Shown here: in pieces, positions 1 to 64,000 of the stretch
Position numbering within the stretch: position 1 is the stretch's first letter
Layout: every line of letters begins with the position of its first letter
NCBI RefSeq assembly: GCF_006542395.2
Contig: NZ_CP038231.1
Span: 744,001-808,000 of the forward strand
Source of the DNA: Formicincola oecophyllae
Lineage (GTDB): Bacteria; Pseudomonadota; Alphaproteobacteria; Acetobacterales; Acetobacteraceae
Length of the DNA stretch: 64,000 nucleotides
Reading direction: 5' to 3'
Program-made: the position numbers and the translations under genes
Notes under the pieces: generated by a model
Told to the model about the DNA's origin: nothing
The model's database searches: none
What the model saw: the letters and a program-made list of their open reading frames with translations, nothing else

Positions 1-242
1 GCCCATGTCACATGCTGGTGCCTCAACCTTCATGTTGGGTGCGGCGCTGTCACAGATGACAGGCAGAACCATTCACGCCACCAGCCATGAAGGAAGGTTA
101 GCGCCAAATCATCACGCTGTGCCAACAAAATATACTTGTGGTTCTGACAAGCATAACCTTTCAACGCCCCCCAAAGCGGGCTAGGGACTTAAAGGCCCTC
201 CCTTGGTACCAGTACCCAACCTTTGAAAAGCGCCAGCAATCC

Positions 243-875
243 ATGGCCAGCCCTTCCTCACAGTCCACCTGCCGCAAGCCCACAGGAAAAGCCTTCCTGG
301 TTGTGGACATGCAGCGCGACTTCCTGCCTGGCGGGACATTGGCCCTCCCAACCCAACACACAGCAACCCTGGCGGAACGCCTGGCTGAGCACATCAGGCA
401 GCCTGCTTTTAACCAGCATTACGATGCCCTGGTCTTCACCCAGGATTGGCACCCAGCCAACCATGCCTCCTTCCAGGACCAAGGGGGGCCATGGCCAGCC
501 CATTGCGTAGCAGGGACGGCTGGCGCCAAGCTGGCCTCCCCTTTGCAAGCCTTGGCGCTGCCAGGGGCAGGGGGGGTGCCTGTCATCATCCAGCGCAAAG
601 GAACGATGCAGGATTGCGACAGCCCTTCCGCCTTTAGCGATAACGGCCGCCAGCCTTCAGGTTTGGCAGCCAAGCTGCGCTCAGCGGGCATCAAGGCCTT
701 GGACGTGACTGGGGTGGCGCTTGAGGTCTGCGTCAAAGCCACTGTCCTGGACGCCCTCAAAGCCGGGTTTGTGGTGCGCGTGCTGCCCAATTTCTGCGCT
801 GGCCTGGACAAGGCAGGCGCCACCGCAGCCCTGGCTGCCCTGCAGCGCGCTGGCGCCCACATAGAGCCTGGCTGA
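243..875 (+). CDS. pncA: Nicotinamidase (isochorismatase-fold amidohydrolase)
   Basis: Predicted to hydrolyse nicotinamide to nicotinate in the cytoplasm for NAD salvage. The protein has 210 residues, the usual length. The catalytic triad of the family is visible: Asp22 in VVDMQRDF, Lys119 in IIQRKGTM and the nucleophile Cys163 in ALEVCVKAT. The metal-site segment FTQDWHPANH is also present. The ATG at 243 was chosen because it starts shortly before the first beta strand. A GTG at 138 would add 35 residues that do not look like part of the fold. The gene stands alone, convergent with a small minus-strand gene. The 242 bases before it hold no gene I can support. Confidence 0.9.
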   Translation: MASPSSQSTCRKPTGKAFLVVDMQRDFLPGGTLALPTQHTATLAERLAEHIRQPAFNQHYDALVFTQDWHPANHASFQDQGGPWPAHCVAGTAGAKLASPLQALALPGAGGVPVIIQRKGTMQDCDSPSAFSDNGRQPSGLAAKLRSAGIKALDVTGVALEVCVKATVLDALKAGFVVRVLPNFCAGLDKAGATAALAALQRAGAHIEPG

Positions 876-891
876 ACGTCCCAGCTGAATG

Positions 892-1074
892 TTAAAGCTG
901 AACCAGCAGAAAAGCCGTTCCCGCAACCACGACAAACGCGGCCAACCCCACCAGGATGCGCATCAAGGGGGAGGGGCGCTCAGCTGTGCCTTCCCACGCT
1001 TCAGGCGCGGTGCCGCTCAAAGCTGCTGTGTTGAGGGCGTCCGCTGCCAAGGCACCTTCAATCATGGCAATCAT
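892..1074 (-). CDS. Small protein with C-terminal membrane segment
   Basis: This ORF encodes 60 residues. The N-terminal 35 or so are Ala/Glu-rich and hydrophilic. The C-terminal stretch ILVGLAAFVVVAGTAFLLV is a clear single membrane helix almost at the end, as in tail-anchored proteins. A GGAGGG Shine-Dalgarno lies 8 nt before the ATG at 1074, which is the main argument that the gene is real. A plus-strand ORF over the same bases has no such support. I do not recognise the family. It is convergent with the nicotinamidase gene, 16 nt away. Confidence 0.55.
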   Translation of the reverse strand: MIAMIEGALAADALNTAALSGTAPEAWEGTAERPSPLMRILVGLAAFVVVAGTAFLLVQL

Positions 1075-1213
1075 CCAGGCATCCCTCCATCATGGCGTTT
1101 TGGCCATGGTAACATGAGATGAAGTGCCAAACAGTATTTGAACGCCCCTTCTTGGGAATTTAAGACCATGGAAGCCTGCGTCTAGCATTAAAATCAGAAT
1201 CAAGGATGAAGCC

Positions 1214-1807
1214 ATGAAGGGACGTGACAGCGCCATGCCGCCAGCAGCGCAATGGGAACGGTTTTTCCAAGCGCCAGAGGTCGTGTGTAAAATGGTGCCA
1301 GCTGAAGCCCTCTCAAGCGGCATTGCTGAATTCGGTTGTGGCTACGGCACCTTCAGCCTGCCCCTGGCGCGGCTTCTGCGGGCTAAGGGGGGGCATTTAG
1401 TCGCAATGGACTATGAGGAACACCTGGTGGAAGGACTGCGTGTCCAAGCCAACGCACACGGCCTTGGGGAGCACCTGACATGCCTGCAGGCAGACTTGCT
1501 TGAAGCACCCAGCCCATGCGCCAGGGGCAGCATGGCGCATGTCATGATATACAACCTCCTTCATGTGGAACACCCTGAGCGCCTCCTGGCGGAAGCGCGG
1601 CGCCTGCTGCGCCCGCAAGGGACGGTCTCCGTCATGCATTGGCGCAGCGACATCACCACCCCGCGTGGCCCTACCATGGCCATCAGGCCAACAGCGCGCC
1701 AAGCCATGGCATGGCTGCAGGCAGCTGGTTTGGGTGACGTGCAGACAGTGCCCCTTGGCAACAGCACACCTTGGCACTGGGGGCTACGCGCAACCTTCCA
1801 GCGCTGA
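1214..1807 (+). CDS. Class I SAM-dependent methyltransferase
   Basis: This 197-residue protein has a Rossmann methyltransferase fold. The glycine-rich SAM-binding motif I reads EFGCGYGTF near residue 38. The acidic end of strand 2 is VAMDYEEH, and a post-motif LLRPQGTVSVMHW strand follows. It resembles the small methyltransferases of the Methyltransf_11/25 group; the substrate cannot be read from the sequence. An AAGGA Shine-Dalgarno precedes the ATG at 1214. No neighbour suggests a pathway. The roughly 155 nt after it lead into the tRNA-Asp gene and hold nothing else I can support. Confidence 0.8.
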   Translation: MKGRDSAMPPAAQWERFFQAPEVVCKMVPAEALSSGIAEFGCGYGTFSLPLARLLRAKGGHLVAMDYEEHLVEGLRVQANAHGLGEHLTCLQADLLEAPSPCARGSMAHVMIYNLLHVEHPERLLAEARRLLRPQGTVSVMHWRSDITTPRGPTMAIRPTARQAMAWLQAAGLGDVQTVPLGNSTPWHWGLRATFQR

Positions 1808-1963
1808 AGGCGCCCTACCTTCACTCAAGCAGGAACAGCTTTTCAGCGCCCAGGTGCATTTTCCCTGTTGCGTTCCCTGAAAAGCCCTGCTAGATAATCG
1901 CCACCCCACCGGGAAAGACGCCTTGCGGCACTGACAGTGCTGGATGGATAGTCACCAGGGCTT

Positions 1964-2040
<77 letters not shown>

Positions 2041-2101
2041 CTTTACTTTCATGAAAGCAGCCTTAACGGCGTTTCATGGCTATAGTGGCCTCATAAGCCT
2101 T

Positions 2102-2812
2102 ATGGAACACGCGGTGGTTTATTCAGTCAAAGAAATATTTCCAACACTGCAGGGCGAAGGCTTCCACACAGGCCGCGCTGCGGTGTTTTGCCGTTTTGCG
2201 GGTTGCAACCTTTGGAACGGCCGCGAAGGGGACCGTGCCCATGCGCTGTGCCGCTTCTGCGACACTGACTTCATTGGCACGGATGGTCCTGGCGGTGGGC
2301 GTTTCCACAAGGCAGCTGACCTGGCCCAGTCCATCCTCCAGGCATGGCAGGCAGGAACGGGCGACCAAGGCCATGCCTCCTGCAGCCCCTTGGTGCGCCC
2401 TTATGTCGTGTTCACGGGGGGCGAGCCCTTGCTGCAGCTTGACCAGCCTCTGATCCAAGCCTTGAAGCAGCTGGATTTTGAAGTAGGGGTGGAAAGCAAT
2501 GGCACCCTCAAAGCGCCTTTGGGGATAGATTGGCTGTGCATCAGCCCCAAAGGGCGCGCCCCCCTGGTGCAGGCCAGCGGTGACGAACTGAAGTTCATCT
2601 ACCCCCAGACAGACGCTAGCCCTGAACTTTTCACCACGCTGCCTTTCAAGCATTTTTGGCTGCAGCCCCTCGACATCCCCGCGCCTTCAGCCGAAGCTGG
2701 ACAGCCCCCCCTGCGGAGTGCTGAAAATGTGCAGGCGGCAGTACGCTACTGCCAGACCCACCCTCAGTGGCGTCTCAGTCTGCAAACCCACAAGCTGATA
2801 GGCATACCATGA
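2102..2812 (+). CDS. queE: 7-carboxy-7-deazaguanine synthase (radical SAM)
   Basis: This enzyme converts 6-carboxytetrahydropterin to 7-carboxy-7-deazaguanine in the preQ0/queuosine pathway. The 236-residue protein begins with [19 protein letters not shown], the typical QueE N-terminus. It has the cluster-binding pattern C-X14-C-X2-C (AGC...LCRFC) found in the Gram-negative QueE type rather than CX3CX2[11 protein letters not shown] is the SAM-binding GGE motif. The ATG at 2102 was chosen by homology; the longer frame runs back into the tRNA gene. The stop overlaps the queC start as ATGA, so the genes are translationally coupled. Confidence 0.93.
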
Positions 2813-3591
2813 CAAACCACCAGGATTTCCCGGTCCCCCACACTTCCCGTCAGCTTGCTCCCCTCAGCGGGTCCTTTTCCCTGCCTGGCGGGGCGGCGCT
2901 GGTGCTGTTCTCTGGTGGACAGGACTCAGCCACATGCTTGGCCTGGGCCCTATCAGCGTTCCAGCATGTGGAAACGGTGGGTTTTTCCTATGGCCAACGC
3001 CACGCCGTTGAAATGGACTGCCGCGCCACGCTGCGCCGCCAAATCGCCGACCTGGTGCCCCGCGGGGCAGAACGCCTTGGTGATGACCACGTGATCGACC
3101 TGCCAGCGCTAGGCAAACTCTCTGAAACTGCCCTGACACGCGATGCTGAAATCAAGCTTGGCAAAAACGGCCTGCCCAATACGTTTGTGCCAGGGCGCAA
3201 CCTCATTTTCCTGACATTCGCAGCTGCTTTGGCCTTCAGGCGCAATGCGCGCACCATCATCACAGGCGTATGCGAGACGGATTATTCTGGCTATCCCGAT
3301 TGCCGGGATGACGCCATCAAGGCCATGCAGGTTGCGCTGAACATCGGCATGGACCAGCGCTTTGTGCTGCAAGCTCCTCTGATGTGGCTGGATAAGGCGC
3401 GCACCTGGAAGCTGGCTGAACTCATCGGCGGCCCTGCCTTGGTGGAGACCATCCGCCGTGACAGCCACTCCTGCTACCACGGCGACCGGGGCGAAGGCAG
3501 CGAGCATGACTGGGGTTATGGCTGTGGGCATTGTCCTGCCTGTGAACTGCGCGCTGAAGGCTGGCACCGTTACCAGGCCAGCAAGTCATGA
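2809..3591 (+). CDS. queC: 7-cyano-7-deazaguanine synthase (ATP-dependent)
   Basis: QueC makes preQ0 from 7-carboxy-7-deazaguanine using ATP and ammonia. The 260-residue protein has the PP-loop [10 protein letters not shown] near residue 35. The C-terminal zinc site is formed by Cys residues in SCYHG and [23 protein letters not shown] and [14 protein letters not shown] are typical family blocks. The ATG at 2809 overlaps the queE stop by 4 nt, and its own stop overlaps queD in the same way, giving a tight queE-queC-queD operon. Confidence 0.95.
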
Positions 3592-4229
3592 ACGCCGCAC
3601 CAGGCGCCCCTTCTTTTGGCACCACTGCCCTGAACCAAGGCCGTAGCGCACCCGCTGCCCCCCAGGCTGAGTTACTGTTCACCAGGCGCTTTTCCATGGG
3701 GCACAGGCTCATCGCCGGCACCTCAGACCGGTGCGCCATCCCCCATGGCCATAATGAGCACGTCACCGTCAGCTTGGCAGCTGGGCTAGGCCACCCCAGC
3801 TGGGATGGGGCTGGGGGCAGTGGGCGGTTGGATGGGCACGCCAACATGCTTCTGCCTTTTGCGGAGGCCAAGGGGCGTTGGCACCGCTTCATTGATGAGC
3901 GCATGGACCATTCCTTCCAGATTGGGCGCGATGACCCCCTTCTGGATTGGTTCCGCACCCATGAGCCTTCCAGGCTGGGGCGCCTTGTCGTGACGCCAGG
4001 TGACCCTACAACGGAACTTCTGGCCGCCCTCCTCATGGCTAAGATGAACGCTTTCCTCCACGCGCAAGGCGACGTCCTGCGCCTGACAGCGCTTGAAATC
4101 CGCGAAACACCCACCAATGCAGTCCGCCTGGTGGGAGGTGACCCTTCAGCTTACTTGCCAGTATGTCCAGCGGTTGAGGGGGAAGGCCCCCTGCCATGGT
4201 GGCACCGCGCTGATGACAGCACCGCCTGA
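3588..4229 (+). CDS. queD: 6-carboxytetrahydropterin synthase
   Basis: QueD converts dihydroneopterin triphosphate to 6-carboxytetrahydropterin, the step before QueE. The 213-residue protein is a PTPS-fold enzyme of the longer alphaproteobacterial form. Zinc ligands and catalytic Cys are visible in FSMGHRL and [11 protein letters not shown] second conserved block is [10 protein letters not shown]. The gene is last in the queE-queC-queD operon and starts at an ATGA overlap with queC. folE, which makes the dihydroneopterin triphosphate substrate, lies 26 kb away at 30464. Confidence 0.92.
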
Positions 4230-4294
4230 AGGGCCGCGCCCACAGGCTTTCTGAGCACAGCCCACAGCTGGGCGTGCCTTACGAGGGAAACACC

Positions 4295-4810
4295 ATGATG
4301 ACTTGGTTGATGACGCAGCGCACCTCCTTTGCCCTCACCCTGGTGCTGTGTGGGATCACCGCAGGGTGCGCTGTGCCGATCGACCCCAGCTCCGTCACGC
4401 AGACCTCCTCCACAGGCCAGCTGAAAGGCCAAGAAAAGCAGGCTGCCAATGCCCGTTTCGCAAGCGCCATCAAAATCTGTGACGATGCTTATATGCAGAA
4501 CCACAGCGCTGTTTTGCGCAATGCCTGCCACAACAAGGCCTTTGGGGAACGCGCTGTCCTCAACGGTTATGCCTACAGCGACCTGCAGCCCCTTTTCACT
4601 TGGAACAGCAAGGCAGGCCAGTTGGAAGATGACGGTAAGCTGACGGCCCACCAAGAGGACAAACGCTTTGCCGCGCTGTGGAAAACAGCCCAGGTCAACC
4701 GCGCTCAACGCTTGGAGGACTGGGGCGTTGGGCGGTCCACCGGTTACAGCCCTACCTACTGCACGGCTGCCAGCGCCACCTATGCTGACATCGTCCTCAA
4801 CTGCCTTTGA
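4295..4810 (+). CDS. Putative lipoprotein of unknown function
   Basis: This 171-residue protein has a short hydrophobic signal sequence ending in the lipobox ITAGC, so it is probably a lipid-anchored envelope protein. Four further Cys residues (KICDD, RNACHN, TYCTAA and the last-but-one residue) could form disulfides in the periplasm. The ATG at 4295 follows a GAGGG Shine-Dalgarno at 7 nt; an earlier GTG at 4274 is less likely. No family is recognised. It sits between queD and sdaA without a clear functional link. Confidence 0.7.
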   Translation: MMTWLMTQRTSFALTLVLCGITAGCAVPIDPSSVTQTSSTGQLKGQEKQAANARFASAIKICDDAYMQNHSAVLRNACHNKAFGERAVLNGYAYSDLQPLFTWNSKAGQLEDDGKLTAHQEDKRFAALWKTAQVNRAQRLEDWGVGRSTGYSPTYCTAASATYADIVLNCL

Positions 4811-4903
4811 ACCTTCGCCCTGGCCAGGGCGGCAAACTGTGCTATGGGTGGTTGTGCTCCCCAAGAAAAGCGGTGCACAGGACTTTGAGGCGGGGAACCC
4901 ACC

Positions 4904-6286
4904 ATGATTAGCCTGTTCGACCTCCTGAAAATCGGCATTGGGCCTTCATCATCCCACACAGTGGGGCCCATGCGAGCCGCGCAGCGCTTCCGCAACAGCG
5001 TAGCTGAACTGCCCTGCTTGCCTGCACGTATTGAGGTTACCCTCTACGGCTCCCTGGCTTGGACGGCTGTGGGCCATGGCACCACCCGCGCCGTAGTGCT
5101 TGGTCTGGCCGGCCTGGAACCAGACACCGTTACCCCAGAGGAAGTGAAATTCCATGAGGAGGAAGCCTTCATCCACCACCGCCTGCCCCTCAACAGGGCA
5201 TCAGGCGCTGGCGCGATGCTGGCCTTTGACCCAGCCCAAGACATTATCCTCGACCGTGACACGGTGCCGCCAGTGCACCCCAACACGTTGCAATTCTGCG
5301 CTTATGACAGTGCAGGGCAGATGTTGCTCAAGGAACGCTACTGCTCTGTGGGGGGCGGGTTCATCACCCCTGAAACCAGCGCAGAAAACGCCAGCTACGA
5401 TTTGCCAGCGATGCCTTATGACTTCACCTCAGGCAGCACTCTCCTGGCGCGGTGCCGCCAAACGGGGCTAGACATCGCAGGGGTTGTGTTCGCCAATGAG
5501 GCCAGCCTGCGCCCTGCGCAAGACGTCATCGCGCAGCTGGACCTCATCGCCCAAACCATGCTGGCCGCCATTGAACGTGGCCTGACCACTACAGGCACAC
5601 TTCCTGGCGCGCTCAAGCTGCAGCGCCGCGCCCCTGCCCTTCACGAGAAGCTCAAGGCGCGCTCTGGCCCGCACCTTGAAGGCGCCCCCTCCCATGGGGT
5701 GATGGACTGGCTCAACCTCTACGCCATGGCCGTGAGCGAGGAAAACGCCAGCGGTGGGCGCATCGTCACCGCTCCCACCAACGGGGCGGCTGGCGTCATC
5801 CCAGCTGTTCTGCGCTACTACCGCCAGTTTTGCCCTGAATGGAGCGAAAAGGGGCAGCGCAAATTCCTGCTGACGGCAGCGGCCATTGGCGGGCTGTTCA
5901 AGCTCAATGCCTCCATCTCCGGCGCTGAGGTGGGCTGCCAGGGGGAAGTTGGTGTGGCCTCCTCCATGGCGGCGGCCGGGTTAGCGGCAGTGCTGGGCGC
6001 CACGCCTGAACAGGTGGAAAACGCTGCTGAGATCGCCATGGAGCACCATCTGGGCTTGACCTGCGACCCTGTGGCGGGCCTGGTGCAGATCCCCTGCGTG
6101 GAACGCAACGCCTTTGGCGCTGTAAAGGCCGTTAATGCGGCCTCGCTGGCCATGCTAGGCAATGGGGCGCACCATGTCTCCCTGGACCACGTCACCAAAA
6201 CCATGGCCGAAACGGGGCGCGACATGAACGACCGCTACAAAGAGACCGCCCAAGGCGGCCTGGCCGTCAATGTCCCCGCCTGTTGA
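4904..6286 (+). CDS. sdaA: L-serine ammonia-lyase, iron-sulfur dependent
   Basis: This enzyme deaminates L-serine to pyruvate and ammonia with a [4Fe-4S] cluster. The 460-residue single-chain form contains the N-terminal beta domain ([20 protein letters not shown]) and the C-terminal alpha domain. Cluster-ligand Cys motifs are [11 protein letters not shown] and [20 protein letters not shown]-type residues near the end ([13 protein letters not shown]) match the family. Length and domain order are those of the one-chain E. coli type rather than the split sdaAA/sdaAB type. The gene is followed by an AT-rich promoter region for the cas operon. Confidence 0.95.
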
Positions 6287-6414
6287 AATCTTATAAGGGT
6301 TGAGGGAAGAGTGAAATAAGTATCAGGTATATGGTCCAATTATAGGAACATTTTCAAGAATTCATATTTATATGTTCACTATATGCTTGAAATTTACCAA
6401 AGGTCTGCCCACTC
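6287..6414 (+). promoter_or_regulatory. AT-rich promoter region of the cas operon
   Basis: These 128 nt are markedly richer in A+T than the flanking genes. They hold a TTTCAAG (6352-6358) and CTTGAAA (6386-6392) inverted pair and an inner CATAT-TT-ATATG dyad. The segment lies directly before the first cas gene and is the only long gap until cas7e, so transcription of the operon most likely starts here. Exact -35/-10 boxes cannot be assigned with confidence. Confidence 0.5.
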
Positions 6415-9174
6415 ATGACTACTATACCGCCACATCCTTTTGACCCTAGCCTATATCTACCTTGGGGCAAGTTTGGCCGCCTGGTTGGTGAGGGCAACAC
6501 TGCTGGCAAGGAACGGCAATGGATGGGGGATGGCAGAGACGTATTCCTGCCCCTTCACCGCCACATGCTTGATGTGGCTGCGGTTTTCCTGGAACTCATG
6601 CAGTTGCCGACGCAACGCTGCCTGCTGGAGGGGGCGGCCGGAACCCCCTTGACTGACGGCCAGATAAGCCGTCTGGCTTTCCTGGTGGCCCTCCATGACA
6701 TCGGCAAAGTCAACAGTGGCTTCCAGTTCAAGATTTTCCCTCCTGCCCCAGCTATGCCAGCCCCTACAGGCCATGTACGACAAGGTTGGGAAATGCTCTC
6801 AGGCGCCCCAGAAACTGGGTTTTATCTAGAACATCCCTGTCTAACCAAGATTCTGTATGATTGGTGTGACAAAACAACCTTTGAAGATGAAGGTCCTGAT
6901 TCTATAGACAGTCTTCTGCTAGCCGTCATTAACCACCATGGTTACTGCAATGTAGGTGAACGTGGCAGCGTGCGCTCTAACCACCAAGACCACCATCCCT
7001 ACAGCAGCTACAGCCCAGGCGAAGCCTTTAACCAGCTCTTTGACCAGCTTCATCAGGCTTTCCCGGAAGCGTTTGAGCCAACCTGCCCTCCCCTGCCTTA
7101 CAGCACGGAACTGCAGCACCATCTGAATGGCCTCACCAGCTTGGCAGACCAGGTTGGTTCACGCGAAGCTGACTTCCCCGTCAAAAGGACAAACCTTGAA
7201 CCAGTGGCTGCCCTGGCGGACAGCCGCAAGCGCGCCCGCCAGGCTTTGGTGAAGTTGGGGCTGGATGTTAGCCCCTGGCGCCTTCCCCCTTCCGCTCCTA
7301 TGGAAGAGGCCGCGCTTTTTGGCTGGCCCGGCCATGCCGCGGCTTCCGACATGCAGCAGCTGACCGCCCAGGTGACTGAGCGCGTGGCCGTGCTTGAATC
7401 AGAGACCGGTTCAGGCAAAACCGAAGCGGCCCTGATGCTTTTCATGAGGCTTTTTGCGGAGGGGAAAGTGGATGGCCTTTATTTCGCCATCCCCACGCGC
7501 GCCGCTGCCTCCAGCCTGCACAGAAGGGTGCAGGAAGCTTGCAAGAGACTTTTTCGCAAGGACACCATCCTGGCCGTCCCTGGCTATGTGCGCTTTGGGC
7601 AGCATGAGGTCAGCGAACACCTGCCAGGGTTCGAGGTACGGTGGGATGATGACCCACCCAACCATGAAGAGCGCTGGGCGGCGGAAAACGCACGCCATTT
7701 CCTGGCCTATCCTTTGGCTGTCGGTACCATCGACCAGGCCATGATGGGCGCCATGCACGTGAAATGGTCGCATATGCGTGCCAGCGCCTTGGCGCGTTCC
7801 TTGCTGGTGGTGGATGAAGTCCATGCCTCAGACGTCTACATGACTGAAATTGGGCGGCGCTTAGTGCAGGCCCATGTCAAGCGCGGCGGCCATGCCCTGC
7901 TGATGTCCGCCACGCTTGGCGCTGCCGCCCGTGCTGAATGGCTGGGCACCAGCCCAGCCACCACGGCGCAGGAGCGTGAAGGCGTGCCCTACCCTTGCCT
8001 GACCACCCTGGACAGCCAAGGCCACGAGCGCCACGTGGCTTTCAAGGCTTCAGAACGCCAACCACCCAAGCAGGTCACGCTCCAGCTCAGCGACATCATC
8101 AAGCAACCTGACGCTGTGGCCGCCATGGCGCTGGAGGGCGCGCGCCAAGGGTTGCGGGTCCTCATCATCCGCAACACGGTCTCAGCGGCCCAAGCCACTT
8201 TTGAGGCTTTGGAGGCACAAGACCCTAAAAATACTGTGCCTACACTGGAGGTGAACGGCGTCCACACCCTCCATCACAGCCGCTTCAGCCCAGAGGACCG
8301 CAAAAGCCTTGATGGCGCGGTGGAGGGCCTTTTGGGCAAGCACGTGCCACAGCTCAGCCAAGGCTGCATCGTCATGGGCACCCAAACGCTGGAGCAGAGT
8401 CTGGATATTGACGCAGACCTGCTCATAACCGACCTATGCCCTGTGGATGTCCTTCTGCAGCGCCTGGGGCGCCTGCACCGCCACCAGCGCAGGCGCCCCG
8501 AAGCGGCCCAACAGGCACGCTGCCTTGTACTTTCACCAGGAGAAATTATCCCTAAAGACACCACCATGCTTGCCTATGGCCTGGGCCTGACGGAGTCAGG
8601 TGGCGTCTACCGTGATCTGCGCATGCTTGAGGCCACCAGGAGGCTGATTCAGGAAAAACCCCTCTGGACCATCCCCCAGGACAACAGGATGCTGGTGGAA
8701 CGCGGTACAGACCCGGAAACTTTGCAGGCCCTTCAAAAAGCCTTGGCCCAGGCACAAGGCCCAGACTGGAATGACCGCTCCCATTTGCTTGAAGGCAAGC
8801 AAATGGCTGAAGGCCTGGCAGGACAGTCTGCCTGCGTGGAGCGTGCCAAGCCTTATGGCCAGACTGCCGGCCCCCTCATGGATGGCCATTTCCGCACCCG
8901 CCTGGGATTGAACAGCCTGACTGTCACCTTTTCCCGACCAGTGCCGGGACCTTTGGGCAATGCCGTCCACAGCCTGACCATCCCCCAGCACATGGCCAGG
9001 AAGATTTTCTCCAACCAAGAAGATGATGAAGGCGCTTGGCCAGACCAGAACGTGGATGCTGAGGAGGTCTCAACAGGCACTGGACAGGAGAAGCAACTGC
9101 ACTTTAACTTGCACGGTTGGCACATCATTTATGACCGCACTGGGGTGCACATGACCAGCCACCAGGAGGCTTGA
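6415..9174 (+). CDS. cas3: CRISPR-associated nuclease-helicase Cas3 (type I-E)
   Basis: Cas3 is recruited by target-bound Cascade to nick, unwind and degrade DNA. The 919-residue protein has an N-terminal HD nuclease with HRHMLD and LHDIGK (His94-Asp95) and the INHHG motif. A superfamily 2 helicase follows: Walker A ETGSGKTEAA (about residue 330), the DEVH box at 467-470, motif III LLMSATLG, and motif VI QRLGRLHRH. Length and domain order fit the fused HD-helicase Cas3 of type I-E. It is first in the operon, 4 nt before cas8e, and shows no frameshift or lost catalytic residue that I can see. Confidence 0.97.
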   Translation: MTTIPPHPFDPSLYLPWGKFGRLVGEGNTAGKERQWMGDGRDVFLPLHRHMLDVAAVFLELMQLPTQRCLLEGAAGTPLTDGQISRLAFLVALHDIGKVNSGFQFKIFPPAPAMPAPTGHVRQGWEMLSGAPETGFYLEHPCLTKILYDWCDKTTFEDEGPDSIDSLLLAVINHHGYCNVGERGSVRSNHQDHHPYSSYSPGEAFNQLFDQLHQAFPEAFEPTCPPLPYSTELQHHLNGLTSLADQVGSREADFPVKRTNLEPVAALADSRKRARQALVKLGLDVSPWRLPPSAPMEEAALFGWPGHAAASDMQQLTAQVTERVAVLESETGSGKTEAALMLFMRLFAEGKVDGLYFAIPTRAAASSLHRRVQEACKRLFRKDTILAVPGYVRFGQHEVSEHLPGFEVRWDDDPPNHEERWAAENARHFLAYPLAVGTIDQAMMGAMHVKWSHMRASALARSLLVVDEVHASDVYMTEIGRRLVQAHVKRGGHALLMSATLGAAARAEWLGTSPATTAQEREGVPYPCLTTLDSQGHERHVAFKASERQPPKQVTLQLSDIIKQPDAVAAMALEGARQGLRVLIIRNTVSAAQATFEALEAQDPKNTVPTLEVNGVHTLHHSRFSPEDRKSLDGAVEGLLGKHVPQLSQGCIVMGTQTLEQSLDIDADLLITDLCPVDVLLQRLGRLHRHQRRRPEAAQQARCLVLSPGEIIPKDTTMLAYGLGLTESGGVYRDLRMLEATRRLIQEKPLWTIPQDNRMLVERGTDPETLQALQKALAQAQGPDWNDRSHLLEGKQMAEGLAGQSACVERAKPYGQTAGPLMDGHFRTRLGLNSLTVTFSRPVPGPLGNAVHSLTIPQHMARKIFSNQEDDEGAWPDQNVDAEEVSTGTGQEKQLHFNLHGWHIIYDRTGVHMTSHQEA

Positions 9175-9178
9175 TCTC

Positions 9179-10960
9179 ATGACCACGGAAACACCACCAG
9201 ACCTTGCGCTTGGTAACCTCCTCACGGATCCCTTGATCCGCACCCACAAGCTGGATGGCTCGCTCCAGTCCTTGTCATTGCCAGGGGTCCTGGCTGCCCT
9301 CATGCGTGATGAGGTCGCCTCATTCCCAGCTTTGCGCCGCCATCAGGCGCCAGCATGGCACATGTTCCTGGCCCAGTTGGGCGCGTTGGCTTTGCTGCGC
9401 TCTGGCCAAAAGGCCCCTCCAGAACAGCCAGAGGGCTGGGTTACGCTTCTGCGTCAACTCGTGGCCAGTGAAAGAGGCCCTGAACAGGCAGCTGAATGGG
9501 GGGACGCACCTTGGTGCCTGGTTGTTGGGGACCACACCAAACCGGCTTTCCTGCAACCCCCTTCTCCTGGGAAGTTGTCCCCAGACGGCAAAGGGATGTC
9601 TGTTTTCCCTACCCCTGATGAAATGGACCTGTTGGTCACAGCCAAGAATGTGGACCTCAAACGCAATGTCGTGCGGCAGGCCCAACCTGATGACTGGCTG
9701 TTCGCCCTCATCAACTTCCAAACCATGAATGGCTACACAGGCCGTGGCCACCAAGGCATCGCCCGCATGAATGGCGGGTTCTCCTCACGCCCCTTTTTCA
9801 GCCTGCACCCCTTGGGCGCCCATGTGGGGGGCCACATCAGACGGGACATGAAAGCCATGCTGCGCCGCCGTCCGGAACTGCAGCAACAATACGCCATGCA
9901 TTATCCAGAGCCAGAAAAAGGCAAGGCCCTCCTGTGGTTGCTGCCATGGGATGGCGGTGCCCAAAGCGGGCTTTCGCTGTCTGCGCTTGACCTGTGGTTT
10001 CTGGAGGTGTGCCGTCGGGTGCGCCTGGTCACCACAGCCACGGGCGCTTGGGAAGCCCTGGAAGCAACGGCTGACAAACCACGCATTGCCAATGCCAAGG
10101 ACCTTAAGGGCAACACAGGTGATTTCTGGGCCCCTTTGGAAATCACCACAGAAGGTCCAAAAGCTTTCAGTGCCACCAGCCAAGGATTCACTCGGGGTAA
10201 ACTGTGTGAAATCCTATTTGGCATTAAAACGAAGTCTGGTTCGTCATGGAAGTTGCCACCATCCTTGAGAGCTGCTGGTGAAACTAACCAAGTCCTTCTC
10301 ATGAGGGCAGCTGTGCTGGCCCGCAGCGAAGGCAAAACAAAAGGCTACCATGAAATTGTTGTGCCATTTGGCCCCCATTTCACCAGGCGTCTTCAAGGAG
10401 CTGAAGTTCAGAGAAAATATTTAGCCACACAAGCTCAAAAACAACTTGAGGATATCAGCCAAATCGACAAAGCCTTGGCCCGTGCCTGCGCTTTGTGGGC
10501 AAAAGGTGGAAAAACCTCCAATAATAGAGAATCTGACGGTAAAAATAAAAACGATGATAAAAAAGATACAAATAAAGGCCATCAAAAGAAGAATTATACC
10601 CCTTACCGTAAAGAACTTGATCACCACGTTGATGAATTATTCTTCAACATGCTGAATGATTATATGGAAAAATTAGATGTGGAAAACAAAAAAGATGCTG
10701 AAACACTTTATCATGAATGGCTGGTCAAAATGGTCGATTACGGAGATAAGTTGTTGGAAAAGGCCATGAAAACCATTCCATGCCCCTATCTCCAGCGTCC
10801 CAAAGGGCGAGTCGCGGCCATAAATGCTTATCGAAAATATTTGATTTACAGCGAGGATGGCCAGTTCAGTGCTTCTAAAGAGCTGCGCCAACATTGGGGG
10901 TGGAACAAGGCCACACCATCTGAACAACCAGCCCCTGCAACACTGGACCAGCAGTCATGA
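9179..10960 (+). CDS. cas8e: Cascade large subunit Cas8e (Cse1/CasA)
   Basis: Cas8e recognises the PAM and recruits Cas3. The N-terminus (NLLTDPLIRTHKLDGSLQSL) and the block FQTMNGYTGRGHQGIARMN are typical of Cse1. At 593 residues it is longer than the roughly 500 of E. coli CasA. Much of the excess is a low-complexity, Lys/Asn/Asp-rich stretch at about residues 441-476, encoded by AT-rich DNA, just before the C-terminal helical bundle. An AGGAGG Shine-Dalgarno overlaps the end of cas3. The stop overlaps the cse2 start as ATGA. Confidence 0.95.
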   Translation: MTTETPPDLALGNLLTDPLIRTHKLDGSLQSLSLPGVLAALMRDEVASFPALRRHQAPAWHMFLAQLGALALLRSGQKAPPEQPEGWVTLLRQLVASERGPEQAAEWGDAPWCLVVGDHTKPAFLQPPSPGKLSPDGKGMSVFPTPDEMDLLVTAKNVDLKRNVVRQAQPDDWLFALINFQTMNGYTGRGHQGIARMNGGFSSRPFFSLHPLGAHVGGHIRRDMKAMLRRRPELQQQYAMHYPEPEKGKALLWLLPWDGGAQSGLSLSALDLWFLEVCRRVRLVTTATGAWEALEATADKPRIANAKDLKGNTGDFWAPLEITTEGPKAFSATSQGFTRGKLCEILFGIKTKSGSSWKLPPSLRAAGETNQVLLMRAAVLARSEGKTKGYHEIVVPFGPHFTRRLQGAEVQRKYLATQAQKQLEDISQIDKALARACALWAKGGKTSNNRESDGKNKNDDKKDTNKGHQKKNYTPYRKELDHHVDELFFNMLNDYMEKLDVENKKDAETLYHEWLVKMVDYGDKLLEKAMKTIPCPYLQRPKGRVAAINAYRKYLIYSEDGQFSASKELRQHWGWNKATPSEQPAPATLDQQS

Positions 10961-11565
10961 CTGAAAACACGCCTTCCCCTGCCGCCCAGCCCCCGACCAT
11001 GAACATGAAAGAGTGCTTGAAGGAAAAGCGCTTGAAGGAACTGATCACTCATGATTTGCCCCGCATGATGCCAGGCCCCCTTGCCCAGCTCCGCCGGGGT
11101 GGCAACGCTGGGCGGCATGTGCCTGAATTCTGGAAGCTTTGGGTCAAGTATGATTTAGGCCTTGTGCGCCTCAACAAGGATGAAGAGGCGCGCTACCCAG
11201 AAGGCTCTGCGGCCTTCCGCAAACATGCCTGGGCTTTGGCACTGCAGGCTTTGGCATCCCTCCGTCCCAAAGGCCAGCCAGGGGCAGCGCCAGCGAAATT
11301 CACCCAACACCCATCCGAAATTCCCTTGGGCAAGGCCATGGCTTTGGGAAAAGTCAGTAACTTACGCATGAGCCGCTTGCTCAGCGCGCCTTATGGCAAA
11401 CGCGCTGAAATGATGTTGCGCCTCCTGCCTCTTATCAGCCAAGACCAAAAATTCAATCTTGTTGAATTGGGGTTGTTCATCCTCAATCCTGATCAAAAGG
11501 CTAGTGAAAAGCTAGCTGAATCCTACTACTACACCTTAGAACAGATAGAAAAAGCCTCATCTTAA
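10957..11565 (+). CDS. cse2: Cascade small subunit Cse2 (CasB)
   Basis: Cse2 forms the dimeric inner ridge of Cascade that stabilises the R-loop. The protein is 202 residues, mostly helical, with the family block VPEFWKLWVKYDLG and the C-terminal helices around KRAEMMLRLLPLI. The ATG at 10957 overlaps the cas8e stop by 4 nt. The gene is followed by a 52-nt gap before cas7e, the only notable gap among the interference genes. Confidence 0.92.
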   Translation: MTENTPSPAAQPPTMNMKECLKEKRLKELITHDLPRMMPGPLAQLRRGGNAGRHVPEFWKLWVKYDLGLVRLNKDEEARYPEGSAAFRKHAWALALQALASLRPKGQPGAAPAKFTQHPSEIPLGKAMALGKVSNLRMSRLLSAPYGKRAEMMLRLLPLISQDQKFNLVELGLFILNPDQKASEKLAESYYYTLEQIEKASS

Positions 11566-11617
11566 CCGTGAACACCCACTTCATTTCCTTCAATGCCTCT
11601 ACCCAAAGGATTCCATT

Positions 11618-12805
11618 ATGAACGCTATTCCTCGCTTCCTGCAGATTCACACCCTTCACAATTATACAGGGGCCTTGCTTAACCGTGATGACAGCGGCTG
11701 GGCCAAACGCTTGCCTTATGGTGACGCCGTCCGCACACGCATCTCATCACAGTGCCTCAAGCGCCACTGGCGCATGCATGAAGGCCTGCTGAGCCTGCGT
11801 TCCATTGACGCCCTGCCCCATTCCCTGCGTTCCCGAGAATTTGTGAAGCAGCGAATGCGTGCCCCTCTGAATAATGAGTTTAAAGGGGAGCGTGAGCAGG
11901 CGATCCTCAATGCTGTGGAGGACGCTTTCCAAAAGGCCATTTATGGTGAAAAAGGCACCACCAAAACCAGCCGCCAACCCCTTCTTCTAGGCGTGCCTGA
12001 GGTGGAATATTTGACCGACAACTTCGCCAAAATCGCCCGCGCCGCCTTGGCGGAAGGGGAAGACGCCAAGGGCGCCAGCAAACGCGCTGAAGCCTGGTGC
12101 AAGGATATCAAGAAAAACCTTGCCACCCTGCGTGAAAACACCACTGCCCCAGCTGGTCTGGCTGGTGCGCTTTTTGGCCGCATGGTCACGTCAGATCCTG
12201 CAGCCAACATCGATGCCCCCATTTACGTGGCCCATGCCTTCACCACCCACGCTGCCCAGGATGAATGCGATTATTTCACAGTGGTCGATGACTTAATGGC
12301 GGATGATGACACTGGCGCAGGTCACATTAATGAAACAGAGCTCACCAGTGGGCTTTTCTATGGCTATGTGGTGGTGGACGTCCGGGGCCTCATCGCCAAC
12401 CTGACGGGCAAAAAACCTACAGAGCAGGCTGAGCTGGCGCCTGAAGACCGCGAATTGGCCGGGGAGGTCGTGCGCCGCCTCATTCACAGCATCGCTGAGG
12501 TCAGCCCAGGCGCCAAACTCGGCTCCACAGCGCCATTTGGCTATGCCAGCACTGTTATGGTGGAAGCAGGCGACCGCCAGCCCCGCAGCCTGGCTGGCGC
12601 CTTCCGCCGCGCCACCCAGCCAGATTTCAAGGCCGCCGAAAAGGCTTTGGCTGCTGAACTTCAGAAGTTCGATGAAAACTACGCCACTGGCGAAAAACGC
12701 CGCTTCATGAACCTGAACAAGGAAACACAGTTCAACAACGCTGAACGCGCTTCCATGCCAGCTGTGGCGGACTGGGCCAAATCCTTGGTGGTGGGTCACG
12801 GCTGA
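11618..12805 (+). CDS. cas7e: Cascade backbone Cas7e (Cse4/CasC)
   Basis: Cas7e forms the hexameric backbone that binds the crRNA spacer. This 395-residue protein has the typical opening IHTLHNYTGALLNRDDSGWAK... and SSQCLKRHWR near residue 45. Its stop overlaps the cas5e start as TGATG. The segment 12096-12129 (codons around Cys161-Leu171) is strongly similar to a spacer in CRISPR array 2 at 18385-18418; the finding on that spacer gives details. Nothing suggests the gene itself is damaged. Confidence 0.96.
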   Translation: MNAIPRFLQIHTLHNYTGALLNRDDSGWAKRLPYGDAVRTRISSQCLKRHWRMHEGLLSLRSIDALPHSLRSREFVKQRMRAPLNNEFKGEREQAILNAVEDAFQKAIYGEKGTTKTSRQPLLLGVPEVEYLTDNFAKIARAALAEGEDAKGASKRAEAWCKDIKKNLATLRENTTAPAGLAGALFGRMVTSDPAANIDAPIYVAHAFTTHAAQDECDYFTVVDDLMADDDTGAGHINETELTSGLFYGYVVVDVRGLIANLTGKKPTEQAELAPEDRELAGEVVRRLIHSIAEVSPGAKLGSTAPFGYASTVMVEAGDRQPRSLAGAFRRATQPDFKAAEKALAAELQKFDENYATGEKRRFMNLNKETQFNNAERASMPAVADWAKSLVVGHG

Positions 12806-13566
12806 TGCGCTTTCTCGCCCTGCATTTCCAAGCGCCCTTGGCCAGCTTTGGTGATGTCATGGTGGACAACTATGGCAACACAGCGCTTTTCCCTGCCCTG
12901 TCCATGGTCACGGGGCTGCTGGCCAATGCATTGGGTTATGACCGCACGGAGAAAACACGTCTGGACGCCCTTCAAAAAAGCCTTCTCCTTGGTTCCTTCC
13001 ACTGGGGCCCAGCACCCGAACGCTTGCCAGACTTCCAAACCCTTCGCCTTAATGAGCCTGGCGAACACTGGCTTAACCAAGGCTGGACAAGCTTTGGCGC
13101 ACCTGAGGGGCGCGATGGCGAAAAAAAGCCAGCTACCCATATCCGCTACCGTCACTACCTGGCTGACGTGGACATGAACGTGCTTGTGGCTTCCCAACCA
13201 ACAGGCCACGGCGCGCCCACGCTGGGTGATTTCGAACAGGCTTTGCTCAAGCCGGCCCGCCCCCTCTCACTGGGCCGCAAGCCTTGCCTGCCTTCAGCCC
13301 CCCTTTTGGCAGTCACGCCGCAGAACCGCTACGTGGAGGGGACTTCAATGCGTGAAGCCCTCCTCACCCTGGCCACACGCCGCGCCAGAACCATGGACCC
13401 CCCACCTTCCACCATCACTCTGCAGCGTCCCGCCAATGAATCAGACGAAGCATTGCGAACCAAGTCCATCACAGATGAACGCAACTGGATTGGTGGCTTC
13501 CATGGCGGTGAACGGCAAGTGGTGGTTGAAGCCAACGTTCAGTTGCCCCCTTTGGAAAGCCCGTGA
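12805..13566 (+). CDS. cas5e: Cascade subunit Cas5e (CasD)
   Basis: Cas5e caps the crRNA 5' handle at the foot of Cascade. The 253-residue RAMP protein starts MRFLALHFQAPLASFGD and has the TGLLANALGYDR block, both typical of CasD. The start codon overlaps the cas7e stop (TGATG) and the end overlaps the cas6e start by 4 nt, so the subunits are translationally coupled. Confidence 0.94.
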   Translation: MRFLALHFQAPLASFGDVMVDNYGNTALFPALSMVTGLLANALGYDRTEKTRLDALQKSLLLGSFHWGPAPERLPDFQTLRLNEPGEHWLNQGWTSFGAPEGRDGEKKPATHIRYRHYLADVDMNVLVASQPTGHGAPTLGDFEQALLKPARPLSLGRKPCLPSAPLLAVTPQNRYVEGTSMREALLTLATRRARTMDPPPSTITLQRPANESDEALRTKSITDERNWIGGFHGGERQVVVEANVQLPPLESP

Positions 13567-14306
13567 CCATGACTAGCCCCCTTCACCTCATTCATATCCC
13601 CATCAACGCCCAGGACTTGATTATGTGGGGCTTGCGACAGACAGCAAGGGGGGAGTCTTCTGACCTCGATTATGGCATGATGCTTCACAAGCTTCTCTCG
13701 GCCAGTTTCGGCAAAGGCGCCATCCAGCCATTCAGGCTCTTCACCCCCAAGGTCGGCCAATGGGGGCTTTATGGTTACAGCGCTGAAAACGCTGATGCCC
13801 TACGCGCCTCAGCTGCCCTGCATATGACGCCTGACATGGACCACGCCCTGCCCCTCAATAAGATGCGTTCCAAAACCATGCCCGCCATCAAGGCCGGCAC
13901 GCGTTTGGGTTATGACATCCTGACCCGCCCCACGCGCCGCCTGACCAGTGACGGCAAAACTAAGGAGCAGGACGCCTTCGTCATGGCCTGCCACACAGCA
14001 GCAGCACAGCCAGAAGCGTCCCCCCCAGAACGGGCCCAAATTTATGAGGACTGGCTGCGTGAGCGCCTCTCCTCCTCAGGCAAGCCCATCGCCACGCTGG
14101 ACAGTTTCCGCCTGGCCCACTTCGCCACCAGCAGGGCCAACCGCAATCACAAGACCATCACAGGGCCTGAAGCCACCTTCCAGGGAACATTGACCGTGCA
14201 GGATGCCGACGCTTTCGCCAATCTCCTGCGCCATGGGTTGGGACGACATAAGGCCTATGGCTATGGCATGGTCTTGTTGCGCCCGGCAGACCGCGGCACA
14301 CCCTGA
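13563..14306 (+). CDS. cas6e: CRISPR RNA endonuclease Cas6e (CasE)
   Basis: Cas6e cuts the repeat hairpin to release crRNAs and stays bound to the 3' end. The 247-residue protein carries the C-terminal glycine-rich loop GLGRHKAYGYGMVLL that marks Cas6e. The start is either GTG at 13563, overlapping the cas5e stop as GTGA, or ATG two codons later at 13569. Its expected substrate, a stem of CCCCGC and GCGGGG with an ACAC loop, is present in the adjacent arrays. Confidence 0.94.
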   Translation: MTMTSPLHLIHIPINAQDLIMWGLRQTARGESSDLDYGMMLHKLLSASFGKGAIQPFRLFTPKVGQWGLYGYSAENADALRASAALHMTPDMDHALPLNKMRSKTMPAIKAGTRLGYDILTRPTRRLTSDGKTKEQDAFVMACHTAAAQPEASPPERAQIYEDWLRERLSSSGKPIATLDSFRLAHFATSRANRNHKTITGPEATFQGTLTVQDADAFANLLRHGLGRHKAYGYGMVLLRPADRGTP

Positions 14307-14339
14307 AAAACGCCAGCACCTGTTAATCAAGGACATGCC

Positions 14340-15248
14340 ATGCTCAAAGGTCGCTTGGGGCTTGCCACATCCCGCGTTCCCCACAATGAACGCGCAGGCC
14401 TGCTTTACCTGGAACGCGGCACCTTAAGCGCCCGTGACGGCACCTTGGCCTTTCTGCAAGGCCAGGGCTTGGAAGGGCCCATGCCACCTGGTGAGTATGA
14501 CGTTCCCATACAAGGCATCTCCATCATATTGCTGGGCCCTGGCAGTTCAGTAACGCACGATGCGCTGCGCCTTCTGGCCCGTGCCAACACGGCCTTGGCC
14601 GCTGTTGGCATGGACGGCGTGCGCTGCTACACCGCCCCCCCTTTGATGAGCGACCAATCCGCTCTTGCCCGCGCCCAAACCACCGCCTGGGCAGACCTTA
14701 AACAGCGCAACGCGGTGGCACGCCAAATGTATGCGTGGCGCATGGGCAAAAAACTGCCTTACCGGGATATTGCGGCCCTGCGCGGCATTGAAGGCGCCCA
14801 TGTGCGCGAAAGCTACAAAATCATTGCGGACCGCATTGGCATCAAATGGAAAGGGCGCCGTTACGACCGCGCCAACCCAGAAGGCGCTGACATGCCCAAC
14901 CAGGCCATTAACCATGCCGCCAGCGCTGTGGAGGCAGCCGCCCTCATAGCCGTCTACGCCACAGCCACCATTCCACAGCTAGGCTTCATCCATGAGGATT
15001 CCGGGCATTCCTTCGCTTTGGACATAGCTGACCTTTTCCGTGCGGAAATCACCGTCCCCTGCGCTTTCCGCGCTGCCAAAGAGGCCATGAAAGGCCAGGG
15101 CACCGTGGAACGACTGGCACGGCGGGAAACAGGGCGCGCCTTGAGCGCGCACAAGGTCATCCCAGACATGATCAAGCGCATCAAAGCGCTGTTCGACAAG
15201 GAAACAGCCTCTGACATGCAGCAAATAGGCAAACCGCCATGCCCATGA
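14340..15248 (+). CDS. cas1: CRISPR integrase Cas1 (type I-E)
   Basis: Cas1 integrates new spacers with Cas2. The 302-residue protein has the metal-binding block GFIHEDSGHSFALDIADLF; His218 corresponds to His208 of E. coli Cas1, and the Asp residues of LDIADL to its Asp218/221 region. IEGAHVRESYK holds the catalytic Glu region. An AAGGA Shine-Dalgarno precedes the ATG at 14340. The gene overlaps cas2 by 10 nt. Residues appear intact, so adaptation is probably functional if a leader is present. Confidence 0.96.
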   Translation: MLKGRLGLATSRVPHNERAGLLYLERGTLSARDGTLAFLQGQGLEGPMPPGEYDVPIQGISIILLGPGSSVTHDALRLLARANTALAAVGMDGVRCYTAPPLMSDQSALARAQTTAWADLKQRNAVARQMYAWRMGKKLPYRDIAALRGIEGAHVRESYKIIADRIGIKWKGRRYDRANPEGADMPNQAINHAASAVEAAALIAVYATATIPQLGFIHEDSGHSFALDIADLFRAEITVPCAFRAAKEAMKGQGTVERLARRETGRALSAHKVIPDMIKRIKALFDKETASDMQQIGKPPCP

Positions 15249-15628
15249 CCATTGTCGTGACCAGCAATGTGGAGAGCCGTTACCGTGGGTTTCTCACCTC
15301 CATTATGTTGGAGGTCGCCGCTGGCGTTTACGTGTCCCCACGCATGTCTGTGGCTGTGCGTGAACGCACTTGGAAGGTTCTGACTGAATGGTGGTGGGCC
15401 TTGGGCAATGGCAGCCTGACCATGGTGTGGCCTGATAAAAATTTGTCAGGTGGGGTGGGCATGGCCCTTTTGGGGGAAGCGCCAAAAGACATCATTGACG
15501 CTGATGGCGTTCTCCTGGTGCGCCGCATAATGCAGGAAACCGCCACTCCGATAGCTGGTGGGCCACCTTCTCCCTCTCAGGAAGAGGCTGTTCAACAAAC
15601 CCTTGATAATGAAGAACAGATCCTATAA
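15239..15628 (+). CDS. cas2: Cas2e with C-terminal extension
   Basis: Cas2e bridges the Cas1 dimers during spacer integration. The core (MTIVVTSNV, LEVAAGVYV, DADGVLLVRRIMQ) aligns with all of the roughly 94-residue E. coli Cas2. Here about 29 extra residues follow residue 100; they are Pro/Glu/Gln-rich and of no recognised fold. The start may be ATG 15239 or ATG 15245, the latter giving an ATGA overlap with cas1. The stop lies only 8 nt before the first CRISPR repeat. The DNA encoding the tail carries a perfect IHF consensus and a promoter-like pair, so the tail may be translated leader. Confidence 0.93.
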   Translation: MPMTIVVTSNVESRYRGFLTSIMLEVAAGVYVSPRMSVAVRERTWKVLTEWWWALGNGSLTMVWPDKNLSGGVGMALLGEAPKDIIDADGVLLVRRIMQETATPIAGGPPSPSQEEAVQQTLDNEEQIL

Positions 15629-15629
15629 A
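15596..15629 (+). promoter_or_regulatory. IHF consensus and promoter-like element inside cas2e 3' end
   Basis: CAAACCCTTGATA at 15596-15608 is a 13/13 match, on the complementary strand, to the IHF consensus WATCAANNNNTTR. Overlapping it, TTGATA (15603-15608) and TATAAA (15624-15629) are spaced 15 nt, a short but possible sigma-70 pair that would start transcription at about the first repeat. The cas2e stop TAA lies inside the -10-like box. In E. coli, IHF bends the leader just upstream of the first repeat to guide Cas1-Cas2; here the site is 28 nt upstream. Function is inferred, the matches are seen. Confidence 0.55.
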
Positions 15630-15636
15630 TGCAAGA

Positions 15637-17616
15637 GTCTCCCCCGCACACGCGGGGATGAACCTTAGCTTCATTGACTGTCTTGAAAAGATTTTTCGTC
15701 TCCCCCGCACACGCGGGGATGAACCCTCGCGCGCTATCTTGGCGGCTCGCTTGTGCACGTCTCCCCCGCACACGCGGGGATGAACCCTTCAAAGTTACCT
15801 GAACGTTTTGAGCCAGCTCGTCTCCCCCGCACACGCGGGGATGAACCTCCGCCACTATGACGGTGCCGCCGGGCTTTGGCGTCTCCCCCGCACACGCGGG
15901 GATGAACCCTTGAACGCCTGGATCACCAGTTTTGTCCCGCGGTCTCCCCCGCACACGCGGGGATGAACCCGCGGCGCTGCCTTTTTTTTAGTGAAGGGTC
16001 TAGTCTCCCCCGCACACGCGGGGATGAACCTCACTGAAATCCCTGACCTGCGCAAGCCTAAAAGTCTCCCCCGCACACGCGGGGATGAACCCGCCTCCAT
16101 CTGGATTGTCGGGTGGGGTCCGCAGTCTCCCCCGCACACGCGGGGATGAACCTTACGTCACTGAGCTTCAAAAGAATGCCCTACGGTCTCCCCCGCACAC
16201 GCGGGGATGAACCCTCAAACCCAACAACGTCATCAACCTTTACGGTGTCTCCCCCGCACACGCGGGGATGAACCTGAACCACTGTTCGAGAAAACGTTCC
16301 TGAATCGGTCTCCCCCGCACACGCGGGGATGAACCTGCAACACATTTTGAGCATTTTTGCTTAAATAAGTCTCCCCCGCACACGCGGGGATGAACCATCA
16401 GCTGTTGAATGGCTAAGCCTGATTTCTGCGTCTCCCCCGCACACGCGGGGATGAACCTGACTTTAAAAGTGACGATGAAGCCCAGGAGTTGTCTCCCCCG
16501 CACACGCGGGGATGAACCGTCACGCTGCTGCTGATGGGGCCTAAGGGTAAGGTCTCCCCCGCACACGCGGGGATGAACCTCATCGTAGAGGCCTCAGGGA
16601 AAAGGTGGCGATGTCTCCCCCGCACACGCGGGGATGAACCTGCGGCCGCCCTGGTTAACCTGCGCGATCAAGCGTCTCCCCCGCACACGCGGGGATGAAC
16701 CTGAAGCTGGGGAAGCTACACATTTCACAGCATCGTCTCCCCCGCACACGCGGGGATGAACCGACAAAAAAGGCGCGTGACGCCTGGGCAGCGGAGTCTC
16801 CCCCGCACACGCGGGGATGAACCCTCGACTGGCAGGGAGTAATCATCAAGCCCTTGGTCTCCCCCGCACACGCGGGGATGAACCTCAGGATGAATGGCAA
16901 TGCCGCATGAAAGGCATGTCTCCCCCGCACACGCGGGGATGAACCTCCCTCTGTGCGGCGCCTCATCGGCATGATTCCGTCTCCCCCGCACACGCGGGGA
17001 TGAACCTGAGAGCGTGACGTATGTTGCCGGCTTCGATATGTCTCCCCCGCACACGCGGGGATGAACCCTTTGAACGCCGGCACTCTTTAACCTGCGCCGG
17101 GTCTCCCCCGCACACGCGGGGATGAACCCATAGGCGATCGGCTGGTAGAGCCCTTCCTAGCGTCTCCCCCGCACACGCGGGGATGAACCGCATCTGCGTC
17201 CAGAAGCCTTCACCCTGGCGGTGTCTTCCCCGCACACGCGGGGATGAACCTCATTTCCCACGCCAGCGCGCAGGAAATCGCAAGTCTCCCCCGCACACGC
17301 GGGGATGAACCTGCCACCGTCCCCGGCGTGACGATGCGCCACCCGTCTCCCCCGCACACGCGGGGATGAACCTGAGCTTATACGTCTCATAAGAGATAGC
17401 GTTCGGTCTCCCCCGCACACGCGGGGATGAACCGCACGTTCTTAGTGAGGATCAGGCCATTAATGAGTCTCCCCCGCACACGCGGGGATGAACCGGAGAT
17501 TCTTTACTCCCATTTTGGTGTTACTACGTCTCCCCCGCACACGCGGGGATGAACCCTGGGTGAAGCCCGCGTGAAAGCCATGGCTGTGGTCTCCCCCGCA
17601 CACGCGGGGACAAATC
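15637..17616 (+). CRISPR. CRISPR array 1, type I-E, 33 repeats / 32 spacers
   Basis: The 28-nt repeat runs GTCTCCCCCGCACAC then GCGGGGATGAACC. It is spaced exactly 61 nt throughout, so all 32 spacers are 33 nt. The hairpin is CCCCGC-ACAC-GCGGGG and the predicted crRNA 5' handle is AUGAACC plus the first spacer base. One internal repeat (17223) has a C-to-T change. The last repeat (17589-17616) differs at three of its final seven bases, marking the leader-distal end. Repeat orientation puts the leader end next to cas2e. Spacers are all different; many read as open coding frames, as expected for phage or plasmid targets, but I cannot identify these. Confidence 0.99.
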
Positions 17617-17626
17617 TCGTCATTCT

Positions 17627-17653
17627 GTTAAGCTGGTTTGATCGTTAAGCAGG
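17627..17653 (+). promoter_or_regulatory. Direct repeat, possible operator of the inter-array gene pair
   Basis: GTTAAGCTGG (17627-17636) and GTTAAGCAGG (17644-17653) match at 9 of 10 bases with starts 17 nt apart. They lie about 55 nt before the small membrane-peptide gene, whose downstream partner encodes an HTH protein. Binding by that protein is only an inference from position. Confidence 0.3.
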
Positions 17654-17706
17654 TGGGTGTTGGTTGAAAAGCCAGCCCCCAGGTTCTTGCTTTGGAAGAC
17701 AGTGAA

Positions 17707-17829
17707 ATGGAAACGATCGTCTCAAGAATTCTTAACAATCCGCTTTATTGGTGGCTATTTTGGGTTTTGGCAGTCATGGCGGGCGTGTTCGGCCTGGTCA
17801 TTGGCTACAGGTTTGGAACTTCATTATGA
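17707..17829 (+). CDS. 40-residue single-span membrane peptide
   Basis: This short ORF encodes 40 residues: METIVSRILNNP, then a Trp/Leu/Val-rich membrane helix at about residues 13-33 (LYWWLFWVLAVMAGVFGLVI), then YRFGTSL. A GGAAG Shine-Dalgarno lies 9 nt before the ATG. Its TGA overlaps the ATG of the following HTH gene (ATGA), which strongly suggests the two are one translational unit. Size and shape resemble small membrane toxins or phage holin-like peptides, but no family is recognised. It lies between two CRISPR arrays. Function unknown. Confidence 0.65.
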   Translation: METIVSRILNNPLYWWLFWVLAVMAGVFGLVIGYRFGTSL

Positions 17830-18185
17830 GTGAGAAGGTTCCCAACGCGTTTGGATGCCTGTTGAAAGCCGCTGGGCTATCCCGTGAAACGGCCAGCATT
17901 TATCTGGAGGTCTCTCCCAAAACGTTGGCACAATGGTTGTGGAAAGGGGTGAAACCACCCCATGGCGTTCTGACTGAGCTAAACCAGCTCATTGAGAAAA
18001 CCCAGCAACAGGCTGAGCTGTTGGCGGAGATGGACACCATCCCAGTTTCTTTGACTGAGGAACAAGCCCAGCAAGCTGGCTGGCCTGGCTTGGACACGGA
18101 ACGGCATTGCTTGGGTATGGCGTTAGCTAAGCGACTGCAGGCCAATAAGCCACTGCCCACTTTTGTGCCTGCCCACCATGAGTGA
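17826..18185 (+). CDS. Helix-turn-helix DNA-binding protein (unassigned family)
   Basis: A 119-residue protein. Residues 8-45 (AFGCLLKAAGLSRETASIYL, then VSPKTLAQWLWKGVKPP) read as an XRE/Cro-like helix-turn-helix. A long helix follows (VLTELNQLIEKTQQQAELLAEM), then a C-terminal region with GWPGLDTERHCLGMALAKRL. Size and layout recall YdiL/DUF1870-type or phage-encoded regulators, at low confidence. The ATG overlaps the stop of the membrane-peptide gene. Its own stop lies in a 20-bp perfect palindrome, 49 nt before CRISPR array 2. It could be the antitoxin or regulator of the pair; this is inference from context. Confidence 0.7.
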   Translation: MSEKVPNAFGCLLKAAGLSRETASIYLEVSPKTLAQWLWKGVKPPHGVLTELNQLIEKTQQQAELLAEMDTIPVSLTEEQAQQAGWPGLDTERHCLGMALAKRLQANKPLPTFVPAHHE

Positions 18186-18202
18186 GGTTTCTGGAAACCT
18201 CA
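18183..18202. promoter_or_regulatory. Perfect 20-bp palindrome before array 2
   Basis: TGAGGTTTC-TG-GAAACCTCA is a perfect inverted repeat with 9-bp arms. It contains the stop codon of the HTH gene. No T-tract follows, so it is not a standard intrinsic terminator. As a dyad it is a plausible binding site for a dimeric HTH protein such as the one just encoded, placed where array 2 would need its promoter. Confidence 0.4.
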
Positions 18203-18234
18203 TCACAGCGTGGCACCGGGCTAGGGCACGTCTC

Positions 18235-18507
18235 GTCTCCCCCGCACACGCGGGGATGAACCCGGCAACGACATCCAGACGCCCTACTATGACGCGTCTC
18301 CCCCGCACACGCGGGGATGAACCTCCTCACTCAACAAGCGCCGCATCGGGCGCCGTGTCTCCCCCGCACACGCGGGGATGAACCAGTGCAAGGTAATCAA
18401 AAAGAACCTTGCCACCCTGTCTCCCCCGCACACGCGGGGATGAACCCGTCCAGGCCTCATCAATGACCAGGAGAGCCGGGTCTCCCCCGCACATGCGGGG
18501 ATGGATT
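18235..18507 (+). CRISPR. CRISPR array 2, type I-E, 5 repeats / 4 spacers
   Basis: It has the same 28-nt repeat and orientation as array 1. Repeats start at 18235, 18296, 18357, 18419 and 18480. Three spacers are 33 nt and one (18385-18418) is 34 nt. The last repeat is degenerate (one loop change and three changes in the final seven bases), marking the distal end. Only 49 nt separate the first repeat from the HTH gene, and they show no AT-rich leader, IHF consensus or similarity to the DNA before array 1. The 34-nt spacer resembles cas7e of this system. Confidence 0.98.
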
Positions 18508-18542
18508 CATTCAAAAAAGCAAAAGCCTTAAGGGGCTGACCA

Positions 18543-19001
18543 TCATGATTTATCGTCAGGCAAGTATTCATCATCACAGGCGCAGGAGGCATTCACCACA
18601 TCCATGGCGCCTTGGCAGGAGCGCAGGATTGCGGTGGCTTTCTCTGCCAATTCCCGCTTTTCCTGCCCTTCCTGGGCTATGGGGCCTTGGTTCATTGCGG
18701 CATGGTTGATGGCTTCAACCAGAACGGCGAACACGCTGTCTGGCGGCAAGGCGGACAACGTGCCCTGCACCAAGTGCATGGCGCTTGGAGTGGCGGTGAT
18801 GGCATGGGGTTGCAGCAGTTGGGCCAGTTTGCCCTGCCATGCGGCAGCTTCCGTCATGGCGGCGCCATTGACCATCCAGGTGCCTATGGCTGGGTCAAGG
18901 GCTGCCAAGGCCACGCTGAGGACGCCATCAAGGGGCATGGCGGCCAGCTTACGCGCGGCAGCTGCCTGGCGACTTTCCAGCTGGTTGGAATCAGGTGTCA
19001 T
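18543..19001 (-). CDS. Conserved-looking protein of unknown function
   Basis: A 152-residue Ala-rich, probably all-helical soluble protein without a signal or membrane segment. It ends in an acidic tail (CACDDEYLPDDKS). A GGGGAG Shine-Dalgarno lies 7-8 nt before the ATG at 19001, which favours this frame over a longer plus-strand frame across the same DNA. I do not recognise the family. It lies just after array 2, pointing toward it. Confidence 0.6.
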   Translation of the reverse strand: MTPDSNQLESRQAAAARKLAAMPLDGVLSVALAALDPAIGTWMVNGAAMTEAAAWQGKLAQLLQPHAITATPSAMHLVQGTLSALPPDSVFAVLVEAINHAAMNQGPIAQEGQEKRELAEKATAILRSCQGAMDVVNASCACDDEYLPDDKS

Positions 19002-19136
19002 GGCTTGCTCCCCTTACGCTTCACAGGTTGGTGGGCCATGGTCAGCCATGGGAACGCTCCTAGCAAGAAGCCATGAGGGATGGCAGGTGTGCCCCACCAT
19101 GCCCCCACCCACGCCAACTTCAGGAGGAGGCCATTT

Positions 19137-20207
19137 TCAGAGGCGTTCTGCAACGGCCTTGGCGAAGGCCTCCGTGGTGGCGGTGCCGCCAAGGTCTGGC
19201 GTTTTCACGCCCGCTTTCAAAGTGCTGTCCAGGGCCTGGCGCAGGCTGTTGGCGCGTGCGTGCTCGCCAACATGGTCAAGCATCAGCCCGGCAGCCAGCA
19301 TCAGCGCCACGGGGTTGGCCACGCCGCGCCCGGCCAGGTCTGGCGCGGAGCCGTGAACTGCTTCAAAAATGGCCTGTTTTTCACCGATATTGGCTCCTGG
19401 TGCCATGCCCAGACCACCAATGAGGCCAGAAATCTGATCTGAGAGGATGTCGCCAAACAGGTTAGTGGTCACGATAACGTCAAACTGACTGGGATCGAGG
19501 CAAAGCTGCATGGCGCAGGCATCCACAATGCGTTCATCACAGGCCACGCGCCCGGCGTAATCAGCAGCCACTTTGTGGCCTTCCTCCAAGAACACCTTCC
19601 CCATGAGTTTGAGGATGTTGGCCTTGTGAACCAGCGTTACCTTTTTGCGACCATGGGCCAGGGCGTATTCAAAAGCGTGGCGCACAATACGGCGGCATTC
19701 AGCGCGCGTGACGTAGCCGGCCGTCACGGCCATGCCTTCGGCCTCCGCCGCGCCATGGGCGCCATCACCGCCGCCCTGTGGCAGGAAATATTCACGGGCT
19801 GCGTAAAACCCCTCCACATTCTCGCGAATGAGGACAATGTCCACCTCCTCATAACGCCCCGGCACTAGGGTGCGGGCTGGGCGCACATTGGCGTAAAGGT
19901 CGAAGGCCTGGCGTAGCGTGACGTTGACTGAACGAAAGCCCCCGCCGCTTGGTGTTGTCAGGGGGCCTTTGAGGGCAAGGCCCGTGCGCTTGATGCTGGC
20001 CATCGTGCTGTCAGGGACAGGTGCGCCCTCAGCTTTCAAGCCTGCCATGCCGGCCTGCTGAACATCCCAGGCGAAGGGGGCGCCCAGCTTGTCCAGCACA
20101 TGTGTGGTGGCAGCGGTGATTTCAGGGCCGATGCCGTCACCAGGGATGAGGGTGGCGGGAATTTTCCCGGTGACGTTCGAATTATGCGGGGCGGCAGTGG
20201 GCGTCAT
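19137..20207 (-). CDS. icd: NAD(P)-dependent isocitrate dehydrogenase family protein
   Basis: Decarboxylating beta-hydroxyacid dehydrogenase of 356 residues, predicted to convert isocitrate to 2-oxoglutarate. Visible motifs are LIPGDGIGPE (N-terminus), GPLTTPSGGGFRSVNVTLR (substrate loop with the phosphorylatable-type Ser region), IRENVEGFYAAREY, VHKANILKL and TTNLFGDILSDQ, then the nucleotide loop EAVHGSAPDLAGRGVANP. The family also holds isopropylmalate and tartrate dehydrogenases. The SVNVTLR loop and the divergent citrate synthase-aconitase pair favour isocitrate. ATG 20207 has an AGGAG site 7 nt upstream. Confidence 0.88.
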   Translation of the reverse strand: MTPTAAPHNSNVTGKIPATLIPGDGIGPEITAATTHVLDKLGAPFAWDVQQAGMAGLKAEGAPVPDSTMASIKRTGLALKGPLTTPSGGGFRSVNVTLRQAFDLYANVRPARTLVPGRYEEVDIVLIRENVEGFYAAREYFLPQGGGDGAHGAAEAEGMAVTAGYVTRAECRRIVRHAFEYALAHGRKKVTLVHKANILKLMGKVFLEEGHKVAADYAGRVACDERIVDACAMQLCLDPSQFDVIVTTNLFGDILSDQISGLIGGLGMAPGANIGEKQAIFEAVHGSAPDLAGRGVANPVALMLAAGLMLDHVGEHARANSLRQALDSTLKAGVKTPDLGGTATTEAFAKAVAERL

Positions 20208-20384
20208 GGCGCTTCTCCTGGTGGGCTGAACCCGAACGCGCCGCCTGGCGCGCTCTTCCAGGGCCACCATTTCAAGCCTGGTGGGGAGAGGCCGTCAAGG
20301 GGCGTTTTCAAGCGGCTGGCATGGTGGAGACTGTTGCCGTCAACACTGCTTGACCGCGAGGGTGTTTTACGTTCTCCTCAAGGC

Positions 20385-20402
20385 CCGTCATCAATCTGAC
20401 GG
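20385..20402. promoter_or_regulatory. Inverted repeat just before gltA
   Basis: CCGTCA-TCAATC-TGACGG forms a 6-bp stem ending 8 nt before the gltA ATG and adjoining its GGAGAG ribosome-binding site. It may be an operator or a leader hairpin in the 203-nt divergent icd/gltA promoter region. No other clear element is seen there. Confidence 0.3.
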
Positions 20403-20410
20403 AGAGCGCC

Positions 20411-21741
20411 ATGGCTGACTTCCCCCAAAAAACACTGGAGTGGCAGCTGCGCTCCACCCCAGGTGGAATGGCTGTGCGCCTTCCAGGGCGCAGCGGCACG
20501 CTGCCCCCTCAAGGCATCGACATGCGCACCCTCCACCGGCAGAGCGGCTTGGTCTCCTTTGACCCCGGCTTTGGCAGCACAGCCTCCTGCGAAAGCGCCC
20601 TGACCTACATCGATGGTGAACGTGGCGAATTGCTGCACAGGGGCTACCCGGTTGAGCAGCTGTGCCAGCATAAAACCTACCCTGAGGTGGCATGGCTGCT
20701 GCTTCATGGCGAATTGCCTGACGCCGCCACACTGGACCGCTTCAACAGTGACCTGTCCCGCGAGGCCTTCCTGCATGAGCAGGTGCGGAATTTCTTCAAT
20801 GGCTTCAGGCGTGATTCACACCCCATGGCCATGCTGTGCGGTACATTGGCCGCCCTTTCCAGTTTCCATGGTGACCAGACGGCTGACCAGCGCCACCGCG
20901 TGACCGCTGAGGAACGCGACCTGCGCGCGCTGCAGCTCATCGCTAAAATGCCTACCCTGGCCGCCTGGGCCTACCGTTACGGGCGTGGACTGCCCTTGAT
21001 CTACCCCAGCGCTGAGCTGCCCTATGCCGGCAACATGCTGCACATGCTGTTCTCCATGCCAGGACGGGAGTGGAAGCCCAACCCGGTCCTGGTGCGAGCG
21101 TTCGACCGCATCATGACGCTTCACATCGACCATGGGCAGAACGTCTCCACATCCACTGTGCGCATGGCTGGCTCAAGCGGCGTCAACCCCTTCGCCTGCG
21201 TGGCGGCTGGGGTGGCGGCACTGTGGGGCCCAGCCCATGGCGGCGCCAATGAAGCCGTTTTGGACATGCTGGATGAGATCGGCACCGTTGAGAGGATACC
21301 AGCCTACATGGCGCGTGTGCGCGACCGGGCGGACCCAACGCGCCTGATGGGCTTCGGGCACCGCATCTACCGTAGTAAGGACCCACGCGCAGCCTTGATG
21401 CGCGCCATTTGCCATGAAGTCCTAGACGAGCTTGGCGCCAGGAACGACCCCCACCTAGCGCTGGCCATGGAGCTGGAGCGCATCGCGCTGGAGGACGACT
21501 ATTTCGTCAATCGCAAGCTCTACCCCAATGTTGATTTCTATTCAGGCATCATTCTGCGCGCCATGGGCATCCCCTCCTCCATGTTCACGGTGTTCTTCGC
21601 CGTTGCGCGCACCGCAGGCTGGGTGGCGCAGTGGAAGGAGATGGTGGAGAGCGGCGCCGGCATCGCCAGGCCACGCCAAATCTATACAGGCCCAGCGCGG
21701 CGCGATGTGCCCCCCAGCGCCCCCAGAACAGGAGTCCAGTC

Positions 21742-21745
<4 letters not shown>
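20411..21745 (+). CDS. gltA: Citrate synthase (type II)
   Basis: Condenses acetyl-CoA and oxaloacetate at TCA-cycle entry. The 444-residue protein has the N-terminal beta domain of hexameric Gram-negative enzymes. The catalytic regions are intact: LHIDHGQNVSTSTVRMAGSS, ALWGPAHGGANEAV, MGFGHRIYRSKDPRA and the Asp in NVDFYSGI. In Acetobacter a citrate synthase gene was found as the acetic-acid-resistance locus aarA; whether this copy has that role is inference. The gene overlaps the aconitase start as ATGA. Confidence 0.96.
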
Positions 21746-24441
<2,696 letters not shown>

Positions 24442-24596
24442 GGCCACTGAAGGCAGGACGGCCTGCACTTTTAAAAGCCCTAATGGCAACAACGCTCCCG
24501 CGGCGTGGATTATCCACGCCCTGGGGCAACTTGTTGCGTTTTGGTAATGTCATACTTTAAATGGACCCCACTAAGGAAAGTCATTGCGACCCTTAA

Positions 24597-24613
24597 AACG
24601 ATAATTAATCGTT
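24597..24613. promoter_or_regulatory. Dyad upstream of the OprB porin gene
   Basis: AACGAT-AATTA-ATCGTT is a perfect 6-bp dyad with a 5-nt AT-rich centre, 34 nt before the porin start. It lies in the AT-rich part of the 206-nt gap after acnA. This is a typical operator shape; the regulator is unknown. Confidence 0.35.
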
Positions 24614-24647
24614 ATTAACAAGACTGCATTCTGTCTGGGGTCCCATC

Positions 24648-26180
24648 ATGACCAAGAACACAGCTGCCCTGTGTGCTGGAAAAGCGCGCCTGGGCTGGGC
24701 CAGCCTGCACCCTGGTGGCTGGCGCTGCACAATCAGGGCCGCCCTGGCCACCACTACAATGGCCATGGCCAGCCTGGGCCTGTCCCTTAGCACAGCGCAG
24801 GCCCAGGTCATGGACAACTACCTGGAAGCGCAGCCTGAAATCCGCGTTGCCACCCCACTGCCCCCCAAACATGACGACACCATCACGGTGCCCCCCTTCA
24901 TCACCCCCCAGGCTGTGTTCCCAGATGGGTTTGGAGTTTTGTCATGGCTGCGCAAACGCGGGGTGAACTACCTGCTTTCCAACACCAATGAATTCGCAGG
25001 GGCCATCACCAAGCCCACCAAAGGCTTTGCCGAGTACAAGCAAGGTTCCAGTAACGCTGGGCAAACTGCCATGTCGCTTGATGTCAACTGGGAACAAATA
25101 GCGGGGGCGCAGGGTTTCGCAACTCATGTCATCACGGTGGGGCGTTATGGCACCACCGCCAACCGCATGTTTGGGGATTGGCTAAACCACGCTTCAGAAG
25201 ACTATGGTGGTGGTGGCAATGTGGTTGTGCACCTTGTCACCGCCTATGGTGAGGAGACGCTGTTTGGCGGGCGCCTAAGCGTGGCGGTGGGGCGGCTTGG
25301 CGAAATGGCCAACTTTGAAAGCAGCCCGCTTTTCTGCAACTTCCAGAATGGCAGCATGTGCGGCAGGCCCAAAGCCGCCACAGACAACCCCTATGTCAGC
25401 GGTTACCCAGGGGCTGTGTGGGGCGGGCGCATCCGCGGGCGCCCCCAGCGCTTTATCTACCTTCAAACAGGTGCCTATGCCGCTGAGGAAGGCATTTACG
25501 GCGATGCCCAGCACCGAACGGGCTTCAAGTACAATGGCGCCACCATCCATGGGGCGCGCGTCCCTTTTGAGGCTGGCTGGGAGCCCATCTTCAACGATGA
25601 GCTGCCAGGCCATTACAAAGTTGGCGCGGTTTGGATGCACGCTCCAACGCCAGATAACTGCCTCAGCGCTACGGGCAGGCCCTACGCCCTGACGGGTGCC
25701 AGGCCCCTTATGCGCAAAAACACCTACAGCGCCTGGTTCATGATGGACCAACAGTTGGTCAGCCATGACCACAGCCAGAAACGCGGTCTCATCCTGATGT
25801 CAGGGTTCCTCTACAATGAGGGTGACGTGGCGCTGCGCAACTGGGAAACCTACGCTGCCCTCATTGACCGTGGGATGTTTGCTGGGCGTCCCTTTGACAC
25901 TTTCGGCATTGCGTTCACCTATGAGCGCATGGCCCGCGGCGTCCAACGGACGGAGGCGCTGATGCTGCAAGGGCGCCACAGGGCCCCCTATGGCTTCCTG
26001 CCCAACCACGCGACCGGCATGCAGCGCCACGCCAGCGTGCTGGAGGTCAACTACGCTGTTCATGCCGCGCGGGGCTTCATTATTCAGCCCTTGTTTGAGT
26101 ATTTCATCAGGCCCAATGGCCAGGGCAATTTGCGCAACGCAGCTTTGCTGGGCTGCAAGACCATGGTGGAGATCTTCTGA
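24648..26180 (+). CDS. oprB: Carbohydrate-selective porin, OprB family
   Basis: Outer-membrane beta-barrel for passive sugar uptake. The 510-residue protein has an extended signal peptide with a hydrophobic core and a likely cleavage after STAQA near residue 53. The mature part has OprB blocks such as FGVLSWLRKRGVNYLL, GRLGEMANFESSPLFCNFQNG and HATGMQRHASVLEVNYAV, and ends in a Phe as outer-membrane proteins do. Two Cys residues in FCNFQNGSMCGRP probably form a loop disulfide. OprB porins are abundant in acetic acid bacteria that oxidise sugars in the periplasm. Confidence 0.9.
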   Translation: MTKNTAALCAGKARLGWASLHPGGWRCTIRAALATTTMAMASLGLSLSTAQAQVMDNYLEAQPEIRVATPLPPKHDDTITVPPFITPQAVFPDGFGVLSWLRKRGVNYLLSNTNEFAGAITKPTKGFAEYKQGSSNAGQTAMSLDVNWEQIAGAQGFATHVITVGRYGTTANRMFGDWLNHASEDYGGGGNVVVHLVTAYGEETLFGGRLSVAVGRLGEMANFESSPLFCNFQNGSMCGRPKAATDNPYVSGYPGAVWGGRIRGRPQRFIYLQTGAYAAEEGIYGDAQHRTGFKYNGATIHGARVPFEAGWEPIFNDELPGHYKVGAVWMHAPTPDNCLSATGRPYALTGARPLMRKNTYSAWFMMDQQLVSHDHSQKRGLILMSGFLYNEGDVALRNWETYAALIDRGMFAGRPFDTFGIAFTYERMARGVQRTEALMLQGRHRAPYGFLPNHATGMQRHASVLEVNYAVHAARGFIIQPLFEYFIRPNGQGNLRNAALLGCKTMVEIF

Positions 26181-26258
26181 CCCATGGGCCTGGCCAAGCC
26201 CTGGCCATCCTTTGTCCAGGCCCAAGTTATGGTGGGCAGGGGCGCTCCAAAGGGTTGC

Positions 26259-26576
26259 TCAGTCGCCGGAATGATCAAAAATTACCACTGACTCCTGCGG
26301 GTTCTTGGCCAGGAGTGGGAAAAGGTACTCCTGGCAGGTGCTAACATGGTGGGGGTGGGTCGCGTAGAGCGCAAGCTCTTCCTGGCCATCAAAAGTGACG
26401 CGCAGCATGTGGTTAAAGCCCTGGCTACGTGCTGCAGGACCTGTGTTGGCATACCAAGCTACGGAACGAATGGCCGGGATGTGGGCCTTCATGCCCAGGA
26501 AAGCCTCTCCCAAGGTCTTGATGGCCTCAGGGCTGGCGCTTTCCTTGATTTGGAACAGGACGCAGTGGACAAGCAT
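26259..26576 (-). CDS. Dabb-domain (stress-responsive alpha/beta barrel) protein
   Basis: A 105-residue protein with the Dabb pattern: MLVHCVLFQIKESASPEAI at the start, then IRSVAWYANTGPAARSQGFNHMLRVTFDG and a His-rich HPHHVSTCQEYLFPLL segment. These dimeric ferredoxin-like barrels often act on or bind small hydrophobic ligands; no specific role can be given. ATG 26576 has an AAGGAA site 8 nt upstream; the frame extends further but without a better start. It is convergent with the porin gene. Confidence 0.75.
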   Translation of the reverse strand: MLVHCVLFQIKESASPEAIKTLGEAFLGMKAHIPAIRSVAWYANTGPAARSQGFNHMLRVTFDGQEELALYATHPHHVSTCQEYLFPLLAKNPQESVVIFDHSGD

Positions 26577-26660
26577 GATGGATTTCCTTTTCAGGCAGCT
26601 GGTGGGGTTCAAGTAAGTTGAACGGGCCTTTGACGGAACGCCTCCCTCCCATCCACAATT

Positions 26661-28937
26661 TCACAAATCGCATGAAATGGAGAATTTGAACGTGCGGGGC
26701 GCGCCTTCAGTCAGGTAGCCGGCGAATTTCGGGTTCACTGACCAATAGCCCGCATTGTTGATGTTATCGATGCCAAAGCGTGCCGTGAACGGCCTTTTCG
26801 CCGCCACGAATGTGTAACGCGCGCCAATATCGGCTGTTGTCCAGCCATGGACCTTGGCCGTGTTGGCGTTGTCGGCCCATTCATGGCCTGTGCGGTTGAC
26901 CTGCCCCATGACGGTCAGCCCCTTCACCCAGGGGATGTCCCATTCCAGGTGGCCATTAATCATGTAGCCAGGGATGCCGAATGCCAGCCGCCCTGTGTTG
27001 TACTGGCTGTGCACCTGCTTGGCCTGCAGGATGGTGGTGCCACCATTGAAGCGCAGCCCTTTGACGATGGTGCCGTTCAACGCGAACTCAATGCCACGGT
27101 TACGCTGCATGCCGTCCATGGTGTAGGTGTAGGCGGCGGGGACGCCAGCATGGTCGTAAGCGGCGGCGCGCACCAGTGAATTGGCCTGGGAAAGCTGAAA
27201 GAACGCCAAGGAGGCGCTCAGGCCACGCCACTGGTATTTGCCACCAATCTCATATTGTGTGGTTTCGTAAGGGTTGAAGACCTTGCCGTGGTTGGTCACC
27301 TGCATGTTGTTGTAGGTCACAGGCGCCACCAACCCAGGCGAGAGGCCCTGAACGCGGTTGAAGTAGAACGACGCCTGCTTGGTGGCGTGGTAGACCAGCG
27401 TCACAATGGGGGTGATGCGCTCGCCGCTCACCGCCTTGTCGGCGCTGGTGCCATAATTGTAGTTGCGCTGCTGGACGTTCTGGTAGCGGAAGCCGCCCGT
27501 CAGCTCAAAGCGGTTGTGCCAGAACTTCATGGTGTCGGAGAAGAACAGGCTGAACAGACGCTCTGTGTTGTTCAGGCCGGGGTTGTTGGTGTTGCCGCCT
27601 GTGAAGTTGGCTGCAGGGCGCGCTGTCTGGGCCGTGTGATAGAGGTTGTTGCGGGGGTTGTTGCCCAGCGCCATGGAATAGGCGGTGTACTGGGTTTCCC
27701 ACAATCCCTGGCCGCCAGCGTTGACCTCATGGTGGATGAAGGGTGTATCAAAACGCACCCGCGTGCCCACAACGGTGCTTTGGTTGTTGGATGTGAACGG
27801 CACGTACATGGAATTAACCGTGCCAGCTCCCGTAGCGCCATTGAGGACGGAGAACGTGCCGTACTGGCCTGATTCATCACCGTTCATGCCGCCAAACTTG
27901 CCGTAGACGGTGACATGGTCGTTGAAGTCATGCTCCAGAGAGGCCATGCCGAACATGTAGGCCATGTTCATATAGGACCAACGCTGGCCATAATTGTGAG
28001 CTGGCTTCACCGGATGGGGGACGGAGGTTGCAGCCCTGCCCTTGCCATCGAGGGAGATGATCGCCTGAGGGCGCCCCCAGTCGATTTCCTGGTTTTCATA
28101 GTCCATATTGAGGGAGGCACGCGTTGCGCCGTCACTGCTGCGCCAATCCGTGTCAAAGCCCAGCACCGTGTTGCGCCTGCGCTCATGGTCGATGGCGGTC
28201 TGACCATCCATGCCAGCCACGTTCAGGCGCATGCCAAGCTGTTTGTCGTCACCAAAGCGGCGCCCCATGTCGATGTTGCCACCCCCCATGGCCCCACTGG
28301 TGTAATCGCCCGTCAACCGCAGGAACGGCTTGTTGCCAGCGTGCTTGTATTCCAAATCGATGGTGCCCCCCACTGAGCCAGCAGGCGCCATGCCGTTGAG
28401 GAAGGCCGTGGGGCCATTCAACACTTGGACGCTGTCGAAAATCTGCGGTGAGACCAGCTCGCGCGGGGCAATGCCGTAAAGACCGCCAATGGCGACGTCA
28501 TCATTGACCACAGGCAGACCACGGATCATGAACATGTCCGCGAAATTGCCCCCGCCCTGGGTGGTGCGCACGGATGGGTCGTTCTCCAGCACTTGCGCCA
28601 AGGTCTGGGACTGCTGGTTGGTGATGAGGCTCGCATTGTAGCTGTGCAGGCTGAAGGGAACGTCCAGCCCCTTCTTGCGCCCCAACACACCAACCTGCCC
28701 CCCCATGCTGACTTCCACACGCTCGCGCCGGCTGGCCCTGATCTGGATGGTTTCAGGCTTGGCCGCAGCTGCGTTAGGAGCTGGCACGGGGGCGTGAACT
28801 TTTTTTACCTCAACACCCTGGCTGGGGGCAGCCTGAACCGACCCCGCCAGCACAGCGGTCCAGCAACAGCCCAGAAGCAACATGCGCTTAATGGGTTTAA
28901 GGATGGAAGGGGGCATTGTACGGCCAGATGAAGTCAT
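26661..28937 (-). CDS. TonB-dependent siderophore receptor
   Basis: Outer-membrane receptor that takes up ferric siderophores using TonB energy. The 758-residue protein has a signal peptide (cleavage near VQAAPS, residue 36). The plug domain includes NDPSVRTTQGGGNFADMFMI, RGLPVVND and VQVLNGPTAFLNG, followed by a long beta barrel. It resembles the FhuE/FpvA siderophore receptor group; the ligand is unknown. A Fur-box-like dyad lies about 85 nt upstream, shared with the divergent PepSY membrane protein. An alternative start is the ATG at 28916. Confidence 0.9.
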   Translation of the reverse strand: MTSSGRTMPPSILKPIKRMLLLGCCWTAVLAGSVQAAPSQGVEVKKVHAPVPAPNAAAAKPETIQIRASRRERVEVSMGGQVGVLGRKKGLDVPFSLHSYNASLITNQQSQTLAQVLENDPSVRTTQGGGNFADMFMIRGLPVVNDDVAIGGLYGIAPRELVSPQIFDSVQVLNGPTAFLNGMAPAGSVGGTIDLEYKHAGNKPFLRLTGDYTSGAMGGGNIDMGRRFGDDKQLGMRLNVAGMDGQTAIDHERRRNTVLGFDTDWRSSDGATRASLNMDYENQEIDWGRPQAIISLDGKGRAATSVPHPVKPAHNYGQRWSYMNMAYMFGMASLEHDFNDHVTVYGKFGGMNGDESGQYGTFSVLNGATGAGTVNSMYVPFTSNNQSTVVGTRVRFDTPFIHHEVNAGGQGLWETQYTAYSMALGNNPRNNLYHTAQTARPAANFTGGNTNNPGLNNTERLFSLFFSDTMKFWHNRFELTGGFRYQNVQQRNYNYGTSADKAVSGERITPIVTLVYHATKQASFYFNRVQGLSPGLVAPVTYNNMQVTNHGKVFNPYETTQYEIGGKYQWRGLSASLAFFQLSQANSLVRAAAYDHAGVPAAYTYTMDGMQRNRGIEFALNGTIVKGLRFNGGTTILQAKQVHSQYNTGRLAFGIPGYMINGHLEWDIPWVKGLTVMGQVNRTGHEWADNANTAKVHGWTTADIGARYTFVAAKRPFTARFGIDNINNAGYWSVNPKFAGYLTEGAPRTFKFSISCDL

Positions 28938-29019
28938 GGGGCACTCTGTGAACGGCGGTCATGATGACAGGCCCTGTGCCCTGGCATGATTGTTGGGCTG
29001 GCCTTGACACTCTGCATAT

Positions 29020-29046
29020 TGATAATGCGAGTAATTCGCAATATCA
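29020..29046. promoter_or_regulatory. Fur-box-like inverted repeat between receptor and PepSY gene
   Basis: TGATAATGCGA-GTAAT-TCGCAATATCA has 11-bp arms with one mismatch. TGATAAT and the TGCGA/TCGCA core resemble Fur operators. It sits between a TonB-dependent receptor gene and a divergent PepSY membrane-protein gene, the usual place for iron-dependent control. Assignment to Fur is by similarity and context only. Confidence 0.55.
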
Positions 29047-29272
29047 GTTTTATGTTTTCAACCATTCGTTAGTCACAGTGCGGCCACAAGGCCACAGGAC
29101 CTGGGCTGCGCCTGCCTAGCTTCCCAAGCATTGGGGCACGGTTCACATTGGTGTGGCACACCTAAAATGGTTCTGGCTCTTTAACAGCTGGCCCTGTGGC
29201 GCCCCTATCGTTTCTGCGCCCTGTCGCGCTTTGCCACCGAACCTTGCCCACCTTAACTTCCCTGGATGTTTC

Positions 29273-30442
29273 ATGATGCGCCGCCTCCACCGTTGGCTGG
29301 GTTACGGGTCAGCCCTGTTCATGCTCCTGGTTGTGTGGAGCGGCGTCTTGGCCCTGTTGGCCCCAGAGATAACCTGGTGGCTCACCCCCCAGGCAAGCGC
29401 AGCACATTCCGCAACAACAGCTGGCCTCAATAGCATGGGGGCGTTGCTTACAACCCAGGCCAGGCAAGGCGCGACAGAAAACGGCGCCATTTGGTTCCTG
29501 CGCTTCCCCGTGGGACCTGACCCCACATTCCGCCTTTGGCATTTTGATGGTTGGCAGTTCCAAGGGCCTGCACTTGATGGTGCTACGGGTAGCCCCCTGC
29601 CGCCATCAAGCACAGCAGATCTTCCAGCGCTCAATGGCAGCTTATTCAGCACATTTCATGAAACCCTCTTGTTGGGCTGGGCTGGCAAGGTTGTGGTTTG
29701 CTTGGCAGGTATCAGTTTGTTGACCTGCCTTCTCACAGGCCTGTGGATGGAACGATCGCGCCTAGGCAAGGAAGTGAAGCGTTTTTTCAAACGCCTGCGC
29801 GCCATCGCAACCCAACGTCCCTGGCCCTTGACCAGGGGTGGCTGGTTCGACCTTCACACAGGTGGGGGGGCTTTCCAGGCCGCAACCGTGTTCATCCTGG
29901 CTTTTGGGGGGACATGGCTGGCCGTTTTGGCGCTTGCGCCACTGTTCCCAAGGCAACCACCCCCCCCTGCCACCCACGTGGTGGCACGCCAAGTGGGGGA
30001 GGCCCAGCCCCTTAGCGCTATAGTAGTGCAAAGCAAGGCTTTGTGGGGCAAGCACGGTGCTGGCTTCGCCATGCTTGTCCCGATGGAAGGCGCGCCTGGT
30101 GGCGAACTACGCCTTTACCATGCAGACCAAGCCGCTTTTTGTCCTGACCGTGCTTATATTGATGACCACCTGCGCCTGCATGCAGGCCACAGCTGCAGCC
30201 AACCCAGCCTCCTGGTGCGGGCCATCCATGAATTGCGCTGGGCGGGGCCTTGGCTGCGTGCCTTGGCCACACTGGCTGGGCTGGGCGTTTATGGTGCTGT
30301 GTTGAGCGGGCTGATGCTCCATGCCAGCCGCAGCAAGGCAACAGCCACAGCATGGGGTCGTGTCTTGCTGGCCTTGGCATGGGGGCTGCCCCCCTTCACT
30401 TTGGTGGCCTTGGGACTTTGGGGCGTTGCCCTGCGCCTGTGA
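29273..30442 (+). CDS. PepSY-associated transmembrane protein (iron-uptake linked)
   Basis: A 389-residue inner-membrane protein of the PepSY_TM family. It opens with RRLHRWLGYGSALFMLLVVWSG, the hallmark His plus first membrane helix. A periplasmic domain, a helix around GKVVVCLAGISLLTCLLTGLW, then the conserved DLHTGGG with another helix and a last pair near the C-terminus follow. Such proteins are often encoded beside siderophore receptors and are thought to help reduce or move iron across the inner membrane. ATG 29273 was chosen because it opens the conserved region; an upstream frame to 29153 has no family features. Confidence 0.82.
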   Translation: MMRRLHRWLGYGSALFMLLVVWSGVLALLAPEITWWLTPQASAAHSATTAGLNSMGALLTTQARQGATENGAIWFLRFPVGPDPTFRLWHFDGWQFQGPALDGATGSPLPPSSTADLPALNGSLFSTFHETLLLGWAGKVVVCLAGISLLTCLLTGLWMERSRLGKEVKRFFKRLRAIATQRPWPLTRGGWFDLHTGGGAFQAATVFILAFGGTWLAVLALAPLFPRQPPPPATHVVARQVGEAQPLSAIVVQSKALWGKHGAGFAMLVPMEGAPGGELRLYHADQAAFCPDRAYIDDHLRLHAGHSCSQPSLLVRAIHELRWAGPWLRALATLAGLGVYGAVLSGLMLHASRSKATATAWGRVLLALAWGLPPFTLVALGLWGVALRL

Positions 30443-30463
30443 ACAGGGCTGGTGGGGCGCGTT

Positions 30464-31081
30464 TCAGCCTGCGCGCATCAAGGCCATGACCTCAGCCCGG
30501 GCGGCAGCGTCATCTGCCCATTGCCCCATGGCGCGGGACGTCACGGTTTCAGCGCCAGGCGCCTTCACACCACGCACCGTCATGCACATATGTTCCGCCC
30601 GCATGACCACCAAAACGGCCTTGGGATGCAAAACACGCCAAATGGCTTCCGCCACCTGGTCTGTCAAGCGTTCCTGCAGTTGGGGGCGGCGCGCGTAACC
30701 CTCCACCACACGCGCTAGCTTTGAAAGGCCCGTCAAGCGGCCACCATCTGGCAGGTAGGCCACATCAGCCTTCCCCACCACAGGCAGCAAATGATGTTCG
30801 CACGTGGAGCGGAAAGGGATGTCGCGTACAATCACCAACCCGCTGTGACCATCTGAGGAGAACTGCTTCTCCAAATGGCGCGCGGGGTCCTCATACAGGC
30901 CACTGAACACATCCAGGAACATGCGGGCCGCGCGCTGGGGCGTTTCCAGAAGCCCTTCACGCCCAGGGTCCTCGCCCAAGGCCTCCAAAATGCCGCGCAC
31001 ATGGCCTGCTATGCGTTCCTCAGCGTTGTCTGGCAGGTTCAAGAACCCCTCCTTCCCAGTGTTCGCATTCGCAATGGTCAT
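30464..31081 (-). CDS. folE: GTP cyclohydrolase I
   Basis: Converts GTP to 7,8-dihydroneopterin triphosphate, the first step of folate and of queuosine precursor synthesis. The 205-residue protein has the zinc ligands in [11 protein letters not shown] and EHMCMTVRG, and [12 protein letters not shown] near the active site. ATG 31081 has an AAGGAA site upstream. A GTG at 31099 would give a 4-nt overlap with folBK and is the alternative. It is last in the dsbA-like-folP-folBK-folE operon. Confidence 0.95.
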
Positions 31082-31095
31082 GCGTTCCGCTTCCT

Positions 31096-31962
31096 TCACG
31101 TTGTCACGGGCTCCAAAAGGGTCACGTCACCAGGGGTGCGTGGCAGCGCTTGCACATGCTGGGCTACCGTCTTGCCAGCGATTTCCAGCTCTGGCGCCAC
31201 TTCAGCTAAGGGCACCAACACAAACGCCCGCTCATGGAAGCGCGGGTGAGGCAGGGTCAGCACTGCATCACGATGTGTTGTCTGGCCATAGAACAGCAGG
31301 TCCACATCCAGCACCCGCTCCCCCCAGCGGCGCCCAGGCACACGCCCCCCCTCACGTTCCAAAGCCTTGCACAGGCGCAGAAGGTCATGGGGGGGCAATG
31401 TAGTGCGCCCCAACGCCACAGCATTCACAAAGGGCGGCTGGTCCACCACCCCCCATGGCGCTGACTGGTACAGGCTGGAGGCCTTGTCAACCACAACGCC
31501 ATCTTCCAGCCCCAACCGTTCCAAAGCCACGCGCAGGGTGTCAGCAGGGTTGGCCAGATTGGCCCCAAGCCCAAAGCCCACAGGCACCTCACGGCTGCGG
31601 GCCAGTGTCACGCCCACATTTTCAAACGCCATGGCCACAGGGGCGCCTGGCTTATCAACGCGCACAACAATGCGCCGCACCAGGGGGCAGCGCGCCAAAA
31701 CCCGCTCCCCGATGCGCGCGGCCAGTGTCTCCACCAAGGCCAGGTGGGGGCCTTCAGTGACCTCACGGGCGATGTCACACAACTGGCCATAGCAAACCGC
31801 GTAGTTGTAATCATCCCCCGTAACGGCGGCCGTCACGTCCACCTCCGCCTGCAGGGAAACCACGAAGCGCTGCCCAAGGCGGTTCTCCGCTTCCATGACG
31901 CCATGGCGCCCGTAAAGCTGCAAATTGTCCACATGGATGGTGGCTGGTGGCTGCACAATCAT
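31096..31962 (-). CDS. folBK: Bifunctional dihydroneopterin aldolase / HPPK
   Basis: This is a fusion of two consecutive folate enzymes in 288 residues. Residues 1-120 or so are FolB ([18 protein letters not shown], then [14 protein letters not shown]). Residues 125-285 are FolK, 6-hydroxymethyl-dihydropterin pyrophosphokinase, with [14 protein letters not shown], the substrate region [10 protein letters not shown] and the metal-binding block [14 protein letters not shown]. The ATG at 31962 overlaps the folP stop (ATGA). FolB-FolK fusions are known in several bacterial lineages. Confidence 0.93.
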
Positions 31963-32801
31963 GGCGACCTTCCCCCCTGGGCATTGCTGAGCGCACCCCA
32001 CACCGCCAAGGCGTCGCGGTGGGGTGCCACATCGTGAACACGCACCATGGCACAGCCAGCGCCACAACGGCTCACGGCCGCCAAAGCAGCGCTGATAGAG
32101 GCAGCCACGCGCCCTTCCACCCCCTGACCTGTAATGTGGCCCAAAACGCTTTTACGCGACACGCCAAGCAGCAAAGGCAGCCCCAGGCGCGCTACCAAAC
32201 CGTCCAAGCTGGCCAGCGCCTTAATGTTCTGGGACTGGTCTTTGCCAAAGCCTATGCCAGGGTCAACCATGATGCGCCCCATCTTCATGCCGGCCTGCAG
32301 GGCCTTCTCCAGCGCGCTATCAAGAAGGCCATCTTCCCAAAAGGACGTTCCGCCAAGGGCACCAGGGCCTGTGTGCGTCAAAACAAGCCATGCACCGTGC
32401 TCAGCAGCCAAACTGGCCAAGCGCACATCCTGCAGGCCGCTAACGTCATTCACCATGCACGCCCCAGCCACAAGGGCCTGACGGGCCACCGCCGCCTTAG
32501 TGGTGTCCACCGAAAAAGGGATCCCTTCCCTTGCCAGCAGGGAAAGCACATCAGCCATCCTGGACCATTCCTCCCCTGCGGGGATGGGTTTGTGGCCTGG
32601 GCGTGTCGATTCAGCGCCAACATCGACCAGCGCCGCCCCCTGCGCCATCATGGAGCGCGCATGGGCCACGGCATCGTCACATTGCTGGAAACGCCCACCA
32701 TCTGAAAATGAATCAGGGGTGAGGTTGAGTATGCCCATCAAAGCAGGCAACCTAGCATCCCCCGCGCCAACCCAGGGCGTTTGTGGCTTGCCCACGCTCA
32801 A
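31959..32801 (-). CDS. folP: Dihydropteroate synthase
   Basis: Joins the pterin pyrophosphate to p-aminobenzoate; it is the sulfonamide target. The 280-residue TIM barrel has MGILNLTPDSFSDGG, DVGAESTRPG, VNDVSG, DPGIGFGK and LLLGVSRKS. The start is TTG at 32801, overlapping the preceding stop as TTGA and preceded by GAGG at 7 nt. It follows the dsbA-like gene and is followed by folBK with another 4-nt overlap. Confidence 0.94.
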   Translation of the reverse strand: MSVGKPQTPWVGAGDARLPALMGILNLTPDSFSDGGRFQQCDDAVAHARSMMAQGAALVDVGAESTRPGHKPIPAGEEWSRMADVLSLLAREGIPFSVDTTKAAVARQALVAGACMVNDVSGLQDVRLASLAAEHGAWLVLTHTGPGALGGTSFWEDGLLDSALEKALQAGMKMGRIMVDPGIGFGKDQSQNIKALASLDGLVARLGLPLLLGVSRKSVLGHITGQGVEGRVAASISAALAAVSRCGAGCAMVRVHDVAPHRDALAVWGALSNAQGGRSP

Positions 32802-33658
32802 TCGTCATCCTCATGGGCGGCCTGGCTGGCCAAGGCACTCAGCCGGTCAGCATCAACCGCGCCAGGCACCAGTTGGCTGCGCCCAATGACGAATGTGGGG
32901 GTGCCATCAATGCCCAGAAGCTGGGCGGCCTCCAAATTGCTTGTGATGAGCTTCGTCACCTCATGGCCCTGCATGTCCGTGTGGAAACGGCCCATGTCCA
33001 ACCCTAGGCTTTGGGCCATGGCGTCCAGCTGCGCCTGGTTTGGGGTGGTGGAGCTCATGACCACGCGATCGCGCATGGGCGCGTACCGCCCTTGCAGGCC
33101 AGCGGCGTAAATGGCGCGCGCGCCTTGCAGGCTGCCTGCACCCAGAATGGGGATGATGCGTTCCATGTAACGCACATGGGGATGGCTTTTCAGCCAGCTT
33201 TGCACCACGGGGGTTTCGCGGCGGCAGAACCCGCAACGCGGGTCAATGAACGCCACAATGACTGGGCGCCCCGCATGGGGGCCTTGGCTGGCCCATTCAG
33301 GCGCCTGGGCGATTTTATGCCAATTGGCCTTCAACGCTTTGCGCACGCGCTGGGCTTCGTCCTGCGCCACGGCTGCCCGCATGGAGGAGAAAGCATCCGT
33401 CAGGATGGAAGGGTCCTGTTTAAGCGCCTGGCGCACAATAGCCACAATGGCGCTGCGCTGCGCTGGGGTGAAGACCTTGTCAGCGGCTTGAAGGGCAGCG
33501 GCGCCATCATCGCCAGCAGCCAAGGCTGCTGGGGCGGGGGACCACAGGCTGAACCACAGTAGCGGCAGCATGGCGCCCGCCAGGAATTTCCAGCTTTTTC
33601 TGGGCGCGTGGGCAGAGGCCTGTCCCAGGAGATACAAAGGATTGAAGTGCTTGGTCAT
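32798..33658 (-). CDS. DsbA-like periplasmic thiol-disulfide protein
   Basis: A 286-residue exported thioredoxin-fold protein. Residues about 22-48 form a signal or anchor segment (LAGAMLPLLWFSLWSPAPAALA). A helical N-terminal domain resembling the Com1/ScsC type follows. The redox centre is FIDPRCGFCRRE (CxxC with Gly-Phe) and the cis-Pro loop is GIDGTPTFVIG. It likely oxidises or isomerises disulfides in the periplasm. It is the promoter-proximal gene of a folate operon, an unusual pairing. Confidence 0.88.
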   Translation of the reverse strand: MTKHFNPLYLLGQASAHAPRKSWKFLAGAMLPLLWFSLWSPAPAALAAGDDGAAALQAADKVFTPAQRSAIVAIVRQALKQDPSILTDAFSSMRAAVAQDEAQRVRKALKANWHKIAQAPEWASQGPHAGRPVIVAFIDPRCGFCRRETPVVQSWLKSHPHVRYMERIIPILGAGSLQGARAIYAAGLQGRYAPMRDRVVMSSTTPNQAQLDAMAQSLGLDMGRFHTDMQGHEVTKLITSNLEAAQLLGIDGTPTFVIGRSQLVPGAVDADRLSALASQAAHEDDD

Positions 33659-33855
33659 GGGGGGAGATTAAGTCAGTGCGCCAGAAGGGGCCAGCCTCTA
33701 TTTCCTGCTAGGCTTCCTGCATGGCCCCAAGCAGAGCCCCCACTGGTCATGGGGACATGGCCTTCATGAAGGGCGACTTGGGCTGCGGGCTTCAGCCAGC
33801 GCCCAAAGCAGGCTAGACAGGACGAAACAGAACAGCCAGGCCGGAAACACGCATC

Positions 33856-35379
33856 ATGGTATTCACCAAAGCAGTCATGGGGCGCCTTCAGGCGCGCGCA
33901 GCTCAGTTTGCAGGGCGGGGCGCGCTCATAGGCGCTGCCTTGGCTGCTGTGGCTGGGTGTTCGGCCATCCAATCGGCCCGCTACCATTTGTTTGGCCCAA
34001 CAGGGCCCAACAGCGGCACTGTGGCTGGCGCTGGTGGTGGCAGCGTGGTGGCTGATGAACCCCAGGCGGCCCTTGTTGGGCGCGATGTGCTGGCGCGTGG
34101 CGGCAATGCCGCTGACGCCGCCGCCGCCACAGGGCTTGCCCTTGGCGTCACCCTTCCCTCACGGGCTTCCTATGGTGGCGGTGGCGTGTGCCTGGTCGCG
34201 CGACCTGGGCAGCTGGGACAGACGGTGACGTTCACGGGGTTGGAAAACCCTATGGCAGCACCTTTTCAAGGCCATGGGGAACGCCCCGCCATGACCCCGA
34301 TGACCATAAGGGGGCTTTACCTGCTGCAGAACAACTTTGGCACGGTTGATTTCAACGACTTGCTGGCCCCGGCCATTCAGCTTGCCACCCATGGAACCAC
34401 CATGAGCCAGGCTTTGTCTGATGACCTGCAGCGGGTAGCGCTCTCTTTCCTGGCTGATGAGCAGGCGCGTTCCGTCTTCACCAAACATGGCAATGTAGTG
34501 CTGACGGTGGGTGACGAACTGTTGCAGCCACGGTTGGGGGCGTTCCTTTCACGCTTAGCGCTGACAGGGGTGGGAGACCTCTACAACGGCGCCTTGTCTG
34601 AAGTTTACGTCAACCAGGCCAACAACGCTGGCGCAGGCCTGACGCGTGACGATATGCGCCACGCCTTAGCCCATACCGAAGGCGCCTTGGAAGCGGGGGT
34701 GGGCAATGCCCATGTGTCCTTCAGCGGCACGCCCAACTATGGCGGCCTTGCTGCAGCGATGAGCTTTATGCGCCATGTGCCGGCCCAAAGCGCAGCTGCC
34801 GCTTGGGCCCAATCCCGCCAGCATGGCCTGCCAGCCGCCCAGGCCTTCCTGACAGATGGCAGCGTGTCGCCCACATCCTTGCCAGCGCTGCCGGCCTCCA
34901 CCTCCTTTGTGGTCACGGACCGCAAAGGCATGGCTGTTTCCTGTGCCTTAAGTGAAAACAACCTGTTTGGCACAGGCCGCATGGCTGGCAGCACTGGCGT
35001 GGTCCTGGGCGCCAGCCCACGCCTTTACCCCATGCCGCTGCTTGCAAGCGCCATTATCCATGACCGCCAAGGACGCCTCATGGGTGCCTTGGCGGCCTCT
35101 GGGCAGAATGACGCAGCCCAAGCTGTGGCTGACGCAGCCAGCCGCATGGCTGCTGGGCAGATGCCAGACATGGTGTTCCAAAAAGGTGGGGCGGCGCGCC
35201 TTAATGCCATCACTTGCTCTCAGAACCCCCAAAATCTCTGCACAGGCCTGGCTGACCCCCGTGGCCATGGCCTGGCCAGCACAGCAGGCGCCCATGCCCA
35301 CCTGGACAGGCGCCATCCTGGCCTGGGTTCAGAGGACCAGCTCCTGGCGCACCCTGTGACGGAAACCGTTGCGCAGTAA
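33856..35379 (+). CDS. Gamma-glutamyltransferase-like lipoprotein with altered nucleophile
   Basis: A 507-residue protein with a lipobox-like signal (AALAAVAGC) and an Ntn-hydrolase GGT-type body: VVADEPQAALVGRDVLARGGNAADAAAATGLALGV, then LFGTGRMAGSTGVVL. At the self-cleavage site, GGT enzymes have Thr-Thr-His; here the aligned residues are Ser348-Thr349-Ser350 (PASTSFVVTD). Ser may still act as nucleophile, but the His is lost. The NNEMDDF-type lid block is also not recognisable. It may be a weak or repurposed GGT, possibly an inactive binding protein. The 197 nt before it are a divergent promoter region. Confidence 0.8.
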   Translation: MVFTKAVMGRLQARAAQFAGRGALIGAALAAVAGCSAIQSARYHLFGPTGPNSGTVAGAGGGSVVADEPQAALVGRDVLARGGNAADAAAATGLALGVTLPSRASYGGGGVCLVARPGQLGQTVTFTGLENPMAAPFQGHGERPAMTPMTIRGLYLLQNNFGTVDFNDLLAPAIQLATHGTTMSQALSDDLQRVALSFLADEQARSVFTKHGNVVLTVGDELLQPRLGAFLSRLALTGVGDLYNGALSEVYVNQANNAGAGLTRDDMRHALAHTEGALEAGVGNAHVSFSGTPNYGGLAAAMSFMRHVPAQSAAAAWAQSRQHGLPAAQAFLTDGSVSPTSLPALPASTSFVVTDRKGMAVSCALSENNLFGTGRMAGSTGVVLGASPRLYPMPLLASAIIHDRQGRLMGALAASGQNDAAQAVADAASRMAAGQMPDMVFQKGGAARLNAITCSQNPQNLCTGLADPRGHGLASTAGAHAHLDRRHPGLGSEDQLLAHPVTETVAQ

Positions 35380-35522
35380 TCTGCCAAAACCATGAAATTC
35401 TAGGCGCCCCAAGCTACCGGGCAAGCCCGTTGACGTGGGATGGGGCCCGCTTCCCCCAAGCGCCGTTTGCGTTGATACTGATGCGCAGAAATTCCCCAAA
35501 CGCTGTGGAGGCCGTGATTAAC

Positions 35523-36014
35523 ATGTCTTTGATTTGGGCTTGCCTGGTTTTTGTCTATGCAACCTTGGCGCTGCGGCTTGGACGCGTTCTCCTAACTTGG
35601 TGCCGTGAATCGGGCATCCGCCCCAGCAGCTTGATCGAAGGGGGACCTGCACGTGCACGCCAAGGCGCCTTCGTGTTTGCCGGCCTTGCGGCCTTCAGCT
35701 GTTTTGCAGCTTTCAGGGCCGTGTGGGACCTGTACCCCCACCACGTGGAACCCGGCATCCAGCCCCATGCTGCCCACTTGTTGCTGGCTGTGGGCTATGG
35801 GTTGCTGTGCGCGCAATTGCTGGCTGGTTTTGAGAAAACGCAACAGATGTTCCGCCTCCACCGTGGCGCCACAGCAGAGGAACGTTATGCTGCTGTTCTT
35901 GCCTTCAGGAACCACCTGAAAAAACACCCTGGCATAGCCCTGAACTACTACAGTTTTGTAGCTTTAGCGGTGGTGGTGTGCTATTTTACAGCTACTGGAA
36001 TTGGCCTTTTCTAA
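35523..36014 (+). CDS. Small multi-span membrane protein of unknown function
   Basis: About 163 residues with roughly four membrane helices: LIWACLVFVYATLAL, GAFVFAGLAAFSCFAAF, HLLLAVGYGLLCAQLLAG and YSFVALAVVVCYFTATGIGL. A cytoplasmic-looking charged stretch (FEKTQQMFRLHRG) separates the last two. The start is uncertain: ATG 35523 follows GGAGG at 11 nt, and ATG 35481 would add 14 residues. No family is recognised. The 268 nt after it, up to recA, hold no gene I can support. Confidence 0.6.
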   Translation: MSLIWACLVFVYATLALRLGRVLLTWCRESGIRPSSLIEGGPARARQGAFVFAGLAAFSCFAAFRAVWDLYPHHVEPGIQPHAAHLLLAVGYGLLCAQLLAGFEKTQQMFRLHRGATAEERYAAVLAFRNHLKKHPGIALNYYSFVALAVVVCYFTATGIGLF

Positions 36015-36282
36015 GCCTTCCACACAGCATTGCCAGCATGTCCGGGAAGGCCTGCAAAATGCCCCTTCCCCCCAGGCAACATGGTGTGGCCAAGGCGCCC
36101 TGAAGGGCCCGCCACGACTTCTCCTCTGCTTTCATTGGCACCTTCCTGGGAAGTGGCCCTGAAACATCCACAACATCTTGAACAAGGCTGAGCGCCCCTT
36201 TTTTGGGAAGGCGCGCCCCCTCCAACCTGCCCCGCCAGGTGGCCATGACTACCCCAGGGGCCATGCACAAAGGATCCAACAT

Positions 36283-37350
36283 TTGGCCATTGACAAAAAC
36301 ACTGACAAATCCCGTGCCCTTGAAGCTGCCTTAAGCCAAATCGACCGCGCTTTTGGTAAAGGCAGCGTGATGCGCCTGGGTGAACGTCCCAAGGAAACTA
36401 CTGACGTTATCTCCACTGGGTCGCTGGGGCTGGACATTGCCTTGGGCATTGGCGGCCTGCCACGCGGACGCATTGTTGAAATCTACGGCCCTGAAAGTTC
36501 CGGCAAAACCACCCTTGCCCTGCATGTGCTCGCTGAAGCGCAGAAAAAGGGTGGCACGGTCGCTTTCATTGATGCCGAACACGCCCTTGACCCCATCTAT
36601 GCCCGCAAGCTTGGGGTGGATGTGGACAGCCTCCTCATCAGCCAGCCAGATGGCGGTGAGCAAGCGCTTGAAATCGCCGACACCCTCGTACGGTCTGGCG
36701 CTGTGGATGTGCTGGTGGTTGATTCAGTGGCTGCCCTGGTGCCGCGTGCTGAGCTGGAAGGCGACATGGGCGACAGCCACGTAGGCCTGCACGCACGCTT
36801 GATGAGCCAAGCGCTGCGCAAGCTGACCGGCACTGTTTCACGTTCCAATACCATGGTGATCTTCCTTAACCAGATCCGCATGAAAATTGGCGTGATGTTC
36901 GGCAACCCTGAAACGACTACAGGCGGCAACGCCTTGAAGTTCTACGCCTCTGTGCGTTTGGACATACGCCGCATTGGGGCCATCAAGGACAAGGATGAGG
37001 TTGTGGGCAACCAAACCCGCATCAAGGTGGTCAAGAACAAGATGGCCCCTCCCTTCCGTCAGGTTGAATTTGACCTGATGTACGGCAAGGGCATCAGCAA
37101 GATGGGTGAGATCCTTGACCTTGGTGTCAAAGCAGGCGTTGTGGAAAAATCAGGTTCGTGGTTCTCCTATGACTCCACCCGGATTGGTCAGGGCCGTGAA
37201 AACGCCAAGAACTTCTTGGCAGAACATCCTGAAATCACCAATGTCATTGAAGCCAAGATCCGTGCTGACGCTGGCTTGGCTGATGCGCTGATGGTTGGTG
37301 AACGCGATGATGACGCCACTGCTGAAACCAATGAGGAACCTGAAGACTGA
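36283..37350 (+). CDS. recA: Recombinase A
   Basis: Central strand-exchange and SOS co-protease filament protein. From a TTG start at 36283, preceded by AAGGA at 8 nt, the protein has 355 residues beginning [20 protein letters not shown], which matches RecA N-termini. No ATG fits; the frame continues upstream without RecA-like sequence. Walker A is GPESSGKTT near residue 70, loop L1 is [18 protein letters not shown], and loop L2 is [15 protein letters not shown]. The acidic C-terminal tail is present. No perfect alphaproteobacterial LexA box (GAAC-N7-GAAC) was seen in the upstream gap. A strong terminator follows. Confidence 0.95.
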
Positions 37351-37408
37351 CAAGGCGCGCTAAGTGCGCAGCCCTGACAGCCTGTAAGCGCGCAAGGTTC
37401 TCTGAATA

Positions 37409-37443
37409 AAAGGCCTGGCCCCTGTGAAAGGGACCAGGCCTTT
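37409..37443 (+). terminator. Intrinsic terminator after recA
   Basis: AAAGGCCTGG (37409-37418) pairs with CCAGGCCTTT (37434-37443) around a short GC-rich apex. The stem is flanked by A and T residues on both strands, so it could serve recA and also the convergent ferritin-like gene ending at 37495. Confidence 0.85.
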
Positions 37444-37494
37444 GTTCAATTGCTCAACGGGACCTCAAAAGGCAGCCCCTTCAGGGGCGGCCCA

Positions 37495-38595
37495 TCAATG
37501 CTGGGCCAAGCGGTGGTCGCGCTGTTCATCGGCCACTTCCCTTTTGGCCGGGCCACGCAGCTTGCGCCACATTTTCACCGCGCCCACAGCGACCTTGGCG
37601 CAGAACGGCGCAAGCTGGGGCCGCAGCAAACGGCGGTCATAGCCAGCGAAGCGGCGCTCATTCTCCATCAAGCAAAGTTCCATCAGGTAAACGAAGTCAA
37701 TGGGCTTGTTAGTGACGGATTCAGCGCCCTTGACCGCGAAATTAAAGTCCTCTGTGTGCTCATTGCCGTCTTCATCAAAGGTCTTCATCAAGGTCAGGCG
37801 TTCATAGAACAGGTAACCCAGGACAGCGATGCAACGGGCCTCAAACTTGACGCGCTCCAGCAAGGGCAGGTGCTTGCGGTGGTATGCAATCCAGTTAGCG
37901 AACAGGATGATGTGGCGTGCCTCTTCCTGCATGACAGGCTCGAACGTTTCCACCAAAACTTCTGGGAAAAGCCCTGAATCAGCAGCCATTTTAAACAGGC
38001 CAAAGCCAAAGAAGCTGTCCCAGCACTCAGAGAAGCCCGTGACGAGGTAGGTCCATTCAGGGTCTTTGGGCATTTCGTAGGGGGGCTCAATCCCCAGCTT
38101 GATGCCATAATGGTCCACCAAGCGTGATAGGACCTCCTTGTGGCGGTTCTCCTCCCACGCATTGCGGGCAATGGCGTCACGCAATTCCTCATCAGCGAGC
38201 ATTTCAGCGTAGGCAGCCATGCGCAGGCGCGCGCGCCCTTCTGTATGAACGGCAATGTCCCAGATGGGCAGCGAGGTCAGACGCTTGCGGGCCGCTTCAT
38301 CAAGCGTTGGCCAGTCAATGACCGATGGCTTGTAAGGGTTGAAGGTCTCCCTGAACATGTCAGCCACAGCTTTTTTATGCTCGGGGGAACCGATCTCCAA
38401 ATGGCCTTGGTGGGGGCTCGTCCAATGGCGCGCCTGGAAGTCCACTTCTTCAAGCGTGCGTGATGACGGCGCGTCAGGCAGGTGTGAATAGAGCCGTTCC
38501 AGGCGCGCCTTGCTGGCGGCCTCATCACGATGGTCATAACCGGGCTGGGGGGGGACGGTGCTGCCGTCACTGGTCTTCAGCTTCGCCGCGCTCAT
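37495..38595 (-). CDS. Ferritin-like diiron domain protein
   Basis: A 366-residue, mostly helical soluble protein. Two ExxH-type motifs, EENRHKEVL and EEARHIIL, about 75 residues apart, with further Glu in the helices, form a diiron-site pattern of the ferritin-like superfamily. It probably acts as an oxidase or hydroxylase rather than an iron store, since it is twice ferritin length. The substrate is unknown. ATG 38595 follows an AGGAG site. Its neighbours are recA (convergent) and clpP (upstream), with no pathway hint. Confidence 0.7.
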   Translation of the reverse strand: MSAAKLKTSDGSTVPPQPGYDHRDEAASKARLERLYSHLPDAPSSRTLEEVDFQARHWTSPHQGHLEIGSPEHKKAVADMFRETFNPYKPSVIDWPTLDEAARKRLTSLPIWDIAVHTEGRARLRMAAYAEMLADEELRDAIARNAWEENRHKEVLSRLVDHYGIKLGIEPPYEMPKDPEWTYLVTGFSECWDSFFGFGLFKMAADSGLFPEVLVETFEPVMQEEARHIILFANWIAYHRKHLPLLERVKFEARCIAVLGYLFYERLTLMKTFDEDGNEHTEDFNFAVKGAESVTNKPIDFVYLMELCLMENERRFAGYDRRLLRPQLAPFCAKVAVGAVKMWRKLRGPAKREVADEQRDHRLAQH

Positions 38596-38695
38596 TCAGG
38601 CGCTCCTTCTCGTCTTCAGTCTGTGGAACTCAAACAAGGGGGCACGCGCCCTTGCCCTAGCCATGGCGGCAGGCAGCCCCATGGCCAACGCCAGG

Positions 38696-39316
38696 TCAGC
38701 CCAGGTCTGAAGCCCGCTCAATGATGCGGCTCACCAGGCCGTAGGCCTTCGCCTCATCAGCGGACATCCAGTAGTTACGGTCTGTGTCACGGGCCACCTT
38801 TTCATAAGGCTGACCCGTTTCACGCGCGAAAATCCGGTTGAGACGTTCGCGCATCTTGATGATCTCACGCGCTTCAATGTCGATGTCAGTCGCAGGGCCA
38901 CGCACACCACCCATAGGCTGGTGCAGGAGGAAGCGCGTGTTGGGCAGGCAAACACGGCGGTCTGGATGGCCGGCAGCGAAAATCAACGCCCCTGCAGACG
39001 CCACCCAACCCGTGCCAATAACCGTCACAGGGCTGCGGGCATCCACAAAGCGGATCATGTCATGAATGGTGTCGCCACTCTCCACATGACCGCCAGGTGA
39101 ATTGACGTACACTTCAATGGGCTTATCTGAAACGCTTGACAACGCCAGGAGGCGCCCTGTCACTTCACGTGCCATACGATCATTCACGCCACCGAAGACC
39201 AGCACTTTGCGCTGCTCAAAAAGACGTTTTTCCGTTTCTGGTGAAGGCAGGGCTGATGGGGCCTCGTCTTCACCCTTGGGGTCATCTTCCAGTCGGTGAT
39301 TGCGGGTGATCGTCAT
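38696..39316 (-). CDS. clpP: ATP-dependent Clp protease proteolytic subunit
   Basis: A 206-residue serine protease subunit. The Ser nucleophile lies in GTGWVASAGALIFAAG (the family norm is GMAASMGA). The His is in PNTRFLLHQPMGG and the Asp in DTDRNYWMSADEAKAYGLV. VNSPGGHVESGDTIHDM is the oxyanion region. It belongs to the divergent ClpP form found as an extra copy in several alphaproteobacteria, so a second canonical clpP beside clpX elsewhere is likely (inference). ATG 39316 has an AGGA site at 8 nt; the frame extends upstream but without ClpP sequence. Confidence 0.88.
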   Translation of the reverse strand: MTITRNHRLEDDPKGEDEAPSALPSPETEKRLFEQRKVLVFGGVNDRMAREVTGRLLALSSVSDKPIEVYVNSPGGHVESGDTIHDMIRFVDARSPVTVIGTGWVASAGALIFAAGHPDRRVCLPNTRFLLHQPMGGVRGPATDIDIEAREIIKMRERLNRIFARETGQPYEKVARDTDRNYWMSADEAKAYGLVSRIIERASDLG

Positions 39317-39378
39317 GGCTGCCATCCTGCTCTTGAAAGGTGCCTGGGGGCAAGGCACAGAAAAAACACAAATATGTA

Positions 39379-39391
39379 ATGAACGGTTCAT
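39379..39391. promoter_or_regulatory. 13-bp palindrome upstream of clpP
   Basis: ATGAAC-G-GTTCAT is a perfect dyad inside an AT-rich stretch, 63 nt before the clpP start. It lies in the 251-nt region between clpP and the divergent lipoprotein gene. It is a plausible operator; the regulator is unknown. Nothing else clear was seen in this gap. Confidence 0.3.
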
Positions 39392-39567
39392 ATCACGAAG
39401 GGCGCCACCGGCGCATCTCCCCAAAGGGAAATGGTCCTGGCAAATTGCCATCCACACCCCACCATCGTTAAGATGGCTCTTCCCATGCGCTTTTGCAGGG
39501 GCCCCGCAGCGAGCAGGCGTTAGCCAGGCTTCGCACCCCCTTTCGCCAGAGATGGAGACAACCCACC

Positions 39568-40665
39568 ATGTCACGCCCCCTCTGGCGTTTAGCCTGCCTG
39601 CCCACTGCCGCCTGGGCCTGCGTCCTGGCCGCAGGGCTGGCAGGGTGCCAAAACCGTGGCCCTGTCGAAACCATGGTGGACACCATCCATCAAATTGACG
39701 GCGGCCCCTTAGCGACATTGCGTCCGCCACCGCCAGGATTGGGCAAACCCTTCCCAGATATTGCGCGCACACCCACTTACGTGCCCCGCTTCCCATCGCC
39801 TGAAGCACGCGTAGCACTGACCCAAAAACTGATTGCTGAACGCAATTACGCCCATGAACTGGTGGCTGCATCAGGGCCATTGCCCACGCAGCCCAAAAAG
39901 CAGGACAACGCCCCCCCTGCTGACCAGAACGCCCATGAGGAAACGGTGGACAGCGAACCCACCATGACCAACGCCGCCACAGCGGCTGCCTTCAGTGCGC
40001 CTGAACGGGTCAATGGCAAAGCCATGCCGCCCTTGGCCCAACCAGTGCCGCCTGTGGTGCGTTACCAACCCTTGACCCTAGCTACAGCGCTGCCACGGGA
40101 AATACCGCAGATCGGCGCCCCGCCGCCCCTGCCCCAAAGCCTGCCTGAATTCACTGTCCCCGCCATCGTGACACCTGTGCGGCCTGATTTTGACACAGCC
40201 AATCCCCATGGCCTTCTGGTGCGTTTCATATCTGAAACGGACCAGCTCAACGGAGAGCAAGCCAAAACTTTCAGCGCCTTGGTGGGTACTTGGCAGGCGG
40301 ATAACCCCATGGCGGACCCACGCACCCCAGCAGGCCAGCGCGGCGAACGCCAACGGGGGTGCCGCCTGGTCGTGACGGGCTATGGCGCCACCATGGAAGC
40401 TGACACCAGCCTGCGCCCTGAACAGCAAGAGCGTGAGATGACCCTTGGCCTTCTGCGCGCACGCCTGATCGGCAACAAATTGGTCGACATGGGCGTGCCG
40501 GCCAGTGAAGTGCTGTTGGCAGCCCAAGCCATTGGTGATGGCGCACGCGTGTGGTGCAACCCCGCCATGGGGGCGGAAATGCCCAGTCCAGCCCTCAAAG
40601 CGCGCCCAGAAGTGCCTGGCATGAAACAATTGCCTGAGCGCGCCAGCCCTCAAGCCCAGCCTTAA
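39568..40665 (+). CDS. Proline-rich lipoprotein with OmpA-like C-terminal pattern
   Basis: A 365-residue protein with a signal sequence ending in lipobox LAGC (about residue 27). The middle is a long Pro/Ala-rich stretch. The C-terminal part (RLVVTGYGATMEADTS then LLRARLIGNKLVDMGVPASEVLLAAQ) resembles the end of OmpA/MotB peptidoglycan-binding domains, in which a helix carrying RA..V...L..GVP is typical. This similarity is weak. A role anchoring the outer membrane to peptidoglycan is possible. ATG 39568 follows GGAG at 10 nt. Confidence 0.6.
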   Translation: MSRPLWRLACLPTAAWACVLAAGLAGCQNRGPVETMVDTIHQIDGGPLATLRPPPPGLGKPFPDIARTPTYVPRFPSPEARVALTQKLIAERNYAHELVAASGPLPTQPKKQDNAPPADQNAHEETVDSEPTMTNAATAAAFSAPERVNGKAMPPLAQPVPPVVRYQPLTLATALPREIPQIGAPPPLPQSLPEFTVPAIVTPVRPDFDTANPHGLLVRFISETDQLNGEQAKTFSALVGTWQADNPMADPRTPAGQRGERQRGCRLVVTGYGATMEADTSLRPEQQEREMTLGLLRARLIGNKLVDMGVPASEVLLAAQAIGDGARVWCNPAMGAEMPSPALKARPEVPGMKQLPERASPQAQP

Positions 40666-40725
40666 AGTGCGGTTAGGCATTCTGGGCTTGACCTTGGCTG
40701 TAGGGTGACGTTCTACAGTTAGTCC

Positions 40726-42120
40726 ATGACCCAAGCCGATCACACCGCACCTGTTGAAGAAACCACGCCAGACCATTCCCCTTCCAGCGCCCTCCCCCCC
40801 CTGCGCCTGGGGGTGGCTGGATTAGGCACTGTGGGCGCGGGCCTCCTGGCCTTGTTGGAGCGCTGTGAAGGCAATCTGTCACGCCACTGTGGGCGCGATG
40901 TTGTCGTCCAGGCCGTCAGCGCCCGCTCGCGTGGGCGCGACCGTGGCGTCTCCCTTGAAGGCGTGACGTGGCATGATGACCCGGTGGCACTGGCACGCGA
41001 CCCTGAAGTGGACATCGTTGTTGAACTCATCGGTGGCAGCGATGGGCCAGCGCGCGCCGTTGTTGAAAACGCCCTACGCCTTGGCAAGCCGGTTGTAACC
41101 GCCAACAAAGCCCTGATCGCGCGCCATGGCCATGAACTGGCCGCCCTTTCACAGCAATACCAAGCGCCTGTGCTTTATGAAGCAGCCGTGGGGGGTGCCC
41201 TGCCTGCTGTGCGCCTGGTGCGCGACACCTGTTCAGCTGATGAAGTCCTGTGCGTTGGGGGCATCCTCAACGGCACCTGCAATTACATCTTGACAGAAAT
41301 GGCCAACACCGGCCGCAGCTTTGCTGATGTCCTTGATGAAGCCCAGGCCAAGGGCTATGCGGAGGCTGACCCCTCCACAGACATTGACGGCGTGGACACG
41401 GCCCACAAGCTGGCCATCCTGGCCGGTTTGGCTTTCCAACCCCTTGATTTCACCTCCATCCCTGTCACAGGGATCCGCCATGTCACCACTGAGGACCTGC
41501 GCTTTGCGGCCACATTGGGATACCGTGTGCGCTTGCTGGGTATGGCCCGGCGTGGTCTTGGGGCCTCCACGCCCCCTGAAGCATGGGTTCAGCCTTGCCT
41601 AGTGCCAGAGGATTCGGCCTTGGCAACTGTGAATGGCGTGTACAATGCAGTTACCGCTGAAGCACATTTCGCTGGCCCCCTGGTCATCACTGGGCAGGGC
41701 GCCGGCGCTGGGCCCACGGCTTCCGCTGTTGCCTCCGACATTGCAGCGCTAGCCCGCAACTGGCCTAGCCGTACCCATGCCTTCCCCCTTTGGGGTGTTC
41801 ACAGCCAGCCAGCCAGTGGGCGAGACGTGCTTGGGGAGGGGAAGGCGGCAGGCGCTGAAAACGTCACCAGCCGTTTCTACATGCGGTGCGAGGTGGACGA
41901 CCGCCCAGGCGTGATGGCGGATGTCGCCAGCATTCTGCGTGACCATGGGGTGTCCGTTCATCAGGTCATCCAGCATGAGGCGGCGTTGCCCAACCATGTT
42001 CACATGGCGCTGGTCACCCACCCAGCCAATGCCGAAGCCGTGGCGCAGGCTGCCCAACGCATGGCCATGCTGCCCTGCATCCATGAAACGCCCATGGTCA
42101 TGAAGGTGGAACCATCATGA
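40726..42120 (+). CDS. hom: Homoserine dehydrogenase
   Basis: Reduces aspartate semialdehyde to homoserine for Thr and Met synthesis. The 464-residue protein has the NAD(P) Rossmann motif GVAGLGTVGAGL near residue 29, then VVTANKALIA, the catalytic region GGILNGTCNYILTEM and EADPSTDIDGVDTAHKLAIL. A C-terminal ACT domain (RCEVDDRPGVMADVASIL) implies feedback by threonine, as in the family. Its stop overlaps the recJ start as ATGA. Confidence 0.95.
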   Translation: MTQADHTAPVEETTPDHSPSSALPPLRLGVAGLGTVGAGLLALLERCEGNLSRHCGRDVVVQAVSARSRGRDRGVSLEGVTWHDDPVALARDPEVDIVVELIGGSDGPARAVVENALRLGKPVVTANKALIARHGHELAALSQQYQAPVLYEAAVGGALPAVRLVRDTCSADEVLCVGGILNGTCNYILTEMANTGRSFADVLDEAQAKGYAEADPSTDIDGVDTAHKLAILAGLAFQPLDFTSIPVTGIRHVTTEDLRFAATLGYRVRLLGMARRGLGASTPPEAWVQPCLVPEDSALATVNGVYNAVTAEAHFAGPLVITGQGAGAGPTASAVASDIAALARNWPSRTHAFPLWGVHSQPASGRDVLGEGKAAGAENVTSRFYMRCEVDDRPGVMADVASILRDHGVSVHQVIQHEAALPNHVHMALVTHPANAEAVAQAAQRMAMLPCIHETPMVMKVEPS

Positions 42121-43976
42121 CGGTTGACCAAACACCAGTGCTGGGCATCAACTGCAGCAGCACGGAACGACAGTGGCGCTGGCGCAGCCCCCTTCTGGCT
42201 GGCCCCGCTCTGGGCCTTGGGCACCCTGAGGCTCTGTCTGTCACCACCATGGCCGAACAGCATGACCTGTCCCTCATCACGGCGCGGCTTTTGGCTGAAC
42301 GTGGGCTCAACAGCCAAACCATCAAGGCGCACCTTGCACCCCGCCTGAAGGACTCCATGCCCGACCCTTCCCTGTTGGCTGACATGAACAGGGCGGCTGA
42401 ACGTCTGGCTGACGCCGTTATGGCTGGGGAGGTCATTGGGGTTTTTGGTGATTACGATGTGGACGGCGCCTGTGGTAGCGCCCTTCTGGTCAGCACGTTG
42501 CGTGCTTTGGGGGTTAAGGTCCACAGCCATATTCCAGACCGCATGAAGGAAGGTTACGGCCCCAATGAACCTGCCATCCGCGCCCTTGGCGCCCAAGGCG
42601 CTGGGCTTGTGCTGTGCGTGGACTGCGGCATTGCAGCCATGGATGTCCTTGACCCCATCAGCGGTGATGAGCACGCCCCTGACATCATCGTTCTTGATCA
42701 CCACAAACCCGCCCTGGATGAAAAAGGCGTTCAAAAGCTTCCTCTAGCCATCACCGTCAACCCCAACCGGCAGGACTGCCCTTCTGGGCTTGGCCATGTG
42801 TGCGCCACCACGGTCGCTTTCCTGGCCATGGTGGCGCTTGTGCGGACGTTGCGCCAGCGCGGTTGGTTCAAGCTTGGCGAACGTGCTGAACCCAATCTCA
42901 TTAACTTGTTGGATGTCGTAGCGCTGGCCACGATCTGCGATGTGATGCCCTTGCGCGGTTTCAACCGCGCCCTGGTCAAGCAGGGCATTGCGGTGCTGGG
43001 GCGTGGTGAACGGGTGGGGCTGCGCGCCCTCAGCACAGTGGCTGGCGTGCGTGAAAGCACCAGCGCCATGGCTTGCGGCTTTGCATTGGGGCCGCGCATC
43101 AACGCTGGCGGCCGCATAGGCAATGCTGGACTGGGTTTGAAGCTACTGCTTTCTGATGATGAGGGGGAGGCAAGCGCCATTGCCGCCGAACTCAACAGTG
43201 TGAACGTCAAACGCCGCCAGGTGGAGCAAGCCATCTTGGAAGAGGCCATGCGGCAAGGGGAAGAGCAGATGGCGGCAGGCCATGCCGCTCTGTTCGTTCA
43301 TGGCCGTGATTGGCACCCCGGTGTGGTTGGCATCGTGGCAGGACGCTTGAAGGAACGTTTCAACCGCCCCACCCTGGTGGGTGGCCTTGTCGTAGGGGAA
43401 GGTGGGGAAGAGATCATCAAAGGGTCAGCGCGTTCTATCGATGGGCTCGACATTGGCGCTGCCATCCTCAAGGCCAGCGCCGCTGGGGCCATTCTTGGCG
43501 GTGGCGGCCATGCCATGGCCGCGGGCTTTGCCTTGGGCCCCGCACAGGTGGAAGGCTTCCACAAATTGCTTGATGAGGAGCTGGCCGCCGCCTGCCAACT
43601 TCCCGCCCGCCCACCCCTTTATGTGGATGGATGCCTCAGCCTGCATGGCGCCAACAGAAACCTGGCCCTGGAACTGGAAGCCCTGGCCCCTTTTGGTCCC
43701 GGCAACCCTCAACCCGTTCTGGTACTGGAGAATGTGCGCTGCCGCTATGTGAAGCGCATTGGCAAAGACAGCAACACGTTGATGCTGACCTTTGAGGATG
43801 AAAGCGGCACGGCAACACTGAAAGCCTTGGCGTTCAGGGCAGGTGACAAGGCCTTCACCCCCTTGCTGGAAGACAGTTCGCGCCCCTTGCTGCATGTCGC
43901 TGGCACCCTCCAGCGGGACGATTGGCAAGAACGCAAAAGCGTTGCCTTTTTCATTGAAGATGTGGCACGCGCTTAA
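42117..43976 (+). CDS. recJ: Single-stranded-DNA-specific exonuclease RecJ
   Basis: A 5'-3' ssDNA exonuclease of recombination and mismatch repair. The 619-residue protein has DHH phosphoesterase motifs: VFGDYDVDGACG, LCVDCGIAA and IIVLDHHKP. The DHHA1 region is GGGGHAMAAGFAL, and a C-terminal OB-fold follows around APFGPGNPQPVLVLE. It starts at an ATGA overlap with hom; hom-recJ adjacency is common in alphaproteobacteria. An intrinsic terminator follows at once. Confidence 0.95.
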   Translation: MTVDQTPVLGINCSSTERQWRWRSPLLAGPALGLGHPEALSVTTMAEQHDLSLITARLLAERGLNSQTIKAHLAPRLKDSMPDPSLLADMNRAAERLADAVMAGEVIGVFGDYDVDGACGSALLVSTLRALGVKVHSHIPDRMKEGYGPNEPAIRALGAQGAGLVLCVDCGIAAMDVLDPISGDEHAPDIIVLDHHKPALDEKGVQKLPLAITVNPNRQDCPSGLGHVCATTVAFLAMVALVRTLRQRGWFKLGERAEPNLINLLDVVALATICDVMPLRGFNRALVKQGIAVLGRGERVGLRALSTVAGVRESTSAMACGFALGPRINAGGRIGNAGLGLKLLLSDDEGEASAIAAELNSVNVKRRQVEQAILEEAMRQGEEQMAAGHAALFVHGRDWHPGVVGIVAGRLKERFNRPTLVGGLVVGEGGEEIIKGSARSIDGLDIGAAILKASAAGAILGGGGHAMAAGFALGPAQVEGFHKLLDEELAAACQLPARPPLYVDGCLSLHGANRNLALELEALAPFGPGNPQPVLVLENVRCRYVKRIGKDSNTLMLTFEDESGTATLKALAFRAGDKAFTPLLEDSSRPLLHVAGTLQRDDWQERKSVAFFIEDVARA

Positions 43977-43978
43977 AA

Positions 43979-44009
43979 AAACCGCCCCAACACAAAGCCA
44001 GGGCGGTTT
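43979..44009 (+). terminator. Intrinsic terminator after recJ
   Basis: AAACCGCCC (43979-43987) pairs with GGGCGGTTT (44001-44009) across a 13-nt loop, beginning 2 nt after the recJ stop and preceded by an A run that would serve transcription from the other strand. Confidence 0.8.
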
Positions 44010-44058
44010 CCGCATTGTTCTGCATGATGCAGCGCCTGGTCAGCACATCACCTGCAGG

Positions 44059-44238
44059 TCACGCTGACTTTTTCACAAGGGCTTGAGTGAAGCGAACAGG
44101 CAGCTCACCGCGCTCGTTGACAGCCCCCAATGGTTCGAGCTGGGCACCACCATCAAGCTCATAACCAACATTCAGAAGTGGCGTGACCTGGCTTTCAAGT
44201 TCTTGAAGGGACAATGCCACAATATAACGGTAATCCAT
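44059..44238 (-). CDS. Small DUF1737-like protein
   Basis: A 59-residue ORF: MDYRYIVALSLQELESQVTP, then LLNVGYELDGGAQLEPLGAV and a short basic end. The pattern of an N-terminal strand, an LxxLExxVxxLLxxGYxLxGG core and a final QALVK strand matches the small DUF1737 family as I know it. An AGGA site lies about 9 nt before the ATG. It is the only frame in the recJ-to-44342 gap with such features. Function unknown. Confidence 0.65.
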   Translation of the reverse strand: MDYRYIVALSLQELESQVTPLLNVGYELDGGAQLEPLGAVNERGELPVRFTQALVKKSA

Positions 44239-44341
44239 GTTCTTTGATCCTGTCAGTGGTCAGTACCCCAGGGCCAACTGGCTTTTAGTACCCTTGGGCC
44301 CTGGGGAAGCTGCGTCAACGCAATTGCGGCAACGCTGAAAT

Positions 44342-45118
44342 TCAGTGCTTGCCTTTGCCGTGATGGGCAGAAGCCCCCTTGCCCGGCGCCTTGGAAGCAG
44401 CCTTGCCAGCAGCTTGCTGGGCAGCCTGGGCACGCGCCTGGGCCTGGGCAGCCTGCATTTGCAGCACAAAGCCAGGCAGACCACCATAAGTGACATTGTT
44501 GACCATCGCAGCAGAAAGGTCAGCGCGGCCATCGTGAAAACGCGGCACCACGCGATCAACCTGGATCAGGAGAGTGTGCTGGGTTCCAGCGGGACCTGTG
44601 ACCACCGTAGCTGAGGCATGACCTTTAGCATCCGGCACCAAGCATGTTTGAACCTGCGAACCGCTGGTCATGGTGGGGACCTGATGAACGGTCTTGCCCG
44701 TACCGACATCAGCCAGGCTCAGAAGGTCGCCATTGATGACCGCGGTCACATTGCCTGCAGGGCAATCGCCGTTCTTGCCCGTGCCGATGTGAAACAAGGC
44801 CGATTCAGTAACGTTGAGCTGACCTGGGGTCAGGCTGACCTCCTCACCTTTTGGGGTTGGGCGCAGGGCAGCTTCCTTGACATAAAGCTTCTGGCGGTTG
44901 GCACGGATGAAACCAGCCCCAGTGGCATCTGGAATGACGGCCACTTCTGTTGGCAAGAACATGGGAACGGCATTCTTGGTCTGGTCAGTGATGGTGGCCG
45001 AATAGCTGGCAGGCCCCGCAACGGGTGCGCTGTCTGCAGCCTGGGCGTGCACTGTTGCCAGCGCCGCAAACAATCCAACAGCGCCCAGCGCCAGGATAGC
45101 AGTGTTGTTCTTGGCCAT
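44342..45118 (-). CDS. Exported protein of unknown function with Ala/Lys/His-rich tail
   Basis: A 258-residue protein with a clear signal peptide (AILALGAVGLFAALATVHAQA, cleavage before ADS). AAGGAG lies 6-7 nt before ATG 45118. The mature part is beta-rich and has two Cys (NGDCPAGN and QTCLVPD) that may pair. The last 45 residues are a low-complexity Ala/Gln then Lys/Gly/His tail (QAQARAQAAQQAAGKAASK). No family is recognised. The 296 nt upstream, to the kpsC start, are AT-rich near 45230-45330 and must hold promoters for both directions. Confidence 0.7.
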   Translation of the reverse strand: MAKNNTAILALGAVGLFAALATVHAQAADSAPVAGPASYSATITDQTKNAVPMFLPTEVAVIPDATGAGFIRANRQKLYVKEAALRPTPKGEEVSLTPGQLNVTESALFHIGTGKNGDCPAGNVTAVINGDLLSLADVGTGKTVHQVPTMTSGSQVQTCLVPDAKGHASATVVTGPAGTQHTLLIQVDRVVPRFHDGRADLSAAMVNNVTYGGLPGFVLQMQAAQAQARAQAAQQAAGKAASKAPGKGASAHHGKGKH

Positions 45119-45414
45119 GCTTGGCTCCTTCCTGTACAGAATTAGTCCACTTGCAGCTGCTGGCAGCTTGGACAAAGGCTGCCCCGTGCTTGTTTGATCC
45201 CAAAGGTGCGTGTTCGAACGCCTCTAGCCCTCATGAAACAGCACTGCACCATAATGGCTTTTTCCGTTAAAGCATAAAGTAAACGAACAGCATAGAATAA
45301 ACGGTTAATTATTCCTTAAGACATAATTTTTACCAGCCATTCCGGCTTGCAGGGCATGATCATGACATGAAACACCCCATGCACACCCCAGGAGAGCATA
45401 CAGAGGGCTTTGGC

Positions 45415-47331
45415 ATGACGTCACAGCAGCCCCCCTTGGCAAACAAGCCAGACCAGGCGTCATTCTGGACATCCGACAGGCCTTACCTTTGCCCACCACC
45501 TTTTAGGGCCTCCCAGCCAAAAGGCTGGTTCAGGCAAACTGCCTCTCAACCTGCACCCATTCTAAGAACTATGGTGACCCCCCTGCAGCCTTTAAGCCAT
45601 TGGCAAGGGCAAGCGGACCAAGCATTGACCACACATGTCCTGGCGTGCTTACGGGAAACCGCTGTGGGCGGGGCATTCTGGCTTGCGCCACGCAAGCCCA
45701 TGTTCCTGGAAAGCCAGTCTTCACCCCCCTTCCCTCAAACGAATGCGAAAACGGCATGGTTTCTACTTGACCCTGCTTGTCCCCGTGAGACCCTGCTTTC
45801 CTGCAAAGCGGAGCTGCTATCCACAGAACCAGATGGTCCCTCCCCCAATGACGGTGGCCTTGGTTACAAATGGCGGGCTGTCGCGGCCACGCCCAGGCTT
45901 TTTGAAGGCGCCTGCCTACCTGCCGCGTTGGCTGTGCAGAACTTGGATTCACCCAATCAGCGTGACCAAGCCGTGGCGGCTCTCGTGGCGGGGGTGCCTG
46001 TATGGTGGCTTGATGGCACTTCAGAGCAATTCAAGCCTTTGAAAGCGGCCAATGTGGTCGATTGGTTGCACCATGGCCACCTTTATCGCTCCCCTTGGAA
46101 TGGCCAGCCATGCTCACTGGATGATCACCTTCAGCAATTGGCTGAATGGGCCAGCTTGTTGCGGGGCAATCAAGATTTGTCTGTCGTGGCTGGCATCGCT
46201 TGGTGGAAACGCCAACGCATCAAGGCCTTCTTCCCCCAGGCCCCCATGATTGGCAAAAAGGCCAAAGCTGCTTTTCAACCTGGTGTCTCCCTGCTCCCTG
46301 TGCCGGTTTTGGGGCCTGGGAAAACAAATTGGCGCAAGGCGCTGCGCCTGTTGGAGCGTTCCCGCACGCCTTCCACGCCCCCTAAAGCTTGGTGGGCTGG
46401 TTGGGCAAGCCGCATCAACATTCAATGCCCTGAAAACTGTCCAACCCCAGCCCGTGTTGAGGATGGCTTCATCCGCTCACAAGGACTGGGAAGCGGCTTT
46501 GCGCCACCTTGTTCCATCATTGTGGACCGTCAAGGCATTTACTTCGACCCTTCAGGCCCCAGCGATTTAGAAGAAATGCTTGAGAACGCCCCCCTCCCGC
46601 CACAACTTCTTAAGCGGGCAGCCTTGTTGCGCCAGCGCCTCGTTGCTGAAGGCATTTCCAAATACGGTCGGACAATCGCTCAGAATGGGCTGGCGCGGCT
46701 AGGCGCAAAGCCTGCCAACAATCCCCCAAAACCCATCATCTTGGTGCCAGGCCAGGTTGGTGACGACCTTTCAGTCCTCAAGGGTGGGGGCAAAATCAAA
46801 AGCAACGCAGCTTTGCTGGAAGCGGTCAGAGCTGCCAATCCCAACAGCCGCATCATCTACCGCCCTCACCCCGATGTAACGGCAGGCCACAGGCAAGGTC
46901 ATGTGCCTGCCGCTGTACTAGCACGGTGCGTTGACGAAATCTCCTCACATTCATCCATCCTGGAAGCCATCAACCATGCTGACGAAGTTCACGTGCTGAC
47001 GTCATTGGCAGGTTTTGAAGCCCTTTTGCGCCACAAGAAGGTCGTGACGTATGGACAGCCCTTCTACAGCGGCTGGGGTTTGACGGACGACCTGGCCCCG
47101 CCCATCAGCCGCCGCAACAGGCGCCTTACCTTGGATGGCCTCGTGGCAGCCACACTTATCCTGTACCCACGCTACATTGACCCAGCCACAAATTTGCCTT
47201 GTCCCCCTGAAACATTGCTTGACCGTTTCAAGGAAGGGTTAGGGAAACCTGGATGGGTGGAGCATGTGCGCCATTGGCAAGGCAAAGCCACCATGTTCCT
47301 GCGCAAACTGCTCAAGGGGACGTCAATGTAA
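45415..47331 (+). CDS. kpsC: Capsule beta-Kdo glycosyltransferase KpsC-like
   Basis: Predicted to build the oligo-Kdo linker on phosphatidylglycerol for group 2 capsules. The protein has about 638 residues. The C-terminal half has classical KpsC blocks: RVEDGFIRSQGLGSGFAPP, IIVDRQGIYFDPSGP, IIYRPHPDV and VTYGQPFYSGWGLTDDL. The N-terminal half should be the second GT domain of the family but is more divergent. ATG 45415 follows GAGGG at 7 nt; ATG 45367 is the longer option. It heads the plus-strand capsule operon. Confidence 0.87.
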   Translation: MTSQQPPLANKPDQASFWTSDRPYLCPPPFRASQPKGWFRQTASQPAPILRTMVTPLQPLSHWQGQADQALTTHVLACLRETAVGGAFWLAPRKPMFLESQSSPPFPQTNAKTAWFLLDPACPRETLLSCKAELLSTEPDGPSPNDGGLGYKWRAVAATPRLFEGACLPAALAVQNLDSPNQRDQAVAALVAGVPVWWLDGTSEQFKPLKAANVVDWLHHGHLYRSPWNGQPCSLDDHLQQLAEWASLLRGNQDLSVVAGIAWWKRQRIKAFFPQAPMIGKKAKAAFQPGVSLLPVPVLGPGKTNWRKALRLLERSRTPSTPPKAWWAGWASRINIQCPENCPTPARVEDGFIRSQGLGSGFAPPCSIIVDRQGIYFDPSGPSDLEEMLENAPLPPQLLKRAALLRQRLVAEGISKYGRTIAQNGLARLGAKPANNPPKPIILVPGQVGDDLSVLKGGGKIKSNAALLEAVRAANPNSRIIYRPHPDVTAGHRQGHVPAAVLARCVDEISSHSSILEAINHADEVHVLTSLAGFEALLRHKKVVTYGQPFYSGWGLTDDLAPPISRRNRRLTLDGLVAATLILYPRYIDPATNLPCPPETLLDRFKEGLGKPGWVEHVRHWQGKATMFLRKLLKGTSM

Positions 47332-47498
47332 GTCAGGCGTGAATTGATTTCACAATTTCACCGCACCCCATCCTGCCTTCCCCAGCCATTTGCCCCTGAC
47401 GTGGCGTTCATGAAAGCAGTTTTTTCACCCTTGGCCCACCAGCCTGCTAGAACAGGGCCTGACGGCACAAGTGGCCCTTACATTACTGCGAGTGATCC

Positions 47499-48788
47499 AT
47501 GCCCCAGGAACCTTTGACATTCAATGCACACCAAGCCCCGCCACGGCGTTTCTTGTTGTTGCAGGGGTTGCAGGGGCCGTTCTTCCAAAGCTTGGGCAGC
47601 GCCCTCCGCAAAGCGGGACATTGTGTTTGGAAGGTTAATTTCAATGGGGGGGACTGGCTGTTCTGGCGCCTGGGGGGCAACATAGAATATCGCGGTAATG
47701 AAAAACGCTGGCGCTTCCATTGCCGTCAAATCATTAAGCGCCATCATATCACAGACGTGGTGCTTTTTGGCGATTGCCGCCCCCTGCATCGCATTGCGGT
47801 CAAGCTGTGCAAGCAGATGGGGGTGCGTGTCCATGTGTTTGAGGAAGGTTACATCCGTCCAGATTGGGTGACACTCGAGAACCACGGCGTCAATGCCAAT
47901 TCCTCCTTGCCCCGCGACCCGGCGTGGTATCTCCAGGAAGCAGCCAAACTGCCACCGCGGCGTGCCCATCACAGGGTTCCATCCTCCTTCCTGCGCCGCG
48001 CCTTGGAAGGGGTCGCCTACAACACGGCCGACCTTGTCACACGCCCCCTTTATCCAGGCTGGAAGGATTACAGGCCCTGGCATCCCCTACAGGAGGGTGT
48101 GGGATGGCTCAGGCGTCTCTCACGGCGCAAGAAAGTGCAACAGCAAAGCGAAAAGGTTTTCGACCACCTGAGTGCTGGCATGCCTTACATGCTCTTCCCC
48201 CTGCAATTGGATGCCGATGCCCAAATTAGGCTCCATTCAGGCTTCACGGGCATGACACCCGCCATTGAACAGGTCATTCGTTCCTTTGCCTCCTACGCTC
48301 CCACCCACATGCATTTGGTCATCAAGGAGCACCCTCTTGATAACGGCTTGCGCAACTGGGAAAACATCATTCAAGACGTGGCGCGCCAGCATCATGTTGA
48401 AGGGCGCGTCCATTTCATGGGCATTGGCGACATCGAACGCTTGGTCACAGGCGCTGAAGGCGTCGTGACGGTCAACAGCACCGTGGGCACATTGGCATTG
48501 CATAGGGGGATCCCCGTCCATGCCATGGGACGTGCAGTCTACGCCATCAAGGATATCACCCACCAAGGGGCGTTGGACGGGTTCTGGCGCAACCCACCCA
48601 AGCCAGATCCCCAGACCTGGGCGGCTTTCAAGCGGGTGCTGATTCAACGCGCCTTGATCTCAGGGGGGTTCTTCTCAGATGAAGGCCTCCAGAAGCTTTG
48701 CCGCAGTGCCATAGCGCGCATGACGGCCCCTGAACAGATGGATGAGCCGGAACTGCTTCTGCCCCAGCCCACTGACGCGACTGACTGA
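47499..48788 (+). CDS. kpsS: Capsule beta-Kdo glycosyltransferase KpsS-like
   Basis: KpsS adds the first Kdo of the capsule linker. The 429-residue protein has FLLLQGLQGPFFQSLGSAL at the start, VFEEGYIRPDWVTLE (the acidic-rich GT signature), LFPLQLDADAQIRLHS, LVIKEHPLDN and VVTVNSTVGTLALHRGIPV. All are features of the Capsule_synth family shared by KpsS and KpsC. It is 167 nt after kpsC and overlaps the next gene as TGATG. Confidence 0.88.
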   Translation: MPQEPLTFNAHQAPPRRFLLLQGLQGPFFQSLGSALRKAGHCVWKVNFNGGDWLFWRLGGNIEYRGNEKRWRFHCRQIIKRHHITDVVLFGDCRPLHRIAVKLCKQMGVRVHVFEEGYIRPDWVTLENHGVNANSSLPRDPAWYLQEAAKLPPRRAHHRVPSSFLRRALEGVAYNTADLVTRPLYPGWKDYRPWHPLQEGVGWLRRLSRRKKVQQQSEKVFDHLSAGMPYMLFPLQLDADAQIRLHSGFTGMTPAIEQVIRSFASYAPTHMHLVIKEHPLDNGLRNWENIIQDVARQHHVEGRVHFMGIGDIERLVTGAEGVVTVNSTVGTLALHRGIPVHAMGRAVYAIKDITHQGALDGFWRNPPKPDPQTWAAFKRVLIQRALISGGFFSDEGLQKLCRSAIARMTAPEQMDEPELLLPQPTDATD

Positions 48789-50095
48789 TGGCTTTCTCCT
48801 CACTCATGCCTCAAGCAGCTCCAAGCTTCGGTGCAGCCCCCCTTATCCTGGACATTTCACGTTTGTTGAACCGCGCTGGCGCTTCCGTTCCCACAGGCAT
48901 AGACCGTGTCGAACTGGCCTACGCGCGCCTGTGCCTGACACGGCCTGACAGCGTTTTCGTGGCCATGCACCCCATGGGCACAGTCAATGTCCTTCAACGT
49001 CCCGCTGTGGCTGCGTTGGTCGGGGCCCTTTGCGACACGTGGCTTCAGGGGAGGGCACACACCAGGAAAGCGCGCCACCTGGCAAGTTCCATGACGCTTG
49101 GCCTCCTTAAACCCAACTTGGCCTGGTGGCGCCTTGGAACACGTATGCGCCATCAGGCGCAGCAAACTGGGCAAAGGCCACTGTACCTGCTGCTTTCCCA
49201 CCACCATTTGCACAGGCCGCGCGCCATCAGGCGCATCATGAATCATTTCCAAGCCCGTTTCGTGCCCATGGTGCACGACCTCATCCCGCTGGATTACCCT
49301 GAATACGCACGGCCAGTTCAGGAAAAGCGGCACAGGCAACGCCTGAACACAGTGCAGGCGCTTTCACACGCCATCCTGACGCCAGCGCAACATGTGGCGG
49401 ACCGCTTAAAGATCCACTATCAACGCCACCCCGCCCATCAAGCAACACCGCCCATCATTCCTGTTCTGCATGGCGTCGACATTCCCACCACCCTGCCACA
49501 ACCTTCTTCTACCCCCCCTCTGTCCGAACGGGCGGAATTCGTGGTCATCGGTACCATTGAACCCCGCAAGAACCATTTGCTTCTGCTGCATTTCTGGCGT
49601 GCCATGGCCCAGGACTGCGTCACAGATCCCGCGGCGCGCGCACGCCTGCCCATTCTGCATGTGGTTGGAAAGCGGGGGTGGGAGAACGAAAACATCCTGG
49701 ACCTGCTCGAACGTTGTCGTGATCTGCAAGGCTTGGTGGTGGAGCATAACAACATGGTGGATGAAGCCTTGCTGATGCTGTTGAGCAAGGCGCGAGGCTT
49801 GCTTTTCCCATCCTTTGACGAAGGTTTCGGACTGCCTTTAGTGGAGGCCCTTGCCTTAAAGGTGCCTGTCATCTGCTCAGACCTGCCCGTGTTTCATGAG
49901 ATCGCAGGGGCCCTGCCAGATTACGTGGACAGCTTGGACGGGATGCGCTGGCGCATGTTGGTTGAGGACTATTGCCGTTGTGGCCCGCTTTGGCAGGCAC
50001 AGAGGAAGCGCCTTTCCACCACGGACTGGCAACCACGCAGTTGGCGGGAAAGCATTATGGAGGCCCTCAGCAAGCTTCAGGCCATCCAGCCGTGA
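48788..50095 (+). CDS. Glycosyltransferase, GT4-like (GT-B fold)
   Basis: A 435-residue cytoplasmic glycosyltransferase, probably adding a sugar of the capsule repeat. It has a first domain with DISRLLNRAGASVPTGIDRVE and VPMVHDLIPLDYPEY, the hinge VIGTIEPRKNHLLLL, and the donor-site motif FPSFDEGFGLPLVEALALKVPVIC with the EX7E-type Glu pair. The substrate cannot be read from the sequence. It overlaps both neighbours (TGATG with kpsS, GTGA with the next gene). Confidence 0.88.
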   Translation: MAFSSLMPQAAPSFGAAPLILDISRLLNRAGASVPTGIDRVELAYARLCLTRPDSVFVAMHPMGTVNVLQRPAVAALVGALCDTWLQGRAHTRKARHLASSMTLGLLKPNLAWWRLGTRMRHQAQQTGQRPLYLLLSHHHLHRPRAIRRIMNHFQARFVPMVHDLIPLDYPEYARPVQEKRHRQRLNTVQALSHAILTPAQHVADRLKIHYQRHPAHQATPPIIPVLHGVDIPTTLPQPSSTPPLSERAEFVVIGTIEPRKNHLLLLHFWRAMAQDCVTDPAARARLPILHVVGKRGWENENILDLLERCRDLQGLVVEHNNMVDEALLMLLSKARGLLFPSFDEGFGLPLVEALALKVPVICSDLPVFHEIAGALPDYVDSLDGMRWRMLVEDYCRCGPLWQAQRKRLSTTDWQPRSWRESIMEALSKLQAIQP

Positions 50096-51696
50096 ACATT
50101 CCTGACCTGCCGGTGAACCCCGGCCTGGGGAGCATGTTTGCCAAGGCCGGCTTCGCAACCCTCCTCACGCTACTTTCATGCCGGGCAGTGGATTACCTCG
50201 CCCTTTCAGGCGCCATGAAACGCGGCCTGACTCACCCTTTAGACAGCAAGGGCTGGTGGCTGGGGGAACTAGCCTGGCTGGGCCTGTTGGGGCTTTTTGA
50301 GCTTGTGACGGGCACATGGCTGTTTTCAACAGTGTGCGTTGTGGTGCTGATGGGCGCCCTGGCCATCGCCTCACGCGTGAAGGAAGGGGTCCTGCGTGAA
50401 CCACTTGAATTCACGGACTTCATTCTCATCACCAACATCATCAAACATCCGGCCTTTTACCTGGACGCTGTCCCAAGGCCCCTGTTCGGCGCCGCGTTCC
50501 TCGTCATCATTGGATTGGTGGGCTTCATCATCTGGCAATCAACAACGGCGCTGACACCACGCTTCGTGGGCGCCTGTGAAATGGTGGTGGGATTTGGGAT
50601 CCTCTGGGGTTGTCTGCGCCACACCACCATCATGGGGCGCAATGACTTCACGCGGCACACCCCACCTCAAGTGGTGACGGCCCATGTCCAGCGCCATGGC
50701 ATGCTGGCCACCCTTCTGGGCCACAGCCTGCGTTGGATGGAGCCAAGGCCTGCCAGCACCCCAGACCCACTCAACCTGTCCCTGGGGCAGGAAGCGCTGC
50801 CTGACCTCCTGCTGATCGTTCAAGGTGAATCGTGGGCTGAGCCGGACCAAATCTTCACCGGGCTTCCCCAAACCCCCGTTCCACTGCCTGCCCTCAACAG
50901 GATCCGTTCAGAACCCAGTACATGGTGGGGCGATCTGGTGCCCAGCGGTTTCGGGGCTTACACCATGCGCACTGAACATGGGGTGCTGTTTGGCCTGGCA
51001 GACAGCCAGTTGGCGCACCGCGCCTTTGACCCTTACATGACGGCTGCTGAAGACATCGCCTGTGCCCTGCCCAACCGTCTGGCGCGCTACTATCGTCAAC
51101 GGCTGTTCATCCATCCCCATGACCTGCGTTTCTACAACCGTGACCATCTCATGCCCAAAGCCGGCTTCAACGGCTTGGTGGGGCCAAAGGCCTTCCAGGG
51201 GGCCAAGTCCTGTGGGCCTTACGTCAGTGACAAAGCGTTGGGCCTAGACATCATGCGGCGCCTTGAAGGTTACAACCCAGCGGCGGGACGCCTCTACATT
51301 CATGCCGTCACCATGGAGAATCACGGCCCCTGGCAAGCAGGCCGTGCAGGCGCAGCCACCGCCCTGGACGCCTGGCTGATGCACGTCCGCCACAGTGACG
51401 ACCTTCTGGGGGAACTGGACCAAGCCTTGGAAGCTCAAGCTCTGCGGGGCCACAGTGGCATGTTAGTGTTTTTTGGCGACCACCGTCCCGCATTCAAAGA
51501 GTGCGCGCCTGGGCGCTCCCCAGCCACGCGCACCACGCCATGGCTCATCAAGCGCTATCCACCATCCAATGATGCTCACCCAGACCAAACTGTATCCAAA
51601 CAAAACGTGACCCTCACCCCAGCCGCTTTGCATAAGGTCATTTTGGAGGCTTTGCTGCGCACCACCACAGCGCGAGCAAGCGAAGCTGCGCAGTGA
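50092..51696 (+). CDS. LTA-synthase-like phosphoglycerol transferase (sulfatase fold)
   Basis: A 534-residue protein with four to five N-terminal membrane helices (VTGTWLFSTVCVVVLMGALA, FGAAFLVIIGLVGFIIW and others) and a periplasmic alkaline-phosphatase/sulfatase domain. Metal-site motifs are LLIVQGESWAEP, AVTMENHGPW and VFFGDHRPAF. This arrangement is that of OpgB/LtaS-type transferases that move phosphoglycerol from phosphatidylglycerol. Inside a capsule operon it probably decorates the polysaccharide. The nucleophile position after Glu-Ser is Trp rather than the usual Thr, so the exact chemistry is open. The GTG start overlaps the previous stop. Confidence 0.8.
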   Translation: MNIPDLPVNPGLGSMFAKAGFATLLTLLSCRAVDYLALSGAMKRGLTHPLDSKGWWLGELAWLGLLGLFELVTGTWLFSTVCVVVLMGALAIASRVKEGVLREPLEFTDFILITNIIKHPAFYLDAVPRPLFGAAFLVIIGLVGFIIWQSTTALTPRFVGACEMVVGFGILWGCLRHTTIMGRNDFTRHTPPQVVTAHVQRHGMLATLLGHSLRWMEPRPASTPDPLNLSLGQEALPDLLLIVQGESWAEPDQIFTGLPQTPVPLPALNRIRSEPSTWWGDLVPSGFGAYTMRTEHGVLFGLADSQLAHRAFDPYMTAAEDIACALPNRLARYYRQRLFIHPHDLRFYNRDHLMPKAGFNGLVGPKAFQGAKSCGPYVSDKALGLDIMRRLEGYNPAAGRLYIHAVTMENHGPWQAGRAGAATALDAWLMHVRHSDDLLGELDQALEAQALRGHSGMLVFFGDHRPAFKECAPGRSPATRTTPWLIKRYPPSNDAHPDQTVSKQNVTLTPAALHKVILEALLRTTTARASEAAQ

Positions 51697-51793
51697 ACTT
51701 TACGGTTTGATCCATTTGGGGCATAGTCCAGGCTCCAGCGCAAAGCACTGGCTGCTTTGCTTCCCATGGCCCAGCTCCACAAGAAATGTTCCC

Positions 51794-53248
51794 ATGACAG
51801 CAGCATCCTCCTCAGCATCCATTTTGCCCGTCATTCTGTGTGGGGGAAGCGGGACAAGGCTTTGGCCGCTGTCGCGCAAGAACGCGCCCAAGCAATTCGC
51901 GCCCCTGCTTTCTAAGAACTCCATGTTCCAGGAAACTGTGCTGCGCGTTACCGGGCCCAAAGTGTTGGCACCCTTGGTCATCTGCAACGCTGAGCAGCGT
52001 TTCATCGTGGCTGAACAGCTGCGCGCCATTGGGATCAAGCCCTCAGCCATCATGCTTGAGCCTGAGGGGCGCGATTCAGCGCCAGCCATCGCCGCAGCGG
52101 CTGTGTGGGCCAGCAAGAAGGCACCTGACGCCTTGCTTTGGGTGAGCCCTGCAGACGCACTGATGGAAACCGGTCCTGAATGGGACAGGGCCTTCCAAGC
52201 TGCCTGTGAGGCCGCACAGGCTGGCGCCATTGCCACATTCGGCATGAAGCCCACCAAGGCGGAAACCGGTTATGGCTACATCGAACGTGGCAAGCCTTTT
52301 GAAAACGCCCAGGGGGATGTGATCAAAGGCGCCTTCCAAGTGAGCCGCTTCACGGAGAAACCCGACCAGACCCAGGCTGAGGCCTTCCTGAAATCCGGCC
52401 GCTATGACTGGAACGCCGGCATTTTCATTGCCCAGGCCAAAACATGGATTGATGAATTCCAGGCCCATGAGCCTAAAGTGCTCAAGGCCGCCCGTGAGGC
52501 CCTCAAGGATTCCCAGGCCGATCTGGACTTCATTCGCCTTGACCCCAAGGATTTCGCCAAAGCCCCCAAAATATCCATTGACTATGCTGTTGCTGAACGC
52601 ACCAGCAAGGCGGTTGTGGTGCCGGCCAGCTTCACATGGTCAGATGTGGGCAGCTGGTCAGCTGTGCACGAAGCCACCCCACAGGATGAAAATGGCAACG
52701 CTGTGCGCGGTGATGTTGTCCTACATGACGCCCACGACTGTTATGTGCGTTCAGAAGGCATGCTGACCACGGTCGTGGGCCTTGAGGACGTCGTGGTGGT
52801 GACCACCCGTGATGCAGTACTGGTTACGTCCCGCAAACGCGCGCAGGACATCAAGCCCCTGGTCAGCAAGCTTCAAGGCCTGCAACGCCCTGAGGTCATC
52901 AACCACAAGCATGTTGCCCGCCCTTGGGGCAGTTATGAGACCATCGCCCTAGGTGACCGCTACCAGGTCAAGTCCATCAAGGTCGACCCTGGCAAGAAAC
53001 TTTCTTTGCAAAAACATCACCACCGGGCGGAGCACTGGGTGGTGGTCAGTGGCACAGCCATCGTCACCCGTGGTGACGAGCGCCTGCAGCTAACTGAGAA
53101 CGAAAGTGTCTATTTGCCACTGGGTGAGGTTCATCGCCTGGAAAACCCAGGCGTCATCCCCCTCGTTCTTGTGGAGGTGCAGTCTGGCTCCTATCTGGGC
53201 GAAGACGACATTGTGCGCTTTGAGGATGACTACGCGCGCCACAAGTGA
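51794..53248 (+). CDS. manC: Mannose-1-P guanylyltransferase / mannose-6-P isomerase
   Basis: This bifunctional type II enzyme makes GDP-mannose and interconverts Man6P and Fru6P. The 484-residue protein has the nucleotidyltransferase motif ILCGGSGTRLWPLSR, the FTEKP loop (VSRFTEKPD), and WNAGIF. The C-terminal cupin isomerase has RPWGSYE, PGKKLSLQKHHHRAEHWVVVSG and YLPLGEVHRLENPG. ATG 51794 opens the conserved region. With manB next to it, the capsule probably contains a GDP-mannose-derived sugar. Confidence 0.94.
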   Translation: MTAASSSASILPVILCGGSGTRLWPLSRKNAPKQFAPLLSKNSMFQETVLRVTGPKVLAPLVICNAEQRFIVAEQLRAIGIKPSAIMLEPEGRDSAPAIAAAAVWASKKAPDALLWVSPADALMETGPEWDRAFQAACEAAQAGAIATFGMKPTKAETGYGYIERGKPFENAQGDVIKGAFQVSRFTEKPDQTQAEAFLKSGRYDWNAGIFIAQAKTWIDEFQAHEPKVLKAAREALKDSQADLDFIRLDPKDFAKAPKISIDYAVAERTSKAVVVPASFTWSDVGSWSAVHEATPQDENGNAVRGDVVLHDAHDCYVRSEGMLTTVVGLEDVVVVTTRDAVLVTSRKRAQDIKPLVSKLQGLQRPEVINHKHVARPWGSYETIALGDRYQVKSIKVDPGKKLSLQKHHHRAEHWVVVSGTAIVTRGDERLQLTENESVYLPLGEVHRLENPGVIPLVLVEVQSGSYLGEDDIVRFEDDYARHK

Positions 53249-53326
53249 TTCTCTTTCGCATCGGCGCCTTGCCAGGCCAATCTGGCAGGGCATGTCACTT
53301 TCTTTGGCAAAAAGGCTGGGCAGCAC

Positions 53327-54823
53327 ATGAAAATCTCTGAATGGATGAATCGTTCTGGGGTCAAATTTGGCACCAGCGGTGCACGCGGCCTGGTCGCGGC
53401 AATGACGGATGAAGTGTGTTTTGCCTACACGGTGGGCTTCCTGCAGCATTTGGAACGCCAGGGTGAGTTCAAGCCTGGTCAACCCATAACCATTGCAGGT
53501 GATCTGCGTCCCAGCAGTCCACGCATGATGCGCGCCTGCATGGCAGCCGTTGAATATATGGGTGGTAAACCTGTGTGCGCCGGTTTCGTGCCCACTCCTG
53601 CCCTTTGCCACCATAGTTACAGTCGTGCCATGGCTTCCATCATGGTGACTGGCAGTCACATTCCTGATGACCGCAATGGCTTGAAGTTCAACCGTGCGCA
53701 AGGGGAATTCCTGAAACCTGATGAAATCGCCATGCGTGAAGAGGACGTCACCCTCCCTGACGGCCTCTTTGACGGTCAAGGCATGCTTGCTCAAGACCAC
53801 GCCATACCTTTGCCAGATCAGGCTTGCTCACAGCTGCAACCTGAATTGCTGAGGCAGTATGTCCAACGTTATGAAGATTTCTTTGGGTCAAGCGCTCTAA
53901 AAGGCCTTCACATTGGAGTTTATCAGCACAGCGCTGTGGGGCGAGACGTGTTGAAGGTTGTTTTGGAACGTCTGGGGGCGCAGGTCATGCCCCTAGGCCG
54001 TTCAGAGCGTTTCATCCCTGTGGACACGGAAGCTGTGCGTCCAGAGGATGTGACTTTAGCGCGCCAATGGGCAACTGAACATGGCCTTGATGCCATTGTG
54101 ACCACAGATGGTGATTCAGACCGCCCTTTACTGGCTGATGAACAAGGTAACTGGATCCGTGGTGATGTCCTGGGTCTGGTGAGCGCAGGGTGGCTGGGGG
54201 CTGGTGCGGTAGTGACGCCCATCAGTAGCAACACAGGCCTGGAGGAAATGGCACGCCAGCAAGGGCTACAGACACGGCGCACGCGCATTGGCTCCCCCTT
54301 TGTCATTGAAGCCATGACAGAGCTTACCAAAGCGGGGCAAGGGCCCGTGGTGGGATATGAAGCCAATGGTGGTTTCCTGACGGCTGAGGCCCTCCCCCAC
54401 CCCACCAGGGATGGGAGCCTCGCGCCGCTTCCCACGCGTGATGCCGTGCTACCGTTGCTGTGTGGTTTGATGGCGGCCCATGAAAACAAGCTGCCACTAA
54501 GCGCCTACTTCAAAAAAGCGTGTCAGCGGGTCACGGTCAGCGACCGCATTCAAAACAAACCTCGCGAGGAAAGCTTGGGCCTGATACAAGCCCTGCGCGC
54601 TGAACCTGCTGGTCATTTGGAGAAAATGGGCTTGACCGCTCAATGCGGAGCCCTTGTCGACACAAATGAACTGGATGGTCACAGAATGACCTTCAGTTCT
54701 GGGGACGTAGTTCATCTTCGCCCCTCTGGCAATGCACCGGAACTGCGCATTTACATTGAATCAGATTCCGCCCAAAAAGCTGAGCAGCTATTGGCCAATG
54801 TGTTAAAGGCCTTAAGCCAATGA
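53327..54823 (+). CDS. manB: Phosphomannomutase / phosphoglucomutase
   Basis: Interconverts Man6P and Man1P for GDP-mannose synthesis. The 498-residue alpha-D-phosphohexomutase has the phosphoserine loop as TGSHIPDDRNGLK (usual TASHNP), the metal loop TTDGDSDRPL, the sugar loop VGYEANGGFL and the phosphate loop LRPSGNAPELRIYIE. The loop changes (Gly for Ala, Ile for Asn) are unusual but keep the reactive Ser. It ends 10 nt from the convergent kpsT stop; I see no clear terminator between them. Confidence 0.92.
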   Translation: MKISEWMNRSGVKFGTSGARGLVAAMTDEVCFAYTVGFLQHLERQGEFKPGQPITIAGDLRPSSPRMMRACMAAVEYMGGKPVCAGFVPTPALCHHSYSRAMASIMVTGSHIPDDRNGLKFNRAQGEFLKPDEIAMREEDVTLPDGLFDGQGMLAQDHAIPLPDQACSQLQPELLRQYVQRYEDFFGSSALKGLHIGVYQHSAVGRDVLKVVLERLGAQVMPLGRSERFIPVDTEAVRPEDVTLARQWATEHGLDAIVTTDGDSDRPLLADEQGNWIRGDVLGLVSAGWLGAGAVVTPISSNTGLEEMARQQGLQTRRTRIGSPFVIEAMTELTKAGQGPVVGYEANGGFLTAEALPHPTRDGSLAPLPTRDAVLPLLCGLMAAHENKLPLSAYFKKACQRVTVSDRIQNKPREESLGLIQALRAEPAGHLEKMGLTAQCGALVDTNELDGHRMTFSSGDVVHLRPSGNAPELRIYIESDSAQKAEQLLANVLKALSQ

Positions 54824-54833
54824 ATGTTGAACC

Positions 54834-55511
54834 CTACAGTTGATAGTAGCGATCAATGGCAGCATCGACTGTAGGGTATTCATGTAGTTTGCGGTCATGG
54901 ACGATGACACCTCTGGTGCAGTATTTGCGCATAAAATCCATATCGTGTGAAACAATCACCAAAGTGCGATTGGCACGTTTACCAAAGAGTTCCTCACGGC
55001 AACGCTCCCCAAAACGCGCATCACCCACCATGAAAACCTCATCAGTAAGGTAACAGTCAAATTCAATCGCTAAGGAAAGGGCAAACCCTAACCGAGCCTG
55101 CATGCCTGAAGAATAGGTTTTGACTGGATCGTAGAACTGGCGCCCCAACTGAGCAAAATCCTGCACATAATCCAAGGTTTCATGGTAATCAATATCATAA
55201 ACACGGCAAATAAAACGCAAATTATCATGACCTGAGAGACTGCCTTGAAAAGCGCCCCCGAAACCTAATGGCCAAGAAACGGTCATGCCACGCTTGATGG
55301 TGCCTCCTGTAGGTAGCTCAGCCCCTCCCAACAATTTGACAAATGTTGATTTGCCGGCACCGTTACGCCCCAGCAAACCCACCTTGTCACCGGGTGCGAT
55401 AGCAAGGTTCACTTTATCCAAGATAAGACGTTTCTCTTTACCGACATGATAATATTTACTAAGTTCTTCTACCTTAATGATGCCTTGATCTTCATTCATG
55501 ACTGTGTTCAC
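54834..55511 (-). CDS. kpsT: Capsule exporter ATP-binding protein KpsT-like
   Basis: ATPase of the capsule ABC transporter. The 225-residue protein has Walker A GLLGRNGAGKST, the signature region YSSGMQARLGFALSLA, Walker B YLTDEVFMVGD and the switch His in VIVSHDM. Length and the SSGM signature fit KpsT/Wzt-N type. The GTG at 55511 overlaps the kpsM stop (GTGA); ATG 55499 is an alternative. It is the last gene of the minus-strand capsule operon, more AT-rich than the plus-strand genes. Confidence 0.94.
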   Translation of the reverse strand: MNTVMNEDQGIIKVEELSKYYHVGKEKRLILDKVNLAIAPGDKVGLLGRNGAGKSTFVKLLGGAELPTGGTIKRGMTVSWPLGFGGAFQGSLSGHDNLRFICRVYDIDYHETLDYVQDFAQLGRQFYDPVKTYSSGMQARLGFALSLAIEFDCYLTDEVFMVGDARFGERCREELFGKRANRTLVIVSHDMDFMRKYCTRGVIVHDRKLHEYPTVDAAIDRYYQL

Positions 55512-56356
55512 ATTTCAATATATTTACGTGAATGCATACTTAAATACATTCCAACCATCAACATAATAGTACAGGACGCCAGCATGTAGGGCACTGAATA
55601 ATGTGGCACCACCTTTAATCCAAACACCCCCTGCCGTATCATTTCTATAGAGTCGGCCAAGGGGGATGCCTCAAGAATCCATTGATAACGTGATGGCAAC
55701 CAGTCTGTCATGATAAATGCCCCGGTCAAAGGAAGCGACAAATACATTGTGATTGACATGGCCTTTTCAAGGAATTCTGAACGCTCTGTTAAGGGCGCTA
55801 ACAGTATTGCAAAGGCAAAACAGAAATAACAAGTGAATCCTAATCCAGCTAGGACCAAACCCCAATCAACAGGCCATTCCATGTAACCCAGCATCACTGC
55901 TCCAGTCACTACCAGTACGCCTGCCAGTATGGTGCCTATTATTTCCAGAACAGCACGTGCCACAATAATGTCTAAGGGTGTCACCAATTGATGATATAGT
56001 AGTGTCGAATTTACTTCAAATGCTTTCACCGCACGCCCTGAACTGTGACGCCACATAGTCAATGGCACATAACCTGTCACTACCATGGCAGTCATTTTCA
56101 AGCCATGTTCATGAGAGGGTCTTATGGCCGTCCAAACAATGGCTACCCCAGCACAAAATAGAATGGGCTCCCCAATAACCCATAGAAAACCAATGTTCTC
56201 ACGGCCATAGCGCGTATGAATCTCACGCATGAGAAGCGCATGAATGACCCTTAACTGAGTGTTGAAAGCGCGTAAAAGCGTGGGGTTAACATGTCGGGCC
56301 GCACTGCGCCTATGAAGCATATGATATGTTTCAGGCGTCACTTTACTGGAGGGCAT
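55508..56356 (-). CDS. kpsM: Capsule exporter permease KpsM-like
   Basis: ABC-2 type membrane subunit that exports the capsule chain. The 282-residue protein has the cytoplasmic amphipathic start (ALLMREIHTRYGRENIGFLW) and six membrane helices, and ends SMHSRKYIEM. ATG 56356 follows GGAG at 9 nt and lies inside the end of kpsE (14-nt overlap). A TTG six codons upstream is possible. Together with kpsT and kpsE it defines ABC-dependent rather than Wzy-dependent export. Confidence 0.93.
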   Translation of the reverse strand: MPSSKVTPETYHMLHRRSAARHVNPTLLRAFNTQLRVIHALLMREIHTRYGRENIGFLWVIGEPILFCAGVAIVWTAIRPSHEHGLKMTAMVVTGYVPLTMWRHSSGRAVKAFEVNSTLLYHQLVTPLDIIVARAVLEIIGTILAGVLVVTGAVMLGYMEWPVDWGLVLAGLGFTCYFCFAFAILLAPLTERSEFLEKAMSITMYLSLPLTGAFIMTDWLPSRYQWILEASPLADSIEMIRQGVFGLKVVPHYSVPYMLASCTIMLMVGMYLSMHSRKYIEM

Positions 56357-58592
56357 GTTCACGTGCTCCAGCAACCAAGAGGCTACCCGTCACATACACA
56401 CCTAATGTGGTGACCAAGGTAATAATCAAGATAATGGTGTCCTTGGGATAGACGGGATAGTCTGGCAGGCTGGGCTGAGTGATTATGGTGATGTACAGCC
56501 TTTCTTTGTCAGCCTGTTGTTTGGCCATCTCTAAAGCTGCAGTCTCTGTGGATAGTTTCTTCTGAACAATCTTCTGATCAACCAGCAATTCATCATAGGC
56601 TGTGATTTTCGGAATCATTGATTTGGGATCCCGCCCCACAACATGCGCCTCAGCCTGGTTAACCTGCGCCTGCAAAGAGGCAATACGTTGCTTATAGACC
56701 TGAATGAGGGGACTGTGAGGTGAAGTGCGCATTAATTGAACCAAATCGGCCCGCAGCATGCTCAATGTCACTTCAAATGAGTAGGCTGTAGAAACCATCG
56801 GGGTGGATTGCTTCAATGGATCAATGATTTCATTGCTATGCCGGTAACGTGCCAAGTTTAACTCCACATCGTGAAGTTCCTTGCGCGTTTCATTGATCTC
56901 ACGTTGACTGGCTGCAATGAGATTCTGTCTTTGTCGCTCGTTCATGTCATTGACAAGCTTTTCCGCCCCCTTAACCAGCCATTTTGAGATCTCCTGGGCA
57001 TCATGAGGGGAGAATGCCCTCACTGTCAGATGAGAAATGCTGTCTTCCTCGTCAATCTCAGCTTTCACATGCCTTTTGTAGTATTTGTAAAAGCTCTCAA
57101 AATCCTTTCGCGTGAATATGGATGGAAAGCGCGCAAATTCATCAATGTAGGAATGGCTGAACATGTTGTGCAATTCAGGTGTCTTCAACAACATCTGTGC
57201 TGCATCACGCGACATCATGAAGTCTTCCACAGCATAGGTGTCTTCAGAGGCACCACTACTGCCCTCTATAAGAGACCCCAACCCTGCGGGCATTGATGAA
57301 GTCGATTTGCCGCGCACCAAGAAATGGGTCTCTGAAATATATTGAGGTGAGGCGAAACACCATAAATAAATAGCTACAACCGTGGTTGGGAAAATCACTA
57401 TCAGAAAAAACATCCACTGTTTAACAGTCATGTTTTCAATGTATTTCCAAATTTTCTCCATCAACCTGGAGAAGAAGCCCTTATTGGCTTCACCATAAGC
57501 CACTTGATTCATCAAACCCTCATGAGACCCCAATGAAGGAGCTTCTGTGTGACTAATATTTTGCTCTGACGCCAAATAATTTTCATACAAGGTTGCAGCT
57601 TGTGGAGGCTCATGCTGTTCAGGGGGCGCCTCTTGGGCAACCTCATGATGGTGTTCGGCCTGTGCAGGCTCATGCTGTTCAGGGGGCGCCTCTTGGGCAG
57701 CCTCATGATGGTGTTCAGCCTGCTCAGGCTCATGCTGTTCAGGGGGCGCCTCTTGGGCAGCCTCATGATGGTGTTCAGCCTGCTCAGGCTCATGCTGTTC
57801 AGGGGGCGCCTCTTGGGCAACCTCATGATGGTGTTCGGCCTGTGCAGGCTCATGCTGTTCAGGGGGCGCCTCTTGGGCAACCTCATGATGGTGTTCGGCC
57901 TGTGCAGGCTCATGCTGTTCAGGGGGCGCCTCTTGGGCAACCTCATGGTGGTGTTCAGCCTGCTCAGGCTCATGCTGTTCAGGGGGGGCCTCTTGGGCAA
58001 CCTCATGGTGGTGTTCAGCCTGCTCAGGCTCATGCTGTTCAGGGGGGGCCTCTTGGGCAACCTCATGATGGTGTTCGGCCTGTGCAGGCTCATGCTGTTC
58101 AGGGGGCGCCTCTTGGGCAACCTCATGATGGTGTTCGGCCTGTGCAGGCTCATGCTGTTCAGGGGGCGCCTCTTGGGCAGCCTCATGATGGTGTTCAGCC
58201 TGCTCAGGCTCATGCTGTTCAGGGGGCGCCTCTTGGGCAGCCTCATGATGGTGTTCAGCCTGCTCAGGCTCATGCTGTTCAGGGGGGGCCTCTTGGGCAA
58301 CCTCATGGTGGTGTTCAGCCTGCTCAGGCTCATGCTGTTCAGGGGGGGCCTCTTGGGCAACCTCATGATGGTGTTCGGCCTGTGCAGGCTCATGCTGTTC
58401 AGGGGGCGCCTCTTGGGCAACCTCATGATGGTGTTCAGCCTGCTCAGGCTCATGCTGTTCAGGGGACGCCTCTTGGGCAACCTCATGATGGTGTTCGGCC
58501 TGTGCAGGCTCATGCTGCTCCGACGGCAGATTCTGTTCAGCCTGCTGAGAAGAGTGCTGATGGTCTTCCGGCTGATCTGAATGCATGCTCAT
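56343..58592 (-). CDS. kpsE: KpsE-like polysaccharide co-polymerase with His-rich repeat tail
   Basis: Inner-membrane PCP-3-type protein that links the ABC exporter to the outer-membrane channel. The C-terminal half (about residues 385-749) is a normal KpsE: membrane helix WMFFLIVIFPTTVVAIYLWC, a periplasmic coiled region (RQRQNLIAASQREINETRKE), and a second helix TIILIITLVTTLGVYVTGSL. The N-terminal cytoplasmic part is unusual: about 15 copies of a 20-residue unit of the type EQHEPAQAEHHHEVAQEAPP (residues 25-330). Usual KpsE proteins have 350-400 residues, so this is about twice as long. ATG 58592 is the best start; GTG 58625 and ATG 58586 are alternatives. Confidence 0.88.
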   Translation of the reverse strand: MSMHSDQPEDHQHSSQQAEQNLPSEQHEPAQAEHHHEVAQEASPEQHEPEQAEHHHEVAQEAPPEQHEPAQAEHHHEVAQEAPPEQHEPEQAEHHHEVAQEAPPEQHEPEQAEHHHEAAQEAPPEQHEPEQAEHHHEAAQEAPPEQHEPAQAEHHHEVAQEAPPEQHEPAQAEHHHEVAQEAPPEQHEPEQAEHHHEVAQEAPPEQHEPEQAEHHHEVAQEAPPEQHEPAQAEHHHEVAQEAPPEQHEPAQAEHHHEVAQEAPPEQHEPEQAEHHHEAAQEAPPEQHEPEQAEHHHEAAQEAPPEQHEPAQAEHHHEVAQEAPPEQHEPPQAATLYENYLASEQNISHTEAPSLGSHEGLMNQVAYGEANKGFFSRLMEKIWKYIENMTVKQWMFFLIVIFPTTVVAIYLWCFASPQYISETHFLVRGKSTSSMPAGLGSLIEGSSGASEDTYAVEDFMMSRDAAQMLLKTPELHNMFSHSYIDEFARFPSIFTRKDFESFYKYYKRHVKAEIDEEDSISHLTVRAFSPHDAQEISKWLVKGAEKLVNDMNERQRQNLIAASQREINETRKELHDVELNLARYRHSNEIIDPLKQSTPMVSTAYSFEVTLSMLRADLVQLMRTSPHSPLIQVYKQRIASLQAQVNQAEAHVVGRDPKSMIPKITAYDELLVDQKIVQKKLSTETAALEMAKQQADKERLYITIITQPSLPDYPVYPKDTIILIITLVTTLGVYVTGSLLVAGAREHALQ
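57601..58519 (-). repeat. Tandem 60-bp repeat (about 15 copies) inside kpsE
   Basis: The period is exactly 60 bp, so the frame is kept. Copies are almost identical, with recurring variants: Ala or Glu after HEP, Val or Ala after HHHE, Pro or Ser near the end. Two-unit variant patterns recur at a distance (57661-57780 equals 58141-58260; 57961-58080 equals 58261-58380), which suggests that blocks of several units were duplicated. Each unit encodes four His, three of them adjacent. Because the period is a multiple of three, long antisense frames run through the block; they are artefacts. Confidence 0.97.
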
Positions 58593-58678
58593 GGGCAATG
58601 TTGCTCCTGCCTGTCCCGTTGCCACAACATATTATACAATTGGCAGGCCCTTGCCATGCTTGATGTTGCTTGAGCCAT

Positions 58679-59998
58679 TCACCCCACCACTCCAAGTGCC
58701 TTGTAGAAATCAACTAATTTTCCACGGTAATGCTGTGGGGAGAAAGACTTTGCCTGCACAAGGCCTTTCTTAGTCAATTCTGCGCAAAGCTCCCCGCTCC
58801 GCTCAAGTTTGCCAATCGCCGCCGCCATTTCATCGACATGATAGGGATTCACGCCCAAAACGGCTTTACCCCCTATTTCCGCCAAGGCCCCTTCACATGA
58901 CGTCATGACAGGCACACCTGCCTGCATGGCTTCAAGAACAGGCAATCCAAAGCCTTCCGCCAAGGAAGGGAAAAGGAATGCCCGCGCTCCTTCGAGGAGT
59001 GCAGCCAAGTGTCGTTCAGAAAGGTAATCCATTATTTTGATGCGTCCTGTCTCCACCCCTTGTTGGAGAAGTGCGGTCTCCCCCTGTTCTTTCCAAGCGC
59101 GGCCACACACCAAGACTAGGGGCATGGCCCCATCTGCCTTCAGGTAGGCCTCCACCATGCGCCCTATGTTCTTTTTGGGTTCCAAAGCTCCATAATAGAG
59201 AAAATACCCCTTTCTTTCCAAAGAGGGGAAAACGCTTCCCTGGAAAACTGGTTCGTGAAAGGCACCATCACCATAATTGGCCTCCTCTCGCTCAACGCTC
59301 TGCCCCAGGTTGTGCAGTTTAGGGGCTGAGGCAGGTTCAAAGTCTAGGACCGCTTTTCGGGAGGATTCTGAAACCGTCAACAAGGCATCTGCCTTCTTGC
59401 AAACCATAGCCAGCAGTTTCCGGTAATAACGTTTGTTGTCCTGGGTGGTGTGAGGCAATGTCAACGGCACAGTGTCATGAAGTGTGTAAATGTTCCGTGC
59501 GCCGTCCAAACGCATTGGAACAGGGTATGTCCAATGCATGACATCCACCCCCAAGGGGTTCTTGACTTTCAGAAAACGTCCCGTGGTCCTGAAAAAGCCG
59601 CTGGCGGCCCTATAGAGATTCGGTACATTCCAGATGCGGTCAAAAGGCGGCAGGCGATGTTCAAGCGCCCGGATATCGGTACGTTCGCCCAGCGCTATGG
59701 GGCAGGGAACATGTCCCCTTAAATGCCTTCCCGTCTCACTAAACCACGCAGGCTGTGGAAACCGCGCCTTTTGCAGGGGGATCTCCTCTGCCATGGCATT
59801 CAGGAACAATGTCTCACGCAGATCTTCTGGGTCTTTCCAGCCAATCCCAAGCCCAAACAGCAGATCGACCTGCGCTCCAAGCTCATTCAAGCGCCTTGCC
59901 AAGGTGCGCCCATAACGCGCCACACCAGTGCCATGAGGAAGGGCCATGTTAAAGCCGTCCACGCCTACGCGCACACCTTTCAAACAATTATTCTGCAT
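58679..59998 (-). CDS. Glycosyltransferase family 4-like
   Basis: A 439-residue GT-B fold enzyme. It begins with RVGVDGFNMALPHGTGVARYG, has VDVMHWTYPVPM, IYTLHDTVPLTLPHTT and LLTVSESSRKAVL in the acceptor half, and YFLYYGALEPKKNIGRMVEAY then LFPSLAEGFGLPVLEAMQAGVPVMTS in the donor half. It probably builds the capsule repeat. ATG 59998 is preferred because it sits directly before the first strand; ATG 60046 adds 16 residues. It is 86 nt upstream of kpsE in the same direction. Confidence 0.87.
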   Translation of the reverse strand: MQNNCLKGVRVGVDGFNMALPHGTGVARYGRTLARRLNELGAQVDLLFGLGIGWKDPEDLRETLFLNAMAEEIPLQKARFPQPAWFSETGRHLRGHVPCPIALGERTDIRALEHRLPPFDRIWNVPNLYRAASGFFRTTGRFLKVKNPLGVDVMHWTYPVPMRLDGARNIYTLHDTVPLTLPHTTQDNKRYYRKLLAMVCKKADALLTVSESSRKAVLDFEPASAPKLHNLGQSVEREEANYGDGAFHEPVFQGSVFPSLERKGYFLYYGALEPKKNIGRMVEAYLKADGAMPLVLVCGRAWKEQGETALLQQGVETGRIKIMDYLSERHLAALLEGARAFLFPSLAEGFGLPVLEAMQAGVPVMTSCEGALAEIGGKAVLGVNPYHVDEMAAAIGKLERSGELCAELTKKGLVQAKSFSPQHYRGKLVDFYKALGVVG

Positions 59999-60067
59999 GT
60001 CTTCAGGGCCTTTCAAGGTGGTGTCGTCACTTCCATGGTTCCACATGAACTGTTTTCAAGATTATCT

Positions 60068-61273
60068 TCATGAAGCGTGGCTGGCTCTCAAGCCGTGCAA
60101 CCATTCCAAGTAAGCTTTTTCCTGCCACCTTGAAACGTCCTGAAGCTTCAGGGCCCGCCTTCGCCCCCGCTCTGTCAGCTCAGCGCGCAATAACGGCTGG
60201 GCTTCCAACGCCACCAAGGCTTGGGTCAAGTCTGGAACAGAGTGCGCCCTCACCAAAAGCGCCCCATCACCAGCGGTTTCCGAGCAGGCATGATGGCTGC
60301 TTGTCACAACAGGTGTTCCCAAAGCCATGGCCTCCACTATGGGGTAGCCGTACCCCTCAGCCAAGCTGGGAAAAACCAAGGCGCAAGCTTCTTCAACTGC
60401 ACGCAGCAACTGCCCACGCGACAGCCAAGAATGGCGCTTCACACGTTCCGGGTGGGGATGATTGGCCCATGCCTTGAGCGCCTCAGCGGCCTTCCAACCA
60501 TCTGGACCCACCAGATGCAGGATGCGCTCTGTTCCAGAGCGGCCATGAGCTTCAATGAGTCTGGACAGGTTTTTGCGTGGCGTCATGCTGCCACAGAACA
60601 CAAATCCCCCCCCTGGAAAAGGTGAGGGGGCTTTCTTGCGGGCCTCTTCATCCGCTGCTGAAAGAGGGAAGGGAGGCTGCCAAACCTTCAGGTCCCCTTC
60701 CTGCAAACTGGGAAAAGCCGCAAGCATGTCCTTCTTGACTGCCTCACTGACCGTGACAAAGCACGTGCCGGCTTTTAGGTGGGCTTCCAGGATGCGCTGA
60801 AGCTCATTTGGCTTATGGCCAACAAGCTCCGGCTGCAACAAGGGGATCAAATCATGAACTGTCATGATGTTGGGCCCACCTGCCCAGAAAACAGGGACAG
60901 GGCATGTCCAGTGCATGAAGTCAAAAGGGTTCGCTTGGCCAGAGGAAACCTCCGTCAAGCGTCCCGTGCGCCGGAATTGCCTTATGGCATGGCTGTAAAA
61001 GCGATGTGGCACGCAGCCTTGCCCATCCATGAGCGCCTTTGCGGTCAGGCTGGCTTTACAGTGCTGAGTCCAATTCATGCCCCAGGACAGCGGGGGCCTT
61101 TCAGCCAGCCAACACGTCCCCAGGCCCAAACGCTCATTATCTGCCGCAAGCAACCTTGTGTAGGTGGCAATCCCTGTGCCGTCCTTTTGGACAAGGGGAT
61201 GATGATTGCGGCAGTCCATACCCACACGCCACTGCATTGGTAATGGTTTGGTGGAATGTGGTGCGGAAGTCAT
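60068..61273 (-). CDS. Glycosyltransferase family 4-like
   Basis: A 401-residue GT-B enzyme and a clear relative of the next gene downstream: FDFMHWTCPVPVFW, IMTVHDLIPLL, FVTVSEAVKKDML, FVFCGSMTPRKNLSRLIEAH and VFPSLAEGYGYPIVEAMALGTPVVTS correspond block by block. The pair may have arisen by duplication and may add successive residues of the same repeat. ATG 61273 lies 5 nt after the stop of the hydroxylase-like gene, suggesting one operon. Confidence 0.86.
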   Translation of the reverse strand: MTSAPHSTKPLPMQWRVGMDCRNHHPLVQKDGTGIATYTRLLAADNERLGLGTCWLAERPPLSWGMNWTQHCKASLTAKALMDGQGCVPHRFYSHAIRQFRRTGRLTEVSSGQANPFDFMHWTCPVPVFWAGGPNIMTVHDLIPLLQPELVGHKPNELQRILEAHLKAGTCFVTVSEAVKKDMLAAFPSLQEGDLKVWQPPFPLSAADEEARKKAPSPFPGGGFVFCGSMTPRKNLSRLIEAHGRSGTERILHLVGPDGWKAAEALKAWANHPHPERVKRHSWLSRGQLLRAVEEACALVFPSLAEGYGYPIVEAMALGTPVVTSSHHACSETAGDGALLVRAHSVPDLTQALVALEAQPLLRAELTERGRRRALKLQDVSRWQEKAYLEWLHGLRASHAS

Positions 61274-61278
61274 TTTCT

Positions 61279-61980
61279 TCAGGGGCTTGGTAGTCCAGAA
61301 CCTGACTGCGCCAAACGGTTTGGCGTTTGGGCAGCGCTTTTCTCCAGCTTGTGCTGGCGCTTGCGCCAACGGGTGAAATCACTGCCAAGCAGGTAATCCA
61401 TCACGGGAAAGGATATGTGGAAGTTCGTGTTCTGCTCGGCATAGTGGTGCACGGCATGGTGACGTCGCAGGAAGGCAGCCCAGCCTTTTTCCATGGGCCA
61501 ATTGTGCGTGCCATAATGCACCGCGTCATACATGAAATAACCAGAGAGAAAACCAGCGAACATCCCTTTGCCCGCTTCGCCGCCAATCCAGGCACACACA
61601 CCCGCCACACCCAGACCAAAGGGAATGCTAACCACCAAAGGCATCAAGGTGCGCAAGGGATGACGCGGCTGGACATGATGGTTGCCATGGATGATGTAAA
61701 CCATTCGTTTCAAGGCAGGGATTTCCGTCTTAAAATGAAACGGCCAACGATGGCACACATATTCAGTGACGAGCCACGCCCCCATGCCCACCAAAGCCCA
61801 TCCCAACAGAGGCAGGAAAGGCACTGTCACTAAGCAGAACGTCCAGGTGCCAACCATCATCAGCCCCCAAAACACGATCCACACCCGGAAGGACATGTAA
61901 GTCAGCCGTTCAAGCCAACGGGCCTGGAAAATCTGAACTGGTGGGGCGTGACGACTCAACTTGGGACCAAACAATGACAT
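61279..61980 (-). CDS. Fatty acid hydroxylase / sterol desaturase superfamily protein
   Basis: A 233-residue membrane diiron enzyme. Membrane helices are FRVWIVFWGLMMVGTWTFCLV, FLPLLGWALVGMGAWLV and IPFGLGVAGVCAWIG. The His-box motifs are VCHRWPFHF, IIHGNHHVQP, HYGTHNW and RRHHAVHHYAEQNTNF. It may hydroxylate a fatty acyl or lipid substrate. Acetic acid bacteria make 2-hydroxy fatty acids, but here the gene leads the minus-strand capsule operon. ATG 61980 follows AAGGA at 9 nt. Confidence 0.85.
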   Translation of the reverse strand: MSLFGPKLSRHAPPVQIFQARWLERLTYMSFRVWIVFWGLMMVGTWTFCLVTVPFLPLLGWALVGMGAWLVTEYVCHRWPFHFKTEIPALKRMVYIIHGNHHVQPRHPLRTLMPLVVSIPFGLGVAGVCAWIGGEAGKGMFAGFLSGYFMYDAVHYGTHNWPMEKGWAAFLRRHHAVHHYAEQNTNFHISFPVMDYLLGSDFTRWRKRQHKLEKSAAQTPNRLAQSGSGLPSP

Positions 61981-62365
61981 CTGCGCTCGTCCTTCCAAAT
62001 GTCCCACCCAGATTAGCAAGTTGGACCGTTGCCATGTCCTGGCATCAGAAGCTACGCCAGGAAACCTGGCACGCCACAACCATTCTGACACATTTTCAGG
62101 GATGTATTACACAGTTCCAGCTTTTGGCAACAAACATCCCAACTGCCCTGGTTAATGTCTGAATGCGGCATGACCTTGACCGAAGTGCACACCATGTCAT
62201 AACGGTATGTCCCTGCCAGTGCCTTGCCTGGCCTTTCCACTGGACAGCGGCAGTCACCCCCTTCATGGAGCATATGGTCCATTGCAGATGTCTGAACGTC
62301 CTTCTGTGCTTCTCAGCAGGCCTTGCCATGGAAAGGCTTCATTGCCCCCAATGCACGAAGCGGCG
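61981..62365. other. Divergent intergenic region of the capsule locus
   Basis: These 385 nt separate the divergent hydroxylase-like and export-lipoprotein genes and should contain promoters for both capsule transcripts. A weak TTGACC (near 62174) with CATAAC downstream is the only promoter-like pair I can point to. Short frames here show no coding features or ribosome-binding sites. Confidence 0.4.
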
Positions 62366-63592
62366 ATGAAGGGCCGTCCATTCTGGCGCAGACTGGGCAC
62401 ATTCATGCTAGGCTGCGCTTTCCTGGGCAGTGGCGCCTGCAACTGGGTTCCACAAGCTGCCCCAACACAATACATGGTCCGCCACGGAGCACGCTCCAAG
62501 CAGAACCGCGAGGGGATAAACTACAAGCTCCTTGCCATGACGCCCGACATCGCTGACATCCTCAGCGCGGAGGTGCCACCCACGCTGTCGAGCCTAGACA
62601 AGACCACCAGGCGCTATGGCCAAAATGACCACATCGGCCCTGGTGACGTCTTGGACATCACCATATTTGAACTTGGCAATGGCTTGTTTTCCAGTAGCGA
62701 CCGTGGTGTGGGAGGTGGGGGTAGTGGCGCTTCCAGCACTCCAGTGGCCACCGCACCACCGCGTATTTCAACACAAAAGCTGCCCCCCACGCAGGTTGAA
62801 GGCAATGGGACTATCATGGTGCCCTATGTGGGCACGTTGCATGTGGCTGGCATGACACCTATTCAGGTTGCTCACCTCATCCAAAACCATTTGTGGGGCA
62901 AATCACAGGACCCGCAAGTCATGGTGCGCATTGCCAATGACATTGGCAACACCGTGATCGTCTCAGGCGAAGTCAAGAAGCCAGGCCGTGTGGTGTTAAG
63001 CTTGGCAGATGAACGCCTGTCAGACCTGGTCGCCATCGCCGGCGGCGCCTCCTACCCGCCCAGTGACACAGAAATTGAACTGGTCCGTCACGGCCATGTG
63101 GGCATGACGGATCTCAGTACCCTTGAAAACAGGCCGGAAGAGGACATCCGGGCCGATCCAGGTGACCGCTTGCGTGTCATCTACCAGCCCCGCACCTACA
63201 CCGCCTTTGGCGCTGTTGGTCAAAGCCAGGCGCGCAATGAAATCAAGTTTGGCACAGCCAACCTGACTTTGGCCGGGGCCCTTGCGCGCGTTGGCGGCCC
63301 TTCGGCACAAATGGCTGACCCAGAGGCCGTTTACCTCCTGCGTTATGAAGATTCGATCGTTGCCCATAAACTGGGTCTTGAACCAAGCCGTTATGGCAAA
63401 GGTTGGCCGGTTGTCTACGAATTGAACTTGCTTGACCCAGAACAGTACTTCCTGGCCCGTCAAATCCCCATGAAAGACCATGACATCCTGCTCTTCGCCA
63501 ATGCCGCGACTGATCGCTACTACCAGATCAACCAGTTGATCGGTACCTTGCTCGGTGAGGCAAGCATGGCTGGGCTGTACGCTGTACGCTAA
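62366..63592 (+). CDS. Polysaccharide export outer-membrane lipoprotein (Wza/KpsD-like)
   Basis: Forms the outer-membrane channel for the capsule. The 408-residue protein has a lipobox-type signal (FMLGCAFLGSGAC). The Poly_export domain begins IGPGDVLDITIFELG, is interrupted by a Gly/Ser/Pro-rich loop, and continues GTIMVPYVGTLHVAGMTPIQV. SLBB-like domains follow: VIVSGEVKKPGRVVLSLADERLSDLVAIAGG and TAFGAVGQSQARNEIKFGTANLTLAGALARVGG. ATG 62366 was chosen as the start of a short basic N-region; ATG 62351 is the alternative. It is divergent from the kpsE-kpsM-kpsT operon. Confidence 0.88.
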   Translation: MKGRPFWRRLGTFMLGCAFLGSGACNWVPQAAPTQYMVRHGARSKQNREGINYKLLAMTPDIADILSAEVPPTLSSLDKTTRRYGQNDHIGPGDVLDITIFELGNGLFSSSDRGVGGGGSGASSTPVATAPPRISTQKLPPTQVEGNGTIMVPYVGTLHVAGMTPIQVAHLIQNHLWGKSQDPQVMVRIANDIGNTVIVSGEVKKPGRVVLSLADERLSDLVAIAGGASYPPSDTEIELVRHGHVGMTDLSTLENRPEEDIRADPGDRLRVIYQPRTYTAFGAVGQSQARNEIKFGTANLTLAGALARVGGPSAQMADPEAVYLLRYEDSIVAHKLGLEPSRYGKGWPVVYELNLLDPEQYFLARQIPMKDHDILLFANAATDRYYQINQLIGTLLGEASMAGLYAVR

Positions 63593-63604
63593 AAAGGTCC
63601 TGAC

Positions 63605-63701
63605 GAGGTGACGCTGGCGTGCGGCGTGCTGTGTGAAAGGGGTGGGGTAGTTTCTCAACCCTTAAGGGCACCACGCAGATCGTCACCTCAAATGAGAAAC
63701 T
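63605..63701. repeat. Two interleaved perfect inverted repeats
   Basis: GAGGTGACG (63605-63613) pairs with CGTCACCTC (63681-63689), and AGTTTCTCA (63649-63657) pairs with TGAGAAACT (63693-63701). The order A-B-A'-B' means that both 9-bp stems can form together only as a pseudoknot, or else exclude each other. They lie between convergent genes, so a termination or mRNA-stability role is possible. Confidence 0.4.
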
Positions 63702-63712
63702 GCTTGGGTGCC

Positions 63713-63976
63713 TCAGGCAGCGGAGTCCTGGGTGGGTTTCCATCCCTCTGCACGCAGTTCCGCCAGAGGCTTGCCTGTGCGAAGCACTTCATGGGCACAG
63801 GCGTCAATATACTCTTTCTGGGCTGGGGTGATGTGACCTGCGCGCAGCGAGAGGGGGGCATCCATCAAAGCGGCTTCAGCGTGGTCTTTGTCCATGATGG
63901 GAAAGGCGCGGCGCGCTTCAAGGGCAAAGGCGCTGTTTGGCAGTGCCATACGTTCAGCTTCGGTCAAAATGGCCAT
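63713..63976 (-). CDS. Small soluble protein of unknown function (DUF6582-like start)
   Basis: An 87-residue protein. Its start LTEAERMALPNSAFALEARR and AFPIMDKDHAEAALMDAPLS resemble a short domain, seen in phage and bacterial proteins, that reads LP-x-S-x-F then YPI-x-D-x-x-HA. The rest (ITPAQKEYIDACAHEVL) is helical. An AAAGAG site precedes ATG 63976. It is convergent with the export-lipoprotein gene. No function can be given. Confidence 0.6.
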   Translation of the reverse strand: MAILTEAERMALPNSAFALEARRAFPIMDKDHAEAALMDAPLSLRAGHITPAQKEYIDACAHEVLRTGKPLAELRAEGWKPTQDSAA

Positions 63977-64000
63977 GGGGACTCTTTCAAAAATGGTTTC

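Follow-up and report, generated by a model that had tools for sequence, protein, structure and literature searches.

Spacer 35, the third of four spacers in the second of two CRISPR arrays beside a type I-E cas operon, closely resembles the cas7e gene of that same operon, and it is probably an anti-cas spacer directed against the cas7e of a sister type I-E system, with the resident copy escaping. The locus lies in a stretch of 64,000 nucleotides (hereafter the window) from a 1.96 Mb genome which, judged from its cas and core genes, belongs in or near the Acetobacteraceae.

The type I-E locus and its spacers

The operon (window 6415-15628) is apparently complete and comprises cas3, cse1, cse2, cas7e, cas5e, cas6e, cas1e, and cas2e. 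All eight reading frames (8/8) are intact and in order, and 7/8 match I-E or cas3 models, the matches of cse1 and cas6e falling under the curated cut-off, while cse2 was identified via homology to G109, the family genome with the nearest cas7e. The features of the operon and of the arrays are as follows.

6415..9174, + strand: cas3 (HD nuclease and helicase), 919 aa; NCBIfam and Pfam matches
9179..10960, + strand: cse1/casA (cas8e), 593 aa, diverged; TIGR02547, E 9e-13 (below the curated cut-off); 50% identity to the G109 operon protein
10957..11565, + strand: cse2 (cas11), 202 aa; assigned by position and G109 homology (38.5%), without an NCBIfam match
11618..12805, + strand: cas7e, 395 aa, the resident gene resembling spacer 35; TIGR01869, E 1e-85
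12096..12129, + (coding) strand: site within the resident cas7e that resembles a protospacer, with 29/34 identity to spacer 35; flanked 5' by CCT, or by CTG if read in the 33+1 register
12805..13566, + strand: cas5e; TIGR01868
13563..14306, + strand: cas6e; TIGR01907, E 1e-10, slightly under the cut-off
14340..15248, + strand: cas1e; TIGR03638
15239..15628, + strand: cas2e; TIGR01873
15637..17616, + strand: CRISPR array 1, 33 repeats and 32 spacers of 33 nt; degenerate last repeat (17589)
16397..16429, + strand: spacer 13, 33/33 to the organism's own truA (C1:1487805-1487837; L116:7805-7837)
18235..18507, + strand: CRISPR array 2, 5 repeats and 4 spacers; degenerate last repeat (18480)
18263..18295, + strand: spacer 33, 28/33 and 27/33 to two levanase-like tail-region genes of prophage in the own genome
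18385..18418, + strand: spacer 35 of 36 (third in array 2), 34 nt, probable anti-cas7e spacer
18447..18479, + strand: spacer 36, 27/33 to trbE (VirB4 family); its minus strand encodes PALLVIDEAWT

Both arrays are built on one 28-nt repeat, GTCTCCCCCGCACACGCGGGGATGAACC, and hold 32 and 4 spacers, respectively. The sequence-only reading had singled out spacer 35 as the sole spacer that is not 33 nt long, and this was confirmed: the other 35 of the 36 are 33 nt and spacer 35 alone is 34 nt. The degenerate last repeats place the leader end on the left, so that spacer 35 lies close to the old end of array 2, whose four intact repeats show 0 changes in 112 nt. Only 9 bp separate the cas2 stop from the start of array 1 (15628-15637), where a usual leader would not fit, and array 2 is not preceded by a leader resembling that of array 1. 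The gap of about 0.6 kb between the arrays (17617-18234) contains a 119-aa reading frame without a Pfam, NCBIfam, or PHROG match, and the reading frames tested between and downstream of the arrays gave no Pfam match.

Sources were not found for most spacers, and when all spacers were compared with the own genome at the peptide level, truA, cas7e, and prophage genes were the only clear chromosomal sources. The truA and prophage matches had escaped the sequence-only reading. Spacer 4 (15848-15880) matches a prophage minor head protein gene of the own genome at 30/33 positions, and spacer 28 (17312-17344) a prophage gene for a baseplate-V-like protein at 26/33. Together with spacer 33 (28/33), they indicate that related phages have been met and that the resident prophages have partly diverged from the spacers. 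The two levanase-like genes that resemble spacer 33 sit amid tail genes in one prophage region (L134:5533-7440 and L134:8502-9707). The trbE match of spacer 36 (27/33) was found in three relatives, and the one protein scanned exceeds the curated cut-off for TrbE; for spacer 34, a 26/33 match occurs in one relative. With spacers against a conjugation gene of the trbE/VirB4 type and a prophage levanase-like gene, array 2 thus samples mobile DNA.

A spacer that matches the resident cas7e

Spacer 35 (GTGCAAGGTAATCAAAAAGAACCTTGCCACCCT) differs from cas7e positions 12096-12129 at spacer positions 1, 10, 11, 17, and 20 and is identical to them over its final 14 bases, which reproduces exactly the 29/34 match described from the letters alone. 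Among 500 composition shuffles of the spacer, the best match to the window reached 24/34. Across the whole genome (1.957 Mb), the next-best place was 22/34, above which the cas7e match stands alone, and a binomial estimate gave 1e-6 to 1e-4, about 1e-5, expected chance matches over the genome. A chance origin of the match is excluded for practical purposes, in agreement with the earlier claim. Spacer 35 has a defining property of an anti-cas spacer, a better than chance match to a cas gene of its own subtype; at 29/34 it falls short of the full match to the own genome that defines a self-targeting spacer and that spacer 13 displays in truA (33/33).

Read in the cas7e frame, the spacer encodes CKVIKKNLAT and the resident gene CKDIKKNLAT, the replacement of Asp by Val resulting from a two-base change, and the remaining two altered codons both still encode lysine. 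A match of 29/34 in frame with two synonymous changes counts for an origin in a cas7e homologue. The first base of the spacer (A) sits in resident codon 160 (TGG, Trp). If this base was copied from the source, codon 160 of the source would be xAG (Lys, Glu, or Gln), so the statement that one residue and two synonymous codons had changed holds within the frame and may have to be extended by a second replacement at codon 160. A source Lys codon (AAG) would put AA, an I-E type PAM, before a 33-nt protospacer, and with that AAG the extra base of spacer 35 would be accounted for by a slip of one base into the PAM.

The closeness of the source was assessed in a survey of 397 genomes of the family, 70 of which carry a cas7e-like gene. 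The nearest cas7e is that of G109, with about 66-68% overall identity to the resident one. Over the stretch covered by the spacer, the resident gene has 3/11 residues and 15/33 bases in common with G109, against 10/11 and 28/33 with the spacer. Conservation of the site lies under the family median (mean identity 0.23 vs 0.42 across 11 homologues, which ranks it 52 among 385 windows). Since the site is variable and the spacer agrees with the resident gene at 10/11 residues against 3/11 for G109, the source is a close relative of the resident cas7e, much nearer to it than any sequenced gene examined. Aligning the homologues at this site had been proposed as a check on the sequence-only reading, and the variability of the segment and the closeness of the spacer to the resident gene make derivation from a diverged cas7e homologue, as that reading held, well supported.

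With a tolerance of 3 mismatches, the source sequence was absent from the 397 family genomes, and it was found neither in IMG/VR or GTDB contigs with a degenerate pattern nor among plasmids; the exact match that the earlier reading had suggested looking for in family genomes, plasmids, and phages was not found. One GTDB match to the pattern, in Clostridia, was rejected as chance (20/34). A scan of GTDB with the Cas7e protein returned no relative, IMG/VR held no cas7e match, and phage records contained four cas7e-like matches, of which the two covering most of the query reach <=32% identity. The own genus and that of G109 are each represented by one genome in the data set; with such sampling, a missing exact source is expected and carries little weight.

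Related cas7e genes (48-55% amino acid identity) occur on plasmids of Azospirillum, Pontibrevibacter, Bosea, and Sphingomonas, and G109 possesses a complete I-E cas operon that belongs to this branch (L140:9663-18970). No CRISPR array was found adjoining the G109 operon, and the 34 kb retrieved around it contain none of the window neighbours that were tested. This different neighbourhood indicates that such operons move, and plasmid-borne cas7e genes of the same branch, the trbE/VirB4 and prophage spacers, and the moving operons make the transfer of sister I-E operons plausible.

Flank, seed, and first base

The listed PAMs of I-E systems are AAC, AAG, AAN, AAT, AAA, AC, AG, and AWG (PMC8482600). 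In the 33+1 register, the trinucleotide beside the protospacer in the own gene is CTG (12094-12096), not CCT, and CTG is not among these PAMs. In the same 33-nt register, seed positions 1-8 match the resident cas7e fully, and the mismatches fall at 9, 10, 16, and 19. With a perfect seed match, mismatches alone may not protect the resident gene, and its protection would have to come mostly from the flank. The earlier explanation that mismatches and the flank CCT spare the gene therefore stands for the flank, with CTG in place of CCT, and is weakened for the mismatches. Most plausibly, on these alignments, the resident cas7e is spared mainly through its flank. The flanks at the diverged prophage relatives (CAG/CAA for spacer 4, CTA/TGG for 33, and TAC for 28) and at trbE (AAC for 36) are inconsistent and yield no common PAM, and for spacers taken from five related arrays one 27/33 match was the only result above a reversed-sequence control. 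Other spacers reach at best 23/33 in the window and none falls in the cas neighbourhood, which leaves no sign that the resident site has caused priming. Type I-E reportedly prefers the template strand (PMC8482600), with which the orientation of spacer 35 is in accord.

In I-E systems, the base at the first position of a spacer can derive from the PAM (PMC8482600). Over the 36 spacers, this base is T in 17, C in 12, G in 5, and A in 2, so that T or C opens 29/36; the bias to C and T is significant (p 6e-4), and related arrays are biased likewise. The only spacers of the 36 that begin with A are 13 (truA) and 35 (cas7e), a pattern seen post hoc that has a chance of 1 in 630. These two, both matching own non-prophage genes, may be the pair with an abnormal first base, which is expected if only non-PAM matches survive; as a post hoc pattern, this serves as a lead. 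The 5' flank of the truA site is CTC, or TCA counting the first base. On the opposite strand of truA, AA immediately precedes the protospacer, which an inverted insertion would fit. Twelve younger spacers stand ahead of spacer 13 in its array, indicating that the truA self-match was tolerated during array growth.

Origin of spacer 35 and relation to known systems

What is demonstrated is the match and its significance, that its differences follow a coding pattern, that the site varies, and that the source is close to the resident gene. In the reading that we favour, the spacer would have been captured from the cas7e of a closely related, different type I-E operon entering the ancestor of the strain, on donor DNA that was probably mobile or transferred. 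The crRNA of spacer 35, if produced and active, would direct the resident Cascade-Cas3 onto the template strand of the foreign cas7e, and incoming DNA with the sister system would be destroyed. The resident cas7e would escape attack through the lack of a proper PAM (CTG) together with four more mismatches past the seed. Immunisation against the type I-E system of a relative, as already proposed from the sequence alone, is the best-supported meaning and is helped by the neighbouring VirB4/TrbE spacer, though the searches above found no source and capture from the own gene is a live, if less likely, alternative.

The main rival holds that the spacer was captured from the own cas7e and that the resident allele was afterwards mutated or replaced by that of a relative via recombination. 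That the own chromosome, or that of a near-identical strain, does get sampled is evident from spacer 13, a 33/33 copy of the own truA, and the A-first pair of spacers 13 and 35 could mark captures from abnormal sites, with the post hoc caveat given above. Escape by point mutation should, on the other hand, cluster in the PAM or seed, and here the 8-nt seed is intact and two changes are synonymous ones in the distal part. Long drift is hard to reconcile with the unchanged repeats of array 2: with 0 changes in 112 nt, slow drift after capture explains five changes in 34 poorly, an argument that is supportive only, as repeats are constrained. Self-capture is rated unlikely overall, replacement of the allele by recombination being its more tenable form. 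A source in a cas7e fragment borne by a phage or plasmid, instead of a full rival system, seems quite improbable. Plasmids bear cas7e of the same branch and phage-borne CRISPR systems exist and have been reviewed (PMC11656645), but the few phage matches described above are too distant where they cover most of the query, and IMG/VR has none.

The proposal that the crRNA leads Cascade to the resident cas7e as a roadblock that dampens cas expression draws on the perfect seed at 1-8 in the 33-nt register and on the ability of partial matches to bind Cascade without cleavage (PMC5904413). Against it, the target is 0.48 kb into a gene in the middle of the operon and not at a promoter, the flank CTG is outside the listed I-E PAMs, the crRNA is in the sense orientation relative to the cas7e mRNA, and intragenic imperfect binding of Cascade reportedly left transcription in E. 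coli unaltered (PMC5904413). Regulation, which the sequence-only reading had ranked as the less likely option, is thereby weak and we regard it as very unlikely. The idea that the resemblance arose by chance, or that the spacer came from some unrelated gene of a phage, deserves hardly any credence: nothing was found in its favour beyond the general lack of identified sources for most spacers, and it is opposed by the genome-wide expectation of about 1e-5 and by differences that are in frame and mostly synonymous.

Anti-cas spacers are already known, so spacer 35 is less new than the earlier reading supposed; what is new is the setting, type I-E beside its own cas operon. In E. coli, orphan arrays with spacers matching I-F cas genes persist in strains that lack those cas genes (PMC2886076, Touchon and Rocha 2010), and such arrays act against plasmids bearing I-F cas genes, according to accounts of Almendros et al. 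2016 in PMC8616872 and PMC5972030. Spacer 35 resembles these in matching a cas gene of the cognate subtype, with potential action against incoming cas-bearing DNA, and conjugation-gene spacers occur in the same kind of array. The E. coli arrays, however, are orphans in strains without the cognate cas genes and nearly all of their spacers hit cas genes, whereas here the system is type I-E, one spacer in four is directed at a cas gene, an apparently complete cas operon stands 6 kb away, and the own cas7e has diverged at the site. Spacers 33 and 36 of the same array match prophage and trbE. Haloferax has spacers with matches on the chromosomes of related strains, and their targeting reduces mating between species, as summarised from Turgeman-Grott et al. 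2019 in PMC12814878. There too, genes of related species or strains are matched and not phages, but that case concerns an archaeal type I-B system and cell fusion, and the present one a bacterial I-E system and one gene. Self-targeting spacers have also been reviewed, including a case in P. atrosepticum where the PAM of the target is mutated (PMC6990116); spacer 35 is similar in that it resembles an own chromosomal gene and is tolerated, and differs in that the match is 29/34 and not full, the resident allele probably not being its source.

It is conceivable, though doubtful, that competing I-E systems are told apart as self or non-self by how this Cas7e segment and the PAM beside it vary, so that a working system could keep a spacer that excludes its rivals. 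In E. coli I-F, the sole case described in detail, cas-targeting arrays and cas genes do not coexist. Spacer 35 suggests a form of exclusion between immune systems, in which a CRISPR system can immunise its cell against rivals of the same subtype and itself stay active.

Follow-up and report, generated by a model that had tools for sequence, protein, structure and literature searches.

Why should a protein of the capsule export machinery carry an extension as long as the protein itself, made mostly of one short repeat, and does that extension do anything? The question is raised by kpsE of Formicincola oecophyllae, which occupies positions 56343-58592 on the reverse strand of the window (the whole 64,000-nucleotide stretch of DNA that was analysed) and encodes 749 aa from its best start. 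We consider in turn what the protein is, how the repeat is built and read, whether other KpsEs have anything like it, and which explanation fits best.

Identity of the protein and its locus

The C-terminal 380 residues match TIGR01010 with an E value of 9.8e-76 over positions 5-360 of the 362 in the profile; the score of 255 bits lies below the NCBI curated cut-off of 437.5 bits, a value that no genome in a 385-genome sample of the class reaches. A PDB profile match leads to the KpsE of 8TSH (E 9e-46), and the first 27 Foldseek matches are all KpsE chains of KpsMT-KpsE structures, again with 8TSH at the top (E 7e-13). No Pfam family was found on the protein, and NCBIfam gave KpsE-type models only. 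In the AlphaFold2 model, residues 1-367 almost all have pLDDT below 50, and a helix (362-386), TM1 (390-413) and the PCP fold follow, the PCP domain lying between two TM helices as in KpsE. Judged by these matches, residues 370-749 are a true KpsE; the tail is predicted to be disordered up to the helix before TM1 and, by homology, would lie on the cytoplasmic side of the membrane.

With the KpsE/BexC/CtrB family (TIGR01010; class-3 polysaccharide co-polymerases of ABC-dependent capsule export; 8TSH, PMC11041684), the protein shares the two TM helices and the PCP periplasmic domain, as well as the gene order kpsE-kpsM-kpsT and the KpsD-like and KpsC/KpsS-type partners, but its TM1 is preceded by a His/Glu repeat tail of about 370 residues. 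Because KpsE, KpsM and KpsT occur together with KpsD-like, KpsC-type and KpsS-like genes (Table 1), the locus is an ABC-dependent capsule locus of the conventional kps type.

The favoured start codon of kpsE has AGGAG 11 nt upstream; TTG 58598 and GTG 58625 are alternative in-frame starts. A perfect TATAAT lies at window positions 58631-58636 (- strand), just upstream of the leader, which suggests that kpsE may own a promoter between the glycosyltransferase gene and its own start; a consensus scan found no -35 partner for this hexamer.

Table 1. Parts of the kpsE gene and capsule genes in the window
Feature	Position	Strand	Basis
Leader, non-repeated, MSMHSDQPEDHQHSSQQAEQNLPS; most likely start ATG 58592	58521..58592	-	start-site inspection and composition
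Tandem array, 15 full 60-bp units	57621..58520	-	TRF and in-frame dissection
Partial 16th unit (EQHEP), grades into linker	57606..57620	-	TRF and in-frame dissection
Linker, array to pre-membrane helix	57486..57605	-	sequence, composition
Core of KpsE (helix before TM1, TM1, PCP domain in the periplasm, TM2), stop codon included	56343..57485	-	profiles and model
KpsM-like ABC-2 permease, overlaps kpsE end	55508..56374	-	profile matches, gene context
KpsT-like ATPase, overlaps kpsM end	54834..55511	-	profile matches, gene context
GT4-type glycosyltransferase, directly upstream of kpsE	58679..60046	-	domain match
GT4-type glycosyltransferase	60068..61369	-	domain match
KpsD-like outer-membrane export protein (Poly_export and SLBB), divergent	62207..63592	+	domain matches
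Capsule_synth protein, KpsC-type by position and family	45367..47331	+	domain match
KpsS-like Capsule_synth protein	47499..48788	+	domain match

Anatomy and reading frame of the repeat array

TRF delimits one array at window positions 57606-58517, with a period of 60, 15.2 copies, 95% matches, 0% indels and a score of 1586. In-frame dissection of the reverse strand gives the unit consensus EQHEP[A/E]QAEHHHE[V/A]AQEA[P/S]P at a spacing of exactly 20 residues, with 8 of the 60 nucleotide columns variable among units. Among the 300 aa of the full units are 60 His and 83 Glu, and Lys and Arg are absent; a Glu-flanked HHH is present in every unit, and in none of the 15 does a variant replace a His. 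The whole N-terminal tail of 369 residues contains 66 His and 92 Glu, and no Lys, Arg or Cys. As a tandem array in frame, with a unit length that is a multiple of three, the repeat has the properties of a coding minisatellite. It contains an exact block repeat of 201 bp at a lag of 480 and another of 188 bp at a lag of 300, and the blocks have runs of unit types in common, units 5-6-7 recurring as 13-14-15 and units 3-4 as 8-9; the array was thus duplicated in blocks, at distances of 480 and 300 bp. The duplication within the array also speaks indirectly for a copy number that may vary from strain to strain.

The original prediction stands up well on these points. It had described about 15 near-identical 60-bp units of 20 residues, some 60 His beside many Glu, and two-unit variant patterns recurring 480 and 300 bp apart, all of which the dissection bears out, and the recent block duplication that it deduced is supported by the exact block repeats and the shared unit-type runs. 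Its assignment of the protein to KpsE agrees with the TIGR01010, 8TSH and Foldseek matches, its placement of the array in the cytoplasmic N-terminus with the position ahead of TM1 and the homology-based topology, and its statement that the repeat doubles the size of KpsE is fair, given 749 aa versus about 390-460 aa in the nearest KpsEs.

Near-identical units are easily mis-counted, and the unit count is known here from the assembly rather than from reads, so that the number of units could in principle be an assembly artefact. Against this, distinct variants stand in ordered blocks and the frame is kept throughout, and the array lies deep inside a single 1.95-Mb contig (the assembly has 3 contigs and the genome 1.96 Mb), which makes an artefact less likely and leaves room for an error in unit count; overall, we consider this explanation highly improbable.

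That the KpsE frame is open across the array is little proof of coding, because three other frames are likewise stop-free. The codon-usage score over the array, however, is 127 bits in the KpsE frame, with 63 for the next best of the six frames, and the variation is synonymous in this frame at five of the eight variable columns (26% expected, P=0.03), a bias that rests on just eight sites; in the other frames, the synonymous count shows no clear departure from expectation (P 0.15 or more). The KpsE frame also runs unbroken through leader, array and linker. It is thus supported that the array is read as protein in the KpsE frame. Overlapping genes in the other open frames (333, 356 and 326 aa) were considered and are ruled out by the codon score and the synonymous pattern.

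Translation might instead begin downstream of the array, at an in-frame ATG in the linker (MNQVAYGEA...) that lies closely behind GAGGG and constitutes a putative internal start. A functional KpsE would then have a tail of about 33 residues, within the 32-66 residues usual among its relatives, several of which likewise begin with MNQ or MDQ, and the array would be present in a long isoform only, or remain untranslated. The AGGAG-preceded start upstream of the leader, the frame that is open throughout, the H/E-rich leader, and the codon score and synonymous bias across the array all speak against this possibility, which appears improbable.

The non-repeated flanks bear on the history of the tail. 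Over their 69 residues, leader and linker lack Lys and Arg altogether (P=0.0003 given the rate in the neighbours) and contain 6 His where 2.4 are expected and 9 Glu where 3.6 are expected. Because these flanks have an array-like composition, the H/E-rich, K/R-free character of the tail seems to be older than the amplification.

Comparison with other KpsE proteins

The nearest KpsEs, those of Saccharibacter floricola, Bombella and a related Acetobacteraceae bacterium, are 52-57% identical and about 390-460 aa long from stop to stop. The Saccharibacter floricola and Bombella proteins have the core in common with that of F. oecophyllae, and the kpsE-M-T order is found in five of six loci and a divergent kpsD in four of the six. 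These loci differ in that kpsD and kpsE, where both are seen, are not separated by glycosyltransferase genes, and the tails of the nearest KpsEs, at most about 47-91 residues, are short and repeat-free, as opposed to the repeat tail of about 370 residues in F. oecophyllae. Ordinary tails are also found in several members of the family whose listed open frames exceed 780 aa.

Among 122 distinct KpsE-like ORFs, with tails measured from the first Met and hence as upper bounds, the median tail is 43 residues, and in 26 of the 122 the membrane segment is preceded by more than 150 residues. The F. oecophyllae tail is the longest of all, and its His content of 16.8% is by far the highest, the next being 9.4% in a tail of 32 residues. 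The original prediction knew of no KpsE with such a tail; this holds for the His/Glu sequence type, which is unique among the KpsEs examined, but not for long N-terminal tails as such, which have precedents. The unit was also sought in other proteins, as the original prediction had proposed, and gave no match elsewhere in its own genome, nor in 397 family genomes, 349 phylum genomes or 72,556 plasmid records, where low-complexity handling could hide degenerate relatives. A literature search for His-rich repeats together with KpsE found none in the library searched.

Most of the long tails, basic, Pro/Ala-rich and of 150-330 residues, belong to KpsEs of one alphaproteobacterial family (L104-L108, L143-L153), which we guess to be Rhodobacteraceae from its resemblance to that group. 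These proteins share with that of F. oecophyllae a Pro/Ala-rich, probably disordered N-terminal tail at the same place on the same protein; they differ in being basic, in ending in RRRRRK-like clusters and in having almost no His, and many of the long tails contain a conserved module, LTGRQLR-ARR-AQKHGL...DAV-LLR--GIDPF, with a basic cluster before TM1. Some Pro/Ala-rich tails have low-complexity repeats of their own (L157, L144). Those of L157 are degenerate (QAPGVQAPGVQAPG, PGPQKTGPQKTG, AETAAETAAETAA), so that in this protein a repeat has grown independently at the equivalent position of KpsE. In L102, KpsE is fused to an N-terminal region of about 300 residues that looks globular rather than disordered. 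Since long low-complexity tails of different sequence seem to have arisen independently in other Alphaproteobacteria, we argue that the N-terminal position of KpsE tolerates, and perhaps uses, flexible tails.

Possible functions of the tail

The best explanation, which we put forward tentatively, is that the tail is a length-adjustable flexible tether or an electrostatic brush with pH-dependent charge. The minisatellite would have expanded, via slippage or unequal recombination of blocks of one to several units, inside the cytoplasmic tail at the N-terminus of a KpsE that is ordinary in other respects, and the product, preceding TM1, would be a disordered, strongly acidic, His-rich tail of about 370 residues. 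The solved structure shows an octameric cage of KpsE chains round one KpsMT (PMC11041684), and by homology F. oecophyllae presumably also has eight KpsE chains per KpsMT. About eight tails, together contributing some 530 His and some 740 Glu, would then form a charged brush at the cytoplasmic entrance, the likely docking place of the lipid-linked polysaccharide and the synthases, and the tether or brush could hold or space cytoplasmic partners, namely KpsT, glycosyltransferases and the anionic substrate. The charge of the tail would be titratable by pH: the calculated net charge per tail is about -92 at pH 7.5, -39 at pH 5.5 and near 0 at pH 4.5. Both the brush or tether action and the pH response are what we infer for this tail, which has no relative among the sequences searched; other long KpsE tails, being basic and in some cases equipped with a conserved module, may act differently.

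Neutral or near-neutral expansion ranks close behind, as a possible if somewhat unlikely alternative, whereby slippage amplified a short stretch rich in H, E and Q within a linker under no constraint, and the result is tolerated and has no specific role. The units are near-identical and block-duplicated, the repeat is restricted to one genome among those searched, and neither the length nor the sequence of KpsE tails is fixed within the family, where both vary freely, all as such an expansion would have it; the synonymous bias in the KpsE frame, the K/R-free flanks, the fact that 15 units have kept every His and the frame, and the cost, for a genome of 1.96 Mb, of making each chain about 370 residues longer weigh against it.

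The EHHHE clusters could, moreover, bind Zn, Ni or Cu, such that the tails buffer metal or are folded or cross-linked by it and gate the exporter. Comparable His-rich stretches bind metals in other proteins, and the tail has in common with the His-rich disordered stretches of metal- and pH-responsive proteins its low complexity and its dense His and acidic residues, a likeness in composition with no sequence relation shown. The Glu-flanked HHH of every unit and the retention of all 60 His among the units fit metal binding, but no metal gene occurs among the neighbours examined around kpsE, the tail lacks Cys, metal binding does not call for the abundant Glu, Gln and Pro beyond the HHH cluster, and the protein matches no metal-binding family in Pfam or NCBIfam, so that we consider this role unlikely.

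A more elaborate proposal combines these elements into a gate on capsule export that is made of eight tails, responds to pH or metal and can be tuned in length, the repeat number being adjusted by recombination; we regard it as quite unlikely. Were it true, acidification of the cytoplasm would turn the tails from polyanionic to nearly neutral and alter the docking of the anionic substrate or the synthases.

Broader implications

The cytoplasmic tails of capsule co-polymerases are, to our knowledge, little described, and PCP-2 relatives control export through their cytoplasmic part, a tyrosine kinase. The comparison of KpsE sequences indicates that long, probably disordered tails arose on KpsE more than once, and the F. 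oecophyllae protein, from an acid-living and probably insect-associated bacterium, represents an extreme natural case that offers a handle on whether the amount or length of capsule is tuned by tails of this kind. The length of this tail may change easily, and the question is raised whether repeats in a protein of capsule export could be a quick route to surface variation.

Other features of the genome

The search for 16S rRNA gave no match in the genome, of which one contig, C2 (2.5 kb, L113), is fully masked. Contig C3 (9.4 kb, L114) has a GC content of 38.8%, as against 58.7% in the window. A CRISPR array at window positions 15637-16700 comprises at least 17 copies of a type I-E-like repeat (GTCTCCCCCGCACACGCGGGGATGAACC) at an exact spacing of 61 bp.
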